Made by a program: the position numbers and the translations under genes. A DNA stretch of 64,000 nt from Ruegeria sp. ANG-S4. Lineage in GTDB: Bacteria > Pseudomonadota > Alphaproteobacteria > Rhodobacterales > Rhodobacteraceae. Below the pieces are notes generated by a model, which had not been told where the DNA came from, made no database searches, and saw nothing but the letters and a program-made list of their open reading frames with translations. Positions within the stretch are counted from its first letter, which is position 1. Each line of letters begins with the position of its first letter. Below, in pieces: positions 1-64,000 of this stretch. The stretch covers positions 496,001 through 560,000 of the forward strand of contig NZ_JWLK01000005.1 in assembly GCF_000814005.1 (NCBI RefSeq), written 5' to 3'.

Positions 1-322
1 CGTAGCCGACACCATTTTCATCAAACAAAGTGTCCAGTTCGCCAGACAGGGTCATTTCCGTGATGATGTCGCAACCGCCGACAAATTCGCCTTTGACGTA
101 AAGCTGCGGCACGGTCGGCCAGTCCGAATAGTCCTTGATGCCTTGGCGCACGTCTTCGTCTGCCAATACGTTCACGTCGGTATAGTCGACGCCCATGTAA
201 TTCAGCACACCAGCGACGCGCGAGGAGAATCCGCATTGCGGCATCTCTTTGGTGCCTTTCATGTAAAGCACAACGTCATTGGCTTTGACGGTCTCGTCGA
301 TCTGGGTTTTCACGTCAGTCAT
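1..322 (-). CDS. grxD: Monothiol glutaredoxin, Grx4/GrxD type (3' end outside window)
   Basis: The 107 visible residues have the monothiol glutaredoxin layout. An N-terminal helix is followed by [17 protein letters not shown], containing the CGFS active site, then [16 protein letters not shown], which carries the cis-proline and glutathione-binding loop. CGFS glutaredoxins bind a glutathione-ligated [2Fe-2S] cluster as homodimers or with BolA proteins and hand clusters on in iron-sulfur assembly and iron sensing. The stop codon lies beyond base 1, so a few C-terminal residues are missing. The ATG overlaps the stop of the upstream small membrane gene as ATGA, which implies translational coupling. 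A BolA gene is two genes upstream on the same strand, matching the known partnership. Confidence 0.93.
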
Positions 323-573
323 TTCGCGTTTCCTTTGCTCTTCGGCATCATCGCTTTGGCATAGTCTTGAGGATCATTCGGGACGCGGTATTGCGTGGAA
401 TGTCCACCGCCAGACCCGCCTGAGTCATAAATTGTGAAAATAGTGCGATATCCCAATCCTGGGCGGGTTCCTCGTTTGGAATGGGGGTCATTTCTGGATC
501 GGCTTCGTGCCAATAGTGCCGTCAAAATAATAACGGCCGCGATACCAACGACGATGCCAGGTCCAAGCTCCAT
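319..573 (-). CDS. Small single-pass membrane protein, function unknown
   Basis: This 84-residue protein begins with a hydrophobic segment (about residues 5-22, [19 protein letters not shown]) followed by an Arg/Ser-rich basic stretch. The tail is polar and Gly-rich, with [12 protein letters not shown] and a Lys-rich end. Topology is therefore probably N-out with a cytoplasmic tail. It sits between bolA (1 base gap) and grxD (4-base ATGA overlap), so the three genes must be one transcript. I do not recognise a named family. Its fixed place between a BolA and a CGFS glutaredoxin suggests, as inference only, a role tied to iron-sulfur or redox homeostasis at the membrane. Confidence 0.75.
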
Positions 574-574
574 T

Positions 575-811
575 TTACTCCGGCACTTTGGTGGTTAAAG
601 CCAGCGCATGCAGTTCCCCATCTGGCCCATCCATCTTGCCTTTCAAGGCCGCATACACAGCGCGTTGTTGTTGCACCCGGTTTTTTCCGCGAAAGCTCTC
701 ATCCACGACCATGGCGGACATGTGAACGCCATCGCTGCCGCCAACCTGAATTTCCGCGTTGGGAAAGCTCTCGCGCAGCAGGGTTTCAATCTCGTGGGCG
801 CTCATCGGCAT
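575..811 (-). CDS. bolA: BolA family protein (IbaG/BolA2-like)
   Basis: The 78-residue protein has the compact class II KH-like BolA fold: IETLLRESFPNAEIQV, then VHMSAMVVDESFRGKNRVQQ, then an amphipathic helix and ELHALALTT carrying the C-terminal histidine that is a cluster ligand in BolA-Grx heterodimers. BolA proteins partner CGFS glutaredoxins in [2Fe-2S] trafficking, and such a glutaredoxin lies two genes downstream. The start could be the first Met (MPMSAHE) or the third codon (MSAHEIE); the difference is two residues. The short length fits the IbaG/BolA2 subtype better than the longer E. coli BolA. Confidence 0.88.
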   Translation of the reverse strand: MPMSAHEIETLLRESFPNAEIQVGGSDGVHMSAMVVDESFRGKNRVQQQRAVYAALKGKMDGPDGELHALALTTKVPE

Positions 812-877
812 GTAGGTTTACTCCAATAGGTCTTTCCCAAGACTTAGAGCGCCGGGCAGGGGGGCGCAAGACGTAGC

Positions 878-903
878 GGCGCAGGGATTGGAAAACCTGC
901 GCC
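878..903 (-). terminator. Stem-loop between purL and bolA
   Basis: GGCGCAGG and CCTGCGCC flank a 10-base loop, giving an 8 bp perfect stem about 53 bases past the purL stop. The minus-strand exit lacks a run of U, so it may be a weak or Rho-assisted terminator or an RNA-stabilising hairpin. Confidence 0.35.
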
Positions 904-955
904 CTATGTCGTCTGCTTCGTTAGCCGCCTTGTGCCCTGCCGGAATGCGACAGCG

Positions 956-3115
956 TCAGGCGACGGCTTCGGCAAAGCTGGTCCGGAATGTCTCGGACAG
1001 TTCGGCAAGCGGTGCCTCTGAATTGCCAATCCTGACCGCGTCGCCTGTAAATCGACCGACCGAGACCAGCGGCACGCCAGCCTGACCGGCAGTGATCATA
1101 AGCGCCTCGGCCTGATCAAAGTTGCAAGCAACCAGATACCGCGCCTGATCTTCGCCAAACAGAAACTCGGTCGCGGCGTCGTCCAGGTGCAGCCCGACGC
1201 CCGCTGCTTCGGCCAGCTCGAACGCAGCCAGGGCAAGACCACCGTCGCCAAGATCGGTGCAGGCCTTGATCATATCCCGGTTCGTGCGGATGAAATCGCC
1301 ATTGCGCCGTTCGGCATCCAGATCAACCTGCGGGGCATCGCCGTCTTCACGGTTGAACACTTCTGCCAGCAGGGCGGATTGGCCAAGGTGGCCCTTCGTT
1401 TCGCCGATAAGCAGCGCCACATGTCCCTCGCGCACTTCGTTGCCGATGACATCATCCGTGTGCGCCAGCAACCCAACCGCGCCGATGGTGGGAGTCGGCA
1501 GGATCGCCTGTCCATCGGTTTCATTGTAAAGTGATACGTTGCCGGAAACGATTGGCATATCCAACGCTGCCACCGCGGCCCCAATGCCCTGGATCGCACC
1601 GACGAACTGGCCCATGATTTCGGGCTTTTCCGGGTTGCCGAAATTCAGGTTGTCGGTTGTCGCAAGGGGCGTGGCCCCAACGGCGGTCAGGTTGCGGTAT
1701 GCTTCGGCCACAGCTTGCTTGCCGCCTTCGACCGGGTTGGCGCGGACATAACGCGGGGTGACGTCGCTGGTGAAGGCCAAGGCTTTGTCTGTTCCGTGAA
1801 CACGGATCATTCCTGCGCCCAGTCCCGGAGTACGGGCAGTGTCGGCCATGACCATCGTGTCATATTGTTCATAGACCCATTGCTTGCCCGCATAGTTGGG
1901 CGACGCCAGAAGGGCCCGCAACCCGTCGATAGGGTCGATCTGGGGTACTTCCTCAAGTGGGGTCGCTTCGGGTGTTGGTTCCCATGCCCGGTCATATTCG
2001 GGCGCCGTCGAGGAGAGTTTCGACAGGACCAGATCGGCTTTGACCTCGCCGTTATGCATGATCAAAAAGCGGTCTTCGGCGATCGTTTCACCAACAATAG
2101 CAAAATCGAGGTCCCATTTTTCGAACACGGCGCGGGCTTCGGCCTCAAGTTCGGGCTTGAGAACCATCAGCATGCGTTCCTGAGATTCAGACAGCATCAT
2201 TTCATAGGCCGTCATATTCTCTTCGCGCTGGGGCACGTTTTCCAGGTCAAGACGCACGCCAAGGCCGCCCTTGTCGCCCATTTCCACGGCCGAGCAGGTC
2301 AGGCCCGCCGCGCCCATATCCTGAATAGAAATCACAGCGCCTGTTTGCATCAGCTCCAGCGTCGCTTCCATCAGGCGCTTTTCGGTAAATGGATCGCCGA
2401 CCTGCACCGTGGGGCGTTTTTCTTCGATGGTGTCGTCAAATTCGGCCGAGGCCATTGTTGCGCCACCTACACCGTCACGCCCCGTCTTGGCGCCAAGATA
2501 GACAACCGGCATCCCGACGCCCGAAGCGGCTGAGTAAAAGATCTTGTCACTGTCGGCCAAACCGGCGGCAAAGGCATTCACGAGACAGTTGCCGTTATAG
2601 GCCGGGTGAAACCGTACTTCCCCACCAACGCAGGGCACGCCAAAGCAGTTGCCATAGCCGCCAATACCCTCGACAACGCCGTTGACCAACTGGCGGGTTT
2701 TGTGATGTCCCGGCTCACCGAAGGACAGGGCGTTCATCGACGCAATCGGTCGCGCGCCCATTGTGAAGACATCCCGCAGGATACCTCCGACACCGGTCGC
2801 GGCACCCTGATAAGGTTCGATGTAGGACGGGTGGTTGTGGCTTTCCATCTTGAACACCACGGCCTGGCCATCCCCGATGTCGACAACGCCTGCGTTTTCG
2901 CCGGGACCGCAAATGACCTGCGGGCCAGACGTTGGCAGCGTGCGGAGCCATTTCTTGGACGACTTGTACGAGCAGTGTTCGTTCCACATGGCCGAGAAGA
3001 TACCCAACTCTGTAAATGTGGGTTTGCGCCCGATGATCTCGAGGATCATGTCGTATTCCTCGGGCTTGAGCCCATGTGCGGCAATCAGATCGGGTGTGAT
3101 GGCGGGCTCTTGCAT
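956..3115 (-). CDS. purL: Phosphoribosylformylglycinamidine synthase subunit PurL
   Basis: This is the small-type (about 719 residue) PurL of the PurL/PurQ/PurS complex, which converts FGAR, ATP and glutamine-derived ammonia to FGAM in purine synthesis. Visible hallmarks are [15 protein letters not shown] near the N-terminus, [20 protein letters not shown] (catalytic His and nucleotide site), the duplicated ATP-binding domains with [12 protein letters not shown], and TGDGGLALA-like [18 protein letters not shown] near the C-terminus. A TTG six codons earlier is possible, but the ATG used here has AGGA six bases upstream. The ammonia-channel partner genes purS and purQ are 18 kb away on the other strand, so the enzyme is encoded at two loci. 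Confidence 0.96.
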
Positions 3116-3216
3116 CGTCTGTCCTGTGTCCAAGTGGGCCGAGATTGCGCGCCTTTTAGGGCAAGGGGCCGCCAGTTGAAAGGGTCAAGTCCGCACAGGT
3201 CGGTTATGGCAAAGAA

Positions 3217-3248
3217 AAACGGAACCCACGAGATGGCAGGTTCCGTTT
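3217..3248 (-). terminator. Rho-independent terminator after the MscS gene
   Basis: AAACGGAACC and GGTTCCGTTT form a 10 bp perfect stem with a 12-base loop. On the minus strand it is followed by TTCTTTG after a run of T, about 45 bases past the MscS stop. On the plus strand it also ends in TTT, but no plus-strand gene lies upstream. Confidence 0.75.
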
Positions 3249-3293
3249 ACGGTATCCCGGTCGAAGCGGTGTACCGCGCGCGCGGCAACAGCG

Positions 3294-5531
3294 TTATGCC
3301 GGATTCTGAGCCTTGTTTGACGCGTCAGCCGCAGCGGCGCCAATGGCTGCCTTCTGCTCCTCTGACATGTTTTCAGCTTCCTCCAGCCCCGGGATCGCGA
3401 CGCGCACTTCGCGGCGCGCAAAGTCGATGCCGTTTTCCTTGAACGCAGCTTTGACCCTGTTGAAGATTTCCTTCCGAAGGGTGAACTGCTTGCCGGGTTT
3501 GGCCATGAACTTGCCACGGATAATCATGCCGACATCATCAAAATCGAACACGCCCTGTGACTTGAAGGGCTGCAGGAACCCATCCTTGTGGGTTTCGTCC
3601 TCCATCATCTCGGCGCCGATCTTTTTGAAGATCTTTTTGACCTTGTTGGGGTCAGTGTCGAACGGCACAGTGAACTTGAGCTTCATGATGACCCAGTCGC
3701 GGCTGTAGTTGGTCAGCTTCTGAATCTCGCCATAGGGAATGGTATGGACCGGCCCGCGATGGTGGCGCAGCTGCATTGACCGGATCGAGATCTTTTCGAC
3801 CGTGCCCGTTGTCCCGCCTACGTCGACATATTCTCCGACGCGAAAGGCATCGTCGATCAGGAAGAAAATACCACCCACAATGTCCGATACCAGTTTCTGC
3901 GCACCAAAACCGATGGCCAAACCCAAGACACCGGCACCGGCAAGCAGTGGCGTGATATTGATGCCCAAAGCACCAAGCGCCAGCAACCCGAAGATCACGG
4001 CGATTGTGACCTGAGCGGTCACCCGCAGCAGCGGCAGAACGGTGGCCAGACGAGACCCGCCGGATCCACCGCCTTCGCCAGCTTCTTCGTCCGGGCTTTG
4101 ATCCGCGGTTTGTTCCTTGGCCAAACGGCGGTTGATCCAAAGCGAAACAACCTCGTTCAGGATGTATCCCACAGCGATGATGATGAAGAACTGGATCAGC
4201 TTGCTGCCGGATTCGTCGCCACCGCCCGCGATTTCTTGCAGATCGAGGTCCCAGGCCCGGGCGATCATCAGGATGACAAGAATACCGGCCAGAACGCGGC
4301 CAATCCGAATGTAGCTGCGTTTTGTCGACTTATAGGCCCGTTCGGCCACCGGACCTTCGCCCATCATCGGAGGCTGAAGGTGGCGCACCAATCCACGGAT
4401 CAAAGTGTCCAGCGCTGGTGCGATCAACAACCAGAACATCGTCGCGAAGTGAGCGCCTTGTACCAGCAATGCTAGGGTCGAGGGATGGCGCTGCGCCACC
4501 AGAAATTCGACAAGCAGCCAGATCACCGCCGACACGCCAATGGCGAAATAGGGGTAATAGTGCGCCACCTCTTCGTCGAACTTTGTATGATCGGGGTCGG
4601 TGCCCAGCATCATCTGCGACAGGCCTTCGCGCGCCTTCCAGGCGATCAGAGCAATGTAGATGTGGATACCCGCATTCAGCCAGAAGCCAATGCGCGTCTC
4701 ACCGCTTGTGATGCCGTTCAGCCGGTTGAAATGCAGCAGGAACAGCGTGAAGCCAATCAGGATCAGCAAGCCGATCAGGTTGCGATGCAGGTACTTGGCC
4801 CAATGATCGTCAATATTGACCAAGCGGTAATGCGGCTTTTTGGGCGCCAGTACAAAACGCGACGCGGCCGCGCCAACACGCGGTATCCAGATCAGATAGA
4901 AAACGAAGGGCGCGGCGTATGTAATCTGTTCCGGTGTCAAAAGCCCTCGGCCAACGGCGCGAATGACCACGTAGAAGACCACCAGACCGGCTATTTCACG
5001 GCAAAAGCGGGCAAAAAGATAACGAACAGCGCCCCAAAGATCGCCATCGTTGTCAGCCTCGTTCAGCACGTGCCACCGCCGTGTCAGGAACTCGAACGCC
5101 TTTTCCGCAATGAAACCAACGACCAAAACGCTAAGGATCAAGCCCATCAAGGCGAAGGCGCCGGCCGTTCCGAAGGTTGACGTAAAGTTGCTTACGGCAT
5201 CAACCTGCGCATGGAAAATGTTTGGAACGGTCATGATGACTTGCGTCCACGACGCGACCATCTCGGCCCAGATTTCATTGATTTCCGTGATCGGATCTTC
5301 GCGTTCTTCCGCCTCTGCCGCATTTTTTTCTGCGACGGCATCCAACCGTTCCAGCAGTATCGAGCGAACCTGATCGTCCGACATGCGCGCAACGAGATCG
5401 TCAACCTGTTCCGGCGTCAGATCTTCTGGAATGGAAACCGGAGCTGTCGTGGTGCTGTCCTGCGCGTAAACCGGAAATGCAAGAAAAATCACCGAAGCCA
5501 GCGCCAGAATAAGGCGGAGTGGGTGGAACAT
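3294..5531 (-). CDS. Large MscS-family mechanosensitive channel
   Basis: The 745-residue protein opens with a Sec signal peptide (residues 1-23, cleavage after VYA). A periplasmic acidic/coiled domain follows, then about ten hydrophobic segments. The MscS pore module is near residues 515-560, with the Gly/Ala-packed helix LLAGAGVLGLAIGFGAQKL. It leads into the beta domain (DDAFRVGEYVDVGGTTGTVE, then VHTIPYGEIQKLTNYSRDW). The C-terminal alpha/beta domain and a short Ala-rich tail end the protein. The length and extra N-terminal membrane domain place it with the large MscK/YbdG-like members rather than the 286-residue MscS. The expected role is release of solutes on osmotic downshock. It is monocistronic, with a clear terminator downstream. 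Confidence 0.88.
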   Translation of the reverse strand: MFHPLRLILALASVIFLAFPVYAQDSTTTAPVSIPEDLTPEQVDDLVARMSDDQVRSILLERLDAVAEKNAAEAEEREDPITEINEIWAEMVASWTQVIMTVPNIFHAQVDAVSNFTSTFGTAGAFALMGLILSVLVVGFIAEKAFEFLTRRWHVLNEADNDGDLWGAVRYLFARFCREIAGLVVFYVVIRAVGRGLLTPEQITYAAPFVFYLIWIPRVGAAASRFVLAPKKPHYRLVNIDDHWAKYLHRNLIGLLILIGFTLFLLHFNRLNGITSGETRIGFWLNAGIHIYIALIAWKAREGLSQMMLGTDPDHTKFDEEVAHYYPYFAIGVSAVIWLLVEFLVAQRHPSTLALLVQGAHFATMFWLLIAPALDTLIRGLVRHLQPPMMGEGPVAERAYKSTKRSYIRIGRVLAGILVILMIARAWDLDLQEIAGGGDESGSKLIQFFIIIAVGYILNEVVSLWINRRLAKEQTADQSPDEEAGEGGGSGGSRLATVLPLLRVTAQVTIAVIFGLLALGALGINITPLLAGAGVLGLAIGFGAQKLVSDIVGGIFFLIDDAFRVGEYVDVGGTTGTVEKISIRSMQLRHHRGPVHTIPYGEIQKLTNYSRDWVIMKLKFTVPFDTDPNKVKKIFKKIGAEMMEDETHKDGFLQPFKSQGVFDFDDVGMIIRGKFMAKPGKQFTLRKEIFNRVKAAFKENGIDFARREVRVAIPGLEEAENMSEEQKAAIGAAAADASNKAQNPA

Positions 5532-5621
5532 TGATTTGCCCTCGAATGCAAAATTTTGGTCGTTTTTTCCGCATCATAGGAGCAGTTGGCTGATTTTGAC
5601 AGCGCGATGTGTTGGAAATGG

Positions 5622-5659
5622 CAAAAAACCAAAAAAAAGGCCGAGCACTAAGCTCGGCC
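5622..5659 (-). terminator. Strong intrinsic terminator of a short minus-strand transcript
   Basis: GGCCGAGC-loop-GCTCGGCC (stem 5639-5646 with 5652-5659) is an 8 bp GC-rich perfect hairpin followed on the minus strand by eight T and a further T-rich run. It lies about 140 bases past the LysR stop and appears to end the small RNA proposed just upstream. Confidence 0.85.
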
Positions 5660-5713
5660 ATAGTCCAACAGGGAGGTATGAAGATGATGAGCGTTTCAGC
5701 ATCACCGCCTTCG
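5625..5713 (-). ncRNA. Candidate small RNA with anti-Shine-Dalgarno segment
   Basis: A promoter-like pair on the minus strand, TTGATC (5743-5748) and TAAATG (5720-5725), has the ideal 17-base spacing and would start RNA near 5713. The resulting transcript of about 90 bases would hold a weak hairpin (TGATG/CATCA, 5685-5704), an unpaired ACCUCCCU stretch (minus of 5670-5677) complementary to ribosome binding sites, and the strong terminator at 5639-5659. This is the layout of Hfq-dependent trans-acting small RNAs, and CCUCC-bearing small RNAs are known in Rhodobacter. The family assignment is inference; no homology search was possible. Confidence 0.5.
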
Positions 5714-5797
5714 ATTGCTCATTTAGGGATCACACTGTGAACGATCAAGGGATTTTCTCTAAGATTGATACATGCCTGCTATGCTGCAGGCGCATAG

Positions 5798-6706
5798 CTA
5801 GAGTTTTCCCAATTGCCTCAACTGCTTGCGATGCACGATGATCTCGTCCTGAACAAAGTCCCGGAAGGCGGCAATACGCTTGGAATGGCGCAGTTCCTCG
5901 GGGTAGGCGAGATAGACGGGAACATCCGCGCCGCTGATATCGGTCGGCACCTGTACAAGATCGGGGAAATCCTCGGTCACATAGTTTGGAAGCACGCCGA
6001 TCCCCAGATCGTGCAGGACACCCTGAAGTACGCCGAAATAGTTGTTCACCGTCATCAGAGAACCGGGGTTGTACGTCATCAGTTGCCGGACCATCGCTGC
6101 GCTGGCCGAGACCTGCGCGGCAGACGGGGTTTGGCAAATGAGCCTGTGATTTGCGATATCCTCAAGCGTTTCCGGCGGTCCGCCACGCTCGTCCAGATAG
6201 GCGCGGGTGGCAAACAATTGCATCTGAACCGTCATCAGGCGTTTGCGCACAAGGTCGGCCTGGCTGGGTTCCTTCATCCGAATGGCGACGTCTGCCTCGC
6301 GCATCGGCAAGTCCAGAACGCGTTCTTCCAGCATCAGGTCGACATTTATATCGGGGTACTTTTCATAAAGCTTGGGAAGGCGAGGGGCCAACCACAGTGT
6401 TCCGAAACCGAAGGTCGTGGTCACACGCAGAACGCCAAAAACCTCATCCTCGCTGTCGCGAATCCGCGCGGCTGTTGCGTCCAGTCGCTTGGTCATCGCC
6501 TTGGTCGCATCGAACAGCAATTCGCCCTGCTCGGTCAGAATCAGGCCGCGGGCATGGCGATGGAACAAGGTCGCATCCAGTGATTCTTCCAGTGCGCGGA
6601 TCTGGCGGCTCACGGCAGATTGAGACAAATTGAGCTTGTCTCCTGCGTGTGTCAGGCTGCCCGCATCCGCGACGGCGTGAAATATTCTGAGTTTGTCCCA
6701 ATCCAT
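5798..6706 (-). CDS. LysR-family transcriptional regulator
   Basis: The 302-residue protein has the LysR N-terminal winged helix-turn-helix (MDWDKLRIFHAVADAGSLTH, then LNLSQSAVSRQIRALEESL) and a C-terminal type 2 periplasmic-binding-like effector domain from about residue 90. The ATG is used; a TTG one codon upstream is less likely. It is divergent from the indolepyruvate oxidoreductase gene, separated by about 170 bases that contain a 19-base palindrome. It may therefore control that gene or itself; the effector is not evident. The stop is followed by a short GCCTGC/GCAGGC hairpin without a T tract. Confidence 0.9.
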   Translation of the reverse strand: MDWDKLRIFHAVADAGSLTHAGDKLNLSQSAVSRQIRALEESLDATLFHRHARGLILTEQGELLFDATKAMTKRLDATAARIRDSEDEVFGVLRVTTTFGFGTLWLAPRLPKLYEKYPDINVDLMLEERVLDLPMREADVAIRMKEPSQADLVRKRLMTVQMQLFATRAYLDERGGPPETLEDIANHRLICQTPSAAQVSASAAMVRQLMTYNPGSLMTVNNYFGVLQGVLHDLGIGVLPNYVTEDFPDLVQVPTDISGADVPVYLAYPEELRHSKRIAAFRDFVQDEIIVHRKQLRQLGKL

Positions 6707-6808
6707 CAACGCAACTTTCGTTATCCGTTTGCAGCCCTATATGAAAGACGTGGCAAATTCCATAATCAAACCCGGAAATCGTTACAGCAAAGGGGAAAAA
6801 TGCTATAC

Positions 6809-6827
6809 AGGTCAGCAATTGTGACCT
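6809..6827. promoter_or_regulatory. Palindromic operator candidate upstream of the indolepyruvate oxidoreductase
   Basis: AGGTCA and TGACCT are separated by 7 bases, a perfect 6+6 inverted repeat 49 bases before the oxidoreductase start and in the space shared with the divergent LysR gene. The regulator is unknown; a LysR site or a site for a FadR/Lrp-type protein are both possible. Confidence 0.45.
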
Positions 6828-6875
6828 AAAATGCATGATAATGAAGCACACTAATCCGACGAGGGGAGACGTCAG

Positions 6876-9800
6876 ATGAGTCAGCCAAAAGTATCCCTGA
6901 ATGACAGGTTCGATCTGTCTAAAAGCCCCGTCTTGATGAACGGCACCCAAGCGCTTGTGCGTTTGATGCTGATGCAGAAGGCGCGCGACAAAAACGCGGG
7001 GTTGAATACGGCAGGTTTGGTGACGGGTTATCGCGGATCGCCGCTTGGCGCCGTCGATCAACAGATGACACGCGCTCAAAAGCAACTGACAGAAAGCGAC
7101 GTCACCTTTCAGTTCGGATTGAACGAAGATCTTGCAGCGACGGCGCTTTGGGGCAGTCAGCAAGCCGGGCTGCGGGGTGACGGCAAGTATGATGGCGTTT
7201 TCGGCCTGTGGTACGGCAAGGGCCCGGGCGTTGATCGCTCGGGTGATGTCATGCGCCATGCCAACATGGCGGGCACGGCCAAACATGGCGGCGTGCTGAT
7301 GGCAATGGGCGACGACCACACCGGCGAAAGCTCGACCGTCCTGCACCAGTCCGAGTGGTCGCTGGTTGATATGTACATGCCCGTGGTCAGCCCTGCCGGT
7401 GTGCAAGAAATTCTGGACTATGGCGTCTACGGCTTCGCGCTTAGCCGGTTCGCGGGTGTTTGGGTCGGCCTGAAGACCATGAAGGACACGATCGAGGTTA
7501 CGTCCGTTGTAGATGGGTCCATAGATCGCATGAACGTGGTGACGCCAGAGTTCGATATGCCCGAGGGTGGCTTGAACATCCGCCTTGGCGATACGCCGCA
7601 CCTGCAGGAAGCGCGTGTGATCGACTACAAACGATTTGCCGCAGAAACGTTTTCGCACGCCAACAAGCTGGACAAAAGGGTATGGGGCAAGCCCGGGGCC
7701 AAGATCGGTATAGTCGCCGCCGGTAAAAACTGGCTGGATCTGGTTCATGCGATGTCACTGCTGAACATTGATACAGATGAGGCCGAGCGTCTGGGTATTA
7801 CCACCTACAAAGTCGGCCAGACCTTTCCTTTGGATATGAAAGGGTTCCACGATTGGGCCGAGGGTCTGGATCTGATCGTGATCGTCGAGGAAAAGCGCAA
7901 GCTGATCGAAGTTCAAGTCAAAGAAGCTATTTTTGACGATCGCCGCGGACGGCGCGTGTATGGCTGGTACAAGGGCGGCGCGGGAACGCTGCATCGCGAA
8001 GAACTGTTCCCAACCCGTGGTGCGCTCGACCCGATCATGATTGCCGAAAAGCTGGGCGGTATCCTGATCGAAGAAGGACGCGACACCGATGGCGTTCGGG
8101 CCGGTCTGGAAGCCTTGACCGAAGCGCGACGGGCGGACAACGCGCAGGAAATTGCAGCCCGACTGCCCTATTTCTGCTCGGGTTGCCCGCACAACAGTTC
8201 GACCAAGCTGCCGGAAGGCAGCCGAGCCTATGCCGGTATCGGTTGCCACTACATGGTTCAGTGGATGGACCGCGAGACCACTGGTTTCACGCAAATGGGT
8301 GGTGAAGGGGCGAACTGGATCGGCGAAGCTCCGTTTTCGACCACCGAGCATGTGTTTCAGAACCTTGGTGACGGAACCTACAATCACTCGGGCGTGCAGG
8401 CCATCCGGGCGGCTTTGGCAGCCGGAACCAATATGACCTTCAAAATCCTGTTCAATGATGCTGTCGCAATGACCGGCGGGCAGGACAACGACGGCGACCT
8501 GACCGCAGAACGGATCGTGGACGAGGTCAAGGCGATGGGCGTTCAGAAAGTCGCGCTTGTCTATGACGAAAAAGAAGATGTGAACCTAAAAGCGCTGCCG
8601 GCCGGTGTCGAAACACACGAGCGGGCAGAGTTGAATTCGGTGCAGGAAAAGTTCAGGGAAATCAAAGGCGTTTCAGTCATCGTTTACGTTCAGACCTGTG
8701 CTGCCGAGAAACGCAGGCGGCGCAAGCGGGGCACGTTCCCTGATCCAGACAAGCGCGTTTATATTAACCCGGATATCTGCGAAGGTTGCGGCGATTGCGG
8801 TGTGCAATCGAATTGCGTGTCGATCGTTCCCAAGGAAACCGAACTGGGCCGCAAGCGGGCCATTGATCAATCCAGTTGCAACAAGGATTTTTCCTGCCTC
8901 AACGGGTTTTGTCCGTCTTTTGTCACCCTGGAAGGTGCACAAATCCGGAAAGAGGCCACGACCGAGGTCGACCTGCCCGACCTGCCGGACCCGGACCTGC
9001 CAGAGATCAACGGAACGCATAACGTGGTGATCACCGGTGTCGGAGGAACGGGCGTGGTCACGATAGGTGCGGTTCTTGCACAGGCCGCACAGGTTGACGG
9101 AAAAGGCGCTGGGATGATGGAGATGGCCGGGCTCGCCCAGAAGGGCGGCGCGGTGCATATCCACTGCCGTCTGGCCAACGCGCCCGAAGATATCAGTGCC
9201 ATTCGTGTTGCCACCGGCGAGGCGCATGCGCTGATTGGCGGCGACCTTGTGGTGTCGGCGGGTGCCAAAACACTTGGTCTGACACAGACAGGCCAGACCG
9301 GGGCGGTCGTGAACAATCATGAAATCGTAACCGGTGACTTTACCCGGGATACCGAGTTTCGCATCCCCGGCGATCAGCTTGAGCTGGCCTTGCAGGCGCG
9401 TCTCAAGAACCGTCTGGACCTGTTTGATGCCAGTGCCCTGGCGCGGGCAGTCATGGGGGATTCAATCTACTCCAACATGATGGTCTTTGGTGCGGCGTGG
9501 CAAAGAGGACTAATTCCCATTCGCCATTCTGCCATTCAGCAGGCCATCGGACTGAACGGCACTGCCGTTGAACGCAACAAACGCGCTTTTGAAGTGGGTC
9601 GCTGGGCCGTTCTGCATCCCGAAGCGGTCGACGGAATCTTGGGTCAAAACGTGACCGAACTGCCGAAGACGCTGGATCAGATCATCGCGTTCCGTGCCGA
9701 CCATCTGGTTGCGTATCAGGGAAAGGGTCTGGCCAAACGCTATCGCAAACTGGTCGACGCAATTGAGGATGAAGAAGTTCGCGAAGCCGTTGCGAAAGGC

Positions 9801-10295
9801 TATCATAAGCTGTTGTCCTATAAGGATGAATACGAGGTTGCCCGGCTATTGCTTCAGACGCGCGACAAAGCCGCGGCCGAGTTCGATAGCGACTTTAAAA
9901 TGACGTTTCATCTTGCGCCGCCTGCCATTGGCGGCAAGGAAACGAACGGGCGCCCGCCAAAACGCGCGTTCAGCGAACGGTTCTTGGGGCTGTTCAGGCT
10001 TTTGGCCCGTTTGAAATCGCTGCGCGGAACACCGCTCGATATTTTTGGCTACACGGCCGAGCGCAAGATGGAGCGGGCGCTGATCAAGCAGTACGAAAAG
10101 GATATGAATGAAGTTCTGCCGAAAGTGAGCGCCGAAACAAGGGACGCTGTCGCCGCGCTGGCGCGGCTGCCTCTGGACATTCGCGGTTTCGGGCCGGTCC
10201 TCAAGGCGAACGAAGCCAAGGCTGCAAAGCGGCGCGAGGAACTGCTGGCGGTCATACGCGACGGAGGCCCCGACATCCGGGCTGCGGCGGAGTGA
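6876..10295 (+). CDS. Indolepyruvate:ferredoxin oxidoreductase, fused alpha-beta type
   Basis: This 1139-residue protein joins in one chain the parts that are separate IorA and IorB in archaea. It oxidatively decarboxylates aryl-pyruvates from aromatic amino acid transamination to aryl-acetyl-CoA, with thiamine diphosphate and ferredoxin. Residues 1-420 are the pyrimidine-binding and transketolase-like region; YFCSGCPHNSSTKLPEG near 432 begins the TPP domain, with GGQDNDGDLTAERI beyond 530. CEGCGDCGVQSNC (about 634) supplies iron-sulfur ligands. HNVVITGVGGTGVVTIGAVL (about 715) begins the gamma/beta domain. A strong ribosome site (GAGGGGAG) precedes the ATG. The bacterial fused form is common in alphaproteobacteria. 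The gene is monocistronic or leads into the acyltransferase 78 bases on. Confidence 0.93.
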   Translation: MSQPKVSLNDRFDLSKSPVLMNGTQALVRLMLMQKARDKNAGLNTAGLVTGYRGSPLGAVDQQMTRAQKQLTESDVTFQFGLNEDLAATALWGSQQAGLRGDGKYDGVFGLWYGKGPGVDRSGDVMRHANMAGTAKHGGVLMAMGDDHTGESSTVLHQSEWSLVDMYMPVVSPAGVQEILDYGVYGFALSRFAGVWVGLKTMKDTIEVTSVVDGSIDRMNVVTPEFDMPEGGLNIRLGDTPHLQEARVIDYKRFAAETFSHANKLDKRVWGKPGAKIGIVAAGKNWLDLVHAMSLLNIDTDEAERLGITTYKVGQTFPLDMKGFHDWAEGLDLIVIVEEKRKLIEVQVKEAIFDDRRGRRVYGWYKGGAGTLHREELFPTRGALDPIMIAEKLGGILIEEGRDTDGVRAGLEALTEARRADNAQEIAARLPYFCSGCPHNSSTKLPEGSRAYAGIGCHYMVQWMDRETTGFTQMGGEGANWIGEAPFSTTEHVFQNLGDGTYNHSGVQAIRAALAAGTNMTFKILFNDAVAMTGGQDNDGDLTAERIVDEVKAMGVQKVALVYDEKEDVNLKALPAGVETHERAELNSVQEKFREIKGVSVIVYVQTCAAEKRRRRKRGTFPDPDKRVYINPDICEGCGDCGVQSNCVSIVPKETELGRKRAIDQSSCNKDFSCLNGFCPSFVTLEGAQIRKEATTEVDLPDLPDPDLPEINGTHNVVITGVGGTGVVTIGAVLAQAAQVDGKGAGMMEMAGLAQKGGAVHIHCRLANAPEDISAIRVATGEAHALIGGDLVVSAGAKTLGLTQTGQTGAVVNNHEIVTGDFTRDTEFRIPGDQLELALQARLKNRLDLFDASALARAVMGDSIYSNMMVFGAAWQRGLIPIRHSAIQQAIGLNGTAVERNKRAFEVGRWAVLHPEAVDGILGQNVTELPKTLDQIIAFRADHLVAYQGKGLAKRYRKLVDAIEDEEVREAVAKGYHKLLSYKDEYEVARLLLQTRDKAAAEFDSDFKMTFHLAPPAIGGKETNGRPPKRAFSERFLGLFRLLARLKSLRGTPLDIFGYTAERKMERALIKQYEKDMNEVLPKVSAETRDAVAALARLPLDIRGFGPVLKANEAKAAKRREELLAVIRDGGPDIRAAAE

Positions 10296-10373
10296 AGCGT
10301 CACGACCTTGTCATGTTTTCTGGGCAAAATTGTTACCTACGTTTAAAGTACAGGCAGTCAACCGGAGATACTG

Positions 10374-11252
10374 ATGCCCTCGCGCCGCCACGTCGCACGT
10401 GACATTTCTTATGCCTATTCCGCCGAGACAAAAGGCGGACGGATGGTCATCAAGCTGATGGAGAACACGACCGGGCGTCTGCGCCTGATCAAGCGCGCGG
10501 ATGGTTACGAACGCGATGTGGCCAACGGTCGGGACTTTTGGAGTGTCATGGTCGAGCGGTACGGCCTGTCTTTGGATGTGGTCGATGGCACCCTGTCGAA
10601 CATACCGAAGGATGGTCCACTGATTCTGATTGCCAATCACCCATACGGGATCTTGGACGGGCTGATGATGGGACATATACTGTCGCAGACCAGGGATGAT
10701 TTCCGCATTCTGGCGCATCGCGTTTTCCGCAAGGCTGAGGACCTCAACGAGATTATCCTGCCGATCTCGTTCGACGAGACGAAAGAGGCGATGAAGCTGA
10801 ATCTGGAAACCCGCAAAACATCGCTGAAATACCTCGGAGAAGGCGGTGCCATAGGCATTTTCCCGGGCGGAACTGTCAGCACCGGTGTGAAACCGTTTTC
10901 ACACCCGATGGATCCCGGTTGGCGCGGGTTCACGGCACGAATGGTGGCAAAGTCAAACGCGACCGTCGTGCCCGTTTTCTTTGACGGACACACGTCGCGC
11001 TTGTTCCAGGTGGCAAGCCATTTGCACAATACGCTTCGCATGGGTTTGCTGATCAAAGAGTTCAAAAAACGCGTCGATACCCCTGTTCGGGTCGTGGTGG
11101 GTGAGCCGATCGGTCGTGACGTTCTGGACCCGCTGGCCAAAGACTCGCGCAAGATGATGGATTTCCTGCGCAAAGCCACGTATGAGCTGTCCCCAGAGCC
11201 GTTGGAGTCATATGACTACGGCTATGAATTTGAGGAACGGCATCGCGCCTGA
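10374..11252 (+). CDS. Lysophospholipid acyltransferase family protein (PlsC-like)
   Basis: The 292-residue protein carries the acyltransferase H-X4-D block as NHPYGILDG (about residue 88) and the downstream glycine block [16 protein letters not shown] (about 155), with the positively charged substrate region between them. These are the catalytic and glycerophosphate-binding features of PlsC-type enzymes, which place an acyl chain on lysophosphatidate or a related lyso-lipid such as lyso-ornithine lipid. No clear membrane helix is visible, so it is probably a peripheral inner-membrane enzyme. The exact acceptor cannot be read from sequence. It lies 8 bases before murI and is probably cotranscribed with it. 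Confidence 0.82.
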
Positions 11253-11260
11253 AGGGGCAA

Positions 11261-12070
11261 ATGGCAGTTGGTATCTTTGATTCCGGTTTGGGCGGCTTGA
11301 CTGTCCTGAACGCCGCGCAGAAACGTCTGCCGGACGTTGATTTCCTGTATTTTGCCGACAGCGCACATGCACCTTACGGTGTTCGCAACGCCGAAGATAT
11401 CTATCAGCTCACCCGCACTGCAGTGCACGACTTGTGGGCGCGCGGGTGCAATCTGGTGATTCTGGCCTGTAACACCGCCAGCGCAGCGGCTCTGCGCCGG
11501 ATGCAGGAAGAGGGTGTACCCGAAGGCAAGCGCGTCCTCGGCGTTTTTGTCCCCCTGATCGAGGCGCTGACCGAACGGCAATGGGGTGACAACTCGCCGC
11601 CGCGTGAGGTCGAAGTGCAGCATGTCGCGCTGTTCGCAACGCCTGCCACGGTGTCCAGCCGGGCGTTCCAGAGAGAGCTGGCCTTTCGGGCGATCGGTGT
11701 TGATGTCGAGGCTCAGGCATGCGGCGGGGTTGTCGACGCGATTGAGGATGGCGACATGATCCTGGCCGAGGCTTTGGTCCGGTCCCATGTCGACGCGCTC
11801 AAGCGCAAGATGCCGGCCCCGCAGGCGGCCATTCTGGGCTGTACACATTACCCGTTGATGGCGGACACCTTCCAGCAGGCGCTTGGCCCGCAGGTCACCG
11901 TGTACAGTCAGGGGGACCTGGTCGCCGAAAGTCTTGCTGATTATCTGACCCGACATGCGAACATGCAGGGTGATGGCGAAAGCGGTTTTCTGACGACCGG
12001 CAAGCCCGGCGTGGTCAGTGATCGGGCGACGCAATTCCTCCGACGACAAATCACTTTTGCTGCCGCCTGA
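11261..12070 (+). CDS. murI: Glutamate racemase
   Basis: MurI interconverts L- and D-glutamate to supply the D-Glu of peptidoglycan. The protein starts [12 protein letters not shown], contains the first catalytic cysteine in [12 protein letters not shown] (about residue 70) and the second in [10 protein letters not shown] (about residue 192), the paired acid/base cysteines of cofactor-independent racemases. At 269 residues it is of standard length. A good ribosome site (GAAGGGG) lies before the ATG, 8 bases after the acyltransferase stop. Confidence 0.96.
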
Positions 12071-12163
12071 TCCAGGTCAAGGACGGCGTGGAAAACTCCT
12101 ATAACTCACAGACCGTCGCATCGGCGGTCGTGACATGTGACACTCAAGTAAAAGAGGTCTGAT

Positions 12164-13192
12164 ATGACCCATAAAATCGCAATCCTTGGCGCTTCGGGAT
12201 ACACCGGCGCGGAATTGGTGCGGCTGATTGCCGAGCACCCGAACATGGACATCGTCGCGCTTTCAGCGGAACGCAAAGCCGGGCAATCCATGACACAGGT
12301 TTTCCCGCATCTGCGGCATCTCGATCTACCTGTGCTCTGCAAGATTTCCGAAATCGACTTTTCCCAGGTCGATCTGTGCTTTTGCGCCCTGCCGCACAAG
12401 ACCAGCCAAGAAATCATTCGGGACTTGCCGGCAACATTGAAAATCGTCGACCTGTCTGCGGACTTCCGGCTCAGTGATCCCGAAGAATACGAAAAGTGGT
12501 ACGGCAATCCCCATTCTGCCGTGGCGCATCAGGAAGAGGCCGTTTACGGCCTGACCGAGTTTTACCGCGATGAGATCCGCGCGGCCCGTTTGGTTGCGGG
12601 CACTGGCTGCAACGCTGCGACAGGGCAGTTTATGCTGCGGCCCTTGATCACCGCGGGCGTAATTGATCTGGACGACATCATTCTCGACCTGAAATGCGCA
12701 GTCTCGGGCGCCGGGCGCGCGCTGAAGGAAAACCTGCTGCACGCAGAACTCAGCGAGGGTGCCAACGCCTATGCCGTTGGCGGCGCACATCGGCATCTTG
12801 GTGAGTTTGATCAGGAGTTTTCGAAGCTGGCCGGGCGGACTGTGCATGTTCAGTTCACCCCACACCTGATTCCGGCCAACCGCGGTATCTTGGCGACCTC
12901 ATACGTAAAAGGCGATCCTCAGAGCGTCTTTGAGACTTTGCAGTCCGCTTATGAGAACGAGCCATTCATTGAAGTCCTGCCGTTTGGCGAAACGCCCTCA
13001 TCCCATCATGTAAGGGGGTCGAATTTCTGCCATATCGGTGTTGTAGGCGACCGGATCGAACGTCGCGCCATTATTGTTGGCGCGCTCGATAATCTGACAA
13101 AAGGTAGCAGCGGCCAAGCCTTGCAGAATGCCAACCTGATGTTAGGTGAGGACGAGACTCAAGGGCTGATGATGGCCCCCTTGTTCCCGTGA
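12164..13192 (+). CDS. argC: N-acetyl-gamma-glutamyl-phosphate reductase
   Basis: ArgC reduces N-acetyl-glutamyl-5-phosphate to the semialdehyde with NADPH in arginine synthesis. The N-terminus has the Rossmann motif [16 protein letters not shown], and the catalytic cysteine is in [13 protein letters not shown] (about residue 149). The signature histidine region is [14 protein letters not shown]. The 342-residue length is normal. It is followed after 7 bases by ccmE, so arginine and cytochrome c maturation genes share a transcript here. Confidence 0.96.
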
Positions 13193-13199
13193 GGACGGA

Positions 13200-13646
13200 A
13201 TGAAAACACTCAAGAAACGCCGTCGAGTACAGATCATTGTCCTGGCTGTTGTGGCTTTGGCATTGTCGACGGCGTTGATTGGGTACGCAATGCGTGATGG
13301 GATCAATTTCTTCCGATCACCCAGCCAAGTCATAGCCGAACCGCCCAAACCCACCGAGGTGTTCCGGATTGGCGGCCTCGTAGAAGAAGGCTCGATTGTG
13401 CGCGGGCAGGGTGAAACGGTGCGCTTTGTGGTGACGGATGGGGGCGAAAGCGTTCCAGTCGCCTTTACTGGTGTTCTGCCCGATCTCTTCTCTGAAAACC
13501 AAGGGATGGTTGGCACCGGCAGTTACGTGAACGGCGTGTTCGAAGCCACTGAAATACTGGCGAAACATGACGAGACTTACATGCCAAAAGAAGTCATGGA
13601 CGCGTTGAAAGAACAAGGTGTTTATAAGGAACCCGGCGAAAGCTGA
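13200..13646 (+). CDS. ccmE: Cytochrome c maturation heme chaperone CcmE
   Basis: CcmE takes heme from CcmABCD in the periplasm and delivers it to the CcmF/H ligase. The 148-residue protein has a basic N-terminus and one membrane anchor (about residues 11-30), then an OB-fold domain (FRIGGLVEEGSIVRG). HDETY holds the covalent heme-binding His123 and Tyr127 of the conserved H-x3-Y motif, before a flexible tail. It stands directly upstream of the GTA-type lysis genes, with ccmF and ccmH following them, so the maturation set is interrupted. Confidence 0.95.
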   Translation: MKTLKKRRRVQIIVLAVVALALSTALIGYAMRDGINFFRSPSQVIAEPPKPTEVFRIGGLVEEGSIVRGQGETVRFVVTDGGESVPVAFTGVLPDLFSENQGMVGTGSYVNGVFEATEILAKHDETYMPKEVMDALKEQGVYKEPGES

Positions 13647-13799
13647 TCGCGGCAGGACTTTGTGGCCTTGACGACCACAACTATCAAAAGCGATTTAGGC
13701 GAGCGTTTTGCGGCCAGACCTGCCGCAACGTCCTTACTGTTTTCAACGATTTAACGTGTTCCCCGGACGGTTTGGACCACCGCAAACAGGGGGGATGCC
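13647..13799 (+). promoter_or_regulatory. Intergenic region before the endolysin gene
   Basis: These 153 bases separate ccmE from the endolysin and probably hold its own promoter. There is a TTTAACG segment at 13751-13757 resembling a CtrA half-site (TTAA). The endolysin has a strong site (CAGGGGGG) 5 bases before ATG. No terminator hairpin with a T tract is visible after ccmE. Confidence 0.3.
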
Positions 13800-14411
13800 A
13801 TGCAAAGCGTGCGCGAAATCGCCAATGCAATCGTTGACCGTGAAGGGGGGTTCGTAGACGACCCTGACGATCCGGGTGGGGCCACTAAACATGGTGTGAC
13901 CATTCACACCCTGCGGCGTTTGGGGTTGGACCTGACGGGCGATGGCGCCGTCGACCGCGCGGATGTGCGAGCGCTGACAAAACGGCGTGCGGTCGAAATC
14001 TTTGTGACCCATTACTTTGACAGGCCCCGTATCGACCTGGTTCCGGGGTCTCTGCAACCGTCACTATTCGACATGTATGTCAATGCTGGAGCGCAGGCCG
14101 TCAAAACGCTTCAGCGCTTGTTGTGCGAAATGGGGTTTGATGTTTCCATTGACGGGGCAATCGGACCACAGACAGCTTCTGCATCTCACAAGGCCGCCGG
14201 ATCTGATGGTGAATTGCTGCGCGACGCGTATGGCGTTGCCCGGCGCAACTATTACTTCCGTCTGGCAGATAGTCGCCCCTCGCTTCGAAAATACGCCCGA
14301 ACGCGTGCGGGATCAAAAGGGGGATGGATCAAACGCGCCGAAGAGTTTCTCTCGCCGCGATACCACCTCAGTCAATCGGAGTTTGAAAAAAGGGTTTCGG
14401 CATGGGACTGA
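13800..14411 (+). CDS. GTA-type endolysin (holin-associated N-acetylmuramidase, GH108)
   Basis: The 203-residue enzyme starts with a glycoside hydrolase 108 signature, IVDREGGFVDDPDDPGGATK, where Glu15 in the EGG motif is the catalytic acid. A C-terminal peptidoglycan-binding-like domain (VKTLQRLLCEMGFDVSIDGAIG) follows. No signal peptide is present, so it needs a holin for export. That holin is encoded by the next gene, which overlaps it by 10 bases. Such pairs lyse cells that release gene transfer agent particles in Rhodobacter. Their position apart from the capsid cluster and inside cytochrome c genes fits the GTA arrangement rather than a prophage; no phage structural genes are near. Confidence 0.88.
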   Translation: MQSVREIANAIVDREGGFVDDPDDPGGATKHGVTIHTLRRLGLDLTGDGAVDRADVRALTKRRAVEIFVTHYFDRPRIDLVPGSLQPSLFDMYVNAGAQAVKTLQRLLCEMGFDVSIDGAIGPQTASASHKAAGSDGELLRDAYGVARRNYYFRLADSRPSLRKYARTRAGSKGGWIKRAEEFLSPRYHLSQSEFEKRVSAWD

Positions 14412-14968
14412 TTTCCGGAATTTTTAGCCTGCTGTTTGGCGGTGGGCGCAACGTTGTGCGTGAGACGACCGAGGTGTTCCGCGAAAATGCCGACAATGCG
14501 GCGGAACGTTCTGTCATCCTTCGGGATCAGGTCATGGCCCAGTTTGGGTCCGAGTTTCAATCGGACCGCAAGGGCGCGTTCGACCGGTTCATGGACGGGC
14601 TAAACCGTTTACCACGGCCAGCTATGGCGTTAGGGACACTGGCGCTTTTGGCCGCGGCCATGATCGACCCGCTCTGGTTTGCGGCGCGGATGCAGGGGAT
14701 CGCTTTGGTGCCAGAGCCGCTTTGGTGGCTTTTGGGTGTGATCGTCTCGTTCTATTTCGGCGCACGACATCAGGCCAAGGCGCAAGACTTCCAGCGCCAG
14801 ATCGGCGCGACCTTGCTGAATGCGCCCACGGTTTTGGAGAATTTGGACGCTCTGAAAAGATTGAGCGACGCCGCCGAGGTTTCTGCCGAACTGTCGACTG
14901 GGGACATAGACCCAAATCCGGCGTTGGATGACTGGAAACGCAAACGCGAAAGCAGGGCCGCGACATAA
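14402..14968 (+). CDS. GTA-type holin (3TM holin family)
   Basis: The 188-residue protein has a short hydrophobic N-terminus (GLISGIFSLLFGGG), a charged amphipathic stretch, then two strong membrane segments (about residues 75-98 and 103-122, the second LWWLLGVIVSFYFGARH), and a polar C-terminal tail. This matches the 'holin of 3TMs for gene-transfer release' family. It would form the membrane lesion through which the upstream muramidase reaches peptidoglycan. The 10-base overlap with that gene argues for coupled translation. The stop is 62 bases before the ccmF start. Confidence 0.85.
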   Translation: MGLISGIFSLLFGGGRNVVRETTEVFRENADNAAERSVILRDQVMAQFGSEFQSDRKGAFDRFMDGLNRLPRPAMALGTLALLAAAMIDPLWFAARMQGIALVPEPLWWLLGVIVSFYFGARHQAKAQDFQRQIGATLLNAPTVLENLDALKRLSDAAEVSAELSTGDIDPNPALDDWKRKRESRAAT

Positions 14969-15030
14969 TGTGCGGTGGCTAAAGCCGAATGTGAATGGCG
15001 CAGGCCTTCTGCGGGCTATATATTCAGCGC

Positions 15031-16995
15031 ATGATTACCGAGCTCGGCCATTTCGCACTGATCCTAGCCTTCCTTGTCGCCATCGTGCAAAGCGTGGTGC
15101 CCTTGATCGGGGCGGCCAAGCGCTGGACCGGGTGGATGGCCTTTGCCGAACCGGCGGCGATTTCGCAGTTTTTGCTGACCGCATTTTCGTTCGCAGCGCT
15201 TGTTTGGGCGTTTACGACGTCCGACTTCTCGCTGCGGATTGTGGTCGAAAACAGCCATTCGTTGAAACCGATGCTGTACAAGGTCAGCGGAACGTGGGGA
15301 AACCACGAAGGCTCCATGCTGCTTTGGGTCCTGATCGTTACGATTTTCGGTGCCATGGCGGCCGTTTTTGGCGGTGGGTTGCCACCAACCCTGAAAGCGC
15401 GGGTGCTGGCCATTCAGGGCGCAATCGGCGTTGCGTTTTTTGCGTTTATCCTGTTCACCTCGAACCCGTTCGACCGGTTGGCCGTGCCGCCCTTTGACGG
15501 GCGTGATCTGAACCCGCTGCTGCAAGACCCCGGTCTCGCGTTCCATCCTCCGTTTTTGTATCTCGGTTATGTCGGCCTGAGCATGGCATTCAGCTTTGCC
15601 GTGGCCGCCCTGATCGAAGGGCGCGTGGATGCGGCCTGGGGCCGTTGGGTACGCCCATGGACGCTTGCGGCCTGGGTTTTTCTGACAATCGGAATCGCGC
15701 TAGGGTCCTGGTGGGCCTATTACGAACTGGGCTGGGGCGGGTTCTGGTTCTGGGATCCGGTCGAGAACGCCAGTTTCATGCCTTGGCTGCTGGCGGCAGC
15801 GCTGTTGCATTCCGCAATCGTGGTGGAAAAACGCGAGGCTTTGAAAAGCTGGACAATCCTGTTGGCCATCATCGCCTTTGGCTTTTCATTGATCGGTACT
15901 TTCATCGTTCGTTCGGGGTTGCTGACATCCGTTCACGCCTTCGCAAACGACCCCGAGCGTGGGGTGTTCATCTTGTTAATCATGGTGGTGTTTATCGGCG
16001 GCGCCTTGACGCTTTTCGCGGCGCGGGCGCAAGCGATGGAAGCCAAGGGTGTGTTCGGCATGGTCAGCCGAGAAAGCGCCCTGATCCTGAACAACGTCCT
16101 GTTGGCCGTAAGCTGTTTTGTGGTGTTTTTTGGAACCATGTGGCCGATGGTTGCTGAAATGGCCTTTGACCGAAAACTCTCGGTTGGGCCGCCGTTTTTC
16201 AACGCGGCTTTCACACCTTTCATGGTTGCATTGGGAATAGCGCTGCCTGTTGGCGCAATGTTGCCGTGGAAACGCGGCCGGTTGGGTCGCGCGGCCTGGT
16301 CACTGCGCTATGCGTTCATTCTGGCCGTCGCGCTGGCGGTTCTGGTTTGGGTCATGCAGACCGGGCGCAGCGCCCTTGGCCCCATTGGTCTGTTTCTGGG
16401 CGCCTGGATCACCTTCGGCGCTCTTGTCGATCTTTGGAGCCGTACAGGCCGATCCGGCAGTATCGCCCGGCTGTTCCGGTTGCCCGGCGCGGATTGGGGT
16501 AAGGCGGTCGCTCATACCGGGTTGGGGGTCACCATGTTCGCCGTCGCCGGTCTGACCGCGTGGGAGGTCGAGGACATCCGCGTCGCACAGCCCGGACAAC
16601 CTTTCGAAGTCGGCCAGTTCACGCTGACCCTGCAAGACGTTCGCCGCGTTCAGGGACCGAACTATTATTCGACGATGGCAGACATTGGTGTTCGGAAAAA
16701 CGGGCAGGAAATCACGACGCTGCACCCCGAAAAGCGCGAATATCCGGTGGCGCAGATGCCCACGACCGAGGCCGCGATCGACTATCGGTTCTTGCGTGAC
16801 CTTTATGTCGTGATCGGTGATCAGCAGTCTGACGGTGGTTGGGTCGTGCGCACGTATATCAAACCATTGGCCAACTGGATTTGGGCCGGGTGTATTTTGA
16901 TGGCACTGGGTGGTGCGCTCAGCTTGTCGGATCGGCGTTTCCGCGTGGCGGCAGGTGCGCAAAAGTCATCCAAATCCGGGGTTCCCGCCGAATGA
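15031..16995 (+). CDS. ccmF: Cytochrome c heme lyase subunit CcmF
   Basis: CcmF is the integral membrane part of the heme ligase that attaches heme to apocytochrome c. The 654-residue polytopic protein has the tryptophan-rich heme-handling motif WGGFWFWDPVENASFMPW (about residues 235-252), preceded by WWAYYELG, and periplasmic histidines around LLHSA and the C-terminal domain. The ATG chosen gives MITELGHFALILAF; an in-frame ATG 12 codons earlier would add an atypical extension. Its TGA overlaps the ccmH ATG as ATGA. Confidence 0.95.
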   Translation: MITELGHFALILAFLVAIVQSVVPLIGAAKRWTGWMAFAEPAAISQFLLTAFSFAALVWAFTTSDFSLRIVVENSHSLKPMLYKVSGTWGNHEGSMLLWVLIVTIFGAMAAVFGGGLPPTLKARVLAIQGAIGVAFFAFILFTSNPFDRLAVPPFDGRDLNPLLQDPGLAFHPPFLYLGYVGLSMAFSFAVAALIEGRVDAAWGRWVRPWTLAAWVFLTIGIALGSWWAYYELGWGGFWFWDPVENASFMPWLLAAALLHSAIVVEKREALKSWTILLAIIAFGFSLIGTFIVRSGLLTSVHAFANDPERGVFILLIMVVFIGGALTLFAARAQAMEAKGVFGMVSRESALILNNVLLAVSCFVVFFGTMWPMVAEMAFDRKLSVGPPFFNAAFTPFMVALGIALPVGAMLPWKRGRLGRAAWSLRYAFILAVALAVLVWVMQTGRSALGPIGLFLGAWITFGALVDLWSRTGRSGSIARLFRLPGADWGKAVAHTGLGVTMFAVAGLTAWEVEDIRVAQPGQPFEVGQFTLTLQDVRRVQGPNYYSTMADIGVRKNGQEITTLHPEKREYPVAQMPTTEAAIDYRFLRDLYVVIGDQQSDGGWVVRTYIKPLANWIWAGCILMALGGALSLSDRRFRVAAGAQKSSKSGVPAE

Positions 16996-17447
16996 AACGG
17001 CTGGTTCTCATAGTTTTGCTGTTGGCATCCCCGGCACTGGCCGTGCAGCCGGATGAAATTCTGGATGACCCGGCGCTGGAGGCCCGCGCCCGCGACCTGA
17101 GCACCGGCTTGCGGTGTCTGGTCTGTCGCAACGAAAGCATCGATGAAAGCAATGCAGAGCTGGCCCGCGACCTGCGCATCCTTCTGCGCGAGCGTTTGGT
17201 GGCGGGCGACACCGACCAGGAAGCCGTGGACTTTATCGTCGCGCGGTATGGTGAATATGTGCTGCTAAAACCGACGACCTCGGGCGCGAATATTCTTCTG
17301 TGGCTGGCTGGTCCTGCGATGTTGCTGATCGCAGGTGCTGTTGGCTTTGCATTTGTCAGCAAGCGCGCGCGGTCCCAGAAAGCGGACACAGCTGATCGTC
17401 TGACCAAGGAAGAACAGGACCGCCTGCGGCAAATTCTGGAAGACTGA
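16992..17447 (+). CDS. ccmH: Cytochrome c maturation protein CcmH (short form)
   Basis: The 151-residue CcmH has a signal peptide (ending about PALAVQP), the redox motif LRCLVCRNESI (LRCxxC) that handles apocytochrome c cysteines, a helical DLRILLRERL segment, and a membrane anchor near residues 100-120 (ILLWLAGPAMLLIAGAVGFAF). It lacks the TPR half found in long CcmH, so a separate CcmI must be elsewhere. The start overlaps the ccmF stop by 4 bases. Confidence 0.95.
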   Translation: MKRLVLIVLLLASPALAVQPDEILDDPALEARARDLSTGLRCLVCRNESIDESNAELARDLRILLRERLVAGDTDQEAVDFIVARYGEYVLLKPTTSGANILLWLAGPAMLLIAGAVGFAFVSKRARSQKADTADRLTKEEQDRLRQILED

Positions 17448-17519
17448 CGTCCAGTTACGCTTTCCCTCGGGTCCGAATTGCGTCAGGGTTTGCCAAACTC
17501 TGTGCAGGCGAGGTTTTAC

Positions 17520-18296
17520 ATGGAATACGAAACGGTCCACCTGGACATCACTGATGGTTTGGCTGTCCTGACTCTGAACCGGGCCGACAAGATGAATGCG
17601 CTGACCACGCGTATGCGGGCCGAGATCACCCATGCGATGAACCACGCTGCAGGCAATGCGCGTGCCGTTGTGTTGACGGGTGCCGGGGATGCGTTCTGTT
17701 CCGGCCAGGATCTGGGCGATGCGTCAAGCACCGGAAAGATCGACCTTGGACGCGCGTTGCGGGACGAATACGAACCCATGCTGAAATCGGTCTATGACTG
17801 TCCGGTTCCGACCATTGCGGCGGTCAATGGTCCGGCAGCCGGGGCAGGGGCCAATCTGGCGCTTTGTGCCGATGTGGTGATCGCGACCGAAAGCGCCTAT
17901 TTCCTGCAGGCTTTCGCGCGGATCGGTTTGATCCCGGATGCCGGTGGTACGTGGTTCATGCCGCGTCAGATGGGGTTCGCCAAGGCGATGGGGGCTGCGT
18001 TGTTTGCGGACAAGATCTCGGCGCGGCAGGCTGACGACTGGGGCCTGATCTGGGAGGCCGTCGCAGACGATGAGTTCGAATCCCATTGGCGCAAGCGTGC
18101 AGCTTACCTGACAAATGGCCCGACTGCAGGGTTTGCCGCGATCAAACAGGCCATTCGTGGCACCTATGACAAAACGCTGCCACAGCAACTGGCGACCGAG
18201 GCGGATTTGCAGGAAAACTGCGGAAGAACCCGCGACTTTGCGGAAGGTGTCGTTGCTTTTCTGGAAAAACGGCCCCCGAAGTTCGAGGGCCATTGA
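17520..18296 (+). CDS. Enoyl-CoA hydratase/isomerase (PaaG-like)
   Basis: The 258-residue crotonase-fold protein shows oxyanion-hole segments GDAFCSGQDLGD and AAVNGPAAGAGANLALCAD, and IPDAGGTWFMPRQMG, with aspartate in place of the usual second catalytic glutamate. That Asp and the FSxGQDL context resemble PaaG, the ring-epoxide isomerase of the phenylacetate pathway, though a general enoyl-CoA hydratase is possible. The start at 17520 is preferred over an ATG 14 codons earlier because it begins at the conserved strand (MEYETVHLDITDGLAVLTLN). No other paa genes are adjacent; the indolepyruvate oxidoreductase 7 kb upstream makes phenylacetyl-CoA, a possible but unproven link. Confidence 0.85.
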   Translation: MEYETVHLDITDGLAVLTLNRADKMNALTTRMRAEITHAMNHAAGNARAVVLTGAGDAFCSGQDLGDASSTGKIDLGRALRDEYEPMLKSVYDCPVPTIAAVNGPAAGAGANLALCADVVIATESAYFLQAFARIGLIPDAGGTWFMPRQMGFAKAMGAALFADKISARQADDWGLIWEAVADDEFESHWRKRAAYLTNGPTAGFAAIKQAIRGTYDKTLPQQLATEADLQENCGRTRDFAEGVVAFLEKRPPKFEGH

Positions 18297-18301
18297 GCGC
18301 G

Positions 18302-19318
18302 TCAGGCGCGACGGCGACGTCTGCCGCGCCGCTCAGGCTGGACGCCTGTCTCTTCCGTGCCGTCCGAGTCGGATGAAAAGGCGCCCAGTGCCTGGGTTAT
18401 CTGGTCCAGCGTAGGGCGTGTGTTGCGCGGGATCGTGTCCAGCGCCTCACGCATTTTACGAAGGTGAACCGGCATGGTTCCACAGCAACCACCGATGATT
18501 GTTGCGCCCGCATCGCGGGCCATCACCGCATATTGTGCCATCAAGTCCGGCGTCCCGTCGTAGTGGATGCTGCCGTTGACGTATTTAGGAATGCCCGCGT
18601 TCCCTTTTGAGATCAAAGGACGTTCGGTACCCTGTGCAACAAATCCCAAAACCGTGCGCAGAATATCCGATGATCCGGTGCCGCAGTTTGCACCAAATGC
18701 GATTGGGGGATTTGGCAGAGTTTCAATAATCATTGCCAGATCCGCGGATGTCACGCCCATCATCGTGCGCCCGGCGGTATCGAAACTCATGGTTCCGCAC
18801 CACGGCATGTCGGCAAGAGCAAAAGCCTCGGCTGCCGCGCGAAACTCTTCCGGTGCGCTGATGGTCTCGACCCACAGAACGTCCGCTCCGCCTTCCTTGA
18901 TGGCCTCAGCTTGTTCATGGAACATTTCAACAGCGTCGCTGTGCGTCAGGCTGCCGACCGGCTCCATGATTTCGCCCGTCGGGCCAACCGATCCGGCCAC
19001 GACAACCGTGCGCCCGGCCTGATCCGCCAATTCGCGTCCCAATTCGGCCCCGATCCGGTTCAATTCGGCCACGCGGTTCTGGGCGTCGTGAAGTTTCAGA
19101 CGCGCTGCGGTGCCACCGAATGTATTGGTCAGAAACAGATCGCATCCCGCATCGATCCATCCTTTGTACAAGGCGCGAATCTTGTCTGGCGAGTCGACGT
19201 TCCAAAGCTCGGGCGCGTCGCCGGACTGAAGACCCATGTTGAACAGGTTCGTACCGGTCGCACCATCCGCCAGAATTGCGTCGTTGGTTTCCAAAAGCTT
19301 GCTGAGCGCGTTTGTCAT
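18302..19318 (-). CDS. bmt: Betaine-homocysteine S-methyltransferase
   Basis: This 338-residue zinc enzyme of the homocysteine methyltransferase family moves a methyl group from glycine betaine (or a similar donor) to homocysteine, forming methionine. Seen are ILADGATGTNLFNMGL at the N-terminus, FGANCGTGSSD (first Zn cysteine) and IIGGCCGTMPVHL (the cysteine pair). The C-terminus ends in a very basic RRGRRRRRA tail after an acidic serine stretch, not typical of the core fold. The start at MTNALSK is favoured over an upstream in-frame Met. The leader carries a perfect 17-base palindrome and a terminator-like hairpin. Marine roseobacters use betaine and DMSP as methyl donors, fitting the habitat implied by dmdA. 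Confidence 0.88.
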   Translation of the reverse strand: MTNALSKLLETNDAILADGATGTNLFNMGLQSGDAPELWNVDSPDKIRALYKGWIDAGCDLFLTNTFGGTAARLKLHDAQNRVAELNRIGAELGRELADQAGRTVVVAGSVGPTGEIMEPVGSLTHSDAVEMFHEQAEAIKEGGADVLWVETISAPEEFRAAAEAFALADMPWCGTMSFDTAGRTMMGVTSADLAMIIETLPNPPIAFGANCGTGSSDILRTVLGFVAQGTERPLISKGNAGIPKYVNGSIHYDGTPDLMAQYAVMARDAGATIIGGCCGTMPVHLRKMREALDTIPRNTRPTLDQITQALGAFSSDSDGTEETGVQPERRGRRRRRA

Positions 19319-19351
19319 TGGACTATTCCGAAAATTGGCCAAAAAGGCCGA

Positions 19352-19387
19352 CAAAAACAGAGACGCCCCGTGTCTCATGACCGGGGC
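19352..19387 (-). terminator. Hairpin with T tract between zeta subunit and bmt
   Basis: GCCCCG and CGGGGC form a 6 bp stem with an 11-base loop, followed on the minus strand by GTCTCTGTTTTTG. It can end the upstream zeta-subunit transcript or act as an attenuator in the bmt leader. A second hairpin, GGCC-AAAAA-GGCC, sits just before the bmt start. Confidence 0.5.
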
Positions 19388-19407
19388 ATCAAATCAAATT
19401 CATAAAA

Positions 19408-19424
19408 CTCATGAAGATCATGAG
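19408..19424. promoter_or_regulatory. Palindromic operator candidate upstream of bmt
   Basis: CTCATGA-AGA-TCATGAG is a perfect 7+7 inverted repeat 90 bases before the bmt start. It may bind a regulator of methionine or S-adenosylmethionine metabolism; the regulator is unknown. Confidence 0.4.
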
Positions 19425-19440
19425 TGTGGCGCAAATTGCG

Positions 19441-19758
19441 TCAGTTGACCTCGCTCAGGATCTGCGCTTTGGCTTCGGGAAGAAGTTCTGCCATCTTGGC
19501 GCGGATTTCTTCGGCCGACGACAAGCTGCCCAGATCGCCCGATACTTTGCGAACGACATCCTCGTGGCCGGCTTCTTCCATGTCGGCGATCACCACGGTT
19601 TTGGCATAGTCTTCTGCGTCGCCACCGGACTTGCCCAGCTTTTCAGCAGCCCAAAGGCCCAGAAGCTTGTTGCAGCGCGCTTGCGCCTTGAACTGCATTT
19701 CCTCGTCATGAGCGAATTTCGCTTCAAAGGCGTTTTCGCGTTCGTCAAAGGTGGTCAT
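19441..19758 (-). CDS. ATP synthase zeta subunit (DUF1476)
   Basis: The 105-residue, highly charged helical protein MTTFDERENAFEAKFAHDEE... with NKLLGLWAAEKLG belongs to DUF1476. That family was identified in Paracoccus as the zeta subunit that inhibits the F1 ATPase, acting like mitochondrial IF1 at its N-terminus. It prevents ATP hydrolysis when the proton gradient falls. The ATG at 19758 with the conserved start is used rather than one nine codons upstream. The gene stands alone, away from any atp operon, divergent from purC. Confidence 0.92.
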   Translation of the reverse strand: MTTFDERENAFEAKFAHDEEMQFKAQARCNKLLGLWAAEKLGKSGGDAEDYAKTVVIADMEEAGHEDVVRKVSGDLGSLSSAEEIRAKMAELLPEAKAQILSEVN

Positions 19759-19945
19759 TGGTTGAGGACCTCTTGGGTTACACATCGTTTACTGATGATA
19801 TGACTGTACACTGCGCAAGGTTCAAGGGATTTGCGCTGCGTCAAACTCCCCCGGTGCCGCGAACTTGCGGGAAAGCGGGGGTTGCACTATGAGGGCGCCA
19901 ACGCAGAGGGACTCATTCCTTCGCCCCGGACTGGAAAGGTCGCAA
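19759..19945. promoter_or_regulatory. Divergent promoter region, zeta subunit / purC
   Basis: These 187 bases separate two divergent genes and must carry both promoters. No clear repeat or riboswitch-like fold is visible by eye. Confidence 0.3.
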
Positions 19946-20701
19946 ATGGCGCGTCGCAAGAAAATCTACGAAGGCAAAGCCAAAATCCTCTATGAAGGCC
20001 CCGAACCGGGTACGATCGTGCAGTATTTCAAGGACGACGCTACCGCGTTCAACGCCGAAAAGAAGGACGTGATTGACGGCAAGGGCGTGCTGAACAACCG
20101 CCTCAGCGAGTTTTTCATGACCGGCCTGACGCAGATCGGCGTGCCAAACCACTTTATCCGCCGCCTGAACATGCGTGAACAACTGGTGCGCAACTGCGAG
20201 ATTGTGCCGCTGGAAGTGATTGTCCGCAATTATGCCGCCGGAACGATGTCGAAACGTTTGGGGATTGCCGAAGGCACACAGTTGCCGCGTCCGATTGTCG
20301 AATATTGCTATAAGGACGATTCACTGGGCGATCCGCTGGTCACCGAAGAGCATATCGCCGCCTTTGGCTGGGCCAGCCAGCAGGACATGGACGATATCCT
20401 GAGCCTTGCGTTGCGCGTGAACGATTTCATGAGCGGTGTGATGCTGGCCGTCGGGATTCGGTTGGTGGACTTCAAGATCGAGATCGGACGTATTTTCGAC
20501 GGCGACTACCAGCGATTGATCGTGGCCGATGAAATCAGCCCTGACGGCTGCCGCCTGTGGGATATCGAAACCGGTCAAAAGCTGGACAAAGACGTTTTCC
20601 GACGCGATCTGGGCAGTTTGACGGACGCGTATTCCGAAGTCGCGCGCCGTCTTGGCGTTTTGCCCAAAAGCAACGTCACGAAGCCGACGCTGATAAACTG
20701 A
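19946..20701 (+). CDS. purC: SAICAR synthetase
   Basis: PurC ligates aspartate to CAIR with ATP in purine synthesis. The 251-residue protein begins [20 protein letters not shown] and has the signature segments [16 protein letters not shown] and [15 protein letters not shown] plus [13 protein letters not shown]. The ATG at 19946 matches the conserved N-terminus; an in-frame ATG 27 codons earlier adds unrelated sequence. It heads a purC-purS-purQ run. Confidence 0.96.
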
Positions 20702-20703
20702 AG

Positions 20704-20724
20704 CAACCCTGCCACGCAGGGTTG
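20704..20724 (+). other. Intercistronic stem-loop purC-purS
   Basis: CAACCCTG-CCACG-CAGGGTTG is a perfect 8 bp hairpin three bases after the purC stop, with no T tract. It could stabilise the purC message 3' end or mark an RNA processing site inside the operon. Confidence 0.45.
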
Positions 20725-20800
20725 TCCAGACAATTCAAGCGCGGTATCCCGCGCGCAAATAAACGGGCTGGCAATCGGTCCCAGAGTGGAGTTTTCGAAA

Positions 20801-21031
20801 ATGAAGGCACGGGTGCATGTGATGCTCAAAAACGGGGTGCTGGACCCGCAAGGCGAAGCCGTTCGGCACGCATTGGGTGCCATGGGCTTTGACCAAGTCG
20901 AAGGCGTCCGTCAGGGCAAGGTGATCGATCTGGAACTGGCCGAAGGTTCCACCGAAGCAGATATCACCGAGATGTGCGAAAAGCTGTTGGCCAACACGGT
21001 CATCGAACGGTACGAAATCGAATTGGTCTGA
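20801..21031 (+). CDS. purS: Phosphoribosylformylglycinamidine synthase subunit PurS
   Basis: The 76-residue PurS bridges PurL and PurQ and helps channel ammonia. It begins MKARVHVMLKNGVLDPQGEA and contains VEGVRQGKVIDLEL, the family hallmarks. The start after AGTGGAG is used; an alternate in-frame Met five codons earlier is possible. It is followed by purQ after 33 bases. Confidence 0.94.
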   Translation: MKARVHVMLKNGVLDPQGEAVRHALGAMGFDQVEGVRQGKVIDLELAEGSTEADITEMCEKLLANTVIERYEIELV

Positions 21032-21064
21032 GTTTTCTCAGGGTCCGACCTAGGAGGGTCCATC

Positions 21065-21733
21065 ATGCGCGCAGCCGTAATCGTTTTTCCCGGGTCCAAC
21101 TGTGACAGGGACCTCGCCGTTGCCTTCGAACGGGCCGGGTTTTCGGTCGATATGGTTTGGCACAAGGATTCCACCTTGCCCGATGGCGTCGATATCGTTG
21201 GGGTCCCGGGCGGTTTCTCTTATGGCGACTATCTGCGTTGCGGCGCCATAGCCGCACAATCGCCGATTTGCAAAGCCGTGGTGGAACACACTGAACGCGG
21301 CGGCTATGCGATGGGCATATGCAATGGGTTTCAGGTTTTGACAGAAACCGGCATTCTGCCGGGCGCTCTGCTGCGCAATGGCGGCCTGAAATACATTTGC
21401 CGCACCGTAGGGTTGAAGGTTGAAACCAGCAACAGCGCTTTCACCGAAGGATACAACGCCGGCGACGTGATCGACATTCCTATTGCGCATCATGACGGCA
21501 ACTATTTTGCTGACGACGAAACGCTGGCCGAGTTGAAAGATCAGGATCGTATTGCGTTCTCTTACACCGACAATCCCAACGGTTCGCGCGACGATATCGC
21601 TGGCATCCTGTCGCACAACCGGCGCGTGTTGGGGATGATGCCGCATCCCGAGCGGGCGGCGGATTCAGGCCACGGAGGCACCGATGGGGTGGCGCTGTTC
21701 CGCGCATTATCTGGTGTCCTGACGCCAGCGTGA
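21065..21733 (+). CDS. purQ: Phosphoribosylformylglycinamidine synthase subunit PurQ
   Basis: PurQ is the class I glutaminase giving ammonia to PurL. The 222-residue protein has [12 protein letters not shown] at the N-terminus, the nucleophile cysteine in [11 protein letters not shown], and the His-x-Glu pair in [10 protein letters not shown]. The ribosome site TAGGAGG lies 8 bases before the ATG. Its third partner purL is on the other strand near base 1000. Confidence 0.96.
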
Positions 21734-21769
21734 CTTGAGGTCGATGTCGCGGACGCGTAGCGTCGAGAG

Positions 21770-23548
21770 ATGAGTTCAGACGTTCAATCAGACGGCTCCG
21801 GGTTCCTGAACCGGCTCCGCGTGTCGCCACTCGGCTGGCGACTGCGTCTGGCGATTGCCATACTGTTGATTGTCACTGTGGCGACGGTCTGGATTACCAA
21901 TGGCCTGTTGACCAGCCGCTTCACGGAATCGACGCGCAACCGGGCCGAACTGCGCCTGGCGCTGTATTCCGGCAACTTGCTGAGCGAACTGCGCCGCAAC
22001 GCCATTGTTCCGCAATTGCTGTCGCGTGACCCAACGCTGATTTCAGCGCTGCAATCGAGCGATTACACTTTGTCCAGTCAGCGCCTGATTTCATTCGTCG
22101 AAGAAATCGGTGCCGCCTCGCTGGTTCTGTTGGACAGCGACGGGCTGACACGCGCCGCAACCGACCGCAACAAGCTGCAGGAAAGTCACCGAAATACTCC
22201 GTATTTTATCGACGCGATCCGGTCGAACGCCACGATTTTCTCGGTCATTCCACGCGAGTCGGGGGGGTATAGCTTCCTGTATTCGCGTCGGATCGAAGCC
22301 AATTCCGAGATTCTGGGCGTAATTGTGGTCGAAGTCGACTTGCAAAAGTTCGAACGTGCCTGGGCGGGTATCTCGGACGCGGTCATGGTCACGGACAGCA
22401 CCGGAACAATTATTCTGTCGACCGAGCCTCAGTGGCGCGGGTTGGATGAGAATGCGGCGATGCTGCGCCAACCGCCGCAGGGCGCGATCCAGCGCGCGAT
22501 CCGGGCAACGACGGATTGGACCGCGCTGCCCCCGGACGCCTATCTGCAGGGCGAGGCGGTGATGCGGATGGAGACGCGCATTCCGTTCCGCGGCTGGCAA
22601 ATGACCTCGTTCACCACATACTCGTCAATTCGCGAACGGGTTAACAGCGTTCTGGCGCTGGAAATCATGGCATTTGCGATTCTTCTGGCGCTGGCCTTTT
22701 ATGCCCTCAGCCGCAGGGCCACGTCGCGCATGACATTGTTCCAGCGCGAGTCGGCGGAGCTTCGCGCATTGAACTCGAGGCTACAGCGGGAAATTGCTGA
22801 GCGCGAAAGGGTTGAAAAGACGCTGGAAGTCGCCGAGCAAACGCTTGCCCAAAGTTCAAAACTTGCGGCCTTGGGCGAGATGTCGGCGGCAGTCAGTCAC
22901 GAACTGAATCAACCGCTGGCGGCGATGAAAACCTATCTGGCGGGGGCGCGGCTTTTGCTGCGTCGCGATCGGTCCGAAGAAGCACTGGCCAGCTTTGGCC
23001 GGATTGATGGGCTGATCGAACGAATGGGCGCGATTACGCGTCAGTTGAAGTCTTATGCCCGCAAGGGTGCTGACGCATTTTCCCCTGTAAATCTTGGCGA
23101 AGCGCTGGCTTCCTCGTTGTCCATGATGGAACCTCAGCTGCGGCAGCGCCATGTGAAAATTACCCAGATCCTGCCGGATGAACCCGTTATCGTGATGGGG
23201 GATCGCATGCGGATCGAACAGGTCATGGTCAACCTCTTGCGCAATGCGCTGGACGCGACCAAATCTGTTGATGAGCCCGATGTGGAAATTATTCTTGCGG
23301 CAGGCGATACTGCCGTCCTGACGGTGCGGGATAATGGCCACGGTATCGAGGACATCGAGAACCTGTTCGAGCCGTTCTACACCACCAAGCGACCCGGTGA
23401 CGGGGTCGGCCTGGGGCTTGCCATCTCGTCCGGGATCGTGAACGACCACGGGGGACGACTGACCGCCCGCAACGGACAGCACGGGGGCGCTGTTTTTGAA
23501 ATGCAGCTCCCGATACTTGGAAGCGACGGCCTTGAGGCCGCGGAGTAA
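21770..23548 (+). CDS. dctB: DctB-type sensor histidine kinase
   Basis: The 592-residue kinase has a membrane helix at about residues 28-46, a long periplasmic sensor region of the double-PAS DctB type, a second helix near 300-320, a coiled linker, and the kinase core. His377 lies in AAVSHELNQPLAAMKTYL; the ATP lid shows VMVNLLRNALDA and DNGHGI and GVGLGLAISSGIV. DctB proteins sense C4-dicarboxylates and phosphorylate DctD, the gene that follows 6-12 bases downstream. No dctPQM transporter is next to them, so the signal and targets remain uncertain. Confidence 0.87.
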   Translation: MSSDVQSDGSGFLNRLRVSPLGWRLRLAIAILLIVTVATVWITNGLLTSRFTESTRNRAELRLALYSGNLLSELRRNAIVPQLLSRDPTLISALQSSDYTLSSQRLISFVEEIGAASLVLLDSDGLTRAATDRNKLQESHRNTPYFIDAIRSNATIFSVIPRESGGYSFLYSRRIEANSEILGVIVVEVDLQKFERAWAGISDAVMVTDSTGTIILSTEPQWRGLDENAAMLRQPPQGAIQRAIRATTDWTALPPDAYLQGEAVMRMETRIPFRGWQMTSFTTYSSIRERVNSVLALEIMAFAILLALAFYALSRRATSRMTLFQRESAELRALNSRLQREIAERERVEKTLEVAEQTLAQSSKLAALGEMSAAVSHELNQPLAAMKTYLAGARLLLRRDRSEEALASFGRIDGLIERMGAITRQLKSYARKGADAFSPVNLGEALASSLSMMEPQLRQRHVKITQILPDEPVIVMGDRMRIEQVMVNLLRNALDATKSVDEPDVEIILAAGDTAVLTVRDNGHGIEDIENLFEPFYTTKRPGDGVGLGLAISSGIVNDHGGRLTARNGQHGGAVFEMQLPILGSDGLEAAE

Positions 23549-23560
23549 CGAGGAATGACT

Positions 23561-24895
23561 ATGGCACAGGCCATGAAAATCGCCATTGTGGACGACGAAC
23601 AGGACATGCGCCAATCCATCAGCCAATGGTTGGCGTTGTCCGGCTATGATACTGAAACCTTTTCCAGCGCAGAGGATGCGCTCAAGGTTTTGGGCCCGGA
23701 ATACCCGGGCATTGTGATCTCGGACATCAAGATGCCCGGTATGGATGGAATTCAGCTGTTGAAAAAGCTGATGGGGGCAGACAGCACGCTGCCCGTCATC
23801 ATGATCACCGGCCATGGTGATGTGCCTATGGCGGTCGAAGCCATGCGTGTTGGCGCGTTCGATTTCCTTGAAAAACCGTTCAACCCAGACCGCATGTCCG
23901 AGTTGGCGAAACGGGCCAGCAACGCGCGGCGTCTGACGTTGGACAACCGCGCCCTGCGGCGCGAATTGTCTGGCGGCACGCAGATCATGAACAAGCTGAT
24001 CGGCGCTAGCCCGGTCATGGAGCGGCTGCGCGAGGATATTCTGGATCTGGGGCAGGCTGACGGGCATGTTCTGATTGATGGTGAGACCGGCACCGGCAAG
24101 ACGTTGGTTGCTCACGCGCTGCACGCGGTTGGCAGCCGGGCAGGAAAGAAATTCGTTCTTGTGTCCTGTGCGGCGCTGGAAGAAGACGCGCTTTCGAAAC
24201 GCCTGTTTGGCCCGATGATGCCGGAAGACACCCAACTGCCCGCGATCGAAGAAGCGCGCGGTGGAACGCTGGTTCTGGAAGATGTCGAAGCCCTGAGTGA
24301 TACTTTGCAAGCCCGTTTGCTGAGCGTGATGAACGAGCAGGGCACGCCAGCGGAGACGCGCATTGTCGCGATCTCGAACTTGCAGGAGGCAGGCAAGACC
24401 AGCGAAGACGTGCTGCGCCCGGATCTGTTTTATCGACTGGCCGCGCTTCGCATCACCATGCCGCCGCTGCGTCAGCGGGGTGAAGACATTCTGACGCTCT
24501 TCACGCGCCTGAGCGAACAGTTCGCGGAAGAATACGGCTGCGACTCGCCACAGGTCAGCGCACAGGAAGCTGCGCAGCTGTTGCAGGCCCCGTGGCCCGG
24601 TAACGTACGGCAGTTGATCAATATTGCGGAACGGGCCGTGCTTCAGTCCCGGCGCGGGTCCGGTACGATTGCATCGCTTCTGATGTCCGATCATGAAGAA
24701 ATGCAGCCGGTGATGACGACCGAAGGCAAGCCGCTGAAGGAATATGTCGAAGCGTTCGAACGGATGTTGATCGACAATACGATGCGTCGCCACAAGGGTT
24801 CGATCGCGTCCGTGATGGAAGAACTCTGCCTGCCGCGTCGAACGCTGAACGAGAAAATGGCGAAGTACGGATTGCAACGCTCGGATTATCTGTAG
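23561..24895 (+). CDS. DctD-like response regulator lacking the GAFTGA loop
   Basis: This 444-residue regulator has a receiver domain with Asp55 in IVISDIKMPGMDG, an AAA+ domain, and a C-terminal Fis-type helix-turn-helix (SIASVMEELCLPRRTLNEKM). Walker A is intact (GETGTGKTLVAHAL), as are RPDLFYRLAALRI, PPLRQRGEDI and WPGNVRQL. The sigma-54 contact loop GAFTGA is absent: where it should be, the chain reads LFGPMMPEDTQLPAIEEARG. The Walker B acid pair is altered (LVLEDV instead of LFLDE). It may not act with sigma-54, as for Rhodobacter NtrC. The ATG used has GAGGA 6 bases before it; an ATG two codons earlier overlaps that site. Confidence 0.85.
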   Translation: MAQAMKIAIVDDEQDMRQSISQWLALSGYDTETFSSAEDALKVLGPEYPGIVISDIKMPGMDGIQLLKKLMGADSTLPVIMITGHGDVPMAVEAMRVGAFDFLEKPFNPDRMSELAKRASNARRLTLDNRALRRELSGGTQIMNKLIGASPVMERLREDILDLGQADGHVLIDGETGTGKTLVAHALHAVGSRAGKKFVLVSCAALEEDALSKRLFGPMMPEDTQLPAIEEARGGTLVLEDVEALSDTLQARLLSVMNEQGTPAETRIVAISNLQEAGKTSEDVLRPDLFYRLAALRITMPPLRQRGEDILTLFTRLSEQFAEEYGCDSPQVSAQEAAQLLQAPWPGNVRQLINIAERAVLQSRRGSGTIASLLMSDHEEMQPVMTTEGKPLKEYVEAFERMLIDNTMRRHKGSIASVMEELCLPRRTLNEKMAKYGLQRSDYL

Positions 24896-24902
24896 GGCAG
24901 GC

Positions 24903-24969
24903 GAGGGGGCCAGCCCCCTCTTGAGCCGCAGGCTCAATTCACCCCCGGGATATTTATGGCCAGATGAAG
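24903..24969 (+). repeat. Roseobacter-type intergenic repeat with two hairpins
   Basis: GAGGGGGC-CA-GCCCCCTC is followed at once by TTGAGCC-GCA-GGCTCAA and then the sequence CCCCCGGGATATTTATGG and CCAGATGAAG. This compound element (two GC-rich hairpins plus the CCGGGATATTTNTGGCCAGATGAAG tail) is one I associate from memory with many intergenic spaces of Roseobacter genomes, after genes, where it may work as a terminator. Only this copy was noticed in the window. Confidence 0.6.
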
Positions 24970-25401
24970 GGATCCTGCGCAGCGTTCTGCGGGCGCTGTG
25001 CAGTTTGCCCATTGTCTTTTCCACAGGACTGCTTTTATTGTGACCGAACGGGCCGGGCATTTTTGCGCCCTTAAGCCCCGAATCTTTGAGTTTCGCTGCT
25101 TTGCCGCTTGTGACGAACAACCAGGATGGCTTGGCAGACCGATTGTGCCCCAAGCGGGCAGTAGAGCACCTGAGCCCCAATTGTGGGTGAAAGGAATAAA
25201 TGGGCAGGCCGCGCAAGACCGCGCCTGTCGGAGAAGAACCGCGATGACGCGCGCGCAACGATTGAGTATACGGGCAGGGGGCCAATGCGCCACACCCTGC
25301 CGCGCGCCGTCCGATATCGCCCAGACAAGACACCACCCCAAATGCGCCTGTCCACCCGGACGGGCCAGGACGACGCGTTTGGCGCGGTGCACCAAGGACA
25401 A
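24970..25401 (+). promoter_or_regulatory. Long leader region of rne
   Basis: There is no convincing gene in these 430 bases. A strong hairpin, CTGCGCAGCG/CGCTGTGCAG with one G-U pair (24975-25003), lies at its start, and GGCAGGG/CCCTGCC can pair at about 25276-25305. Open frames in it look like extensions of rne with an Arg-rich, non-conserved composition. RNase E mRNAs in other bacteria have long leaders used for autoregulation, so this is probably the rne 5' untranslated region. Confidence 0.45.
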
Positions 25402-28191
25402 ATGGCTAAGAAAATGCTTATCGATGCCACCCACGCGGAGGAAACCCGCGTCGTGGTGGTTGACGGAAACAAGGTTGAAGAATTCGACTTTGAGTCCGAA
25501 AACAAACGTCAGCTTGCCGGAAACATCTATTTAGCAAAAGTTACCCGGGTCGAACCGTCGCTGCAGGCGGCCTTTGTCGATTACGGTGGGAACCGGCATG
25601 GTTTTCTGGCGTTTTCGGAAATCCATCCGGACTATTACCAGATTCCGGTCGCAGATCGCGAAGCGCTGATGGAGGAAGAACGCGCCTATGCCGAGGCAAT
25701 GAAGGCGCGGGATGAGGCAGAGGACTCCAAACCGAAAAAGCGCCGCTCCCGGTCGCGCAGCAAGGCAGCGGACGTGAAATCCAATGATCCGGTGGAAACG
25801 CTTGACGTGACTGCCGAACCAACCGGCATGGAAACAATCGACCTGGACGACGGTGACGAAGCCGAGGAAGGTTCGGTTCCGGAAGGCACGTCGCCGATGG
25901 AGATCGTGGCCGAAACGCCGGTCGAAGAGCCTGTCGACGCACCAGATGACGCGGCGGACGATGCGTCGGGTGACGAAGATCAGCCCGAAGAGACAGTCGA
26001 TGTGGCGGCGGAAGTTGCGGACGAGGCCGAAGACGCGGAAACGGACGCCGACGACTCTGATGCGGGTGAAACCGAAACGACCGACGACGAAGGCGGGGAT
26101 GAGCAAGACAAGTCGCCCGAGGCCGAGGACGCCGACCCGGAAAACGACGAAGAAGTTCAGGACGACGACGCCGGAGCCAAGGCATCAGACAAGGACGAGA
26201 CGATAGAGTCCGTCGCGGATGATGATGACAGCGACGATATTCGCCCCCCGCGGAAACCACGCCCACGTCGCTACAAAATCCAGGAAGTAATCAAAGTTCG
26301 TCAGGTTCTTCTGGTGCAGGTTGTCAAGGAAGAACGCGGCAACAAGGGTGCCGCGCTGACAACCTATTTGTCTCTGGCAGGACGTTATTGCGTTTTGATG
26401 CCCAACACCGCTCGGGGCGGCGGTATCAGCCGCAAGATCACCAATGCCGCCGACCGCAAGAAGCTGAAAGACATCGCCGCCGAAATTGACGTTCCAACGG
26501 GTGCAGGCCTGATCGTACGTACGGCTGGCGCCAAGCGCACCAAATCCGAGATCAAACGCGATTATGAATATCTGCAACGGCTGTGGGAACAGATCCGCGA
26601 GCTGACTTTGAAGTCCATCGCGCCGGCGAAAATCTATGAAGAGGGCGACCTGGTCAAACGCTCGATCCGGGATTTGTATAACCGCGATATTGACGAGGTG
26701 CTGGTTGAAGGCGAAGGCGGGTATCGCATCGCCAAGGACTTCATGAAAATGATCATGCCGTCGCACGCGAAGAACGTGAAACGGTACGAAGATGCGCTGC
26801 CACTGTTCGCGCGCTATCAGGTCGAAAGCTATCTGGCGGGGATGTTCAACCCGACCGTTCAGCTTAAATCGGGCGGTTATATCGTGATCGGCGTGACCGA
26901 GGCCTTGGTGGCGATTGACGTGAACTCGGGTCGGGCGACCAAGGAAGGCTCGATCGAGGATACGGCGCTTAAGACTAACCTCGAAGCGGCCGAAGAAGTT
27001 GCGCGTCAACTGCGTCTGAGGGATCTTGCGGGCCTTATCGTGATCGACTTCATCGACATGGACGAGCGCAAGAACAACTCGGCCGTTGAGAAGCGGCTGA
27101 AGGAAAAGCTAAAGACCGATCGCGCGCGGATTCAGGTGGGCCGGATTTCTGGTTTCGGCCTGCTTGAAATGAGCCGGCAGCGTCTGCGTCCCGGCATGAT
27201 CGAAGCAACGACCCAGCCGTGTCCAGCGTGTCATGGCACTGGCCTGATCCGATCGGACGACAACATGGCGCTGTCGATCCTGCGTCAGATCGAGGAAGAA
27301 GGCACGCGCCGCCGCTCGCGCGAGGTACTGGTGCGTTGCCCGGTCAGCATTGCGAACTTCCTGATGAACCAGAAGCGCGAGCATATTGCTCAGATCGAGC
27401 TGCGTTATGGCCTTTCGGTTCGGATCGAAGGCGATGTGCATCTGGTCAGCCCGGATTTTTCGATGGAGAAATTCAAGACCGCCAGCAGAAACGTACCCGA
27501 GGCGACCGCGCCGGTGGTTTCGGTGGACGCATCGCTGATGGATCTCGTGGATTCCGTCGACGAGGAAGAGGTCGCGGAAGACACCGTACAGACCGAAGAG
27601 GAAACCAAACCCAAGCGCAAACGCCGCCGTCGTCGTCGAAAGAAGAGTTCGTCAAGCTCTGATACGTCCGATGCGAATGAAGCGGACAGTTCGACGGCAT
27701 CCGAAGATGATGATGCCGATCAGGCGCACACGGCAGCCGAAGAAGCTGGTGACGTTTCGGAAGATACCGAGAAGGCGGAAAAACCCAAGAAGCGCCGGGC
27801 ACCGCGCCGAAAGAAGAAGGATGTGGAAGCGGTTGAGGCTGATGCGGAGGACGCGTCTCAGCCCGAAGCCGAACCGGTACCGGCTGAGGCCTCTGACGCG
27901 GCCAATGGCGCTGATCCGGCGCAAGACGTGCAAGAGGCACATTCAGAGGCACCTGAGCAACCACAGGAAGCTGTTGCTGAAGCTGCGGTTGAGAATACGG
28001 AAGCGGATACCGCGCCTGAGGCGGCAGAGCTCGAAGAAACGATCGAGGAGCCCGAGGCAGTGCAAGCCGCAATGGAGGAGCCTGCGCCGGTGGAAGCGCC
28101 ATCCGAACCGGTGCTTGAGACGGTTAACGAAGACCCTGAACCGGCACCAGATAAGCCCAAGCGCCGCGGATGGTGGTCGTTGGGTCAGTAA
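25402..28191 (+). CDS. rne: Ribonuclease E
   Basis: This 929-residue endoribonuclease starts MAKKMLIDATHAEETRVVVV, has an S1 domain split by an acidic insertion (about residues 97-285, rich in Asp/Glu), then the RNase H-like and DNase I-like catalytic regions. VAIDVNSGRATKEG and IDFIDMDERKNNSAVEKRL hold the metal-binding aspartates, and CPACHGTGLI (about 606) is the zinc-link cysteine pair. From about 720 the tail alternates basic (KPKRKRRRRRRKK) and acidic segments, a scaffold for the degradosome and RNA binding. The start after AAGGACAA is used; upstream in-frame codons encode nothing conserved. It ends in a clear terminator. Confidence 0.95.
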   Translation: MAKKMLIDATHAEETRVVVVDGNKVEEFDFESENKRQLAGNIYLAKVTRVEPSLQAAFVDYGGNRHGFLAFSEIHPDYYQIPVADREALMEEERAYAEAMKARDEAEDSKPKKRRSRSRSKAADVKSNDPVETLDVTAEPTGMETIDLDDGDEAEEGSVPEGTSPMEIVAETPVEEPVDAPDDAADDASGDEDQPEETVDVAAEVADEAEDAETDADDSDAGETETTDDEGGDEQDKSPEAEDADPENDEEVQDDDAGAKASDKDETIESVADDDDSDDIRPPRKPRPRRYKIQEVIKVRQVLLVQVVKEERGNKGAALTTYLSLAGRYCVLMPNTARGGGISRKITNAADRKKLKDIAAEIDVPTGAGLIVRTAGAKRTKSEIKRDYEYLQRLWEQIRELTLKSIAPAKIYEEGDLVKRSIRDLYNRDIDEVLVEGEGGYRIAKDFMKMIMPSHAKNVKRYEDALPLFARYQVESYLAGMFNPTVQLKSGGYIVIGVTEALVAIDVNSGRATKEGSIEDTALKTNLEAAEEVARQLRLRDLAGLIVIDFIDMDERKNNSAVEKRLKEKLKTDRARIQVGRISGFGLLEMSRQRLRPGMIEATTQPCPACHGTGLIRSDDNMALSILRQIEEEGTRRRSREVLVRCPVSIANFLMNQKREHIAQIELRYGLSVRIEGDVHLVSPDFSMEKFKTASRNVPEATAPVVSVDASLMDLVDSVDEEEVAEDTVQTEEETKPKRKRRRRRRKKSSSSSDTSDANEADSSTASEDDDADQAHTAAEEAGDVSEDTEKAEKPKKRRAPRRKKKDVEAVEADAEDASQPEAEPVPAEASDAANGADPAQDVQEAHSEAPEQPQEAVAEAAVENTEADTAPEAAELEETIEEPEAVQAAMEEPAPVEAPSEPVLETVNEDPEPAPDKPKRRGWWSLGQ

Positions 28192-28210
28192 TATTGATCA
28201 GACAGGATCA

Positions 28211-28240
28211 AGGCGGGCTCACCAGCCCGCCTTTTTCTTT
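28211..28240 (+). terminator. Rho-independent terminator of rne
   Basis: GGCGGGCT-CACC-AGCCCGCC forms an 8 bp stem followed by TTTTTCTTTT, 20 bases past the rne stop. Confidence 0.9.
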
Positions 28241-28261
28241 TCGCACAGCGAGATGATGCGG

Positions 28262-28495
28262 TTAGCTGGCTTTTCGGATCACATAGACTTGATGGTCCGA
28301 ATCCTGTTCCTGCGCTAGCAGCGTATGCCCGGCCTCGGCGCAGAAATGCGGCACGTCGACTATCGCTGCCGGATCATCCGCCAGCACGCGCAACACAGCG
28401 CCGGCTGGCATTGACTTGAGGCGCTTTCGGGCTTTCAGAACAGGCAATGGGCACAACAGGCCAAGCGCGTCCAAGGTTTCGGTGATCTCGCTCAT
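28262..28495 (-). CDS. TusA-family sulfurtransferase
   Basis: The 77-residue protein has the SirA/TusA fold and its signature LDALGLLCPLPVLKARKRLK, with the persulfide-carrying Cys15 in the CPxP motif. TusA-type proteins relay sulfur for tRNA thiolation, molybdenum cofactor or other uses. This one could also be a YeeD-like sulfur carrier. An in-frame Met 54 codons upstream is rejected because that stretch overlaps the ccdA promoter and has no family similarity. It diverges from ccdA. Confidence 0.85.
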   Translation of the reverse strand: MSEITETLDALGLLCPLPVLKARKRLKSMPAGAVLRVLADDPAAIVDVPHFCAEAGHTLLAQEQDSDHQVYVIRKAS

Positions 28496-28601
28496 ACCAT
28501 TGGGAATATGTGTTGCGCCAGAAACTGTCCAGCATGCAACCACGAGGATGTGACCGAATTGCCCCGTGACGAAGGCTGCGTGATACCATATGTCCTGATC
28601 C

Positions 28602-29354
28602 ATGTTCGGAATTGATATCATCGACGCGGGCCTGTTGCCGGCCATGCTCATCGCCATGATCGGGGGATTGATCAGCTTTCTGTCCCCTTGCGTCCTGCCA
28701 ATTGTGCCACCCTACCTGGCCTATATGAGTGGCGTCACGATTCACGAGATGCAGGATGAGGCTCGTGCCCGTCGCAAGGCCACGCTGTCCGCATTGTTCT
28801 TTGTTTTGGGATTGTCGACGGTTTTCTTACTGCTTGGGTTTACGGCCTCGGCGTTTGGGGCGTTTGTCCTTCAAAACCAGGTATTGTTCGCCAAGCTGTC
28901 GGGTGCGGTTGTCATCGTTTTCGGACTGCATTTTCTGAACGTGTTTCGCATCCCCTTGCTGGATCGTGAGGCGCGCGTGGAGACCGGAGACTCGGGCGGG
29001 TCGGTATTTGGCGCGTATATTCTGGGCCTGGCGTTTGCTTTTGGATGGACACCCTGTATCGGTCCACAACTGGGCGCGATCTTGTCGCTGGCTGCGTCCG
29101 AAGCCTCGGTCGCGCGCGGTACTCTGTTACTGGGTGTTTACGCGGCTGGGCTGGGTATTCCGTTTCTTCTGGCCGCGATGTTCCTGAACCGTTCGATGTC
29201 GGTGATGAACCGGATCAAACCCTATATGGGGACGATCGAAAAGGTCATGGGCGGCCTGCTTCTGTTCGTCGGCATCATGCTGATCACCGGTTTGTTCACC
29301 GAATTCAGCTGGTGGTTGCTGGAAACTTTTCCTGCTCTGGCAACGCTGGGTTAA
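28602..29354 (+). CDS. ccdA: Cytochrome c biogenesis protein CcdA
   Basis: CcdA carries electrons from cytoplasmic thioredoxin across the inner membrane to keep apocytochrome c cysteines reduced. The 250-residue, six-helix protein has its two redox cysteines in LSPCVLPIVPPYLAYM (about residue 30) and GWTPCIGPQLGAIL (about 152). It serves the same pathway as the ccmE/ccmF/ccmH genes 12 kb upstream. The 3' end carries one copy of a 15-base direct repeat. Confidence 0.92.
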   Translation: MFGIDIIDAGLLPAMLIAMIGGLISFLSPCVLPIVPPYLAYMSGVTIHEMQDEARARRKATLSALFFVLGLSTVFLLLGFTASAFGAFVLQNQVLFAKLSGAVVIVFGLHFLNVFRIPLLDREARVETGDSGGSVFGAYILGLAFAFGWTPCIGPQLGAILSLAASEASVARGTLLLGVYAAGLGIPFLLAAMFLNRSMSVMNRIKPYMGTIEKVMGGLLLFVGIMLITGLFTEFSWWLLETFPALATLG

Positions 29355-29422
29355 CCTGAGGACGTTTTGGTGGACCTCAACTGGTGCGGGTCTTACCTTG
29401 GCCGTCGCGCTGGGTTAACCTG
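29344..29422 (+). repeat. Pair of 15-base direct repeats after ccdA
   Basis: CGCTGGGTTAACCTG occurs at 29344-29358, spanning the ccdA stop, and again at 29408-29422, 64 bases apart. The inner GGTTAACC is itself palindromic. It may reflect a local duplication or a pair of protein sites. Confidence 0.5.
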
Positions 29423-29440
29423 CGGGCCAAAGGCCGGGAC

Positions 29441-30655
29441 ATGAGCAGTCAGAAACGCCATCCGCAAATCTTCAGACGCCGGGTATTCTATATCCCCGGT
29501 TACGACCCGTTTCCGCCTCGCCGCTATCGCGAACTCTATCGGGCTGAGGGGCGCGCGCAGGCCGAGATTTCGGGATATTCGGTAAGCATCGCGGGGCGCA
29601 CCGGACCGGGGCCCTATGGCTGGCATGTCACGTCCCTGCAGGAGAACACCGAAATCCAAACCGAATTCGAGGTTCTTGCGTGGTCAGATATTGTGCAAGG
29701 CAGCATGGCACAATCCGTACCGGCGACCTATTTGCGATTGGCGCGAACCGCCTGGGTCTATATCTCGACCGGGGCGCTGCAGCGATTGATGCGGCTGCGC
29801 AAGGGACCGGTGATCGCGGCACTTTATCCGGTTGGTATGTTGTTACTGCAACTTGCAGTAGCCGTGTTGGTCCTTTTGGGATGTCATGCGTTGTTGTCGC
29901 TGGTCATGGGCGCATTGTCCTGGGTTCCGGCGGTGGCGGTTGCCTATGCCATTCTCTTGCTTTTCCGGCGATTGGATAACCGCCTTTTCGCCTATTACCT
30001 GATGTTGGACTACGCCCATTCGGCCCATCTGTACGGCGCGGTTTCGCCTGATTTGGATGACCGGTTGTCGCAATTTGCGGACCGAATTGAACAGGCGCTT
30101 GCAGAGAGTTTGGATGAAGTTCTTGTGGTCGGCCACAGTTCGGGCGCGCATTTGGGCGTGATGGTCCTGGCGGATGTTTTACAGCGAAAAAGGGCGTTGG
30201 CCCACAAACCCTCGCTGTCTTTTCTGACCCTTGGGCAAGTTGTGCCGATGGTGTCGTTCCTGCCCAAGGCCCAACGGTTGCGCGGCGATCTGCAGCTAGT
30301 TTCGGTCAGCCCGGACGTGACTTGGGTTGACGTGTCGGCCCCCGGTGATGGGTGCACCTTCGCGTTGTGCGACCCGGTTGGTGTCAGTGGTGTCGCAAGT
30401 CCCGATCAGCGCTGGCCTCTGATCCTGTCAGCGGCGTTTACACAAACGTTGTCACCGGACCGATGGAAAGCGTTGCGTTGGCGGTTCTTCCGACTTCATT
30501 TCCAGTACCTGTGCGCGTTCGATCAACCGGGGGATTACGACTATTTCAGGATTACTGCCGGGCCCAAAACGCTGAGACAACGGTTTGAGGCGCGTGCGCC
30601 GTCGCGGTCCCGCATCACCAATGCGGTGTCCAAGTACACATCGGTTCAGGCATGA
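29441..30655 (+). CDS. Membrane protein with alpha/beta-hydrolase-like domain
   Basis: The 404-residue protein opens with a strand followed by YIPGYDPFPPRRYRELYR, like the oxyanion region of lipases, then two membrane helices (about residues 125-175, LLLQLAVAVLVLLGCHALLS and AVAVAYAILLLF). A nucleophile elbow follows in VLVVGHSSGAHLGVMVLADV (GHSSGA, about residue 231), with DYDYFRITAGPK near the end. A serine hydrolase acting on lipids at the membrane is plausible; I do not recognise a named family. The start after GGCCGGGAC is chosen over an in-frame ATG 19 codons earlier. Its stop overlaps the P450 ATG (ATGA), so the two are made together. Confidence 0.75.
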   Translation: MSSQKRHPQIFRRRVFYIPGYDPFPPRRYRELYRAEGRAQAEISGYSVSIAGRTGPGPYGWHVTSLQENTEIQTEFEVLAWSDIVQGSMAQSVPATYLRLARTAWVYISTGALQRLMRLRKGPVIAALYPVGMLLLQLAVAVLVLLGCHALLSLVMGALSWVPAVAVAYAILLLFRRLDNRLFAYYLMLDYAHSAHLYGAVSPDLDDRLSQFADRIEQALAESLDEVLVVGHSSGAHLGVMVLADVLQRKRALAHKPSLSFLTLGQVVPMVSFLPKAQRLRGDLQLVSVSPDVTWVDVSAPGDGCTFALCDPVGVSGVASPDQRWPLILSAAFTQTLSPDRWKALRWRFFRLHFQYLCAFDQPGDYDYFRITAGPKTLRQRFEARAPSRSRITNAVSKYTSVQA

Positions 30656-32001
30656 AGCCACCGAAACCAACACCTCGGGCAGACAAAGTGTCTCTCTGGC
30701 GGTACGCAAAACTGTTTCGGCAGGACTTGCTTTCGGCGCAGCCCCAACGACTTTACCGGGCCTGGATGGCCGAATTTCGCACACCGTTCTTCCGGTCTTA
30801 CCTGGTCAATCAGCCCGCGTTGGTCGACGAGGTGTTGAAACAGCGCACAGACGCGTTTCCCAAATCCGACCGGATCAGCGAAGGTTTGCGCCCGCTGCTG
30901 GGCAATTCGGTTTTCCTGACCAACGGGGATGTGTGGAAGCGCCAGCGCCGCGTGATAGATCCCGCTTTTGCCGGTGGTCGTATGAAGGATACTTTTCCTG
31001 CCATGTTGGCGGCGGCAGATCAGGGCGTACACCGTTTGGCTCAGCGCCTCGGGGCAGACATCGAAATTGAAGAAGTCACCAGCCATGTCGCAGCGGACGT
31101 GATCTTTCGGACGCTCTTCTCGGTCCCGATAGACCACGAAATCGCCGCGCAGGTGTTTGCGAAGTTCAAGGCGTATCAGCGGGAACAACCGCTTTTGAAT
31201 ATCGCTGCGTTTCTGCGGATGCCGCGTTGGATGCCTCGGTTGCACTCAAGGAAAACCCGCGAAACGGCGCGGGATATTCGTCACCTGATCGGACGTCTGA
31301 CCGAAGAGAGGGCGAAGTTGATTGCCGCTGGCAAAGCTCCGGACGATCTGGCGACAAAAATCATGACGACACCGGATCCTGAAACAGGCCGTTGTTTTGA
31401 TACCGATGAGATGATCGATCAGGTCGCAATCTTTTTTCTGGCCGGTCATGAAACCAGCGCGTCGGCGCTTGCCTGGGCCCTGTATCTGTTGGCGCTATAC
31501 CCGGATTGGCAGGATAAAGTCGCGGATGAGGCACAAGCCGCGGGTCGCCCGGGCTTTGCGTCGATGTCTCAACTGAAGATCTGCCGCGATGTGTTTCGTG
31601 AGGCGCTGCGCCTGTATCCGCCGGTGCCAATGATGGTGCGCGAGACGACATGCCCCGAAGGCTTCCGCGGTCGCAACATCGAAAAAGGATCGCAGATTGT
31701 GCTTAGTCCCTGGCATCTGCATCGTCACGAACGGCTGTGGGACAACCCCGATGATTTCGATCCCGAGCGCTGGCAGACCGAAAACGGCAAAACTTGCCAA
31801 AGGTCGGCGTTCCTGCCGTTCTCCGCGGGTCCTCGCGTCTGTCCGGGCGCCGGTTTCGCTATGATTGAAGGGCCGCTGATTCTGTCGCAGTTATTGCGAC
31901 GCTACCGTTTCGAAACAATTCCCGGCAAAAGCCCGGTACCGGTCGCGCATCTGACAGTGCGTTCGAAAGATGGGATTTGGTTGCGTCTAGGTGGGCGCTA
32001 A
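30652..32001 (+). CDS. Cytochrome P450
   Basis: The 449-residue heme monooxygenase shows the I-helix oxygen-binding motif LAGHETSASALAW (about residue 264), the K-helix ExxR as EALRLYPPVP (about 317), and the heme loop FSAGPRVCPGAGFAMIEG with the thiolate cysteine near residue 397. There is no membrane anchor. The loop AGHETS and the LYPPVPMMVRE segment resemble CYP4/102-like fatty-acid hydroxylases more than the camphor type. Redox partners are not adjacent. ATGA overlap with the hydrolase-like gene suggests that they act on the same lipid-like substrate. The substrate is unknown. Confidence 0.92.
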   Translation: MKPPKPTPRADKVSLWRYAKLFRQDLLSAQPQRLYRAWMAEFRTPFFRSYLVNQPALVDEVLKQRTDAFPKSDRISEGLRPLLGNSVFLTNGDVWKRQRRVIDPAFAGGRMKDTFPAMLAAADQGVHRLAQRLGADIEIEEVTSHVAADVIFRTLFSVPIDHEIAAQVFAKFKAYQREQPLLNIAAFLRMPRWMPRLHSRKTRETARDIRHLIGRLTEERAKLIAAGKAPDDLATKIMTTPDPETGRCFDTDEMIDQVAIFFLAGHETSASALAWALYLLALYPDWQDKVADEAQAAGRPGFASMSQLKICRDVFREALRLYPPVPMMVRETTCPEGFRGRNIEKGSQIVLSPWHLHRHERLWDNPDDFDPERWQTENGKTCQRSAFLPFSAGPRVCPGAGFAMIEGPLILSQLLRRYRFETIPGKSPVPVAHLTVRSKDGIWLRLGGR

Positions 32002-32075
32002 CAATCTACCATCATCGAAATTCATGCTGTATTCGGGTGAAGAAAGCGGAATCATTTTTTGAACGGGATTGACTC

Positions 32076-32957
32076 ATGTCCAATGCAGAACAACGCGCGC
32101 AAATGACGAATGGCGCAGGATTTATTGCGGCGCTGGATCAAAGCGGTGGGTCGACGCCCAAGGCTTTGGCGCTGTATGGGGTTGATGCCTCTCAGTACGG
32201 CTCGGACGAAGAAATGTTCGACGAGATCCAGAATATGCGCGCGCGGATCATTCTGGCCGACGACTTCGTCAAGGAAAAGGTCATCGGCGCGATCCTGTTT
32301 GAACGCACCTTGGGCGAGGAAATCGACGGTCGCAAAGTGGCCGATTACTTGTGGTCTGTGAAAGGCATTGTTCCATTTCTGAAAATCGACAAGGGCCTGG
32401 AGGACACCGCAAACGGTGTTCAGATGATGAAGCCCATTCCGGGATTGGCAGACACTCTGGCCAAAGCCGACGGCGTATTCGGCACCAAAGAACGGTCCGT
32501 CATTCACGAGGCGAACGCGGAAGGGATCGCCGCAGTGGTGGCGCAACAGTTTGACGTCGCCCGCGAAGTCACCAACGCGGGCATGGTTCCGATCATTGAG
32601 CCCGAGGTGAACATTCACAGCGAAACGAAGGCCGAGGCCGAGGATATTATGAAGGCAGAAATCCTCAAAAACCTGGACCAATTGGGCGAAGGGCAGGAGG
32701 TTATGCTGAAGCTGACGATCCCGACCAAGGCGAACCTTTTTGATGATCTGGCCGACCATCCGCGTGTGCTGCGGGTTGTGGCGCTGTCCGGCGGTTATTC
32801 CACCGATCAAGCCTGCGATCTGCTAAGCCAGAACGGCAAGATGATTGCTTCGTTTTCGCGTGCATTGACCGAAGGTCTGTCGAAGCAGCAATCAGATGCG
32901 GAATTCAACTCCGCGCTTGGCAACAACATCAACAAAATCCACCAGGCATCGGTCTGA
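32076..32957 (+). CDS. fda: Fructose-bisphosphate aldolase, class I
   Basis: The 293-residue enzyme has AALDQSGGSTPKALALYG near the N-terminus, FLKIDKGLEDTANGVQMM and PIIEPEVNIHSETKAEAE, and ends SALGNNINKIHQASV. This is the bacterial class I (Schiff base) fructose-bisphosphate aldolase found in many alphaproteobacteria, interconverting fructose 1,6-bisphosphate and triose phosphates. It stands alone, with its own promoter between the P450 and itself. Confidence 0.93.
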   Translation: MSNAEQRAQMTNGAGFIAALDQSGGSTPKALALYGVDASQYGSDEEMFDEIQNMRARIILADDFVKEKVIGAILFERTLGEEIDGRKVADYLWSVKGIVPFLKIDKGLEDTANGVQMMKPIPGLADTLAKADGVFGTKERSVIHEANAEGIAAVVAQQFDVAREVTNAGMVPIIEPEVNIHSETKAEAEDIMKAEILKNLDQLGEGQEVMLKLTIPTKANLFDDLADHPRVLRVVALSGGYSTDQACDLLSQNGKMIASFSRALTEGLSKQQSDAEFNSALGNNINKIHQASV

Positions 32958-32958
32958 G

Positions 32959-33561
32959 TTAAACGGGTTTTTGGAACGACCGGCGCAGTCGCGTCGCCTT
33001 TTCCCGCATGATGCAGCCGTGGGCGTGATCGTTGATCAGGCCCATGGCCTGCATGAATGCAAACACGGTTGTCGGACCAACGAATTTCCAGCCTCGTTTC
33101 TTCAGCTCTTTTGACATCGCAACCGACTCGGGTGATGTCGAAGCGGTTTGCGGCTCCGGCGGCGTTTCGGTCTCGTACCGCCACACAAACGCGGCCAAGG
33201 ACCCTTCGGCATCAACCAGTTCCTGCATTCGGTGCGCGTTGTTTATGACCGCCTCGATTTTCCCGCGATGTCGGATTATGCCTGCATCCTGCAAAAGCCG
33301 CGCAACATCCGTTTCGGTGAACGCGGCGACCTTATCGGGGTCGAAGTTGCAAAAGGCTTTTCGAAAGTTTTCGCGTTTGGCCAGGATGGTGCGCCAGCTC
33401 AGCCCCGATTGAAAACTTTCAAGGCACAGCTTTTCGAACAGACGCTGATCATCGGCAACCGGGTAACCCCACTCTTTGTCGTGATACTCATAGAACTCTG
33501 GCGCGGAGGCACACCAGGCGCAGCGCGGTTGACCATCTGGCCCTAGAACGGTCTTGGACAT
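32959..33561 (-). CDS. tag: DNA-3-methyladenine glycosylase I
   Basis: Tag removes 3-methyladenine from alkylated DNA. The 200-residue protein starts with the zinc-binding N-terminus RCAWCASAPEFYEYHDKEWG and contains ESFQSGLSWRTILAKRENFR (helix-hairpin-helix region), KFVGPTTVFAFMQAMGLIND and a C-terminal HAHGCIM that gives the remaining zinc ligands. It converges on the aldolase gene with only one base between stops. Confidence 0.94.
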   Translation of the reverse strand: MSKTVLGPDGQPRCAWCASAPEFYEYHDKEWGYPVADDQRLFEKLCLESFQSGLSWRTILAKRENFRKAFCNFDPDKVAAFTETDVARLLQDAGIIRHRGKIEAVINNAHRMQELVDAEGSLAAFVWRYETETPPEPQTASTSPESVAMSKELKKRGWKFVGPTTVFAFMQAMGLINDHAHGCIMREKATRLRRSFQKPV

Positions 33562-33622
33562 GGATGTACCCCTTTTGTTCTATCTACGTTAACTGTCCGA
33601 TACATGATCAAGCAAGCGGAGA

Positions 33623-33841
33623 TTACAGATCGCGATACCAATTCAGGATGAAAACGCGAATGGCCGAGGCGAGCCCCGTTTCAGGGTCACGCGCCACATC
33701 AATTTCGGCGGCCAACACGTTGATCGGCATGTCTTTCTGTTTCGCGATGTCTCGAAAAGCCTGCCAGAATTCGTCTTCCAACGACACGGATGTCCGGTGC
33801 CCTTTCAAGGTCAACGAGCGTTTGACGGGCCGGCCACTCAT
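33623..33841 (-). CDS. Ribbon-helix-helix domain protein
   Basis: The 72-residue protein has a single RHH motif: a short strand RSLTLKGHRTSVSLE followed by helices FWQAFRDIAKQKDMPINVL and GLASAIRVFILNWYRDL. Such proteins bind DNA as dimers; in this position it may autoregulate or control fumC. Its ATG overlaps the stop of the DUF4169 gene (ATGA), forming fumC-DUF4169-RHH. Confidence 0.8.
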   Translation of the reverse strand: MSGRPVKRSLTLKGHRTSVSLEDEFWQAFRDIAKQKDMPINVLAAEIDVARDPETGLASAIRVFILNWYRDL

Positions 33842-34013
33842 TCGTCGAGCTTGTGACCGTCCAGGTCACGGCGTTGTTTGTCCCGGTGCTGCTCTGCCGC
33901 ATTTTTGTGGTATTTGCTTTGACCAAACCGGGCAGAGTTGCGGTCGGCGCGGGCTTTCTTTTCGGCCCGCGCTTTTTCTTTTCGGTACCGGTTCAGGTTG
34001 ACCGGCTTGCCCA

Positions 34014-34014
<1 letters not shown>
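33838..34014 (-). CDS. Small DUF4169 family protein
   Basis: This 58-residue, strongly basic and helical protein reads MGKPVNLNRYRKEKARAEKK at its start and RDLDGHKLDE at its end. That matches the alphaproteobacterial DUF4169 family (typical start xxVNLNRFRK). It is probably cytoplasmic and possibly nucleic-acid binding, from charge alone. Its ATG shares one base with the fumC stop (TGATG) and its stop overlaps the RHH start, so translation is coupled on both sides. Confidence 0.82.
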
Positions 34015-35408
<1,394 letters not shown>

Positions 35409-35614
35409 CGGTCACTCCGTCAGGTATGCGATTGTATGCCGTTTAGCCCCGGTCGAGACCCAAGACAATCGGCCACTTGCGCGCACCATAAACACAGACC
35501 CGTCAAAGGTATAGACGATGGGCCGCAGCAAATAATCCAAGTTAGCGAAAACAGTGTCTTTGTGCTGGATCGGGCTAGAGTTAAGGTGAGAGTGCAACCG
35601 CGACGGAGTCCATC
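35409..35614. promoter_or_regulatory. Divergent promoter region, fumC / exported protein
   Basis: The 206 bases between the two starts must carry both promoters; no palindrome or hairpin with a T tract stands out. Confidence 0.3.
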
Positions 35615-36178
35615 ATGCGTGCATCATTTTTCGACCGCCCATTGCATGTCATCGCATCAGCACTGGTTTTGGCTTTTTGCCTTCTGATCACAACCGGACC
35701 TGCGCGTTCTGCAGATATCACGCCGTTCGTGGGGGACTATGTCGGTTCGGCTGACGTCGTCGATGCGGATGGCACTGAAACCCCTCGCGACATGAGTGTC
35801 TCGATCCACAAGAACAGAAACGGCTTCAACATAAGTTGGAAGACGACGACCTACAAAGGCGACGGTCGCGTGAAGGAAGAGAAATACTCGGTCGATTTTC
35901 AGCCTTCGGCACGGCCAGAAGTCTTTTCTGCCGCAATGAAGCGCAATGTTTTCGGCCACGAAGTGCCGTTGGATCCGATGGCGGGGGAACCATTTGTCTG
36001 GGGGCGAATCGACGGGGATACTCTGACGGTTTTTTCTTTGTTCATTGATCAGAACGGCGGCTACGAGTTGCAGCAATATGACCGCACTTTGACCGAAGGT
36101 GGATTGAACCTGTCATTCTCGCGCTTTCGCAACGGCGAAAAATCACGATCGGTTCAGACATTCTTGCAAAAAGAATAA
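35615..36178 (+). CDS. Exported protein of unknown function
   Basis: The 187-residue protein has a Sec signal peptide (basic MRASFFDRP, hydrophobic core LVLAFCLLITTG, cleavage at ARSA-D about residue 33). The mature part is beta-rich, with FVGDYVGSADVVDADGTETP, VSIHKNRNGFNISWKTTTYK and RFRNGEKSRSVQTFLQKE, suggesting a small calycin-like or lipocalin-like barrel in the periplasm. I do not recognise the family. It sits alone between fumC and sspB, with a convergent terminator downstream. Confidence 0.7.
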   Translation: MRASFFDRPLHVIASALVLAFCLLITTGPARSADITPFVGDYVGSADVVDADGTETPRDMSVSIHKNRNGFNISWKTTTYKGDGRVKEEKYSVDFQPSARPEVFSAAMKRNVFGHEVPLDPMAGEPFVWGRIDGDTLTVFSLFIDQNGGYELQQYDRTLTEGGLNLSFSRFRNGEKSRSVQTFLQKE

Positions 36179-36197
36179 ACCCCGCGCTGGACGGGGT
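36179..36197 (-). terminator. Terminator after sspB
   Basis: ACCCCG-7-base loop-CGGGGT is followed on the minus strand by TTATTCTTTTTG, 6 bases past the sspB stop. It can also slow plus-strand read-through from the exported-protein gene. Confidence 0.65.
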
Positions 36198-36202
36198 ACT
36201 GG

Positions 36203-36667
36203 TTATTTGCGGAAACTATCCAACGACACAACATCGGCGTCGTGATGCGGCTGTTCCTCTTCCGGTTCCACCTCAATGGACTCTTCTGGAACAAAATCGG
36301 CTTCATCTTCGTCTTCGGGGCTTTCAAAGCGCAGGCCGAATTCGACTGAAGGGTCCACAAATGTCTTGATCGCCATGTAGGGAATATACAGCGGTTCCGG
36401 CGCGTCGCCGAAATTCAGCGTGATTGAAAACCCGCTGTCGCCAACTTCTAGGTTTTCGAACCAGTGCTGCATGACGATTGTCATTTCTTCAGGGTACCGA
36501 TCACGCAGCCAATCGGCAATTTCGACACCGTCCTGCCGGGTGTCGAAAGTGATGAAGAAGTGATGCGCGCCGGGCAGACCGTTTTGGGCGACATCCGTCA
36601 GCACAGTCTTGATCAGACCGCGCATGGCCGTGTGCATCAGGTTTCCATAGTCGATGTCTTGCGACAT
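36203..36667 (-). CDS. sspB: ClpXP adaptor SspB (alphaproteobacterial type)
   Basis: The 154-residue protein has the SspB fold (LMHTAMRGLIKTVL, HHFFITFDTRQDGVEI, MTIVMQHWFENLEV, GDAPEPLYIPYMAIKTFVDP), an acidic linker, and a C-terminal motif DVVSLDSFRK that docks on ClpX. The family tethers ssrA-tagged polypeptides to ClpXP. The tmRNA gene that writes those tags is about 3 kb away (39.5-39.8 kb). A terminator follows the stop. Confidence 0.92.
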   Translation of the reverse strand: MSQDIDYGNLMHTAMRGLIKTVLTDVAQNGLPGAHHFFITFDTRQDGVEIADWLRDRYPEEMTIVMQHWFENLEVGDSGFSITLNFGDAPEPLYIPYMAIKTFVDPSVEFGLRFESPEDEDEADFVPEESIEVEPEEEQPHHDADVVSLDSFRK

Positions 36668-36743
36668 GTGTGTTCCTCGAAAGTGGTTGCCATCAGCATA
36701 AGGGATTTGGCCGGAAACGAAAGGCTGCGATGCTGGTGATTGG

Positions 36744-37994
36744 TTACAAAATCTCCAACGCCAGTCCGGCCAAACTCATCAACGCAAGTGCCGTTGCAAA
36801 ACCGAATTTAAGCCGAAAAATCAAGACGCTTGCTGCAATGGTCAGTGCCAGCGCTTTGATATCTAACGAGGACAGGTCGGGCAATGGCACGGATAGCGGA
36901 CCCCAAGCCAACACGCCGACTTGTCCGAACAGAACGTTCATCCCGAACCACACGGACAGGTTGAGAATCACGCCGACCACGGCAGCCGTGACACCGCGCA
37001 TCGCAGCCGCAAGACGTGGGCGCGCCGCTATTTTGTCGAGATAGGGACCCGCCAGAAATATCCAGAGAAAACAGGGAACGAATGTCGCCCAAAGCGCCAC
37101 CGCCCCGGCGGCAAGCCCCAAGGCAACACCGCCTGATTGTTGGCCGGTCAGCATTGCGACGAATTGCGTGACCAGAATAAGCGGGCCGGGTGTTGTCTCG
37201 GCCAGACCCAAAGCGTCGATCATCTGATCGGTGCTGATCCAATGATAGGTTTCGACCACCGTTTGCGTCATATAGGCCAGAACCGCATAGGCCCCGCCAA
37301 ATGTGACCACGGCCAGACGTGCGAAAAACCAGCCCAGATCGGCCAACAGATCCTGCCCGGCCAGCCCAAGTGCCACCAATGGCATGAGCCAGAGCGCCAT
37401 CCAAATTGCGGCCGTTTGCACAGGGTGCGCCAATGCCGGGGATGATGTGTGTTCGGTGACGGATGTATCGCCCGCGGTGACATATCCCCAGAGTGCCGCG
37501 CACAGGATGATCAGGGGAAAGGGTAAGTTAAGTGCGAATATGGCCAGAAACCCCAGCCCCGCGATAAGCCGGTATCGCGGCTTGGTCAGCGCCTTGCGCG
37601 ACAGTTTGCGAACCGCCTGAATGACGATGATGATGACCGTCGCCTTGATGCCCAGAAAACCGGCCTGAACCATCGGAAGGTCACCGTATGCGGCATACAA
37701 CCCAACCAAAACCGTGATGATCAAAGCACCGGGCAACACAAACAGGCTGCCCGCAATAAGCCCGCCGACGACACCTTTCAGCCGCCAACCGGCATAAGTT
37801 GCCAATTGCATCGCTTCCGGTCCCGGCAACAACATGCAAAGGGACAAGGCACGCAGGTAGGTCTGTTCGTCCAGCCAAGGTCTGCGCTCAACCAACTCCT
37901 GATGCATCAGCGATATTTGAGCCGCCGGACCGCCGAATGACAGCATCCCGATGCGGCCAAACACGCGACAAAGCTCGGGCAGTGTCGGGGTCAT
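36744..37994 (-). CDS. chrA: Chromate efflux transporter ChrA
   Basis: ChrA exports chromate, using a duplicated membrane domain. The 416-residue protein shows both halves: GRIGMLSFGGPAAQISLMHQ and FFARLAVVTFGGAYAVLAYM, each followed by hydrophobic helices and PGP-type motifs (LPGPEAMQLA and TTPGPLILV). The start overlaps the chrB stop (ATGA). The pair is a classic chromate-resistance module. Confidence 0.93.
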   Translation of the reverse strand: MTPTLPELCRVFGRIGMLSFGGPAAQISLMHQELVERRPWLDEQTYLRALSLCMLLPGPEAMQLATYAGWRLKGVVGGLIAGSLFVLPGALIITVLVGLYAAYGDLPMVQAGFLGIKATVIIIVIQAVRKLSRKALTKPRYRLIAGLGFLAIFALNLPFPLIILCAALWGYVTAGDTSVTEHTSSPALAHPVQTAAIWMALWLMPLVALGLAGQDLLADLGWFFARLAVVTFGGAYAVLAYMTQTVVETYHWISTDQMIDALGLAETTPGPLILVTQFVAMLTGQQSGGVALGLAAGAVALWATFVPCFLWIFLAGPYLDKIAARPRLAAAMRGVTAAVVGVILNLSVWFGMNVLFGQVGVLAWGPLSVPLPDLSSLDIKALALTIAASVLIFRLKFGFATALALMSLAGLALEIL

Positions 37995-38806
37995 TGGCCG
38001 TGGCCCGTTGGCCAGTCATGCGTTTCTTCGAACCCGTCTCGCGCCCAACGATACAGCGCGTCATACAGGCTCATTCCAGCCTCAAGCTGCTGGTGGTCGT
38101 CTTTGTATTGCCGCGACAAGCCGACCGACAGCGCCAGCAACCCGGCGGCTTGAGGGGCAGCGTCGTGCTGGTTTGTGTCGGCAGCGCGCACGATGTTGGC
38201 CAACCGGTCTAAAGGTTCAGATCGGATTCCAAACGCCTCCAACATTGCATCGAAGGTGCATTTCTCGCCACGATGACCAAAGAAGGCACCGTCCACATCA
38301 AAGGGTGTCGCGTCGAAGTTTTCCGCCACGCCTTGAATCTCGGATGGCGCAACAAACAAAAAGCGGGCCATGGGATCGACGAATCTGCGGATCAGCCAGG
38401 GGCAGGCGATGCGATCAATTTTGGGGCGATGACGCGTCACCCACAACGAACTGCCGTTGACAGGTGCGGGCAGGGCGGTCAGGTCAACGAGTACGGTGTC
38501 CGGCATGTCGCGCCAGGCAAAATGCCCACCTTCCAGATATTCTGCCGCGCAACCCGCGCTGCGCAGCCAGGACACGACGCCCTGGCTCAGCTTTTTGCCT
38601 TTCTGACAAATGATGACACCCAGACCGGAGCCGATCAGAGCCTTGAGGCCGTCAATGTCTTTGTGAGAATGCCGGATCGAACCGGGAATGATTCGCGGGT
38701 CATCCGCAAAATCCGGGTCGATGCGAATATCGATCAGAACCGGTGAATTCGGTGTGCCGACGAGCCTTGCAAGTTGTCGCGGCGTGATTGCATTGGGCGC
38801 AGCCAT
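37991..38806 (-). CDS. chrB: Chromate resistance protein ChrB with rhodanese-like N-terminus
   Basis: The 271-residue protein starts with a rhodanese-like domain (about residues 8-95, LARLVGTPNSPVLIDIRIDP, Cys in VIICQKGKKLSQG), followed by the ChrB domain (WVTRHRPKIDRIACPWLIRR, VAPSEIQGVAENFDATPFD, HRGEKCTFDAMLEAFG). ChrB is needed for full chromate resistance and is thought to control chrA in response to chromate. The start used has GGAGA 6 bases upstream. Its N-terminal rhodanese fusion is common in proteobacterial versions. Confidence 0.88.
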   Translation of the reverse strand: MAAPNAITPRQLARLVGTPNSPVLIDIRIDPDFADDPRIIPGSIRHSHKDIDGLKALIGSGLGVIICQKGKKLSQGVVSWLRSAGCAAEYLEGGHFAWRDMPDTVLVDLTALPAPVNGSSLWVTRHRPKIDRIACPWLIRRFVDPMARFLFVAPSEIQGVAENFDATPFDVDGAFFGHRGEKCTFDAMLEAFGIRSEPLDRLANIVRAADTNQHDAAPQAAGLLALSVGLSRQYKDDHQQLEAGMSLYDALYRWARDGFEETHDWPTGHGQ

Positions 38807-38937
38807 GGCATGTCTCCATTTTGACTTCGGATACATGCGAAACTTGGGCTGCCGCCTCACGGGGTGTTCGCAAGCTGACCCCTTGGCGTGGTGCTAACGC
38901 GGAACCAAAGGTGGGGTCAAGCGCGTGAAAACCGGGT

Positions 38938-39369
38938 TTACGCCCAATCCAGCTGCTGTCCGGTCATACAGACCGGCAAAGTGTCCTGTGGGAACTGGCC
39001 AAGCTGCTCAAACAGCGAGATGAAGTCGAACTGATTATAAGCCTCGACCATTTTTCCGTCTCTGAACCGGGCCATAACCTGTCCCGTAACCTCAAGCGGA
39101 GCCCCATTGTCGGCGCGAAAGGTGCGTACATGCAAAATCGCCGAAACCCAGTTTTCATGCTCCAAAATCTTGGGCAGTTCGACCTTGATGTCGCCCAGGA
39201 CATGACGAAACGCCATCACCAGATCACGAAAGTCATCCGCGCCGACCTGCATTTCGGGGATCAAGCCTTCTGCCATCGTGTCCGGAGCAAAGAAATTTTC
39301 AATCGCCTCGGTATTTCCGTTTTCCCAAACTTCGGAATACCACGCGCGAAGTACGTCTGTGTTCGTCAT
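38938..39369 (-). CDS. SnoaL/NTF2-like protein
   Basis: The 143-residue protein has an NTF2-like alpha+beta barrel pattern: LRAWYSEVWENGNTEAIENF, DDFRDLVMAFRHVLGDIKVE and PLEVTGQVMARFRDGKMVEA. This is the SnoaL-like/ester cyclase group, small enzymes or binding proteins with varied roles. No catalytic assignment is possible. The start is set by GGAGAG 6 bases before the ATG; an upstream Met would add 30 unrelated residues. It is followed on the same strand only by the chromate genes. Confidence 0.78.
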   Translation of the reverse strand: MTNTDVLRAWYSEVWENGNTEAIENFFAPDTMAEGLIPEMQVGADDFRDLVMAFRHVLGDIKVELPKILEHENWVSAILHVRTFRADNGAPLEVTGQVMARFRDGKMVEAYNQFDFISLFEQLGQFPQDTLPVCMTGQQLDWA

Positions 39370-39472
39370 CCCGACTCTCCTGTCCTGAAGCGGCAGGATG
39401 GAGAATAGATGTGAACAAACTCTGAACATCGACAGAGGTTGATTGCAAATCACAGGCATGAGTCGGGAAAAT

Positions 39473-39777
39473 GCAGGTTTCTGTTGCCAGGTACCTGCGA
39501 ACCCCGCCTTACGCGGCTAGGCGCAAGGGCTTAGATTTCGGTCTTGCTACTGCTTACGCAGCAACTGCAACCGGAGCACGATTGTCGTTTGCAATTGTAC
39601 TGTTTTCGCCGGTAACGGTGGCAGACAGCCGAGACAAAGCTAACCCCTTTAGACGTTCGTCGATCCTATTTCGGCCCCATGATCTTCAAACGAAAGATGT
39701 TGGTGGAGCCGCCGGGTACCGCCCCCGGGTCCGATCCGCTTATTACGAGCGCGTTTATGTCCATAGTCCCGAAGGAC
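39473..39777 (-). ncRNA. ssrA: Circularly permuted two-piece tmRNA
   Basis: On the minus strand the order is acceptor piece, spacer, coding piece. CGGCTCC plus ACCA (ends at 39701) pairs with GGGGCCG (starts at 39678) as a 7 bp acceptor stem with one G-U. The 22-base spacer between (39679-39700) is cut out. The coding piece carries a tag frame at 39592-39554 reading ANDNRAPVAVAA then TAA, with GCA as the resume codon. The 3' end has a GCAGGT/ACCTGC hairpin (39473-39498) before ATTTT. tmRNA rescues stalled ribosomes and tags the nascent chain for ClpXP, helped by SspB. Ends are approximate. Confidence 0.93.
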
Positions 39778-39783
39778 ATGTCC

Positions 39784-39812
39784 TATATAGGTGAGCGCGC
39801 GGGCGGATGCAA
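39784..39812 (-). promoter_or_regulatory. Promoter of ssrA
   Basis: TATATA (39784-39789) lies 17 bases downstream of TTGCAT (39807-39812) on the minus strand, about 7 bases before the proposed 5' end of the tmRNA precursor. Confidence 0.6.
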
Positions 39813-39853
39813 ACCGGGATTGTCGCTGGCAAAACTCTTTTAGGCGCAGAATC

Positions 39854-40216
39854 TTACGCCGCTCTGTTGATGTTCGCCAGGATCAGCCAGATTGCCAACG
39901 CCAGTTCGATTCCTCCGAATGTTGCGGCTTTGACCAATGGTGGATTGTCGAGAACGACAGATACGAACCGGCCCAAAGCCGCACCGCCATAGACGACGCC
40001 CAACATCGCGTAGGCCATTGGGTTGTTCAGGAAAAGAACGACCAGACCCGTCACAACAAACAACCCGCCGACCGAGGCACGCATTTCGCTGAGCCCCATG
40101 TTGCTGTCCGTCGGGGCCAAATCCAGCGCAGAGGCCGTAAAGCTGGGTGCCAAAAAACCAAACAATCCAAAACCGATGGTCAAAAGCGCAGCAATCACAT
40201 TCAGGGCAGTAATCAT
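39854..40216 (-). CDS. DUF4345 family membrane protein
   Basis: The 120-residue protein has four predicted membrane helices (LNVIAALLTIGFGLFGFLAP, ASVGGLFVVTGLVVLFL, AYAMLGVVYGGAALGRFVS, GGIELALAIWLILANI) and a GRFVS motif in the third, as in DUF4345. Function is unknown. GAGGA is 4 or 7 bases before two adjacent ATG codons; the second is used. It follows the FadR-type regulator by about 8 bases and is likely in one operon with it. Confidence 0.8.
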   Translation of the reverse strand: MITALNVIAALLTIGFGLFGFLAPSFTASALDLAPTDSNMGLSEMRASVGGLFVVTGLVVLFLNNPMAYAMLGVVYGGAALGRFVSVVLDNPPLVKAATFGGIELALAIWLILANINRAA

Positions 40217-40226
40217 CATCCGTTCC

Positions 40227-40958
40227 TCAGGCTGGCTTGCGCCATTTCTGGGCCACATCCCGTGCCAGTTTGCGGGTGTAGTTTTCAAGTTCGACCAACG
40301 TTGCGTCTACCTCGGACCCGTCCCGCTTTTCCAACGCGTCGGCAATTCGGTTGTGCAAGGTAATGATTTCCTCGCGCGAGCGCGCGGTGAAAGTGATCAT
40401 GTTCATCAACGGCTGCATGGCCTCGACGGCACCGGCCAGTTGGTAGGACAGCACGGGGTTTCCGGCGCCATCCACGAGGGCACGGTGAAAGTTGACATCC
40501 GATGCACAGAACGCCTCATCCGTGAGGCCGGGCTGCGCCTGCCTGTGGATCTCGGCCCGCATCGTGGCCAGTTGATCTGCGGTTCGCCTTTGCGCGGCCA
40601 AGGCGGCGCAGGCGCGTTCCAGCGCAAAACGGGCCTCGCAGGCGGTGTCGAAACTGACTGCATTCATGGACAACAGCAGCGTCGAAGTTGTGATTTGCTG
40701 AGAATAGGCGTCTTCAAAGCTCAAACGGTTAACGAATGCGCCACCGGTCGCGCCGCGTTGCGTTCGGATCAGCGATTGCGCGGCCAGACGTTTCAACGCC
40801 TCGCGCACGGTCGGGCGCGAAACCTCGAACTGATCTGCAAGCTCGGCCTCGGACGGAAGCCGTTCATCCACGATCAGATCGCCCGAGACAATCGCGTCCC
40901 GGATGGCCTGAGCAATCTGCGCTGACAGGTCGGCGCGGTTTTGGGGATCGATTTTCAT
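40227..40958 (-). CDS. FadR-subfamily GntR transcriptional regulator
   Basis: The 243-residue protein has the GntR winged helix (QIAQAIRDAIVSGDLIVDER, LPSEAELADQFEVSRPTVRE, GATGGAFV) and an FCD ligand domain with metal-ligand-type residues (DVNFHRALVDGAGN, NRIADALEKRDG). FadR-type FCD regulators sense organic acids. It diverges from the DUF2182-DUF1326 pair across a space with three TCTGAC half-sites, so it probably represses both directions. It is also 1.7 kb upstream of dmdA; in Ruegeria a GntR gene stands beside dmdA, so a DMSP-linked role is possible but unproven here. Confidence 0.9.
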   Translation of the reverse strand: MKIDPQNRADLSAQIAQAIRDAIVSGDLIVDERLPSEAELADQFEVSRPTVREALKRLAAQSLIRTQRGATGGAFVNRLSFEDAYSQQITTSTLLLSMNAVSFDTACEARFALERACAALAAQRRTADQLATMRAEIHRQAQPGLTDEAFCASDVNFHRALVDGAGNPVLSYQLAGAVEAMQPLMNMITFTARSREEIITLHNRIADALEKRDGSEVDATLVELENYTRKLARDVAQKWRKPA

Positions 40959-40974
40959 ATTCGCAGGCCCGCAG

Positions 40975-41014
40975 GTCAGATTTTATTTGTCTGACATTTA
41001 AAAGTCTGACATTT
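40975..41014. promoter_or_regulatory. Three-half-site operator between GntR and DUF2182 genes
   Basis: GTCAGA (40975-40980) is inverted relative to TCTGAC at 40990-40995, and a direct copy, GTCTGACATTT, occurs at 40989-40999 and 41004-41014 with a 15-base period. The arrangement sits 17 bases before the GntR gene and 31 bases before the opposing ATG. It fits the GTC-GAC type sites of GntR/FadR proteins. Confidence 0.6.
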
Positions 41015-41044
41015 GAAACGCAAGGACTGAGTCGGGAGGGATGC

Positions 41045-41836
41045 ATGAGTCGCGCGGTTCTACGCAATGCCGGATGGCTGGGCTTTTATGCCGCGATCCT
41101 GTGGGCGTGGTGGGTCATGTTCTCGATGAGCCGCGACATGAACCTCGACTGGATCGGTCGCCCCGGTCCGATGGGGCAGGCCATGGCGGCGATGGACCCG
41201 CGCATGGACATGTACATGCCGATGGCCGAATTCGGGCCGCTTTTCTGGATGTGGGCGATCATGATGGCGGCGATGATGCTGCCGACCTTGGTGCCGACGT
41301 TGCGCAGCTATGATGATCTTATCCACAGTGCCAACGGAACCCGCGCGGGCTGGTTGGGCGTTCTGGCCGGGTATTTCGTGGTTTGGGTGGGATTTGCTGC
41401 CGCAATCACTGGGTTGCAACTGGCACTGCTTTTCGGAGGCGCCGTTGACATGCTGGGCATCGCGAAATCGCCATACCTGGCGGGCGGTTTGCTGATCGTC
41501 GTCGGCGCGTTCCAATTCACCCGCGCGAAAGAGGTTTGCCACGGCGTGTGCCACGCGCCAATGACGTATTTCCTGGGGCATTGGAAAACCGGCTTTTCTG
41601 GCGGTTTGCGCATGGGCGTGGGCTTGGGCGCGTTTTGCGTGGGCTGCTGTTGGGGGTTCATGGCGCTTGGTTTTGTCGGCGGCGTCATGAGCCTGTTGTG
41701 GATGGGCATGGCGACCCTGTTCATGGTTCTGGAAAAACTCCCCCAGATCGGTCATGCGGTGACCCGTCCAATGGGGTTCGCTTTGATCGCGGGCGGCGTT
41801 GTACTGCTCGGGCATCACATAATTTACGGAGGATAA
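41045..41836 (+). CDS. DUF2182 polytopic membrane protein
   Basis: The 263-residue protein has about seven hydrophobic segments and a Met-rich loop, GPMGQAMAAMDPRMDMYMP, with MWAIMMAAMMLPTLVP next. This fits DUF2182, described as a predicted metal-binding integral membrane family. The Met/His content suggests copper or another soft metal, by inference. The start MSRAVLRN (ATG at 41045) lies just after GTCGGGAGGG; far longer in-frame extensions run through the divergent regulator and are rejected. DUF1326 follows after 4 bases with a perfect ribosome site. Confidence 0.85.
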   Translation: MSRAVLRNAGWLGFYAAILWAWWVMFSMSRDMNLDWIGRPGPMGQAMAAMDPRMDMYMPMAEFGPLFWMWAIMMAAMMLPTLVPTLRSYDDLIHSANGTRAGWLGVLAGYFVVWVGFAAAITGLQLALLFGGAVDMLGIAKSPYLAGGLLIVVGAFQFTRAKEVCHGVCHAPMTYFLGHWKTGFSGGLRMGVGLGAFCVGCCWGFMALGFVGGVMSLLWMGMATLFMVLEKLPQIGHAVTRPMGFALIAGGVVLLGHHIIYGG

Positions 41837-41840
41837 CGCA

Positions 41841-42545
41841 ATGGCAAAAAACAGAAAACCCGAAGCAGACAAGCTGCCGGTGAGCCAGCGGATCGACAGT
41901 CGGATGCCCAACCCGAAACGGCGCGAGATGAGCCCGACGGACTGGGCAATCAAGGGCGAGTTGATTCTGAACTGCTCCTGCGATGTGTTTTGCCCTTGTG
42001 TTGTGTCGCTGGGTGCGCATCCACCGACCGAAGGTCATTGTCACGCCTGGATGGGCGTGATCATCGACGAAGGCCACTATGAGGGCGAAGATCTGTCAGG
42101 TCTGAACGTTGGCCTTCTGGTTGATATCCCCGGTCGCATGGGCGAAGGCCAGTGGCAGGTCGCAGCATATGTCGACGAACGTGCCAGCGGAAAAGCCTAC
42201 AATGGCCTGTTGCAGATTTTCAGTGGTCAGGCCGGTGGAACAACCGGTTTGTTCACCATGCTGGTCAGCGACATAATCGGGGCCGAGCGGGCTCCGGTCC
42301 AAATTGAGCGTGATGGCACGAAGCGCAGGATCATCATCGGACGCAAGATTCAGGGTGAAATTGAGATGTTGTCGGGGAAAGACCCCGATCACCCCGTGAT
42401 GGTCTCGAACTCGAAATACTGGATGGGACCGGACATCATTGTTGCGCGCGGAACCAAATCCAAGGTGCGCGATTATGGGCGGGTCTGGGATTTTGGCGGC
42501 AAGTCAGCCGAAATCTGCCCGATCGACTGGCACGGTCCCAAGTAG
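41841..42545 (+). CDS. DUF1326 cysteine-cluster protein
   Basis: The 234-residue soluble protein has ELILNCSCDVFCPCVVSLG, with Cys45, Cys47, Cys51 and Cys53, and a His-rich HCHAWMGVIIDEGHY just after. These can bind a metal. The remainder is a beta-rich fold with DYGRVWDFGGKSAEICPIDW at the end. The pair DUF2182-DUF1326 recurs in bacteria with no known function. It is translationally adjacent to the DUF2182 gene and ends before the dmdA leader. Confidence 0.85.
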   Translation: MAKNRKPEADKLPVSQRIDSRMPNPKRREMSPTDWAIKGELILNCSCDVFCPCVVSLGAHPPTEGHCHAWMGVIIDEGHYEGEDLSGLNVGLLVDIPGRMGEGQWQVAAYVDERASGKAYNGLLQIFSGQAGGTTGLFTMLVSDIIGAERAPVQIERDGTKRRIIIGRKIQGEIEMLSGKDPDHPVMVSNSKYWMGPDIIVARGTKSKVRDYGRVWDFGGKSAEICPIDWHGPK

Positions 42546-42578
42546 AGCGAGCCGGGCCATGCCCAACGCTCCGCAAAA

Positions 42579-42614
42579 TTTAAACTGAAACAAAGGCTTG
42601 AAGTGAATGTTTAA
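42579..42614 (+). promoter_or_regulatory. Inverted-repeat region upstream of dmdA
   Basis: TTTAAAC (42579-42585) is mirrored by GTTTAA (42609-42614) in the 147-base gap between DUF1326 and dmdA. It may be an operator or promoter element; the partner protein is not known. Confidence 0.3.
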
Positions 42615-42692
42615 GGCGCCCGTGCTGCAGTGGCCAAAATTGCAACCGGCGCGTCCCGACGCGAACCAGACCTAACGCACGAGGAGACTCGA

Positions 42693-43796
42693 GTGACTCA
42701 AATATCATTGTCCCGTCGTCTGAGACGCACCCCGTTTTCGGAAGGCGTCGAGGCTGCAGGTGTCAAAGCGTACACGGTGTATAATCACATGCTGCTGCCG
42801 ACGGTCTTCGAAAGTGTCGAAGCGGATTACCGGCACCTCAAGGACCATGTGCAGGTCTGGGATGTTTCCTGCGAGCGGCAGGTGGAATTGCGTGGACCGG
42901 ATGCGGCCCGTTTGATGCAGATGCTGACGCCGCGTGATTTGCGCGGCATGCTGCCGGGTCAGTGCTACTATGTTCCTATCGTCGACGAAACCGGCGGGAT
43001 GCTGAACGATCCGGTTGCTGTCAAACTGTCCGAGGATCGGTGGTGGGTGTCCATCGCTGACAGCGATTTGCTGCTTTGGGTCAAGGGTTTGGCCAATGGA
43101 TACCGGCTGGATGTGCTGGTGGATGAGCCTGATGTTTCCCCGTTGGCGGTACAGGGCCCCAAAGCCGATGAGTTGATGGCGCGTGTTTTCGGGGATCGCG
43201 TGCGGGACATAAGGTTCTTTAAGTTTGACATGTTCCAGTTTCAGGGACGCGATCTGGCGGTTGCCCGGTCCGGGTATTCGAAACAAGGCGGGTTCGAGAT
43301 TTACGTGGAAGGCGGCGATATCGGCATGCCGCTGTGGAACGCGCTGTTCGAAGCCGGCGCTGATTTGAATGTCCGTGCAGGCTGTCCAAACCTGATTGAG
43401 CGTATCGAGGGCGGTTTATTGTCATTTGGAAACGACATGACCGATGACAACACGCCGCATGAATGCGGGTTGGGCAAGTTCTGCAACACGCATACGGCAA
43501 TTGGGTGCATCGGCAGGGACGCCTTGTTGCGGGTCACCAAGGAAGGTCCGGTTCAACAGGTGCGTCCGATCGCCATTGACGGAACGGCGGTCCCGCCCTG
43601 CGTCGAGCCATGGCCGGCCTATGCCGATGGAAAGCGGGTCGGACAGGTGACCTCGGCAGTTTGGTCGCCGGACTTTGAAACCAATGTGTCGATTGGCATG
43701 TTGCGGCTGAGCCATTGGGAAGCCGGAACGGCCCTGGAAATCGAAACGCCGGACGGGATGCGCAAAGCCACCGTTCAGGCGGCGTTTTGGCTGTAA
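42693..43796 (+). CDS. dmdA: Dimethylsulfoniopropionate demethylase DmdA
   Basis: The 367-residue protein is a glycine-cleavage-T-like tetrahydrofolate enzyme that removes a methyl group from DMSP, giving methylmercaptopropionate. It reads RRLRRTPFSEGVEAAGVKAY, YNHMLLPTVFES, VSPLAVQGPKADELMARVFG and SGYSKQGGFEIYVEG, segments I recall from Roseobacter clade A DmdA, and GCPNLIERIEGGLLSFGNDM. The GTG start has GAGGAGA six bases upstream, better than an ATG 21 codons earlier. acuI follows after 64 bases, the same order as in Ruegeria pomeroyi, supporting the call over a plain aminomethyltransferase. Confidence 0.9.
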   Translation: MTQISLSRRLRRTPFSEGVEAAGVKAYTVYNHMLLPTVFESVEADYRHLKDHVQVWDVSCERQVELRGPDAARLMQMLTPRDLRGMLPGQCYYVPIVDETGGMLNDPVAVKLSEDRWWVSIADSDLLLWVKGLANGYRLDVLVDEPDVSPLAVQGPKADELMARVFGDRVRDIRFFKFDMFQFQGRDLAVARSGYSKQGGFEIYVEGGDIGMPLWNALFEAGADLNVRAGCPNLIERIEGGLLSFGNDMTDDNTPHECGLGKFCNTHTAIGCIGRDALLRVTKEGPVQQVRPIAIDGTAVPPCVEPWPAYADGKRVGQVTSAVWSPDFETNVSIGMLRLSHWEAGTALEIETPDGMRKATVQAAFWL

Positions 43797-43860
43797 CAGG
43801 ATTTAGGACAATGGGGCGTTGGTTCTGTCGGCGTCGACCAAAAGTATGAAAGGAAATCAA

Positions 43861-44856
43861 ATGTTTAATGCGTTGTTGATGGTCCAGGACGAGGAAAGCG
43901 GAAAGGCCAGCGCCGAAATCAAGCAAATTTCCGAAAGCGACCTGCCGCAGGGCGAGGTTACGGTCGCCGTTGAATATTCGACCGTGAACTACAAGGACGG
44001 TCTGTGCCTGTCGCCCAAAGGCGGTGGTCTGGTTCGCAACTATCCACATATTCCGGGCATCGATTACGCTGGAACGGTCGAGGCATCGACAGATGACCGA
44101 TACAAACCCGGTGACAAGGTCGTACTGACTGGCTGGCGTGTGGGTGAGGCACATTGGGGCGGGTATTCGCAAAAGGCCAACGCACGGGCAGATTGGCTTG
44201 TTCCCTTGCCGGACGGCTTGAGCACTCGGCAAGCGATGGCTGTCGGAACTGCCGGATTCACGGCGATGCTGGCGGTCATGGCGCTGGAGGATCATGGGTT
44301 AGAACCCGGGCATGGCCCCGTGCTGGTCACCGGCGCAGCAGGCGGTGTCGGTTCAGTTGCTACCGCTATTCTCGCGCACCTCGGCTATGAGGTTGCCGCC
44401 GTGACAGGTCGGCCGGAAACCGAAGATTACCTCAAGTCGCTGGGTGCGACCACAATCGTTCCGCGCGAAGACCTGAACGAGACGACCAAACGCCCGCTGG
44501 AAAGCGAAACCTGGGCGGGCTGCGTTGACGCCGTTGGCGGTGACATGCTGGCTCGAGTGCTGGGACAGATGAAATACGGTACGTCGGTGGCGGCGGTTGG
44601 TCTGGCCGGCGGCGCGGCCTTGCCCGCGACCGTCATCCCGTTCTTGTTGCGCGGTGTAAACCTGTTGGGGATCGACAGTGTCATGCAGCCCTATGACAAC
44701 CGTCTGCGCGCGTGGCAGCGTGTGGCAACCGATCTGCCGATGGACAAGCTTGAGGCGATGATCCGACCGGCGGTTCTCGGCGATCTGCCAAAGCTGGGCG
44801 CGGACATCCTGCAGGGTCAGGTCAAGGGCCGTGTCGTGGTCGATATCAACGGTTGA
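43861..44856 (+). CDS. acuI: Acryloyl-CoA reductase AcuI
   Basis: The 331-residue zinc-independent medium-chain reductase reduces acryloyl-CoA to propanoyl-CoA with NADPH, detoxifying the product of DMSP cleavage. It shows STVNYKDGLCLSPKGG, PHIPGIDYAGTVE, VGTAGFTAMLAVMALE, the Rossmann motif VLVTGAAGGVGSVATAILA and the ending LQGQVKGRVVVDING. The start is clear (AGGAAATCAA before ATG). Pairing with dmdA couples DMSP demethylation with disposal of a toxic relative. Confidence 0.93.
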   Translation: MFNALLMVQDEESGKASAEIKQISESDLPQGEVTVAVEYSTVNYKDGLCLSPKGGGLVRNYPHIPGIDYAGTVEASTDDRYKPGDKVVLTGWRVGEAHWGGYSQKANARADWLVPLPDGLSTRQAMAVGTAGFTAMLAVMALEDHGLEPGHGPVLVTGAAGGVGSVATAILAHLGYEVAAVTGRPETEDYLKSLGATTIVPREDLNETTKRPLESETWAGCVDAVGGDMLARVLGQMKYGTSVAAVGLAGGAALPATVIPFLLRGVNLLGIDSVMQPYDNRLRAWQRVATDLPMDKLEAMIRPAVLGDLPKLGADILQGQVKGRVVVDING

Positions 44857-45036
44857 TTGCATGCGTTTCGTCGGCGGGCGGGCATGTCCCGACCGTCGAC
44901 CCTTAATCGTTCTGTTCAAAAAAGAACGCCTAAACCTCTGGCCTTCGCCACAATTCGCAATCATGATTGCTATACAACCCAATTCCGATGGCTTATGACG
45001 CACCGGAATAGCACCTGAATACGGGGAGTGAGCAGC

Positions 45037-45600
45037 ATGTCTGACGATTTCGAACTGGACACCGACGATCTGAAACGCCGCATGGATGGCGCGATGGCCA
45101 ATCTCAGAACCGAATTTGCATCGCTGCGTACGGGTCGTGCCTCGGCTTCCATGCTCGAACCCGTCATGGTTGACGCGTATGGCTCGATGACACCGATCAA
45201 CCAGGTCGGAACGGTCAATGTGCCGGAACCCCGGATGGTGACCGTCAACGTCTGGGACAAGTCGTTGGTCGGCAAAGTCGAAAAAGCGATTCGAGAAAGC
45301 GGGTTGGGCATCAACCCGCAGCTGAACGGCACAATCATCATGTTGCCGATCCCGGAGTTGAACGAGGAACGCCGTCGCGAGTTGGGCAAAGTTGCGGGTC
45401 AATATGCCGAAAGCGCCCGCGTTTCGATTCGAAACGTGCGCCGGGATGGCATGGATCAGATCAAAAAGGCCAAGGCGGACGGTATGTCGGAAGACGACCA
45501 GAAGCTGTGGGAGAGCGAGGTTCAGGATCTCACCGACGAGATGATCAAGTCGGTGGATGACGCCTTGGAAACCAAGCAATCAGAGATCATGCAGGTCTGA
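45037..45600 (+). CDS. frr: Ribosome recycling factor
   Basis: The 187-residue RRF splits post-termination ribosomes with EF-G. The protein is a long helical hairpin with [41 protein letters not shown] and the conserved [14 protein letters not shown] near the turn. The ATG after GGGGAG is used; a GTG three codons earlier sits directly on that site. Most relatives have pyrH just upstream; here dmdA-acuI is upstream instead. Confidence 0.96.
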
Positions 45601-45609
45601 GGACTTTTG

Positions 45610-46341
45610 ATGCCCAAAGATCCCGATACGCCAGCGTTGCAAGGCCCAAGGCATGTCGCCATCATAATGGATGGCAACGGGCGTTGGGCACAGGCGCGGG
45701 GCCGTCCGCGGTTGTTTGGTCACCACGCCGGGGCACGCAAGGTCCGCGAGGTGGTCGAAGCCTGCCCGGGTCTTGGGATCAAGTATCTGACGATTTTTGC
45801 ATTCTCGACCGAGAACTGGAAACGCACTCAGGTTGAAGTTGCCGGCCTGATGAGCCTGTTCAAACGGTACATCATCAAAGAAACCCAGACCCTTAAGGAC
45901 AACGGAATCCGTGTCCGCTTTATAGGGGATCGGGTTCGGTTGGACAGCAAGCTGACCGGTTTGATGGACATGCTTGAACAAGAGACCAAGGACAACGATC
46001 TTGTTCACCTGACCGTCGCATTGAACTACGGGGGCCGGGACGAGGTCGCGCGTGCGGCAAGACGACTTGCCCGCGATGTCGCCGAAGGGCGTCTGCAACC
46101 CGACGAAGTGGATGTGGAAACGCTGCCAAAATACCTTGATACGCGCGTGTTACCCGATCCTGATCTGGTCATTCGCACCAGTGGCGAGGCGCGGATTTCG
46201 AACTTCCTTTTGTGGCAGTCCGCATATTCCGAGTACGAATTCATTGAAACGCTTTGGCCTGATTTCACAGCCGCCGAACTGGAACGACTGTGCCGGAACT
46301 TTGGCGCGCGTGACCGGCGGTTCGGGGCGGTTCCGGCATGA
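45610..46341 (+). CDS. uppS: Undecaprenyl diphosphate synthase
   Basis: UppS makes the C55 lipid carrier for peptidoglycan. The 243-residue enzyme has HVAIIMDGNGRWAQARG (catalytic Asp), HHAGARKVREVVEACPGLGI, YLTIFAFSTENWKR and DLVIRTSGEARISNFLLWQS. The ATG is one codon after a possible TTG. Its stop overlaps the cdsA start (ATGA). Confidence 0.96.
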   Translation: MPKDPDTPALQGPRHVAIIMDGNGRWAQARGRPRLFGHHAGARKVREVVEACPGLGIKYLTIFAFSTENWKRTQVEVAGLMSLFKRYIIKETQTLKDNGIRVRFIGDRVRLDSKLTGLMDMLEQETKDNDLVHLTVALNYGGRDEVARAARRLARDVAEGRLQPDEVDVETLPKYLDTRVLPDPDLVIRTSGEARISNFLLWQSAYSEYEFIETLWPDFTAAELERLCRNFGARDRRFGAVPA

Positions 46342-47120
46342 GCGAAGGCCGATGGTCTGACCTGACCACACGGGTTTTCTCGGCGGCTGTTTTGGTCGCG
46401 CTTGGCGCGGTTGAGGTCTGGCTGGGCGGGTTGTGGTTCGAAGCATTCATTGCCGTCGCATGCGCGATAATGACCTGGGAATTGGTCCGAATGGTCGATC
46501 CTCAGCGCGGCGGTGTCGCGTTGCAACTTGCCATACTCACGGGAATTGCGGTCGTCCTAAGCTATCACTTGCCGCCCCTATACAAGCTGCCGTTTCTGTT
46601 GGCCCCGGCGCTGGTCGGGGCAGGGCAGATCAAGCAAAATCGCGGTGTCTTTGTTGCTTTTGCAATCTGGATTGCCGCCTCCGGCCTGGGCTTCATCACG
46701 ATCCGCGAGAACATGGGGTTCGGATGGATGGTTTGGCTGATCGCGGTTGTGGTCGCGACGGATGTGGCCGGTTACTTCGTCGGTAAATCCCTTGGCGGGC
46801 CAAAGTTCTGGCCTAAAGTCAGCCCCAAGAAAACATGGTCCGGCACAGCCGGTGGATGGGCTGCGGCGGCACTTGTTGGGGCGGCCTTTGCGTATCACGC
46901 CAATTTCGGGGTCGTTTTCGTGCTAGTATCGGTTCTGACATCGATGGCGAGCCAGATGGGAGATATCGTGGAAAGCGCGACCAAGCGCAGGATGGGTGTC
47001 AAAGACAGCTCGGCCCTGATCCCCGGACATGGCGGTTTTCTGGACCGGTTCGACGGCATGATGGGGGCCGCCCTGTTTGTTCTGATCGCCGGGCTGTTTT
47101 ACACGCCCGGAGTGATGTGA
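46338..47120 (+). CDS. cdsA: Phosphatidate cytidylyltransferase
   Basis: CdsA makes CDP-diacylglycerol from phosphatidate and CTP. The 260-residue, multi-helix protein ends in the family signature GDIVESATKRRMGVKDSSAL and IPGHGGFLDRFDGMMGA. The stop overlaps the dxr ATG by one base. Confidence 0.95.
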   Translation: MSEGRWSDLTTRVFSAAVLVALGAVEVWLGGLWFEAFIAVACAIMTWELVRMVDPQRGGVALQLAILTGIAVVLSYHLPPLYKLPFLLAPALVGAGQIKQNRGVFVAFAIWIAASGLGFITIRENMGFGWMVWLIAVVVATDVAGYFVGKSLGGPKFWPKVSPKKTWSGTAGGWAAAALVGAAFAYHANFGVVFVLVSVLTSMASQMGDIVESATKRRMGVKDSSALIPGHGGFLDRFDGMMGAALFVLIAGLFYTPGVM

Positions 47121-48292
47121 TGCGCAAGGTCTCGGTCTTTGGTGCCACCGGATCGATCGGGCAGAATACGATTGATCTGATCGCTCGGGACCCGAGTTCT
47201 TACGAGGTCGTTGCTCTGACCGGCGGGTCCAACATCGCCCAGCTGGCTGAAGATGCCCGGAAACTTGGGGCGCAACTTGCTGTAACCGCGCACGAGGACC
47301 GATTGCAGAATCTGCGCGACGCATTGTCCGGCAGCGGTGTTGAAGCAGCCGCAGGGCAGGCGGCCCTGATCGAAGCTGCGAACCGCCCCGCTGACTGGGT
47401 TATGTCTGCCATAGTCGGATCGGCAGGGCTGGCCCCCGGGCTTGAAGTTTTGAAACAGGGCGCGACGCTGGCATTGGCCAACAAGGAAACACTGGTATGT
47501 GCAGGCCCGCTGGTTCTGGAAACCGCGCGTGCGCACGGGGCTGATTTGTTACCGGTGGACAGTGAGCATTCCGCAGTTTTCCAGGCATTGGCGGGCGAGG
47601 ACATGGCCGCCGTCGAACGGATCGTGATTACAGCCAGCGGCGGTGCTTTTCGCGACTGGCCGCTACCGGATCTGGCCCGCGCTACGGTCGAACAGGCGTC
47701 CAGCCATCCCAACTGGAACATGGGGCAACGGATCACCATCGACAGTGCCTCTATGTTTAATAAAGCGCTGGAAATAATAGAAACAAAAGAGTATTTTGGC
47801 GTCTCCCCCCGGCAGATCGAAGTGCTCGTTCATCCCGAATCCATCGTGCATGCGCTTGTAGGCTTTCGCGACGGCGCATTGATGGCACATCTGGGTGCTC
47901 CCGACATGCGTCACGCCATAGGTTACGCGCTGCACTGGCCGGAACGACGTGAGCTTCCGGTCCAACGGCTGGACCTGACGGCGCTGGGGCAACTGAATTT
48001 CTCCTCTCCGGACGATGCGCGTTACCCCGCGCTGAGACTGGCCCGCGAAGTCATGTCGCGTGGCGGTCTTTCCGGCGCTATCTTCAATGCCGCAAAGGAA
48101 CGCGCGCTTGATCTTTTCATTCAGCGTCGGATCGGGTTTCTGGACATGGCGGACATCGTTGCGACCGTACTTGAGCGGTTTGAAGGCACCGATAGCCTTA
48201 TTGATGCCGATATGACCCTTGATAACATACAGCAAACGGACCATCTGGCACGTCATTGGGTCGATGAAGCCGTACTAAGAAGAGCAGGATAG
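47120..48292 (+). CDS. dxr: 1-deoxy-D-xylulose-5-phosphate reductoisomerase
   Basis: Dxr makes MEP, the committed step of isoprenoid synthesis that also feeds UppS. The 390-residue enzyme has FGATGSIGQNTIDLIA (NADPH site), LPVDSEHSAVFQAL (metal-binding DSE), ITIDSASMFNKALEIIETKE, and HPESIVHALVGFRDGALMAH. The ATG matches the conserved N-terminus; an upstream in-frame ATG lies inside cdsA in another frame and is rejected. Confidence 0.96.
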   Translation: MRKVSVFGATGSIGQNTIDLIARDPSSYEVVALTGGSNIAQLAEDARKLGAQLAVTAHEDRLQNLRDALSGSGVEAAAGQAALIEAANRPADWVMSAIVGSAGLAPGLEVLKQGATLALANKETLVCAGPLVLETARAHGADLLPVDSEHSAVFQALAGEDMAAVERIVITASGGAFRDWPLPDLARATVEQASSHPNWNMGQRITIDSASMFNKALEIIETKEYFGVSPRQIEVLVHPESIVHALVGFRDGALMAHLGAPDMRHAIGYALHWPERRELPVQRLDLTALGQLNFSSPDDARYPALRLAREVMSRGGLSGAIFNAAKERALDLFIQRRIGFLDMADIVATVLERFEGTDSLIDADMTLDNIQQTDHLARHWVDEAVLRRAG

Positions 48293-48296
48293 GATT

Positions 48297-49649
48297 TTGG
48301 ATATACTTTCTCTGATCCCACAATTTGGCGGGCTACTTTACACGATTGCAGCCTTTGTTGTGGCGTTGTCGGTGATTGTCGCAGTGCATGAATATGGCCA
48401 CTACATCGTTGGTCGGTGGTCCGGTATCCATGCCGAGGTGTTCTCGATCGGTTTCGGTCCTGTGCTGTGGAGCCGTGTCGACAAGCGCGGCACCAAGTGG
48501 CAGATCGCGCTTCTGCCCTTTGGCGGGTACGTCAAGTTTCTGGGCGATGCCAACGCCGCATCTGGCAAAGACGAAGATGCGATGGCGGAAATTCAGCAGC
48601 AAAGCCCCGAAGAACTGCGTCGCACCATGCATGGCGCACCGCTGTGGGCGCGCGCAGCTACGGTTGCAGCGGGACCGGCGTTCAATTTTGTCATGTCCAT
48701 ACTGGTGTTTGGCCTGATTTTCTGGTCCCAGGGCGTGTCACGGGAACCGTTGACGGTTGGCACCCTGAATCCATTGCCGGGCGCAATTCAGGGCTTGGAG
48801 AACGGTGACGAGATTATCGCGGTTGGCGGTGTTGCGACGCCGGATGGTGACAACGACGTAACGTGGTCAGATTTCACCGAAGCGCTGCCTGTTGAACCCG
48901 TCCTGGACTATACGGTCATTCGCGATGGTCAGACGTTGGATGTCCAGGCACCTTGGCTGTTCCCCCCGTTGATACAGCAGGTTGCACCTCGCAGCGCGGC
49001 GATGGATATCGAATTGCAAGCCGGTGACGTGATCACCGCCGTGGACGGAGATCCGATTTTCGCCTTCGCGCAGCTCAAGGACAAGGTCGAAGGGTCGAAT
49101 GGGCGGGCATTGTTGCTGAACGTCTGGCGCGACGGTGCCGATCTTGAGTTTGCTTTGGTCCCGCGTCGGACCGACGAGCCGCAGCCCGATGGCGGTTTTG
49201 TCACGCATTGGCGCATCGGTATCGTCGGTGGAATGATGCTTGAGCCTGCGACCGAACCCGCGGGTGTCTGGGATTCGTTCGCCGGTGGCGTAACCCAAAC
49301 CATTCGCATCATCGAAGGCTCATTGTCCGGGATGTGGCACATGATTACCGGGGCGATAAGCACCTGTAACATATCCGGGCCGATCGGCATCGCAGAGACG
49401 TCCGGCGCGATGGCAAGCCAGGGCGCGCAGAATTTCATCTTCTTTATCGCGGTTCTGTCGACAGCGGTGGGGTTGCTGAACCTGTTTCCGATCCCGGCGT
49501 TGGATGGCGGACATCTGGTGTTTTATGCTTACGAAGCGGTGGCGCGAAAACCGCCCAGCGATAGGGCGCTTCGGGTTCTGATGGCGGTTGGCATCACGCT
49601 TATCCTGTCTCTGATGGTTTTCGCGTTAAGCAACGACCTGTTTTGCTGA
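48297..49649 (+). CDS. rseP: Site-2 protease RseP
   Basis: The 450-residue intramembrane zinc protease has AVHEYGHYIVGRW (HExxH) in the first helix, two PDZ domains (EIIAVGGVATPDGDND and DVITAVDGDPIFAFAQLK), and NLFPIPALDGGHLVFYAYEA giving the third zinc ligand. It cleaves anti-sigma factors in the envelope stress response and may also act in BamA-related quality control. The start is TTG with AGGATAGGA upstream, 4 bases after dxr. Confidence 0.94.
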   Translation: MDILSLIPQFGGLLYTIAAFVVALSVIVAVHEYGHYIVGRWSGIHAEVFSIGFGPVLWSRVDKRGTKWQIALLPFGGYVKFLGDANAASGKDEDAMAEIQQQSPEELRRTMHGAPLWARAATVAAGPAFNFVMSILVFGLIFWSQGVSREPLTVGTLNPLPGAIQGLENGDEIIAVGGVATPDGDNDVTWSDFTEALPVEPVLDYTVIRDGQTLDVQAPWLFPPLIQQVAPRSAAMDIELQAGDVITAVDGDPIFAFAQLKDKVEGSNGRALLLNVWRDGADLEFALVPRRTDEPQPDGGFVTHWRIGIVGGMMLEPATEPAGVWDSFAGGVTQTIRIIEGSLSGMWHMITGAISTCNISGPIGIAETSGAMASQGAQNFIFFIAVLSTAVGLLNLFPIPALDGGHLVFYAYEAVARKPPSDRALRVLMAVGITLILSLMVFALSNDLFC

Positions 49650-49736
49650 TTATGGCAAACACGGCACGGCACGGACGCAAAATTGCCTCAATTCACGGTT
49701 ATGTTTCGTACCGAGTTTAATTCGGACACCCCTGAG

Positions 49737-49865
49737 ATGACCAAGGCTTTTAGAAAATCCTATCAGAGTTTCAGCACTCTTTTTGTCCTCAATTGGGACA
49801 TGTTGCTGAGCTTTGGCATCACCGCACTGGCGTTGGCGCTTGGCGCCTATCTCGTCGGTTTGTGA
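49737..49865 (+). CDS. Possible small membrane protein (weak)
   Basis: A 42-residue reading frame begins MTKAFRKSYQSFSTLF and ends in a hydrophobic helix LSFGITALALALGAYLVGL. It lies between rseP and bamA, with no good ribosome site before its ATG (only CTGAG) and a terminator downstream. It may be a real single-pass membrane peptide or chance. In-frame codons extend back to 49683. The rest of this 335-base space holds only the terminator. Confidence 0.3.
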   Translation: MTKAFRKSYQSFSTLFVLNWDMLLSFGITALALALGAYLVGL

Positions 49866-49892
49866 TTCTTCGCCACATGTAGTGAATTTGTG

Positions 49893-49930
49893 AAGCGGCC
49901 CAATGGGCCGCTTTGCCGTTTTGTGCTTTT
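49893..49930 (+). terminator. Intrinsic terminator before bamA
   Basis: AAGCGGCCC-AAT-GGGCCGCTT is a perfect 9 bp stem followed by TGCCGTTTTGTGCTTTT. It separates the uppS-rseP unit from bamA, so bamA has its own promoter in the 50 bases after it. Confidence 0.75.
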
Positions 49931-49993
49931 GACAAGGCCCCTTAATCCCGCTACTCAGCAGGTAAAGTCTGAAAATTCTGGGTAGTGAAAAAA

Positions 49994-52354
49994 ATGACTA
50001 ACAGCAGGGGCACGGGCACATTTCGCGGCTCTGACCGGCCGCAGGCCAATATTTTGTGGCAGGCACTAACGTTCTTTTTTCTCTTTGCAACAGTGGGTTT
50101 TATGTCGGTTCCGCAGACCGCGCAGGCACAGACCTACACGATCAATTCGTTTGAGGTTGAAGGCAATCGCCGGATCGAAACTTCGACCATTATCGCGCGC
50201 ACGGGAATCGAGCCGGGACAAACCGTAACTGCCGGGCAGTTGAACGACAGTTTCCAACGTTTGCTTGACAGTGGTGTTTTTGAAACAGTCGAATTGGACC
50301 CGAGGGGAAATACCCTGGTCATATCGGTCGAGGAATACCCCACGATCAACCAGATCAGCATCGAAGGAAACCGCCGGGTCAAGGACGACATTTTGCTTGA
50401 GGCAATCTCGTCCCAACCGCGCCGCGTGTTTACGCCACAGGTCGCTGAAACCGATGCAGATCTGATTGCAGATATCTACTCGGCACAGGGACGTGTCGCG
50501 GCAACCGTCATCCCCCGCATCATCCGCCGCAGCGACAACCGTGTCGATCTGGTGTTCGAAGTTGCCGAAGGATCGGTGATCGAGATCGAACGCGTTAGCT
50601 TTGTCGGGAACCGCGCCTATTCGGACCGACGCCTGCGCCGGGTTCTGGAAACCAAACAGGCCAATATTCTGCGGACATTCCTGCGCGGCGATACCTTCAT
50701 TGCCGACCGTATCGAATTCGACAAGCAGGTTATCCGCGATTTCTACCTGTCGCGCGGCTATGTCGATTTTCGCGTCAACAGCGCCAATGTTGAATTCACG
50801 CGCGAGCGTGATGCCTTTTTCCTGGTGATGAATATCACCGAGGGGCAGAAATTCGCATTCGGCAATATCTCGACAGTCAGCGAAATACCGGGTGTTGACG
50901 CGGCCGCCTATCAGGCTGCGTTGAAAATCAAGCCGGGTGTCACGTACTCTCCATCGCTGGTGGAAAATTCGATTGCGCGGCAAGAGCGCCTTGGTATCAG
51001 ACAGGGTGTTGATTTTCTGCGGGTCGAACCGCGCGTGACCCGGAATGACCGCGATCTGACCTTGGATGTTCAGTTCGTATTGACCCGTGGGCCGCGCATC
51101 TTTGTTGAACGGATCGACATTGAAGGGAACACGACGACCTTGGACCGTGTTATCCGCCGGCAATTCGACACCGTCGAAGGCGACCCGTTCAATCCACGTG
51201 AAATCCGCCAAAGTGCCGAACGTATTCGCGCCCTGGGGTTCTTTGCCGTTGCGGATGTCGAGCCACGTGAAGGATCGACGCCCAGTCAGGTCATCGTCGA
51301 CGTGGATGTCGAAGAACAGCCAACAGGGTCTTTGAACATCGGCGGCAGCTACTCGGTCTCGGATGGTTTCGGGGTGGCAATCGGTCTGAGCGAAAGCAAC
51401 TTCTTGGGACGCGGGCAAACGCTAGGATTGTCGCTCTCCACGGCTCAGGACTCGGAACGCTACACCATCAACTTTACCGAACCCTACCTGTTGGGACGCA
51501 GGCTTCAGTTCGATCTTGGGTTGGGTTTGACGACCACAAACTCGAGCTTTGCCAGCTATGACACGAAAAGCGTGTTCTTCAATCCGCAGCTCAGCTATCG
51601 GATTGGCGAATTGTCGTCGCTGCGGCTGCGCTATGGCTGGGACCGCAGCGAGATGACCCAGCAGGATAACGAAGCCAACGGTGCCGTGATTTCGTCGGAA
51701 ATCGATCAGGGCAAGCGGACTGCCAGCTCACTTGGCTTGTCTTACATCTATGACAGCCGTTTGGGTGGTCTGAACCCCAATGCAGGCGTTCTGTTCGAAG
51801 TTGGCGTTGATGCCGCTGGTCTGGGTGGTGACAGCGAGTTCATCAAAACCACGGCGCGGGCGATCGCGCAGCAACGTGTACTGAACGAAGAGGTGGTGCT
51901 AAGGGCGACCCTGGAAATGGGCGCGCTCAACTGGACGGGTGACGATTTCAGCCGCACCATCGACCGTTTTGTTCTGGGGCCGAGTACCTTCCGCGGCTTT
52001 GAGCCCGCTGGCCTTGGTCCGCGCGACCTGTCCAACGGTCAGGATGACGCAATCGGCGGAAACTACTACTGGGTCGCCAGGTTCGAATCCGACTTCCCGC
52101 TTGGGCTGCCCGAAGAATTCGGCCTGCGCGGCGGTTTGTTCTACGACGTCGGCAACCTTTACAACATCGACAATGTCGACACCGCGGGCGCAGACATCGT
52201 CGGCTCCGGTGGCTCGATCCGCCATGTCATCGGCGTCTCAGTTCTGTGGACAACGCCATTCGGACCGCTGCGCTTCAACTTCTCGAAGGCGTTGAAGAAA
52301 GAGGATTTCGACAAGGAACAGAACTTTGACCTGACCATTCAGGCCCGGTTCTGA
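49994..52354 (+). CDS. bamA: Outer membrane assembly factor BamA
   Basis: BamA inserts beta-barrel proteins into the outer membrane. The precursor of about 786 residues has an N-terminal extension, a signal segment (LTFFFLFATVGFMSVPQTAQ, cleaved after AQA), five POTRA repeats (NSFEVEGNRRIETSTI, VSFVGNRAYSDRRLRR, IDIEGNTTTLDRVIRR and others) and a C-terminal barrel with the RGF motif (STFRGFEPAGLGPRD). It ends in the aromatic signature (QARF). The start could be the GTG at 49985; neither has a clear ribosome site. An ompH/skp chaperone gene follows. Confidence 0.93.
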   Translation: MTNSRGTGTFRGSDRPQANILWQALTFFFLFATVGFMSVPQTAQAQTYTINSFEVEGNRRIETSTIIARTGIEPGQTVTAGQLNDSFQRLLDSGVFETVELDPRGNTLVISVEEYPTINQISIEGNRRVKDDILLEAISSQPRRVFTPQVAETDADLIADIYSAQGRVAATVIPRIIRRSDNRVDLVFEVAEGSVIEIERVSFVGNRAYSDRRLRRVLETKQANILRTFLRGDTFIADRIEFDKQVIRDFYLSRGYVDFRVNSANVEFTRERDAFFLVMNITEGQKFAFGNISTVSEIPGVDAAAYQAALKIKPGVTYSPSLVENSIARQERLGIRQGVDFLRVEPRVTRNDRDLTLDVQFVLTRGPRIFVERIDIEGNTTTLDRVIRRQFDTVEGDPFNPREIRQSAERIRALGFFAVADVEPREGSTPSQVIVDVDVEEQPTGSLNIGGSYSVSDGFGVAIGLSESNFLGRGQTLGLSLSTAQDSERYTINFTEPYLLGRRLQFDLGLGLTTTNSSFASYDTKSVFFNPQLSYRIGELSSLRLRYGWDRSEMTQQDNEANGAVISSEIDQGKRTASSLGLSYIYDSRLGGLNPNAGVLFEVGVDAAGLGGDSEFIKTTARAIAQQRVLNEEVVLRATLEMGALNWTGDDFSRTIDRFVLGPSTFRGFEPAGLGPRDLSNGQDDAIGGNYYWVARFESDFPLGLPEEFGLRGGLFYDVGNLYNIDNVDTAGADIVGSGGSIRHVIGVSVLWTTPFGPLRFNFSKALKKEDFDKEQNFDLTIQARF

Positions 52355-52361
52355 TCTTCGG

Positions 52362-52946
52362 ATGGCGTCCCGGATCATGACGTACATGCAGGGCCCCTTA
52401 CGGGCCCTGTACATCTTTCTGGCACTTGGATTGGCAATGCCCGCAGGGGCGCAGCAATTGGGTGTTCCCCAGTCCACGATCCTGACGATTTCGAGCGATC
52501 GGTTGTTCGCGGAGTCGCAATTCGGCCAACGGGTGTTCCGCGAGTTCGAAGCCGAAAACGCGCTGTTGAACGAGGAAAATGAACGCATTGTTCAGGCATT
52601 GAGCGATGAAGAGCGCGAGCTGACCGAAAAACGCGCCGAGCTTGATGCCGAAACATTTCGCCCCCTTGCCGAGGCATTCGACGAAAAAGTTCAATCCCAT
52701 CGCGAAAGCCAGCGGGCCAAACTGGACACGCTGGCCCGTCGCAGCGAACGGGCGCGCGCGATGTTCATACAGTTGGCCGAACCGGTTTTGATTGACCTGC
52801 TGCGCGATACCGGCGCCTCGGTCATTCTGGAACGGTCGAACGTTTTTCTCAGCCCGGATGCGCTGGACATTACAGATACCGCGATATCGCGGATCAATGC
52901 TGCAATCGGTGATGGCAAGGACTTGCAGACTGAAGGCGATGAATAG
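52362..52946 (+). CDS. skp: Periplasmic chaperone Skp/OmpH
   Basis: The 194-residue protein has a signal peptide (LYIFLALGLAMPAGAQ) and a helical, charged core (FGQRVFREFEAENALLNEEN, ERELTEKRAELDAETF) typical of the Skp/OmpH trimer arms. It holds unfolded outer membrane proteins for BamA. The next gene fabZ begins after 71 bases, so lipid A and outer membrane assembly are linked. The start among several Met codons is uncertain by a few residues. Confidence 0.9.
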   Translation: MASRIMTYMQGPLRALYIFLALGLAMPAGAQQLGVPQSTILTISSDRLFAESQFGQRVFREFEAENALLNEENERIVQALSDEERELTEKRAELDAETFRPLAEAFDEKVQSHRESQRAKLDTLARRSERARAMFIQLAEPVLIDLLRDTGASVILERSNVFLSPDALDITDTAISRINAAIGDGKDLQTEGDE

Positions 52947-53017
52947 GTTTGCTTGCCCTTGAGGGGCTGTATTGCTAACCACGCCAGAAAGAAACATCAG
53001 ACACAGGACTTGTGCAA

Positions 53018-53491
53018 ATGACCACGGAAACCAAGAGTGCCGACATTCAGCTGATTCAGCGGATATTGCCGCATCGCTATCCGTTTCTGTTGGTGGACAA
53101 GGTGGTCGATATCTCGGGCTATCACTCGGCGGTGGGCGTCAAAAACGTCACGATGAACGAACCGCATTTTCAAGGCCACTTTCCCGGCACTCCGATCATG
53201 CCTGGTGTCACGATCGTCGAGGCGATGGCGCAGACCGCCGGCGTTATGCTTGGGGTCGGCATGGATGTGATCGACAGTGAGTTGCTGATCTACTTCATGA
53301 ATATCGACAAGTGTAAATTCCGCCGCAAGGTGGTTCCGGGCGATGTGCTTGAGATGCATGTCGAAACCGTGCGCGGTAAAAAGGGCGGCAAGATCTTCAA
53401 GTTCAGCGGCCGCGCGACCGTAGATGGTGAGGTCGCTGCCGAAGCCGAGTTTTCGGCCTATGTCGATTGGGACATGGAAAAGACGACATGA
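53018..53491 (+). CDS. fabZ: 3-hydroxyacyl-ACP dehydratase FabZ
   Basis: The 157-residue enzyme dehydrates beta-hydroxyacyl-ACP. It has [14 protein letters not shown] (catalytic His), [20 protein letters not shown] (with catalytic Glu) and the hot-dog fold length. The ATG is preferred to a GTG two codons upstream. Its TGA overlaps the lpxA ATG. Confidence 0.95.
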
Positions 53492-54270
53492 GCAATATTC
53501 ACCCCAGCGCAATCATCGAAGAGGGGGCGCAGATCGGGGCCGACTGCAAAATCGGTCCGTTTTGCTTTGTCGGCCCTCAGGTCCGCCTCGGCGATCGGGT
53601 GGAGTTGAAGTCGCATGTCGTGGTTACTGGCGACACCTCGATTGGCGAAGACAGTGTGGTTTTCAACTTTTCGGTCATCGGTGAAATTCCGCAGGATTTG
53701 AAATTCGGCGGCGAAAACACCAAGCTGGAGATCGGCAAACGCAATCGCATTCGCGAACATGTCACGGTTAATACGGGCACGGATGGCGGCGGCGGTGTAA
53801 CACGGATCGGTGATGATTGCCTGCTGATGGCGGGTGTTCACGTCGCCCATGACGTGCAAATCGGCGACCGGGTTATTATGGTCAACCATTCCGGCGCGGC
53901 TGGTCATTGCATCGTCGAAGATGATGCAATCATCGGGGGCATCTCGGGTTTGCACCAATTTGTGCGCGTTGGTCGCGGGGCCATCATCGGCGCACTGACC
54001 ATGGTGCCAAAGGATGTCATACCCTATGGCCTGGTTCAGGCGCAGCGCGGCGAACTGGACGGATTGAATCTTGTCGGATTGAAGCGGCGCGGCGTTTCCC
54101 GCGACGATATCTCGGCCCTGCGTTCGGCGTTTCGCGAATTGTCCGAGGGCGAGGGCACTTTCATGGATCGCGTAAATCGGCTGGAAGACACAGACAGCGA
54201 TTATGTGCGCGAGATTCTGGAGTTTGTTACCGGCGCGTCCGACCGATCGTTCCTGACACCCGGAAAGTAG
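53488..54270 (+). CDS. lpxA: UDP-GlcNAc acyltransferase LpxA
   Basis: LpxA starts lipid A synthesis by transferring a hydroxyacyl chain to UDP-GlcNAc. The 260-residue protein is a left-handed beta helix with hexapeptide repeats, and [20 protein letters not shown] and [20 protein letters not shown] carry the catalytic His region. [20 protein letters not shown] follows. The start overlaps fabZ (ATGA) and lpxI follows after 4 bases. Confidence 0.96.
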
Positions 54271-54274
54271 CAAC

Positions 54275-55069
54275 ATGCTGGCTTTGATTGCAGGTACAGG
54301 CGCTTTGCCTGATGAGTTGGTTGCCCGGTTGGACACGCGCCCGTTGGTTTGCGCGCTGGAGGGTTTTCTTCCGGACAATCTGACACCGGACATCGAGTTT
54401 CCCTTGGAACAGCTTGGCAGCTTCATCGCCGGGATTAAGGCGCGTGGCGTAACCGAGATTTGCATGGCAGGCGCGATCCGTCGCCCACCGGTGGATCCGA
54501 CGCGAATTGATGCCGCCACCATGCCGCTGGTTCCGATCCTGCAGCAGGCCATGATGTCGGGCGACGACAGTGCGCTGCGGGCGGTCATCGGTGTTTTCGA
54601 ACAAGCCGGTTTCACGGTTCGGGCTGCGCATGAGATCGCGCCGGACATTCTGCCTCCGTTGGGCTGTCTGACGCAAGTGACCCCGTCCAAGGATGATTTG
54701 GCGGACGCCGACCGCGCCGCAGGCATTCTGCGCGCCATGGGTGCGGCTGATATCGGTCAGGCCTGCGTCGTCCAAAAAGGGCAGGCGCTGGCGGTCGAGG
54801 GGATATTTGGAACGGCGTGGATGCTGAAATCCCTAACGCAACGCCCGGACGCTGGCGGTGGTGTGCTGTTCAAGGGTCCAAAGCCGGATCAGGATCGGCG
54901 CGTGGATATGCCAACGATCGGACCAGAAACAGTTACCGAAACCGTGGCTGCAGGCCTCTCAGGCATCGTAGTTGAAAAGAGCGGCGTCATCGTTCTGGAT
55001 TGCGCTCGGGTCGTTGAGGAATGCGACCGGCTGGGCCTGTTTCTGTACGTGCGCGAGCGGGCCGTCTGA
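54275..55069 (+). CDS. lpxI: UDP-2,3-diacylglucosamine pyrophosphatase LpxI
   Basis: The 264-residue protein of the DUF1009/LpxI family hydrolyses UDP-2,3-diacylglucosamine to lipid X, the role of LpxH in enterics. It reads MLALIAGTGALPDELVARLD, LQQAMMSGDDSALRAVIGVF and CVVQKGQALAVEGIFGT, ending with DMPTIGPETV and IVVEKSGVIVLD. Its stop shares a base with the lpxB ATG, placing it in an lpxA-lpxI-lpxB order. Confidence 0.93.
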   Translation: MLALIAGTGALPDELVARLDTRPLVCALEGFLPDNLTPDIEFPLEQLGSFIAGIKARGVTEICMAGAIRRPPVDPTRIDAATMPLVPILQQAMMSGDDSALRAVIGVFEQAGFTVRAAHEIAPDILPPLGCLTQVTPSKDDLADADRAAGILRAMGAADIGQACVVQKGQALAVEGIFGTAWMLKSLTQRPDAGGGVLFKGPKPDQDRRVDMPTIGPETVTETVAAGLSGIVVEKSGVIVLDCARVVEECDRLGLFLYVRERAV

Positions 55070-56235
55070 TGCGCGTTTTTCTGGTCGCCGGAGAACCCTC
55101 GGGCGACCGGCTGGGTGGCGCGTTGATGGAAGGGCTGAAGACTCTGGTCCCCGAGATCGAATTTGACGGTGTCGGTGGGCCGCTTATGCAGGCGCAAGGG
55201 TTGGTCAGCCGCTTCCCGATGTCCGAACTCAGCGTTATGGGTTTGGTCGAAGTCCTTCCCAAGTTCTTTCATCTCAAACGCAGGATCACGGAAACGGCGC
55301 AGGCCGTTTTGGACAGGCAACCCGATGTTCTGATCACCATTGACAGTCCTGACTTTTCGCTGCGCGTGGCGAAGCTGGTCAAAGCGGATAGCGCAATCCG
55401 TACCGTTCACTACGTCGCCCCCAGTGTCTGGGCCTGGCGACCGGGCCGGGCCGACAAAATGGCCAAGGTCATTGATCATGTCCTGGCCCTGCTGCCGTTT
55501 GAGCCGCCCTATATGGAGCGTGCGGGAATGGAGTGCGATTTTGTTGGTCACCCCGTCGCAAGCGAACCAGTGGCCACAGATCAGGACATTCTGGAGTTCC
55601 GTAAGTCCCGTGGGTTGGGAGAGGCACCCATTGTTCTTGCCTTGCCGGGATCGCGCCGGGGCGAGGTGGACCGATTGGCGCCGGTTTTTGGTGAAGCCTT
55701 GAGTCTGTTCTTGCAATCGCGGCCCGACACGCGCGTGGTTGTTCCCGCTGTGGCGCACATGGTGGAAACGGTGCAAGAGCATGTCCAGCGCTGGCCCGGA
55801 TCGCCAGTTGTTGTTGACCCGCGAAACGTCGCAGCCGATGTAGCGGCACGACAAAAGAGGGCCGCATTCGCATCCGCCGATCTGGCATTGGCCGCATCGG
55901 GCACTGTTTCTCTGGAATTGGCAGCACAAGCCACACCGATGGTCATTGCTTATCGGCTGAGTTGGCTCACTCAGAAAATGGCCGAACGGATGGTCAAGCT
56001 GGATACCGTGACTTTGGTTAATTTGGTGTCCCAGACGCGCTCGGTGCCGGAGTGTCTGCTGGACGACTGTCAGCCTGCAAACATCGCGCAAGCCTTGAAT
56101 GACGTGTCAGACCACCCTGACGCGCAACGCGACGCCATGGACCTGACGATGGATCGGTTGGGGTGTGGTGGAGAGGCACCCGGTTTGCGCGCTGCGCGTG
56201 CCGTTTTGAAAAGGTTGCCGCACCGACATGATTGA
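55069..56235 (+). CDS. lpxB: Lipid A disaccharide synthase LpxB
   Basis: LpxB joins UDP-2,3-diacylglucosamine and lipid X. The 388-residue GT19 protein has VFLVAGEPSGDRLGGALMEG, FDGVGGPLMQAQGL, VHYVAPSVWAWRPGRADKMA, LALPGSRRGEVDRLAP and VSLELAAQATPMVIAYRLSW. The ATG is at the conserved start; an in-frame Met 16 codons earlier is rejected. The next gene begins 8 bases before its stop. Confidence 0.95.
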   Translation: MRVFLVAGEPSGDRLGGALMEGLKTLVPEIEFDGVGGPLMQAQGLVSRFPMSELSVMGLVEVLPKFFHLKRRITETAQAVLDRQPDVLITIDSPDFSLRVAKLVKADSAIRTVHYVAPSVWAWRPGRADKMAKVIDHVLALLPFEPPYMERAGMECDFVGHPVASEPVATDQDILEFRKSRGLGEAPIVLALPGSRRGEVDRLAPVFGEALSLFLQSRPDTRVVVPAVAHMVETVQEHVQRWPGSPVVVDPRNVAADVAARQKRAAFASADLALAASGTVSLELAAQATPMVIAYRLSWLTQKMAERMVKLDTVTLVNLVSQTRSVPECLLDDCQPANIAQALNDVSDHPDAQRDAMDLTMDRLGCGGEAPGLRAARAVLKRLPHRHD

Positions 56236-56803
56236 CCACATCCTGTTCGCGATTTCGGCAGGCATCGTGACCGTGTCGACCAATCTGGACAACCTCTTTG
56301 TCTTGTTCGGCCTGATCATGGTGATGAGTACACGCCGGGCCGTCGCAGGCTTCGCCGTCGCGCAGACGATTATCCTGTTGCTCGCACTTGTCATTGCCAG
56401 CGGGTTGGACCAAAGCGGGTTGTTGAATTGGGTCGGTTATCTAGGGATCATTCCTCTGACGATTGGTCTTTACGGAATCTGGCAGCAGATTTCCGGCGCG
56501 GAAGGCCGAAAGATGCCCGATACAGGCGCGATAACGTCGGTGGTGATTTTGTTTCTTAGCCTGTCGATCGACACGCTGGCCGCCATGACCCCATTGTTTG
56601 CCGACTCGACCCCGGCATTCCGTTTCTCCGCGCTGATAGGGGCGTTCTTTGCCCTTGCGATGTTGATCGCGCTCGCAAGCTGGGGGGCACCGCGTGCGCA
56701 GGTGCTTGGTCCCCGCATTGCCCGGCTCGACCGGATTGCGCCCTACATCATGGTGTCCGTCGGGCTGTATATCCTGGTCAACAGCCCCACGGATGTTTTG
56801 TAA
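56228..56803 (+). CDS. CadD-like cadmium resistance transporter family protein
   Basis: The 191-residue protein has about six hydrophobic helices (LFAISAGIVTVSTNLDNLFV, VAQTIILLLALVIA, VVILFLSLSIDTLAAMT and a C-terminal helix MVSVGLYILV). NLDNLFV matches the N-terminal acidic motif of the CadD/LysE-like exporter family. The ion is unknown. It overlaps the lpxB stop by 8 bases, so it is translated with the lipid A genes without an obvious functional tie. Confidence 0.72.
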   Translation: MIDHILFAISAGIVTVSTNLDNLFVLFGLIMVMSTRRAVAGFAVAQTIILLLALVIASGLDQSGLLNWVGYLGIIPLTIGLYGIWQQISGAEGRKMPDTGAITSVVILFLSLSIDTLAAMTPLFADSTPAFRFSALIGAFFALAMLIALASWGAPRAQVLGPRIARLDRIAPYIMVSVGLYILVNSPTDVL

Positions 56804-56815
56804 AACGGTCCTGCG

Positions 56816-57961
56816 TCAGTAGCCGCGCCAAATCCAGCCACCGCCAAAAATCCGGCTGCCTTCGTTGGCGTAGAAAACACACGCTTGACCGGGCGAGATC
56901 CCCTCTTCGGGCGTCAGCAATTCGACTTCGGCGGTGGTATCCGACAAAGGTCGCACAATCGCCTCGCGCGGGGGGCGGGTCGACCGGACCTTGACCGACA
57001 AATTCCACTCCGCTTTCGAGGTGAAGGGTGCGTCACCCAGCCAATTGATCTCGCGGACGGGAACGGTTCTTGTGGCCAGCAACTCTTTCGGCCCGACCAC
57101 GACCTGTTTTTTGTCCACGTCCAGCTTTACCACATACAGCGGCTCGCTCAGTCCGCCGATACCCAAACCGCGACGCTGGCCGATCGTATAGTGGATCACG
57201 CCGTTGTGTTGCGCCAGTACGCGCCCATCGGCATGGACAATCTCGCCCGGTTCTGCCGCTCCGGGGCGCAGCTTTTCGATCACGCTGGCATAGTTGCCAT
57301 TGGGAACAAAGCAGATGTCCTGGCTGTCTGGCTTGTCTGCGACGGCCAGTCCGTATTGCGCCGCCATTTCGCGGGTTGCGTCTTTTGACGGCAAATGCCC
57401 GAGTGGAAAACGCAGAAACTCCAACTGCTCGGGCGTCGTCGAAAACAGAAAATACGATTGATCGCGATTGGCGTCTTCGGCGCTGTGCAATTCTGGCCCA
57501 TTCGCCCCAACTTTGCGCTGGATGTAATGACCGGTTGCCATGCAGTCGGCCTCGAGATCCTTGGCGGTTTCCAGTAGGTCCTTGAACTTCACACGCTCGT
57601 TGCACCGAATGCAGGGCACCGGAGTCGCGCCGGCCAGATAACTGTCGGCAAACTCGTCAATGACCGCGTCCTTGAAGATATTCTCATAGTCCAGAACATA
57701 GTGTGGAAAGCCACGTTCCTCGGCCACGCGTCGCGCGTCATGAATGTCGATCCCCGCGCAACACGCACCTTTCTTGGCCAACGCCGCGCCGTGGTCATAC
57801 AGCTGCAGCGTTACACCGACCACGTCATAGCCCTGTTCCGCCAGATGCGCGGCCACAACGGAACTGTCCACGCCGCCGGACATGGCAACGACAACCCGCG
57901 TCTCTGACGGTGGTTTTGCGAATCCAAGCGAATTCAACGGTGCTTGTGCGGCGAGGGCCAT
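56816..57961 (-). CDS. mnmA: tRNA 2-thiouridylase MnmA
   Basis: MnmA makes 2-thiouridine at tRNA wobble position 34. The 381-residue enzyme has the ATP PP-loop [18 protein letters not shown], the cysteine pair in [18 protein letters not shown] (about residue 118) and [12 protein letters not shown] (about 215), and a C-terminal barrel. It diverges from sciP-ctrA and converges on the CadD-like gene with 12 bases between stops. Confidence 0.95.
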
Positions 57962-58087
57962 CGGTGATCCAGTCCGGGTTAAGAAAGACCGGCAGAATAT
58001 AGGAAAATTCTACGCACTCTCAAGGGGTCGTTTCACGTCCTTTTAAGTAGGCTGGGGTCAGCTTTGTTGCAGTAAGAAAAGGGTTGA

Positions 58088-58384
58088 ATGATGTATTTGC
58101 ACAAAGTGGAAGGGCCACGGTCGGTTACCTTGCCCGATGGAACCATTCTGTCGCGCGCGGATCTTCCGTCAGCGGACACAAAGCGATGGGTCGCATCCAG
58201 AAAGGCCTTGGTTGTCAGGGGCGTCTTGTACGGCCTTATTTCGCTGTCAGATGCCAAGAAGCGGTATCGCATCAGTGATGAGGAATTCAACACCTGGGTC
58301 GCGGCCGTGGCAGAGCACGGCGTGGAAGCTTTGAAGGTCACAACATTAAAAAGATATCGACAACTTAAAGGAGAGCGTGAATAA
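58088..58384 (+). CDS. sciP: CtrA inhibitor SciP (DUF1153)
   Basis: The 98-residue protein has the SciP helix-turn-helix core: VEGPRSVTLPDGTILSRADL, RWVASRKALVVRGVLYGLIS, YRISDEEFNTWVAAVAEHG and LKVTTLKRYRQLKGE. SciP inhibits CtrA-driven transcription in Caulobacter. It stands 81 bases upstream of ctrA on the same strand. Two adjacent ATG codons (58088 and 58091) could start it. Confidence 0.92.
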   Translation: MMYLHKVEGPRSVTLPDGTILSRADLPSADTKRWVASRKALVVRGVLYGLISLSDAKKRYRISDEEFNTWVAAVAEHGVEALKVTTLKRYRQLKGERE

Positions 58385-58406
58385 TTGATTCAACGGTAAC
58401 GTCAGA

Positions 58407-58421
58407 TTAACCATTTTTATT
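58407..58421 (+). promoter_or_regulatory. Partial CtrA-type box upstream of ctrA
   Basis: TTAACCATTTTTATT has one good TTAA half-site and a poor second one (TATT) with the 7-base spacing of CtrA boxes, 45 bases before the ctrA start. Autoregulation is known for ctrA elsewhere; this site is only suggestive. Confidence 0.3.
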
Positions 58422-58465
58422 CAGCCTCTTATCAGTTGAAGAATTTGACCAAATGGAGCAGTGAC

Positions 58466-59182
58466 ATGCGCATACTACTTGTCGAGGATGATCCCACAAC
58501 GTCCAAAAGCATCGAATTGATGCTGACCCATGCAAACTTGAACGTTTATGCGACGGATCTCGGCGAAGAAGGTATCGATCTGGCAAAGCTCTATGATTAC
58601 GACCTGATTCTGCTGGACCTGAACCTGCCGGATATGAACGGCCACGAAGTTCTGCGGCAGCTTCGTATAGCAAGGGTCGAGACGCCAATTCTCATTTTGT
58701 CCGGCGCGGATGACACCGAAAGCAAGATCAAGGGCTTCGGATTCGGGGCAGATGACTATCTGACAAAGCCATTTCATCGCGAAGAACTGGTTGCCAGAAT
58801 TCACGCCATCATCCGGCGCTCCAAAGGGCATTCCCAATCAGTCATTCACACAGGCCGGGTGGCTGTGAATCTGGATGCCAAAACAGTCGAAGTCGAAGGC
58901 AAGACCGTCCATCTGACTGGAAAAGAATACCAAATGCTCGAATTGCTGAGCCTTCGAAAGGGGACAACCCTGACGAAAGAGATGTTCCTCAATCATCTTT
59001 ATGGTGGCATGGATGAGCCAGAACTGAAAATCATCGACGTGTTCATTTGCAAATTGCGAAAGAAACTCAGCAACGCGACTGGTGGCGAGAACTATATCGA
59101 AACGGTTTGGGGCCGGGGATACGTTCTGCGCGATCCACAAGCTGCGGCCAATTCCGAAACGCGCATGGCTGTCGGGGCCTAG
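58466..59182 (+). CDS. ctrA: Cell cycle response regulator CtrA
   Basis: The 238-residue OmpR-family regulator begins [20 protein letters not shown], has phospho-acceptor Asp51 in [13 protein letters not shown], and the winged helix [20 protein letters not shown] with [20 protein letters not shown] and [20 protein letters not shown], ending in the short tail AVGA. In Rhodobacterales CtrA activates flagellar and gene transfer agent expression rather than being essential. The ATG after GGAGCAGTGAC is used; an in-frame TTG upstream is not. Its presence with a GTA lysis pair 44 kb away fits that role. Confidence 0.97.
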
Positions 59183-59291
59183 CCCAAACCTTTGCCGTCG
59201 CAGGTCCGGGGCGGCGCCGCCACTCACGGAAAAGCACAACACTGGACCTCGCCAAAGCCTCGCCCTATCACTGGGTTTCAGAACGACGTGA

Positions 59292-63643
<4,352 letters not shown>

Positions 63644-63650
63644 GCAGGAA

Positions 63651-63685
63651 GTTCCGCAAAGTTCACAAATGTTCTTAAAAAGTTC
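63651..63685 (+). promoter_or_regulatory. LexA-type SOS box array upstream of a small membrane peptide gene
   Basis: GTTC occurs at 63651, 63661, 63671 and 63682, with spacing of 10, 10 and 11 bases. The last pair is GTTC-TTAAAAA-GTTC (63671-63685), which fits exactly the alphaproteobacterial LexA operator GTTC-N7-GTTC known from Rhodobacter. It lies 70 bases before the 63755 ATG and just after recG. Confidence 0.75.
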
Positions 63686-63754
63686 TTTACCGACTCGGAA
63701 AAATGTGAGAACAAAAGAGCAACAGAGGATTAAACCCTGACCGGAGGTGAGACC

Positions 63755-63877
63755 ATGCTGACCCAGATCAAGACCGCATTCTGCCGCTCGCAAGCCACGT
63801 TTTTGCAAGATGCCGTGGGTGCCGTCTCTTTGGTGGTCATGCTGGTGGTTGCCCTTCACCTGCCGATGGGGTTCTAA
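63755..63877 (+). CDS. Short SOS-controlled membrane peptide (40 residues)
   Basis: A perfect ribosome site (CCGGAGGTGAGACC) precedes this ATG. The 40-residue product begins MLTQIKTAFCRSQATFL, then DAVGAVSLVVMLVVALHLP forms a single membrane helix, ending MGF. Codon choice is like its neighbours. It follows recG by 110 bases that carry a LexA-type box. Caulobacter has a 29-residue SOS-induced inner membrane division inhibitor, SidA; a similar role here is inference from size, topology and control, not from sequence identity. Confidence 0.72.
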   Translation: MLTQIKTAFCRSQATFLQDAVGAVSLVVMLVVALHLPMGF

Positions 63878-64000
63878 GCCTTTCTGCCTGCGATCTCGTG
63901 CCGTTCAACCCGCGTATGTCATCCCCATTTCAGTCAAGGGTGACCTGCCTGTCCCAAACCCCTTGAGGGGCCTGCCTCGGCCCCACGCGGATATCCGGAT
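63878..64000. other. End of window without a recognised gene
   Basis: No coding frame is supported. CCCCTTGAGGGG and GGGGCC-TGCCTC-GGCCCC (about 63960-63984) form GC-rich hairpins without T tracts, possibly the beginning of a terminator or the 3' edge of the next gene. Confidence 0.3.

Follow-up and report, generated by a model that had tools for sequence, protein, structure and literature searches.

A two-box SOS-type locus behind recG in Rhodobacteraceae joins a 40-residue membrane peptide, a candidate SidA-like division inhibitor, to a structured 3' RNA

Introduction

Directly downstream of recG in Ruegeria sp. ANG-S4 lies a short locus in which a pair of LexA-type boxes around a predicted promoter, the gene of a 40-residue single-helix membrane peptide and a conserved structured RNA follow one another. 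We read this locus as a single transcription unit in the SOS response of Rhodobacteraceae, one that would make a SidA-like division brake and carry, in its 3' UTR, an RNA possibly acting in trans; we put the probability of this reading as a whole at about one half. Rhodobacteraceae, model organisms among them, abound in the sea, and the locus, present in at least 259 of the 296 genomes sampled, is a strong candidate SOS division inhibitor for them; the family may have a damage checkpoint of its own. The RNA that follows the peptide gene would represent a new family of RNAs linked to DNA damage, and the promoter with its fixed pair of boxes could be put to use as an SOS reporter in Rhodobacteraceae.

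Small membrane proteins that are induced by the SOS response and inhibit late division are described from Caulobacter, Bacillus, Staphylococcus and Mycobacterium in the available parts of two papers (PMC4211646, PMC13396833), and loss of lexA in Caulobacter leads to extreme filamentation through sidA, according to the available part of a third (PMC12700426). In titles and abstract openings we found no SOS division inhibitor named for Rhodobacteraceae; at the same depth, in a literature set with few subscription journals, there was no description of the peptide or the RNA. The part of a D. shibae LexA paper at hand gives predicted sites at lexA, recA, dprA and at flagellar, pilus and GTA genes, and the word "recG" is absent from its main text. 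The main text of an R. pomeroyi small-RNA paper does not contain "helicase", "MarC", "SOS", "LexA" or "DNA repair", nor does that of a Paracoccus small-RNA paper contain "helicase", "recG", "SOS" or "LexA".

Results

Two boxes in opposite orientation frame the predicted promoter of the locus (positions are those of the window, i.e. the whole stretch of 64,000 nucleotides analysed). Box 1, GTTCTTAAAAAGTTC, is a GTTC-N7-GTTC site at 63671..63685 on the forward strand; the initial annotation had placed a LexA operator here, and the box is indeed present; 30 of 31 genus loci keep its spacing exactly, the sole inexact copy (locus L032) being one base shorter. It abuts TTTACC (63686..63691, forward strand; TTTAC in most relatives), marked as a predicted -35 by column conservation. 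Box 2 (63709..63723, reverse strand) reads GAACAAAAGAGCAAC on the forward strand and GTTG-N7-GTTC on the reverse, and overlaps the predicted -10. We take 63686-63691 to be the -35 and the region ending GAGAAC to be the -10 from the sigma-70 consensus. Box 2 has the form GAAC-N7-[C/G]AAC in all 31 genus loci, and the starts of the two boxes are 38 bp apart, GTTC-N7-GTTC coming first and GAAC-N7-CAAC second, around the predicted promoter.

Counted from box 1 at 0, the array is fixed: GTTC at -10, box 1, then TTTAC, then TGAGAAC opening box 2 at +38. Wider comparisons used 210 loci selected for the operator plus a peptide-profile match, in which the fixed pattern bases are 100% by construction; eight duplicates were dropped, leaving 202 distinct loci, and 199 enter the base table. 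The third half-site, 10 bp upstream of box 1 (63661..63664, forward strand), reads GTTC in 180 of 210 loci, with a per-base conservation of 88-94% over 199 operators; its 10-bp step differs from the LexA spacing. A further GTTC stands at 63651. The upstream repeats at 10-base steps reported earlier are thus both present, and while the -10 copy is kept across loci, the -20 copy is conserved only weakly.

A single GTTC-N7-GTTC occurs three times in the window against 2.95 expected, and 226 times in the genome, where the reversed pattern has 157 copies. We rejected a single box as sufficient evidence on account of this chance-level count in the window; box 1 is taken as real because it is conserved across loci, and not by its count. 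The exact two-box pattern is found in 225 of 296 family genomes, against two (G094 and G283) for a reversed-pattern control, and nearly always once per genome, with three matches in G107. A class sample holds it in six of 289 genomes, five Rhodobacteraceae and one other, and this lone match outside the family (1 of 284) looks like chance. Where one LexA operator had been annotated, box 1 therefore holds up, and a second box and the structured RNA downstream had been missed.

At the outer half-site of box 2 (63720-63723), 189 of 210 loci read CAAC and 7 of 210 a perfect GAAC; box 2 is perhaps a weak site, since it so nearly always carries CAAC, as if a weaker second site had been selected. The lexA and recA genes of this genome are preceded by boxes of the same type as the peptide operator: GAACATGCGTAGAAC lies close upstream of lexA, and recA has GAACAAGAGGCGAAC, which box 2 resembles. 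Caulobacter likewise has GTTC-N7-GTTC as its LexA motif, with a lone box at about 97% of its SOS promoters, as given in the available part of PMC12700426; set against that figure, the fixed pair of boxes suggests tight control. The locus has, over its predicted promoter, an operator of the GTTC-N7-GTTC type that defines alphaproteobacterial LexA regulons. LexA (SOS) control of the peptide locus, as initially proposed, is strongly supported by this comparison of sequences and in our view highly probable.

The gene upstream, which we take to be recG (696 aa; 61553..63643, forward strand), directly precedes the peptide module. In 117 of 119 fetched loci, tblastn with the protein of this genome found recG, and in recG-bearing loci 111 of 115 operator matches are on the recG strand; the four on the opposite strand we take to be the palindromic form of the pattern. 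From the last codon of recG to box 1 the median distance is ~30 bp (range 9-545). Among the matches listed there are 80 named loci, from genera that we take to be Rhodobacterales or from unclassified Rhodobacteraceae or alphaproteobacteria; recG is adjacent in 79 (in the remaining locus the stretch ends 22 bases from the operator), and the peptide exceeds 10 bits in 77, the other three being two loci cut by the locus end and one Paracoccus form.

Further upstream, the protein at 59304-61556, presumably an NAD-dependent DNA ligase, overlaps recG. Upstream of this putative ligase gene lies a response regulator (58436-59182), presumably CtrA, which ends ~4.6 kb before the peptide locus. The neighbourhood thus joins cell-cycle and repair genes.

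The peptide gene itself (63755..63877, forward strand) is an ATG frame for a 40-residue single-helix membrane peptide, with the Shine-Dalgarno sequence GGAGG ahead of it (63743..63747, forward strand); a Shine-Dalgarno-like core is found in 201 of 210 loci and in 86 of 210 after one shuffle each. Over 31 Ruegeria sequences the 40-codon frame has a dN/dS of 0.139, indicating purifying selection, the length is 40 residues in 31 of 31, and variable columns concentrate at the third codon position (37, versus 20 and 12 at the others). Stops interrupt each of the five other frames over the peptide in 7 to 31 of the 31 sequences, the antisense frames in 15, 22 and 31; the antisense frame with stops in 22 has a pN/pS of 0.38, which can happen as a side effect opposite a constrained frame. 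T15, D19, G22, L30, L34, H35 and P37 are invariant in an alignment of 25 rows taken from 59 loci (A2). That the frame is a translated peptide is all but certain. The tiny gene with a ribosome site and one membrane helix that had been annotated is thereby confirmed, and the proposed check, conservation of frame and box in relatives, was passed with the frame in 31 of 31 genus loci, box 1 in 30 of 31 and box 2 in 31 of 31.

A hydrophobic segment with a 17-residue mean hydropathy above 1.6 is present in 210 of 210 loci, a result biased by the selection of this set with the peptide profile. Ahead of the helix there are on average 2.5 K/R and 2.1 D/E residues, and behind it both are ~0, while charges inside the helix core average 0.03 per 17 residues. 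AlphaFold2 predicts a single helix over residues 2-39 (mean pLDDT 80, pTM 0.44). As a very short protein with one membrane helix, it resembles the SidA/DidA type in form. In three Paracoccus loci (L157, L205 and L219; 3.5 to 11.9 bits) the peptide is shortened to 31 residues and part of its N-terminal half is gone, which suggests that the helix is the working part.

These properties bear on whether the peptide could be a type I toxin of the TisB kind, i.e. an SOS-induced inner-membrane peptide that lowers the membrane potential and brings about dormancy. An SOS-type operator, 40 residues and one helix would all suit such a toxin. The TisB helix has charges inside it, and charges in the membrane span are the mark of a TisB-like toxin; an amphipathic helix with such charges was not found in the 210 loci, and the near absence of charges in the core makes a charged pore unlikely. 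E. coli does have the SOS-controlled peptides TisB and DinQ, but toxins of this kind are called amphipathic in the available part of PMC11997105. The single copy at a fixed core locus, with no match in plasmid or phage collections, speaks against it as well. We regard a toxin as unlikely, and the depolarising toxin that the initial annotation had offered loses ground accordingly.

No Pfam, NCBIfam or PHROGs profile matched the peptide; three of 25 members touch an NCBIfam transporter subunit, at a best E of 0.04. We found no related solved structure in the PDB, and the plasmid and phage collections held no relative at E 0.01. One copy per genome, a fixed locus behind recG and the lack of plasmid or phage matches argue for a core gene and against an addiction module.

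The peptide occurs in 37 of 37 genus genomes with no internal stop and is absent from the 24 genomes of other families in the same sample. Searching with the single sequence recovers it from 177 of 296 family genomes, and the 25-row profile from 249 of 296, with one match each. In the class sample (289 genomes, comprising five Rhodobacteraceae and 284 others) all five profile matches are Rhodobacteraceae; the count of 0 of 284 outside the family does not speak to Caulobacter specifically. Among the 47 family genomes that lack a profile match, 13 have the exact operator pair, and all nine of these 13 that were read have, as judged by eye, a short frame downstream of the operator that encodes a hydrophobic stretch; reading found one further copy in genome G238, also without a profile match. 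The gene is hence in at least 259 of 296 family genomes, 249 by profile and 9 + 1 by reading. In 33 of 296 there is no profile match, exact operator pair or read copy, a group in which losses, divergence and assembly gaps are pooled.

Behind the peptide gene, the genus alignment is highly conserved from the stop codon to a strong terminator. This region is a conserved, multi-branch structured RNA with CUGYC motifs (63881..64000, forward strand) that continues to 64027, outside the window, where the intrinsic terminator also lies (~64028-64063, forward strand), as seen in locus L009 (RNA and terminator at L009 1627-1808). We take the RNA to be the 3' UTR of the peptide message, because many copies start a few bases after the stop codon. 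A covariance model finds one copy in this genome (G000:C16:559881-560027), and a terminator of that shape lies at most 330 nt away in 161 of 210 loci.

When 12 chosen sequences are folded to minimum energy, most take on a long closing stem with inner hairpins. Covariation was counted on a structure-blind alignment (A3; 14 of 26 hand-picked stretches, and the source of the structure tested on it), giving 22 compensated cells versus 5.3 shuffled and 4-8 slid, and on a 65-sequence alignment fitted to RNA model R1 (A4), giving 202 versus 40.7 shuffled and 26-56 slid. In the 65 sequences pairing stands at 90-96% in five of the six helices; the short GAC/GUC hairpin is 71% paired and is not supported by covariation. 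Each RNA holds on average 4.08 copies of the motif CUG[C/U]C, versus 0.84 after dinucleotide shuffling (161 RNAs), and the motif is unpaired to 0.68 versus 0.41 elsewhere (132 RNAs). Mean folding z is -2.46 for the sense and -1.56 for the antisense strand (n=67), negative on both.

Model R1, given 100 of 139 operator loci (most of the omitted ones from the genus), found the RNA in 65, 13 of them training sequences; model R2 found it in 60 of the 80 named loci, among the matches listed, a set that includes genera from its training. Under strict filters, 91 of 199 family genomes have the RNA by R2 at E 0.01, and the class scan matched three of 192 genomes, each of them one of the Rhodobacteraceae. 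In 91 of 91 the RNA lies behind the peptide: in 84 by coordinates, 2-183 bases after the listed peptide or operator, and in seven by reading. These seven all have the peptide, with an operator that is exact in three, off by one in spacing in two and slightly decayed in two. Beyond the 31 loci of the genus set, a profile of the UTR matches 137 of 179 at E up to 1; many of these matches cover the terminator only, and some of the loci are named Ruegeria records. In two loci Rfam gave no match at gathering; in five loci there were nine Rfam matches at E up to 5, all below the cut-offs and elsewhere in the loci.

The compensated structure and the intrinsic terminator make this element a candidate 3' UTR-derived small RNA, and we consider it likely to be functional; that it acts in trans falls just short of an even chance. 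We also considered pairing of the RNA with its own ribosome site and rejected it: the cognate duplex is at -28.2 versus -28.0 swapped, and with n=133 at -21.5 versus -22.6 and -22.4 shuffled. Pairing no better than chance is a further point against a toxin of the TisB kind.

It may also be asked whether the locus is primarily an SOS-induced small RNA gene, with the structured RNA as its chief product and a peptide that plays a minor part or modulates the targets of the RNA. Covariation on both alignments, the mostly unpaired CUGYC motifs at 4.08 per RNA against 0.84 shuffled and the terminator in 161 of 210 loci all favour it. The peptide, however, is clearly under protein-level selection and is more widespread than the RNA (249 of 296 versus 91 of 199 genomes, by methods and filters that differ), and we consider this reading improbable.

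Discussion

We suggest that the locus works as follows. In the undamaged cell LexA would occupy both box 1, next to the -35, and box 2, over part of the -10, with a repression that the anatomy suggests to be tight. DNA damage would lead to RecA-driven cleavage of LexA, freeing the promoter for a short mRNA of 347 nt, given the assumed start site. From its strong ribosome site the 40-residue peptide with its one nearly uncharged helix would be made; we speculate that it packs against a membrane partner in the division machinery, much as SidA acts on FtsW, and holds septation until repair is done. The 3' UTR would fold into a multi-hairpin RNA with repeated CUGYC, closed by the strong terminator, which may persist as, or be processed to, a small RNA pairing in trans with target messages. 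Damage would thereby be answered at both the protein and the RNA level; titles and abstract openings of the literature yielded no two-level checkpoint of this kind.

By analogy, we give even odds to the peptide being a brake on the divisome. This is favoured because the family-wide single copy, the double SOS operator and the uncharged helix resemble SidA, and because small membrane proteins of the SOS response have repeatedly been turned against late division proteins in other bacteria, as the available parts of PMC4211646 and PMC13396833 describe. The SidA-like checkpoint put forward in the initial annotation fits the same three features. More tentatively, and with rather lower confidence, we propose a family-wide SOS transcript of dual function, in which a division-stopping peptide is joined to a new multi-loop small RNA that reprograms messages after damage.

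The peptide might instead be an SOS-induced regulator of some other membrane protein, such as a respiratory complex, a protease or the kinase CckA, which controls CtrA and gene transfer agents. The putative ctrA that ends ~4.6 kb upstream would suit such a partner, and so would the action of LexA on the cckA gene of R. capsulatus that the available part of PMC6473078 cites. The conserved D19, G22 and H35 likewise suggest a specific partner. To this possibility we attach a low probability. A helper of GTA or prophage lysis, which had also been considered, is suggested by the SOS-type operator and by gene transfer agents being common in Rhodobacteraceae, but it gained no support and is very improbable, with recG found in 117 of 119 loci and the peptide matching neither PHROGs nor phage records.

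Comparison with known systems

The closest parallel on the RNA side comes from the same family: UdsC of Rhodobacter sphaeroides is a small RNA from the 3' UTR of the mRNA of a hypothetical protein and is matured with RNase E, according to the available parts of PMC9779115 and PMC8625941. UdsC is 67 nt long and RpoHII-dependent, whereas the RNA described here is ~180 nt with its terminator, multi-branched and under a LexA-type promoter; we rejected identity of the two on size and promoter. TisB and DinQ of E. coli, in the sources as far as available, are SOS-linked single-helix peptides with RNA control; here, by contrast, the RNA is a sense 3' UTR and not an antisense RNA, the helix lacks inner charges, and the locus is a conserved core locus.

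A further likeness is to the small integral membrane proteins that are induced by damage and block late division, namely YneA, SosA and ChiZ (available part of PMC13396833), although YneA and ChiZ carry an outside LysM domain and the peptide here has almost nothing beyond its helix. SidA of Caulobacter crescentus is, like the peptide, a tiny inner-membrane protein of an alphaproteobacterium with LexA-type control (available part of PMC4211646), with 29 residues versus ~40 here. The likeness to SidA and DidA is drawn from their description; compared with SidA, the two operators, the recG locus and the structured 3' RNA are features of the locus described here.
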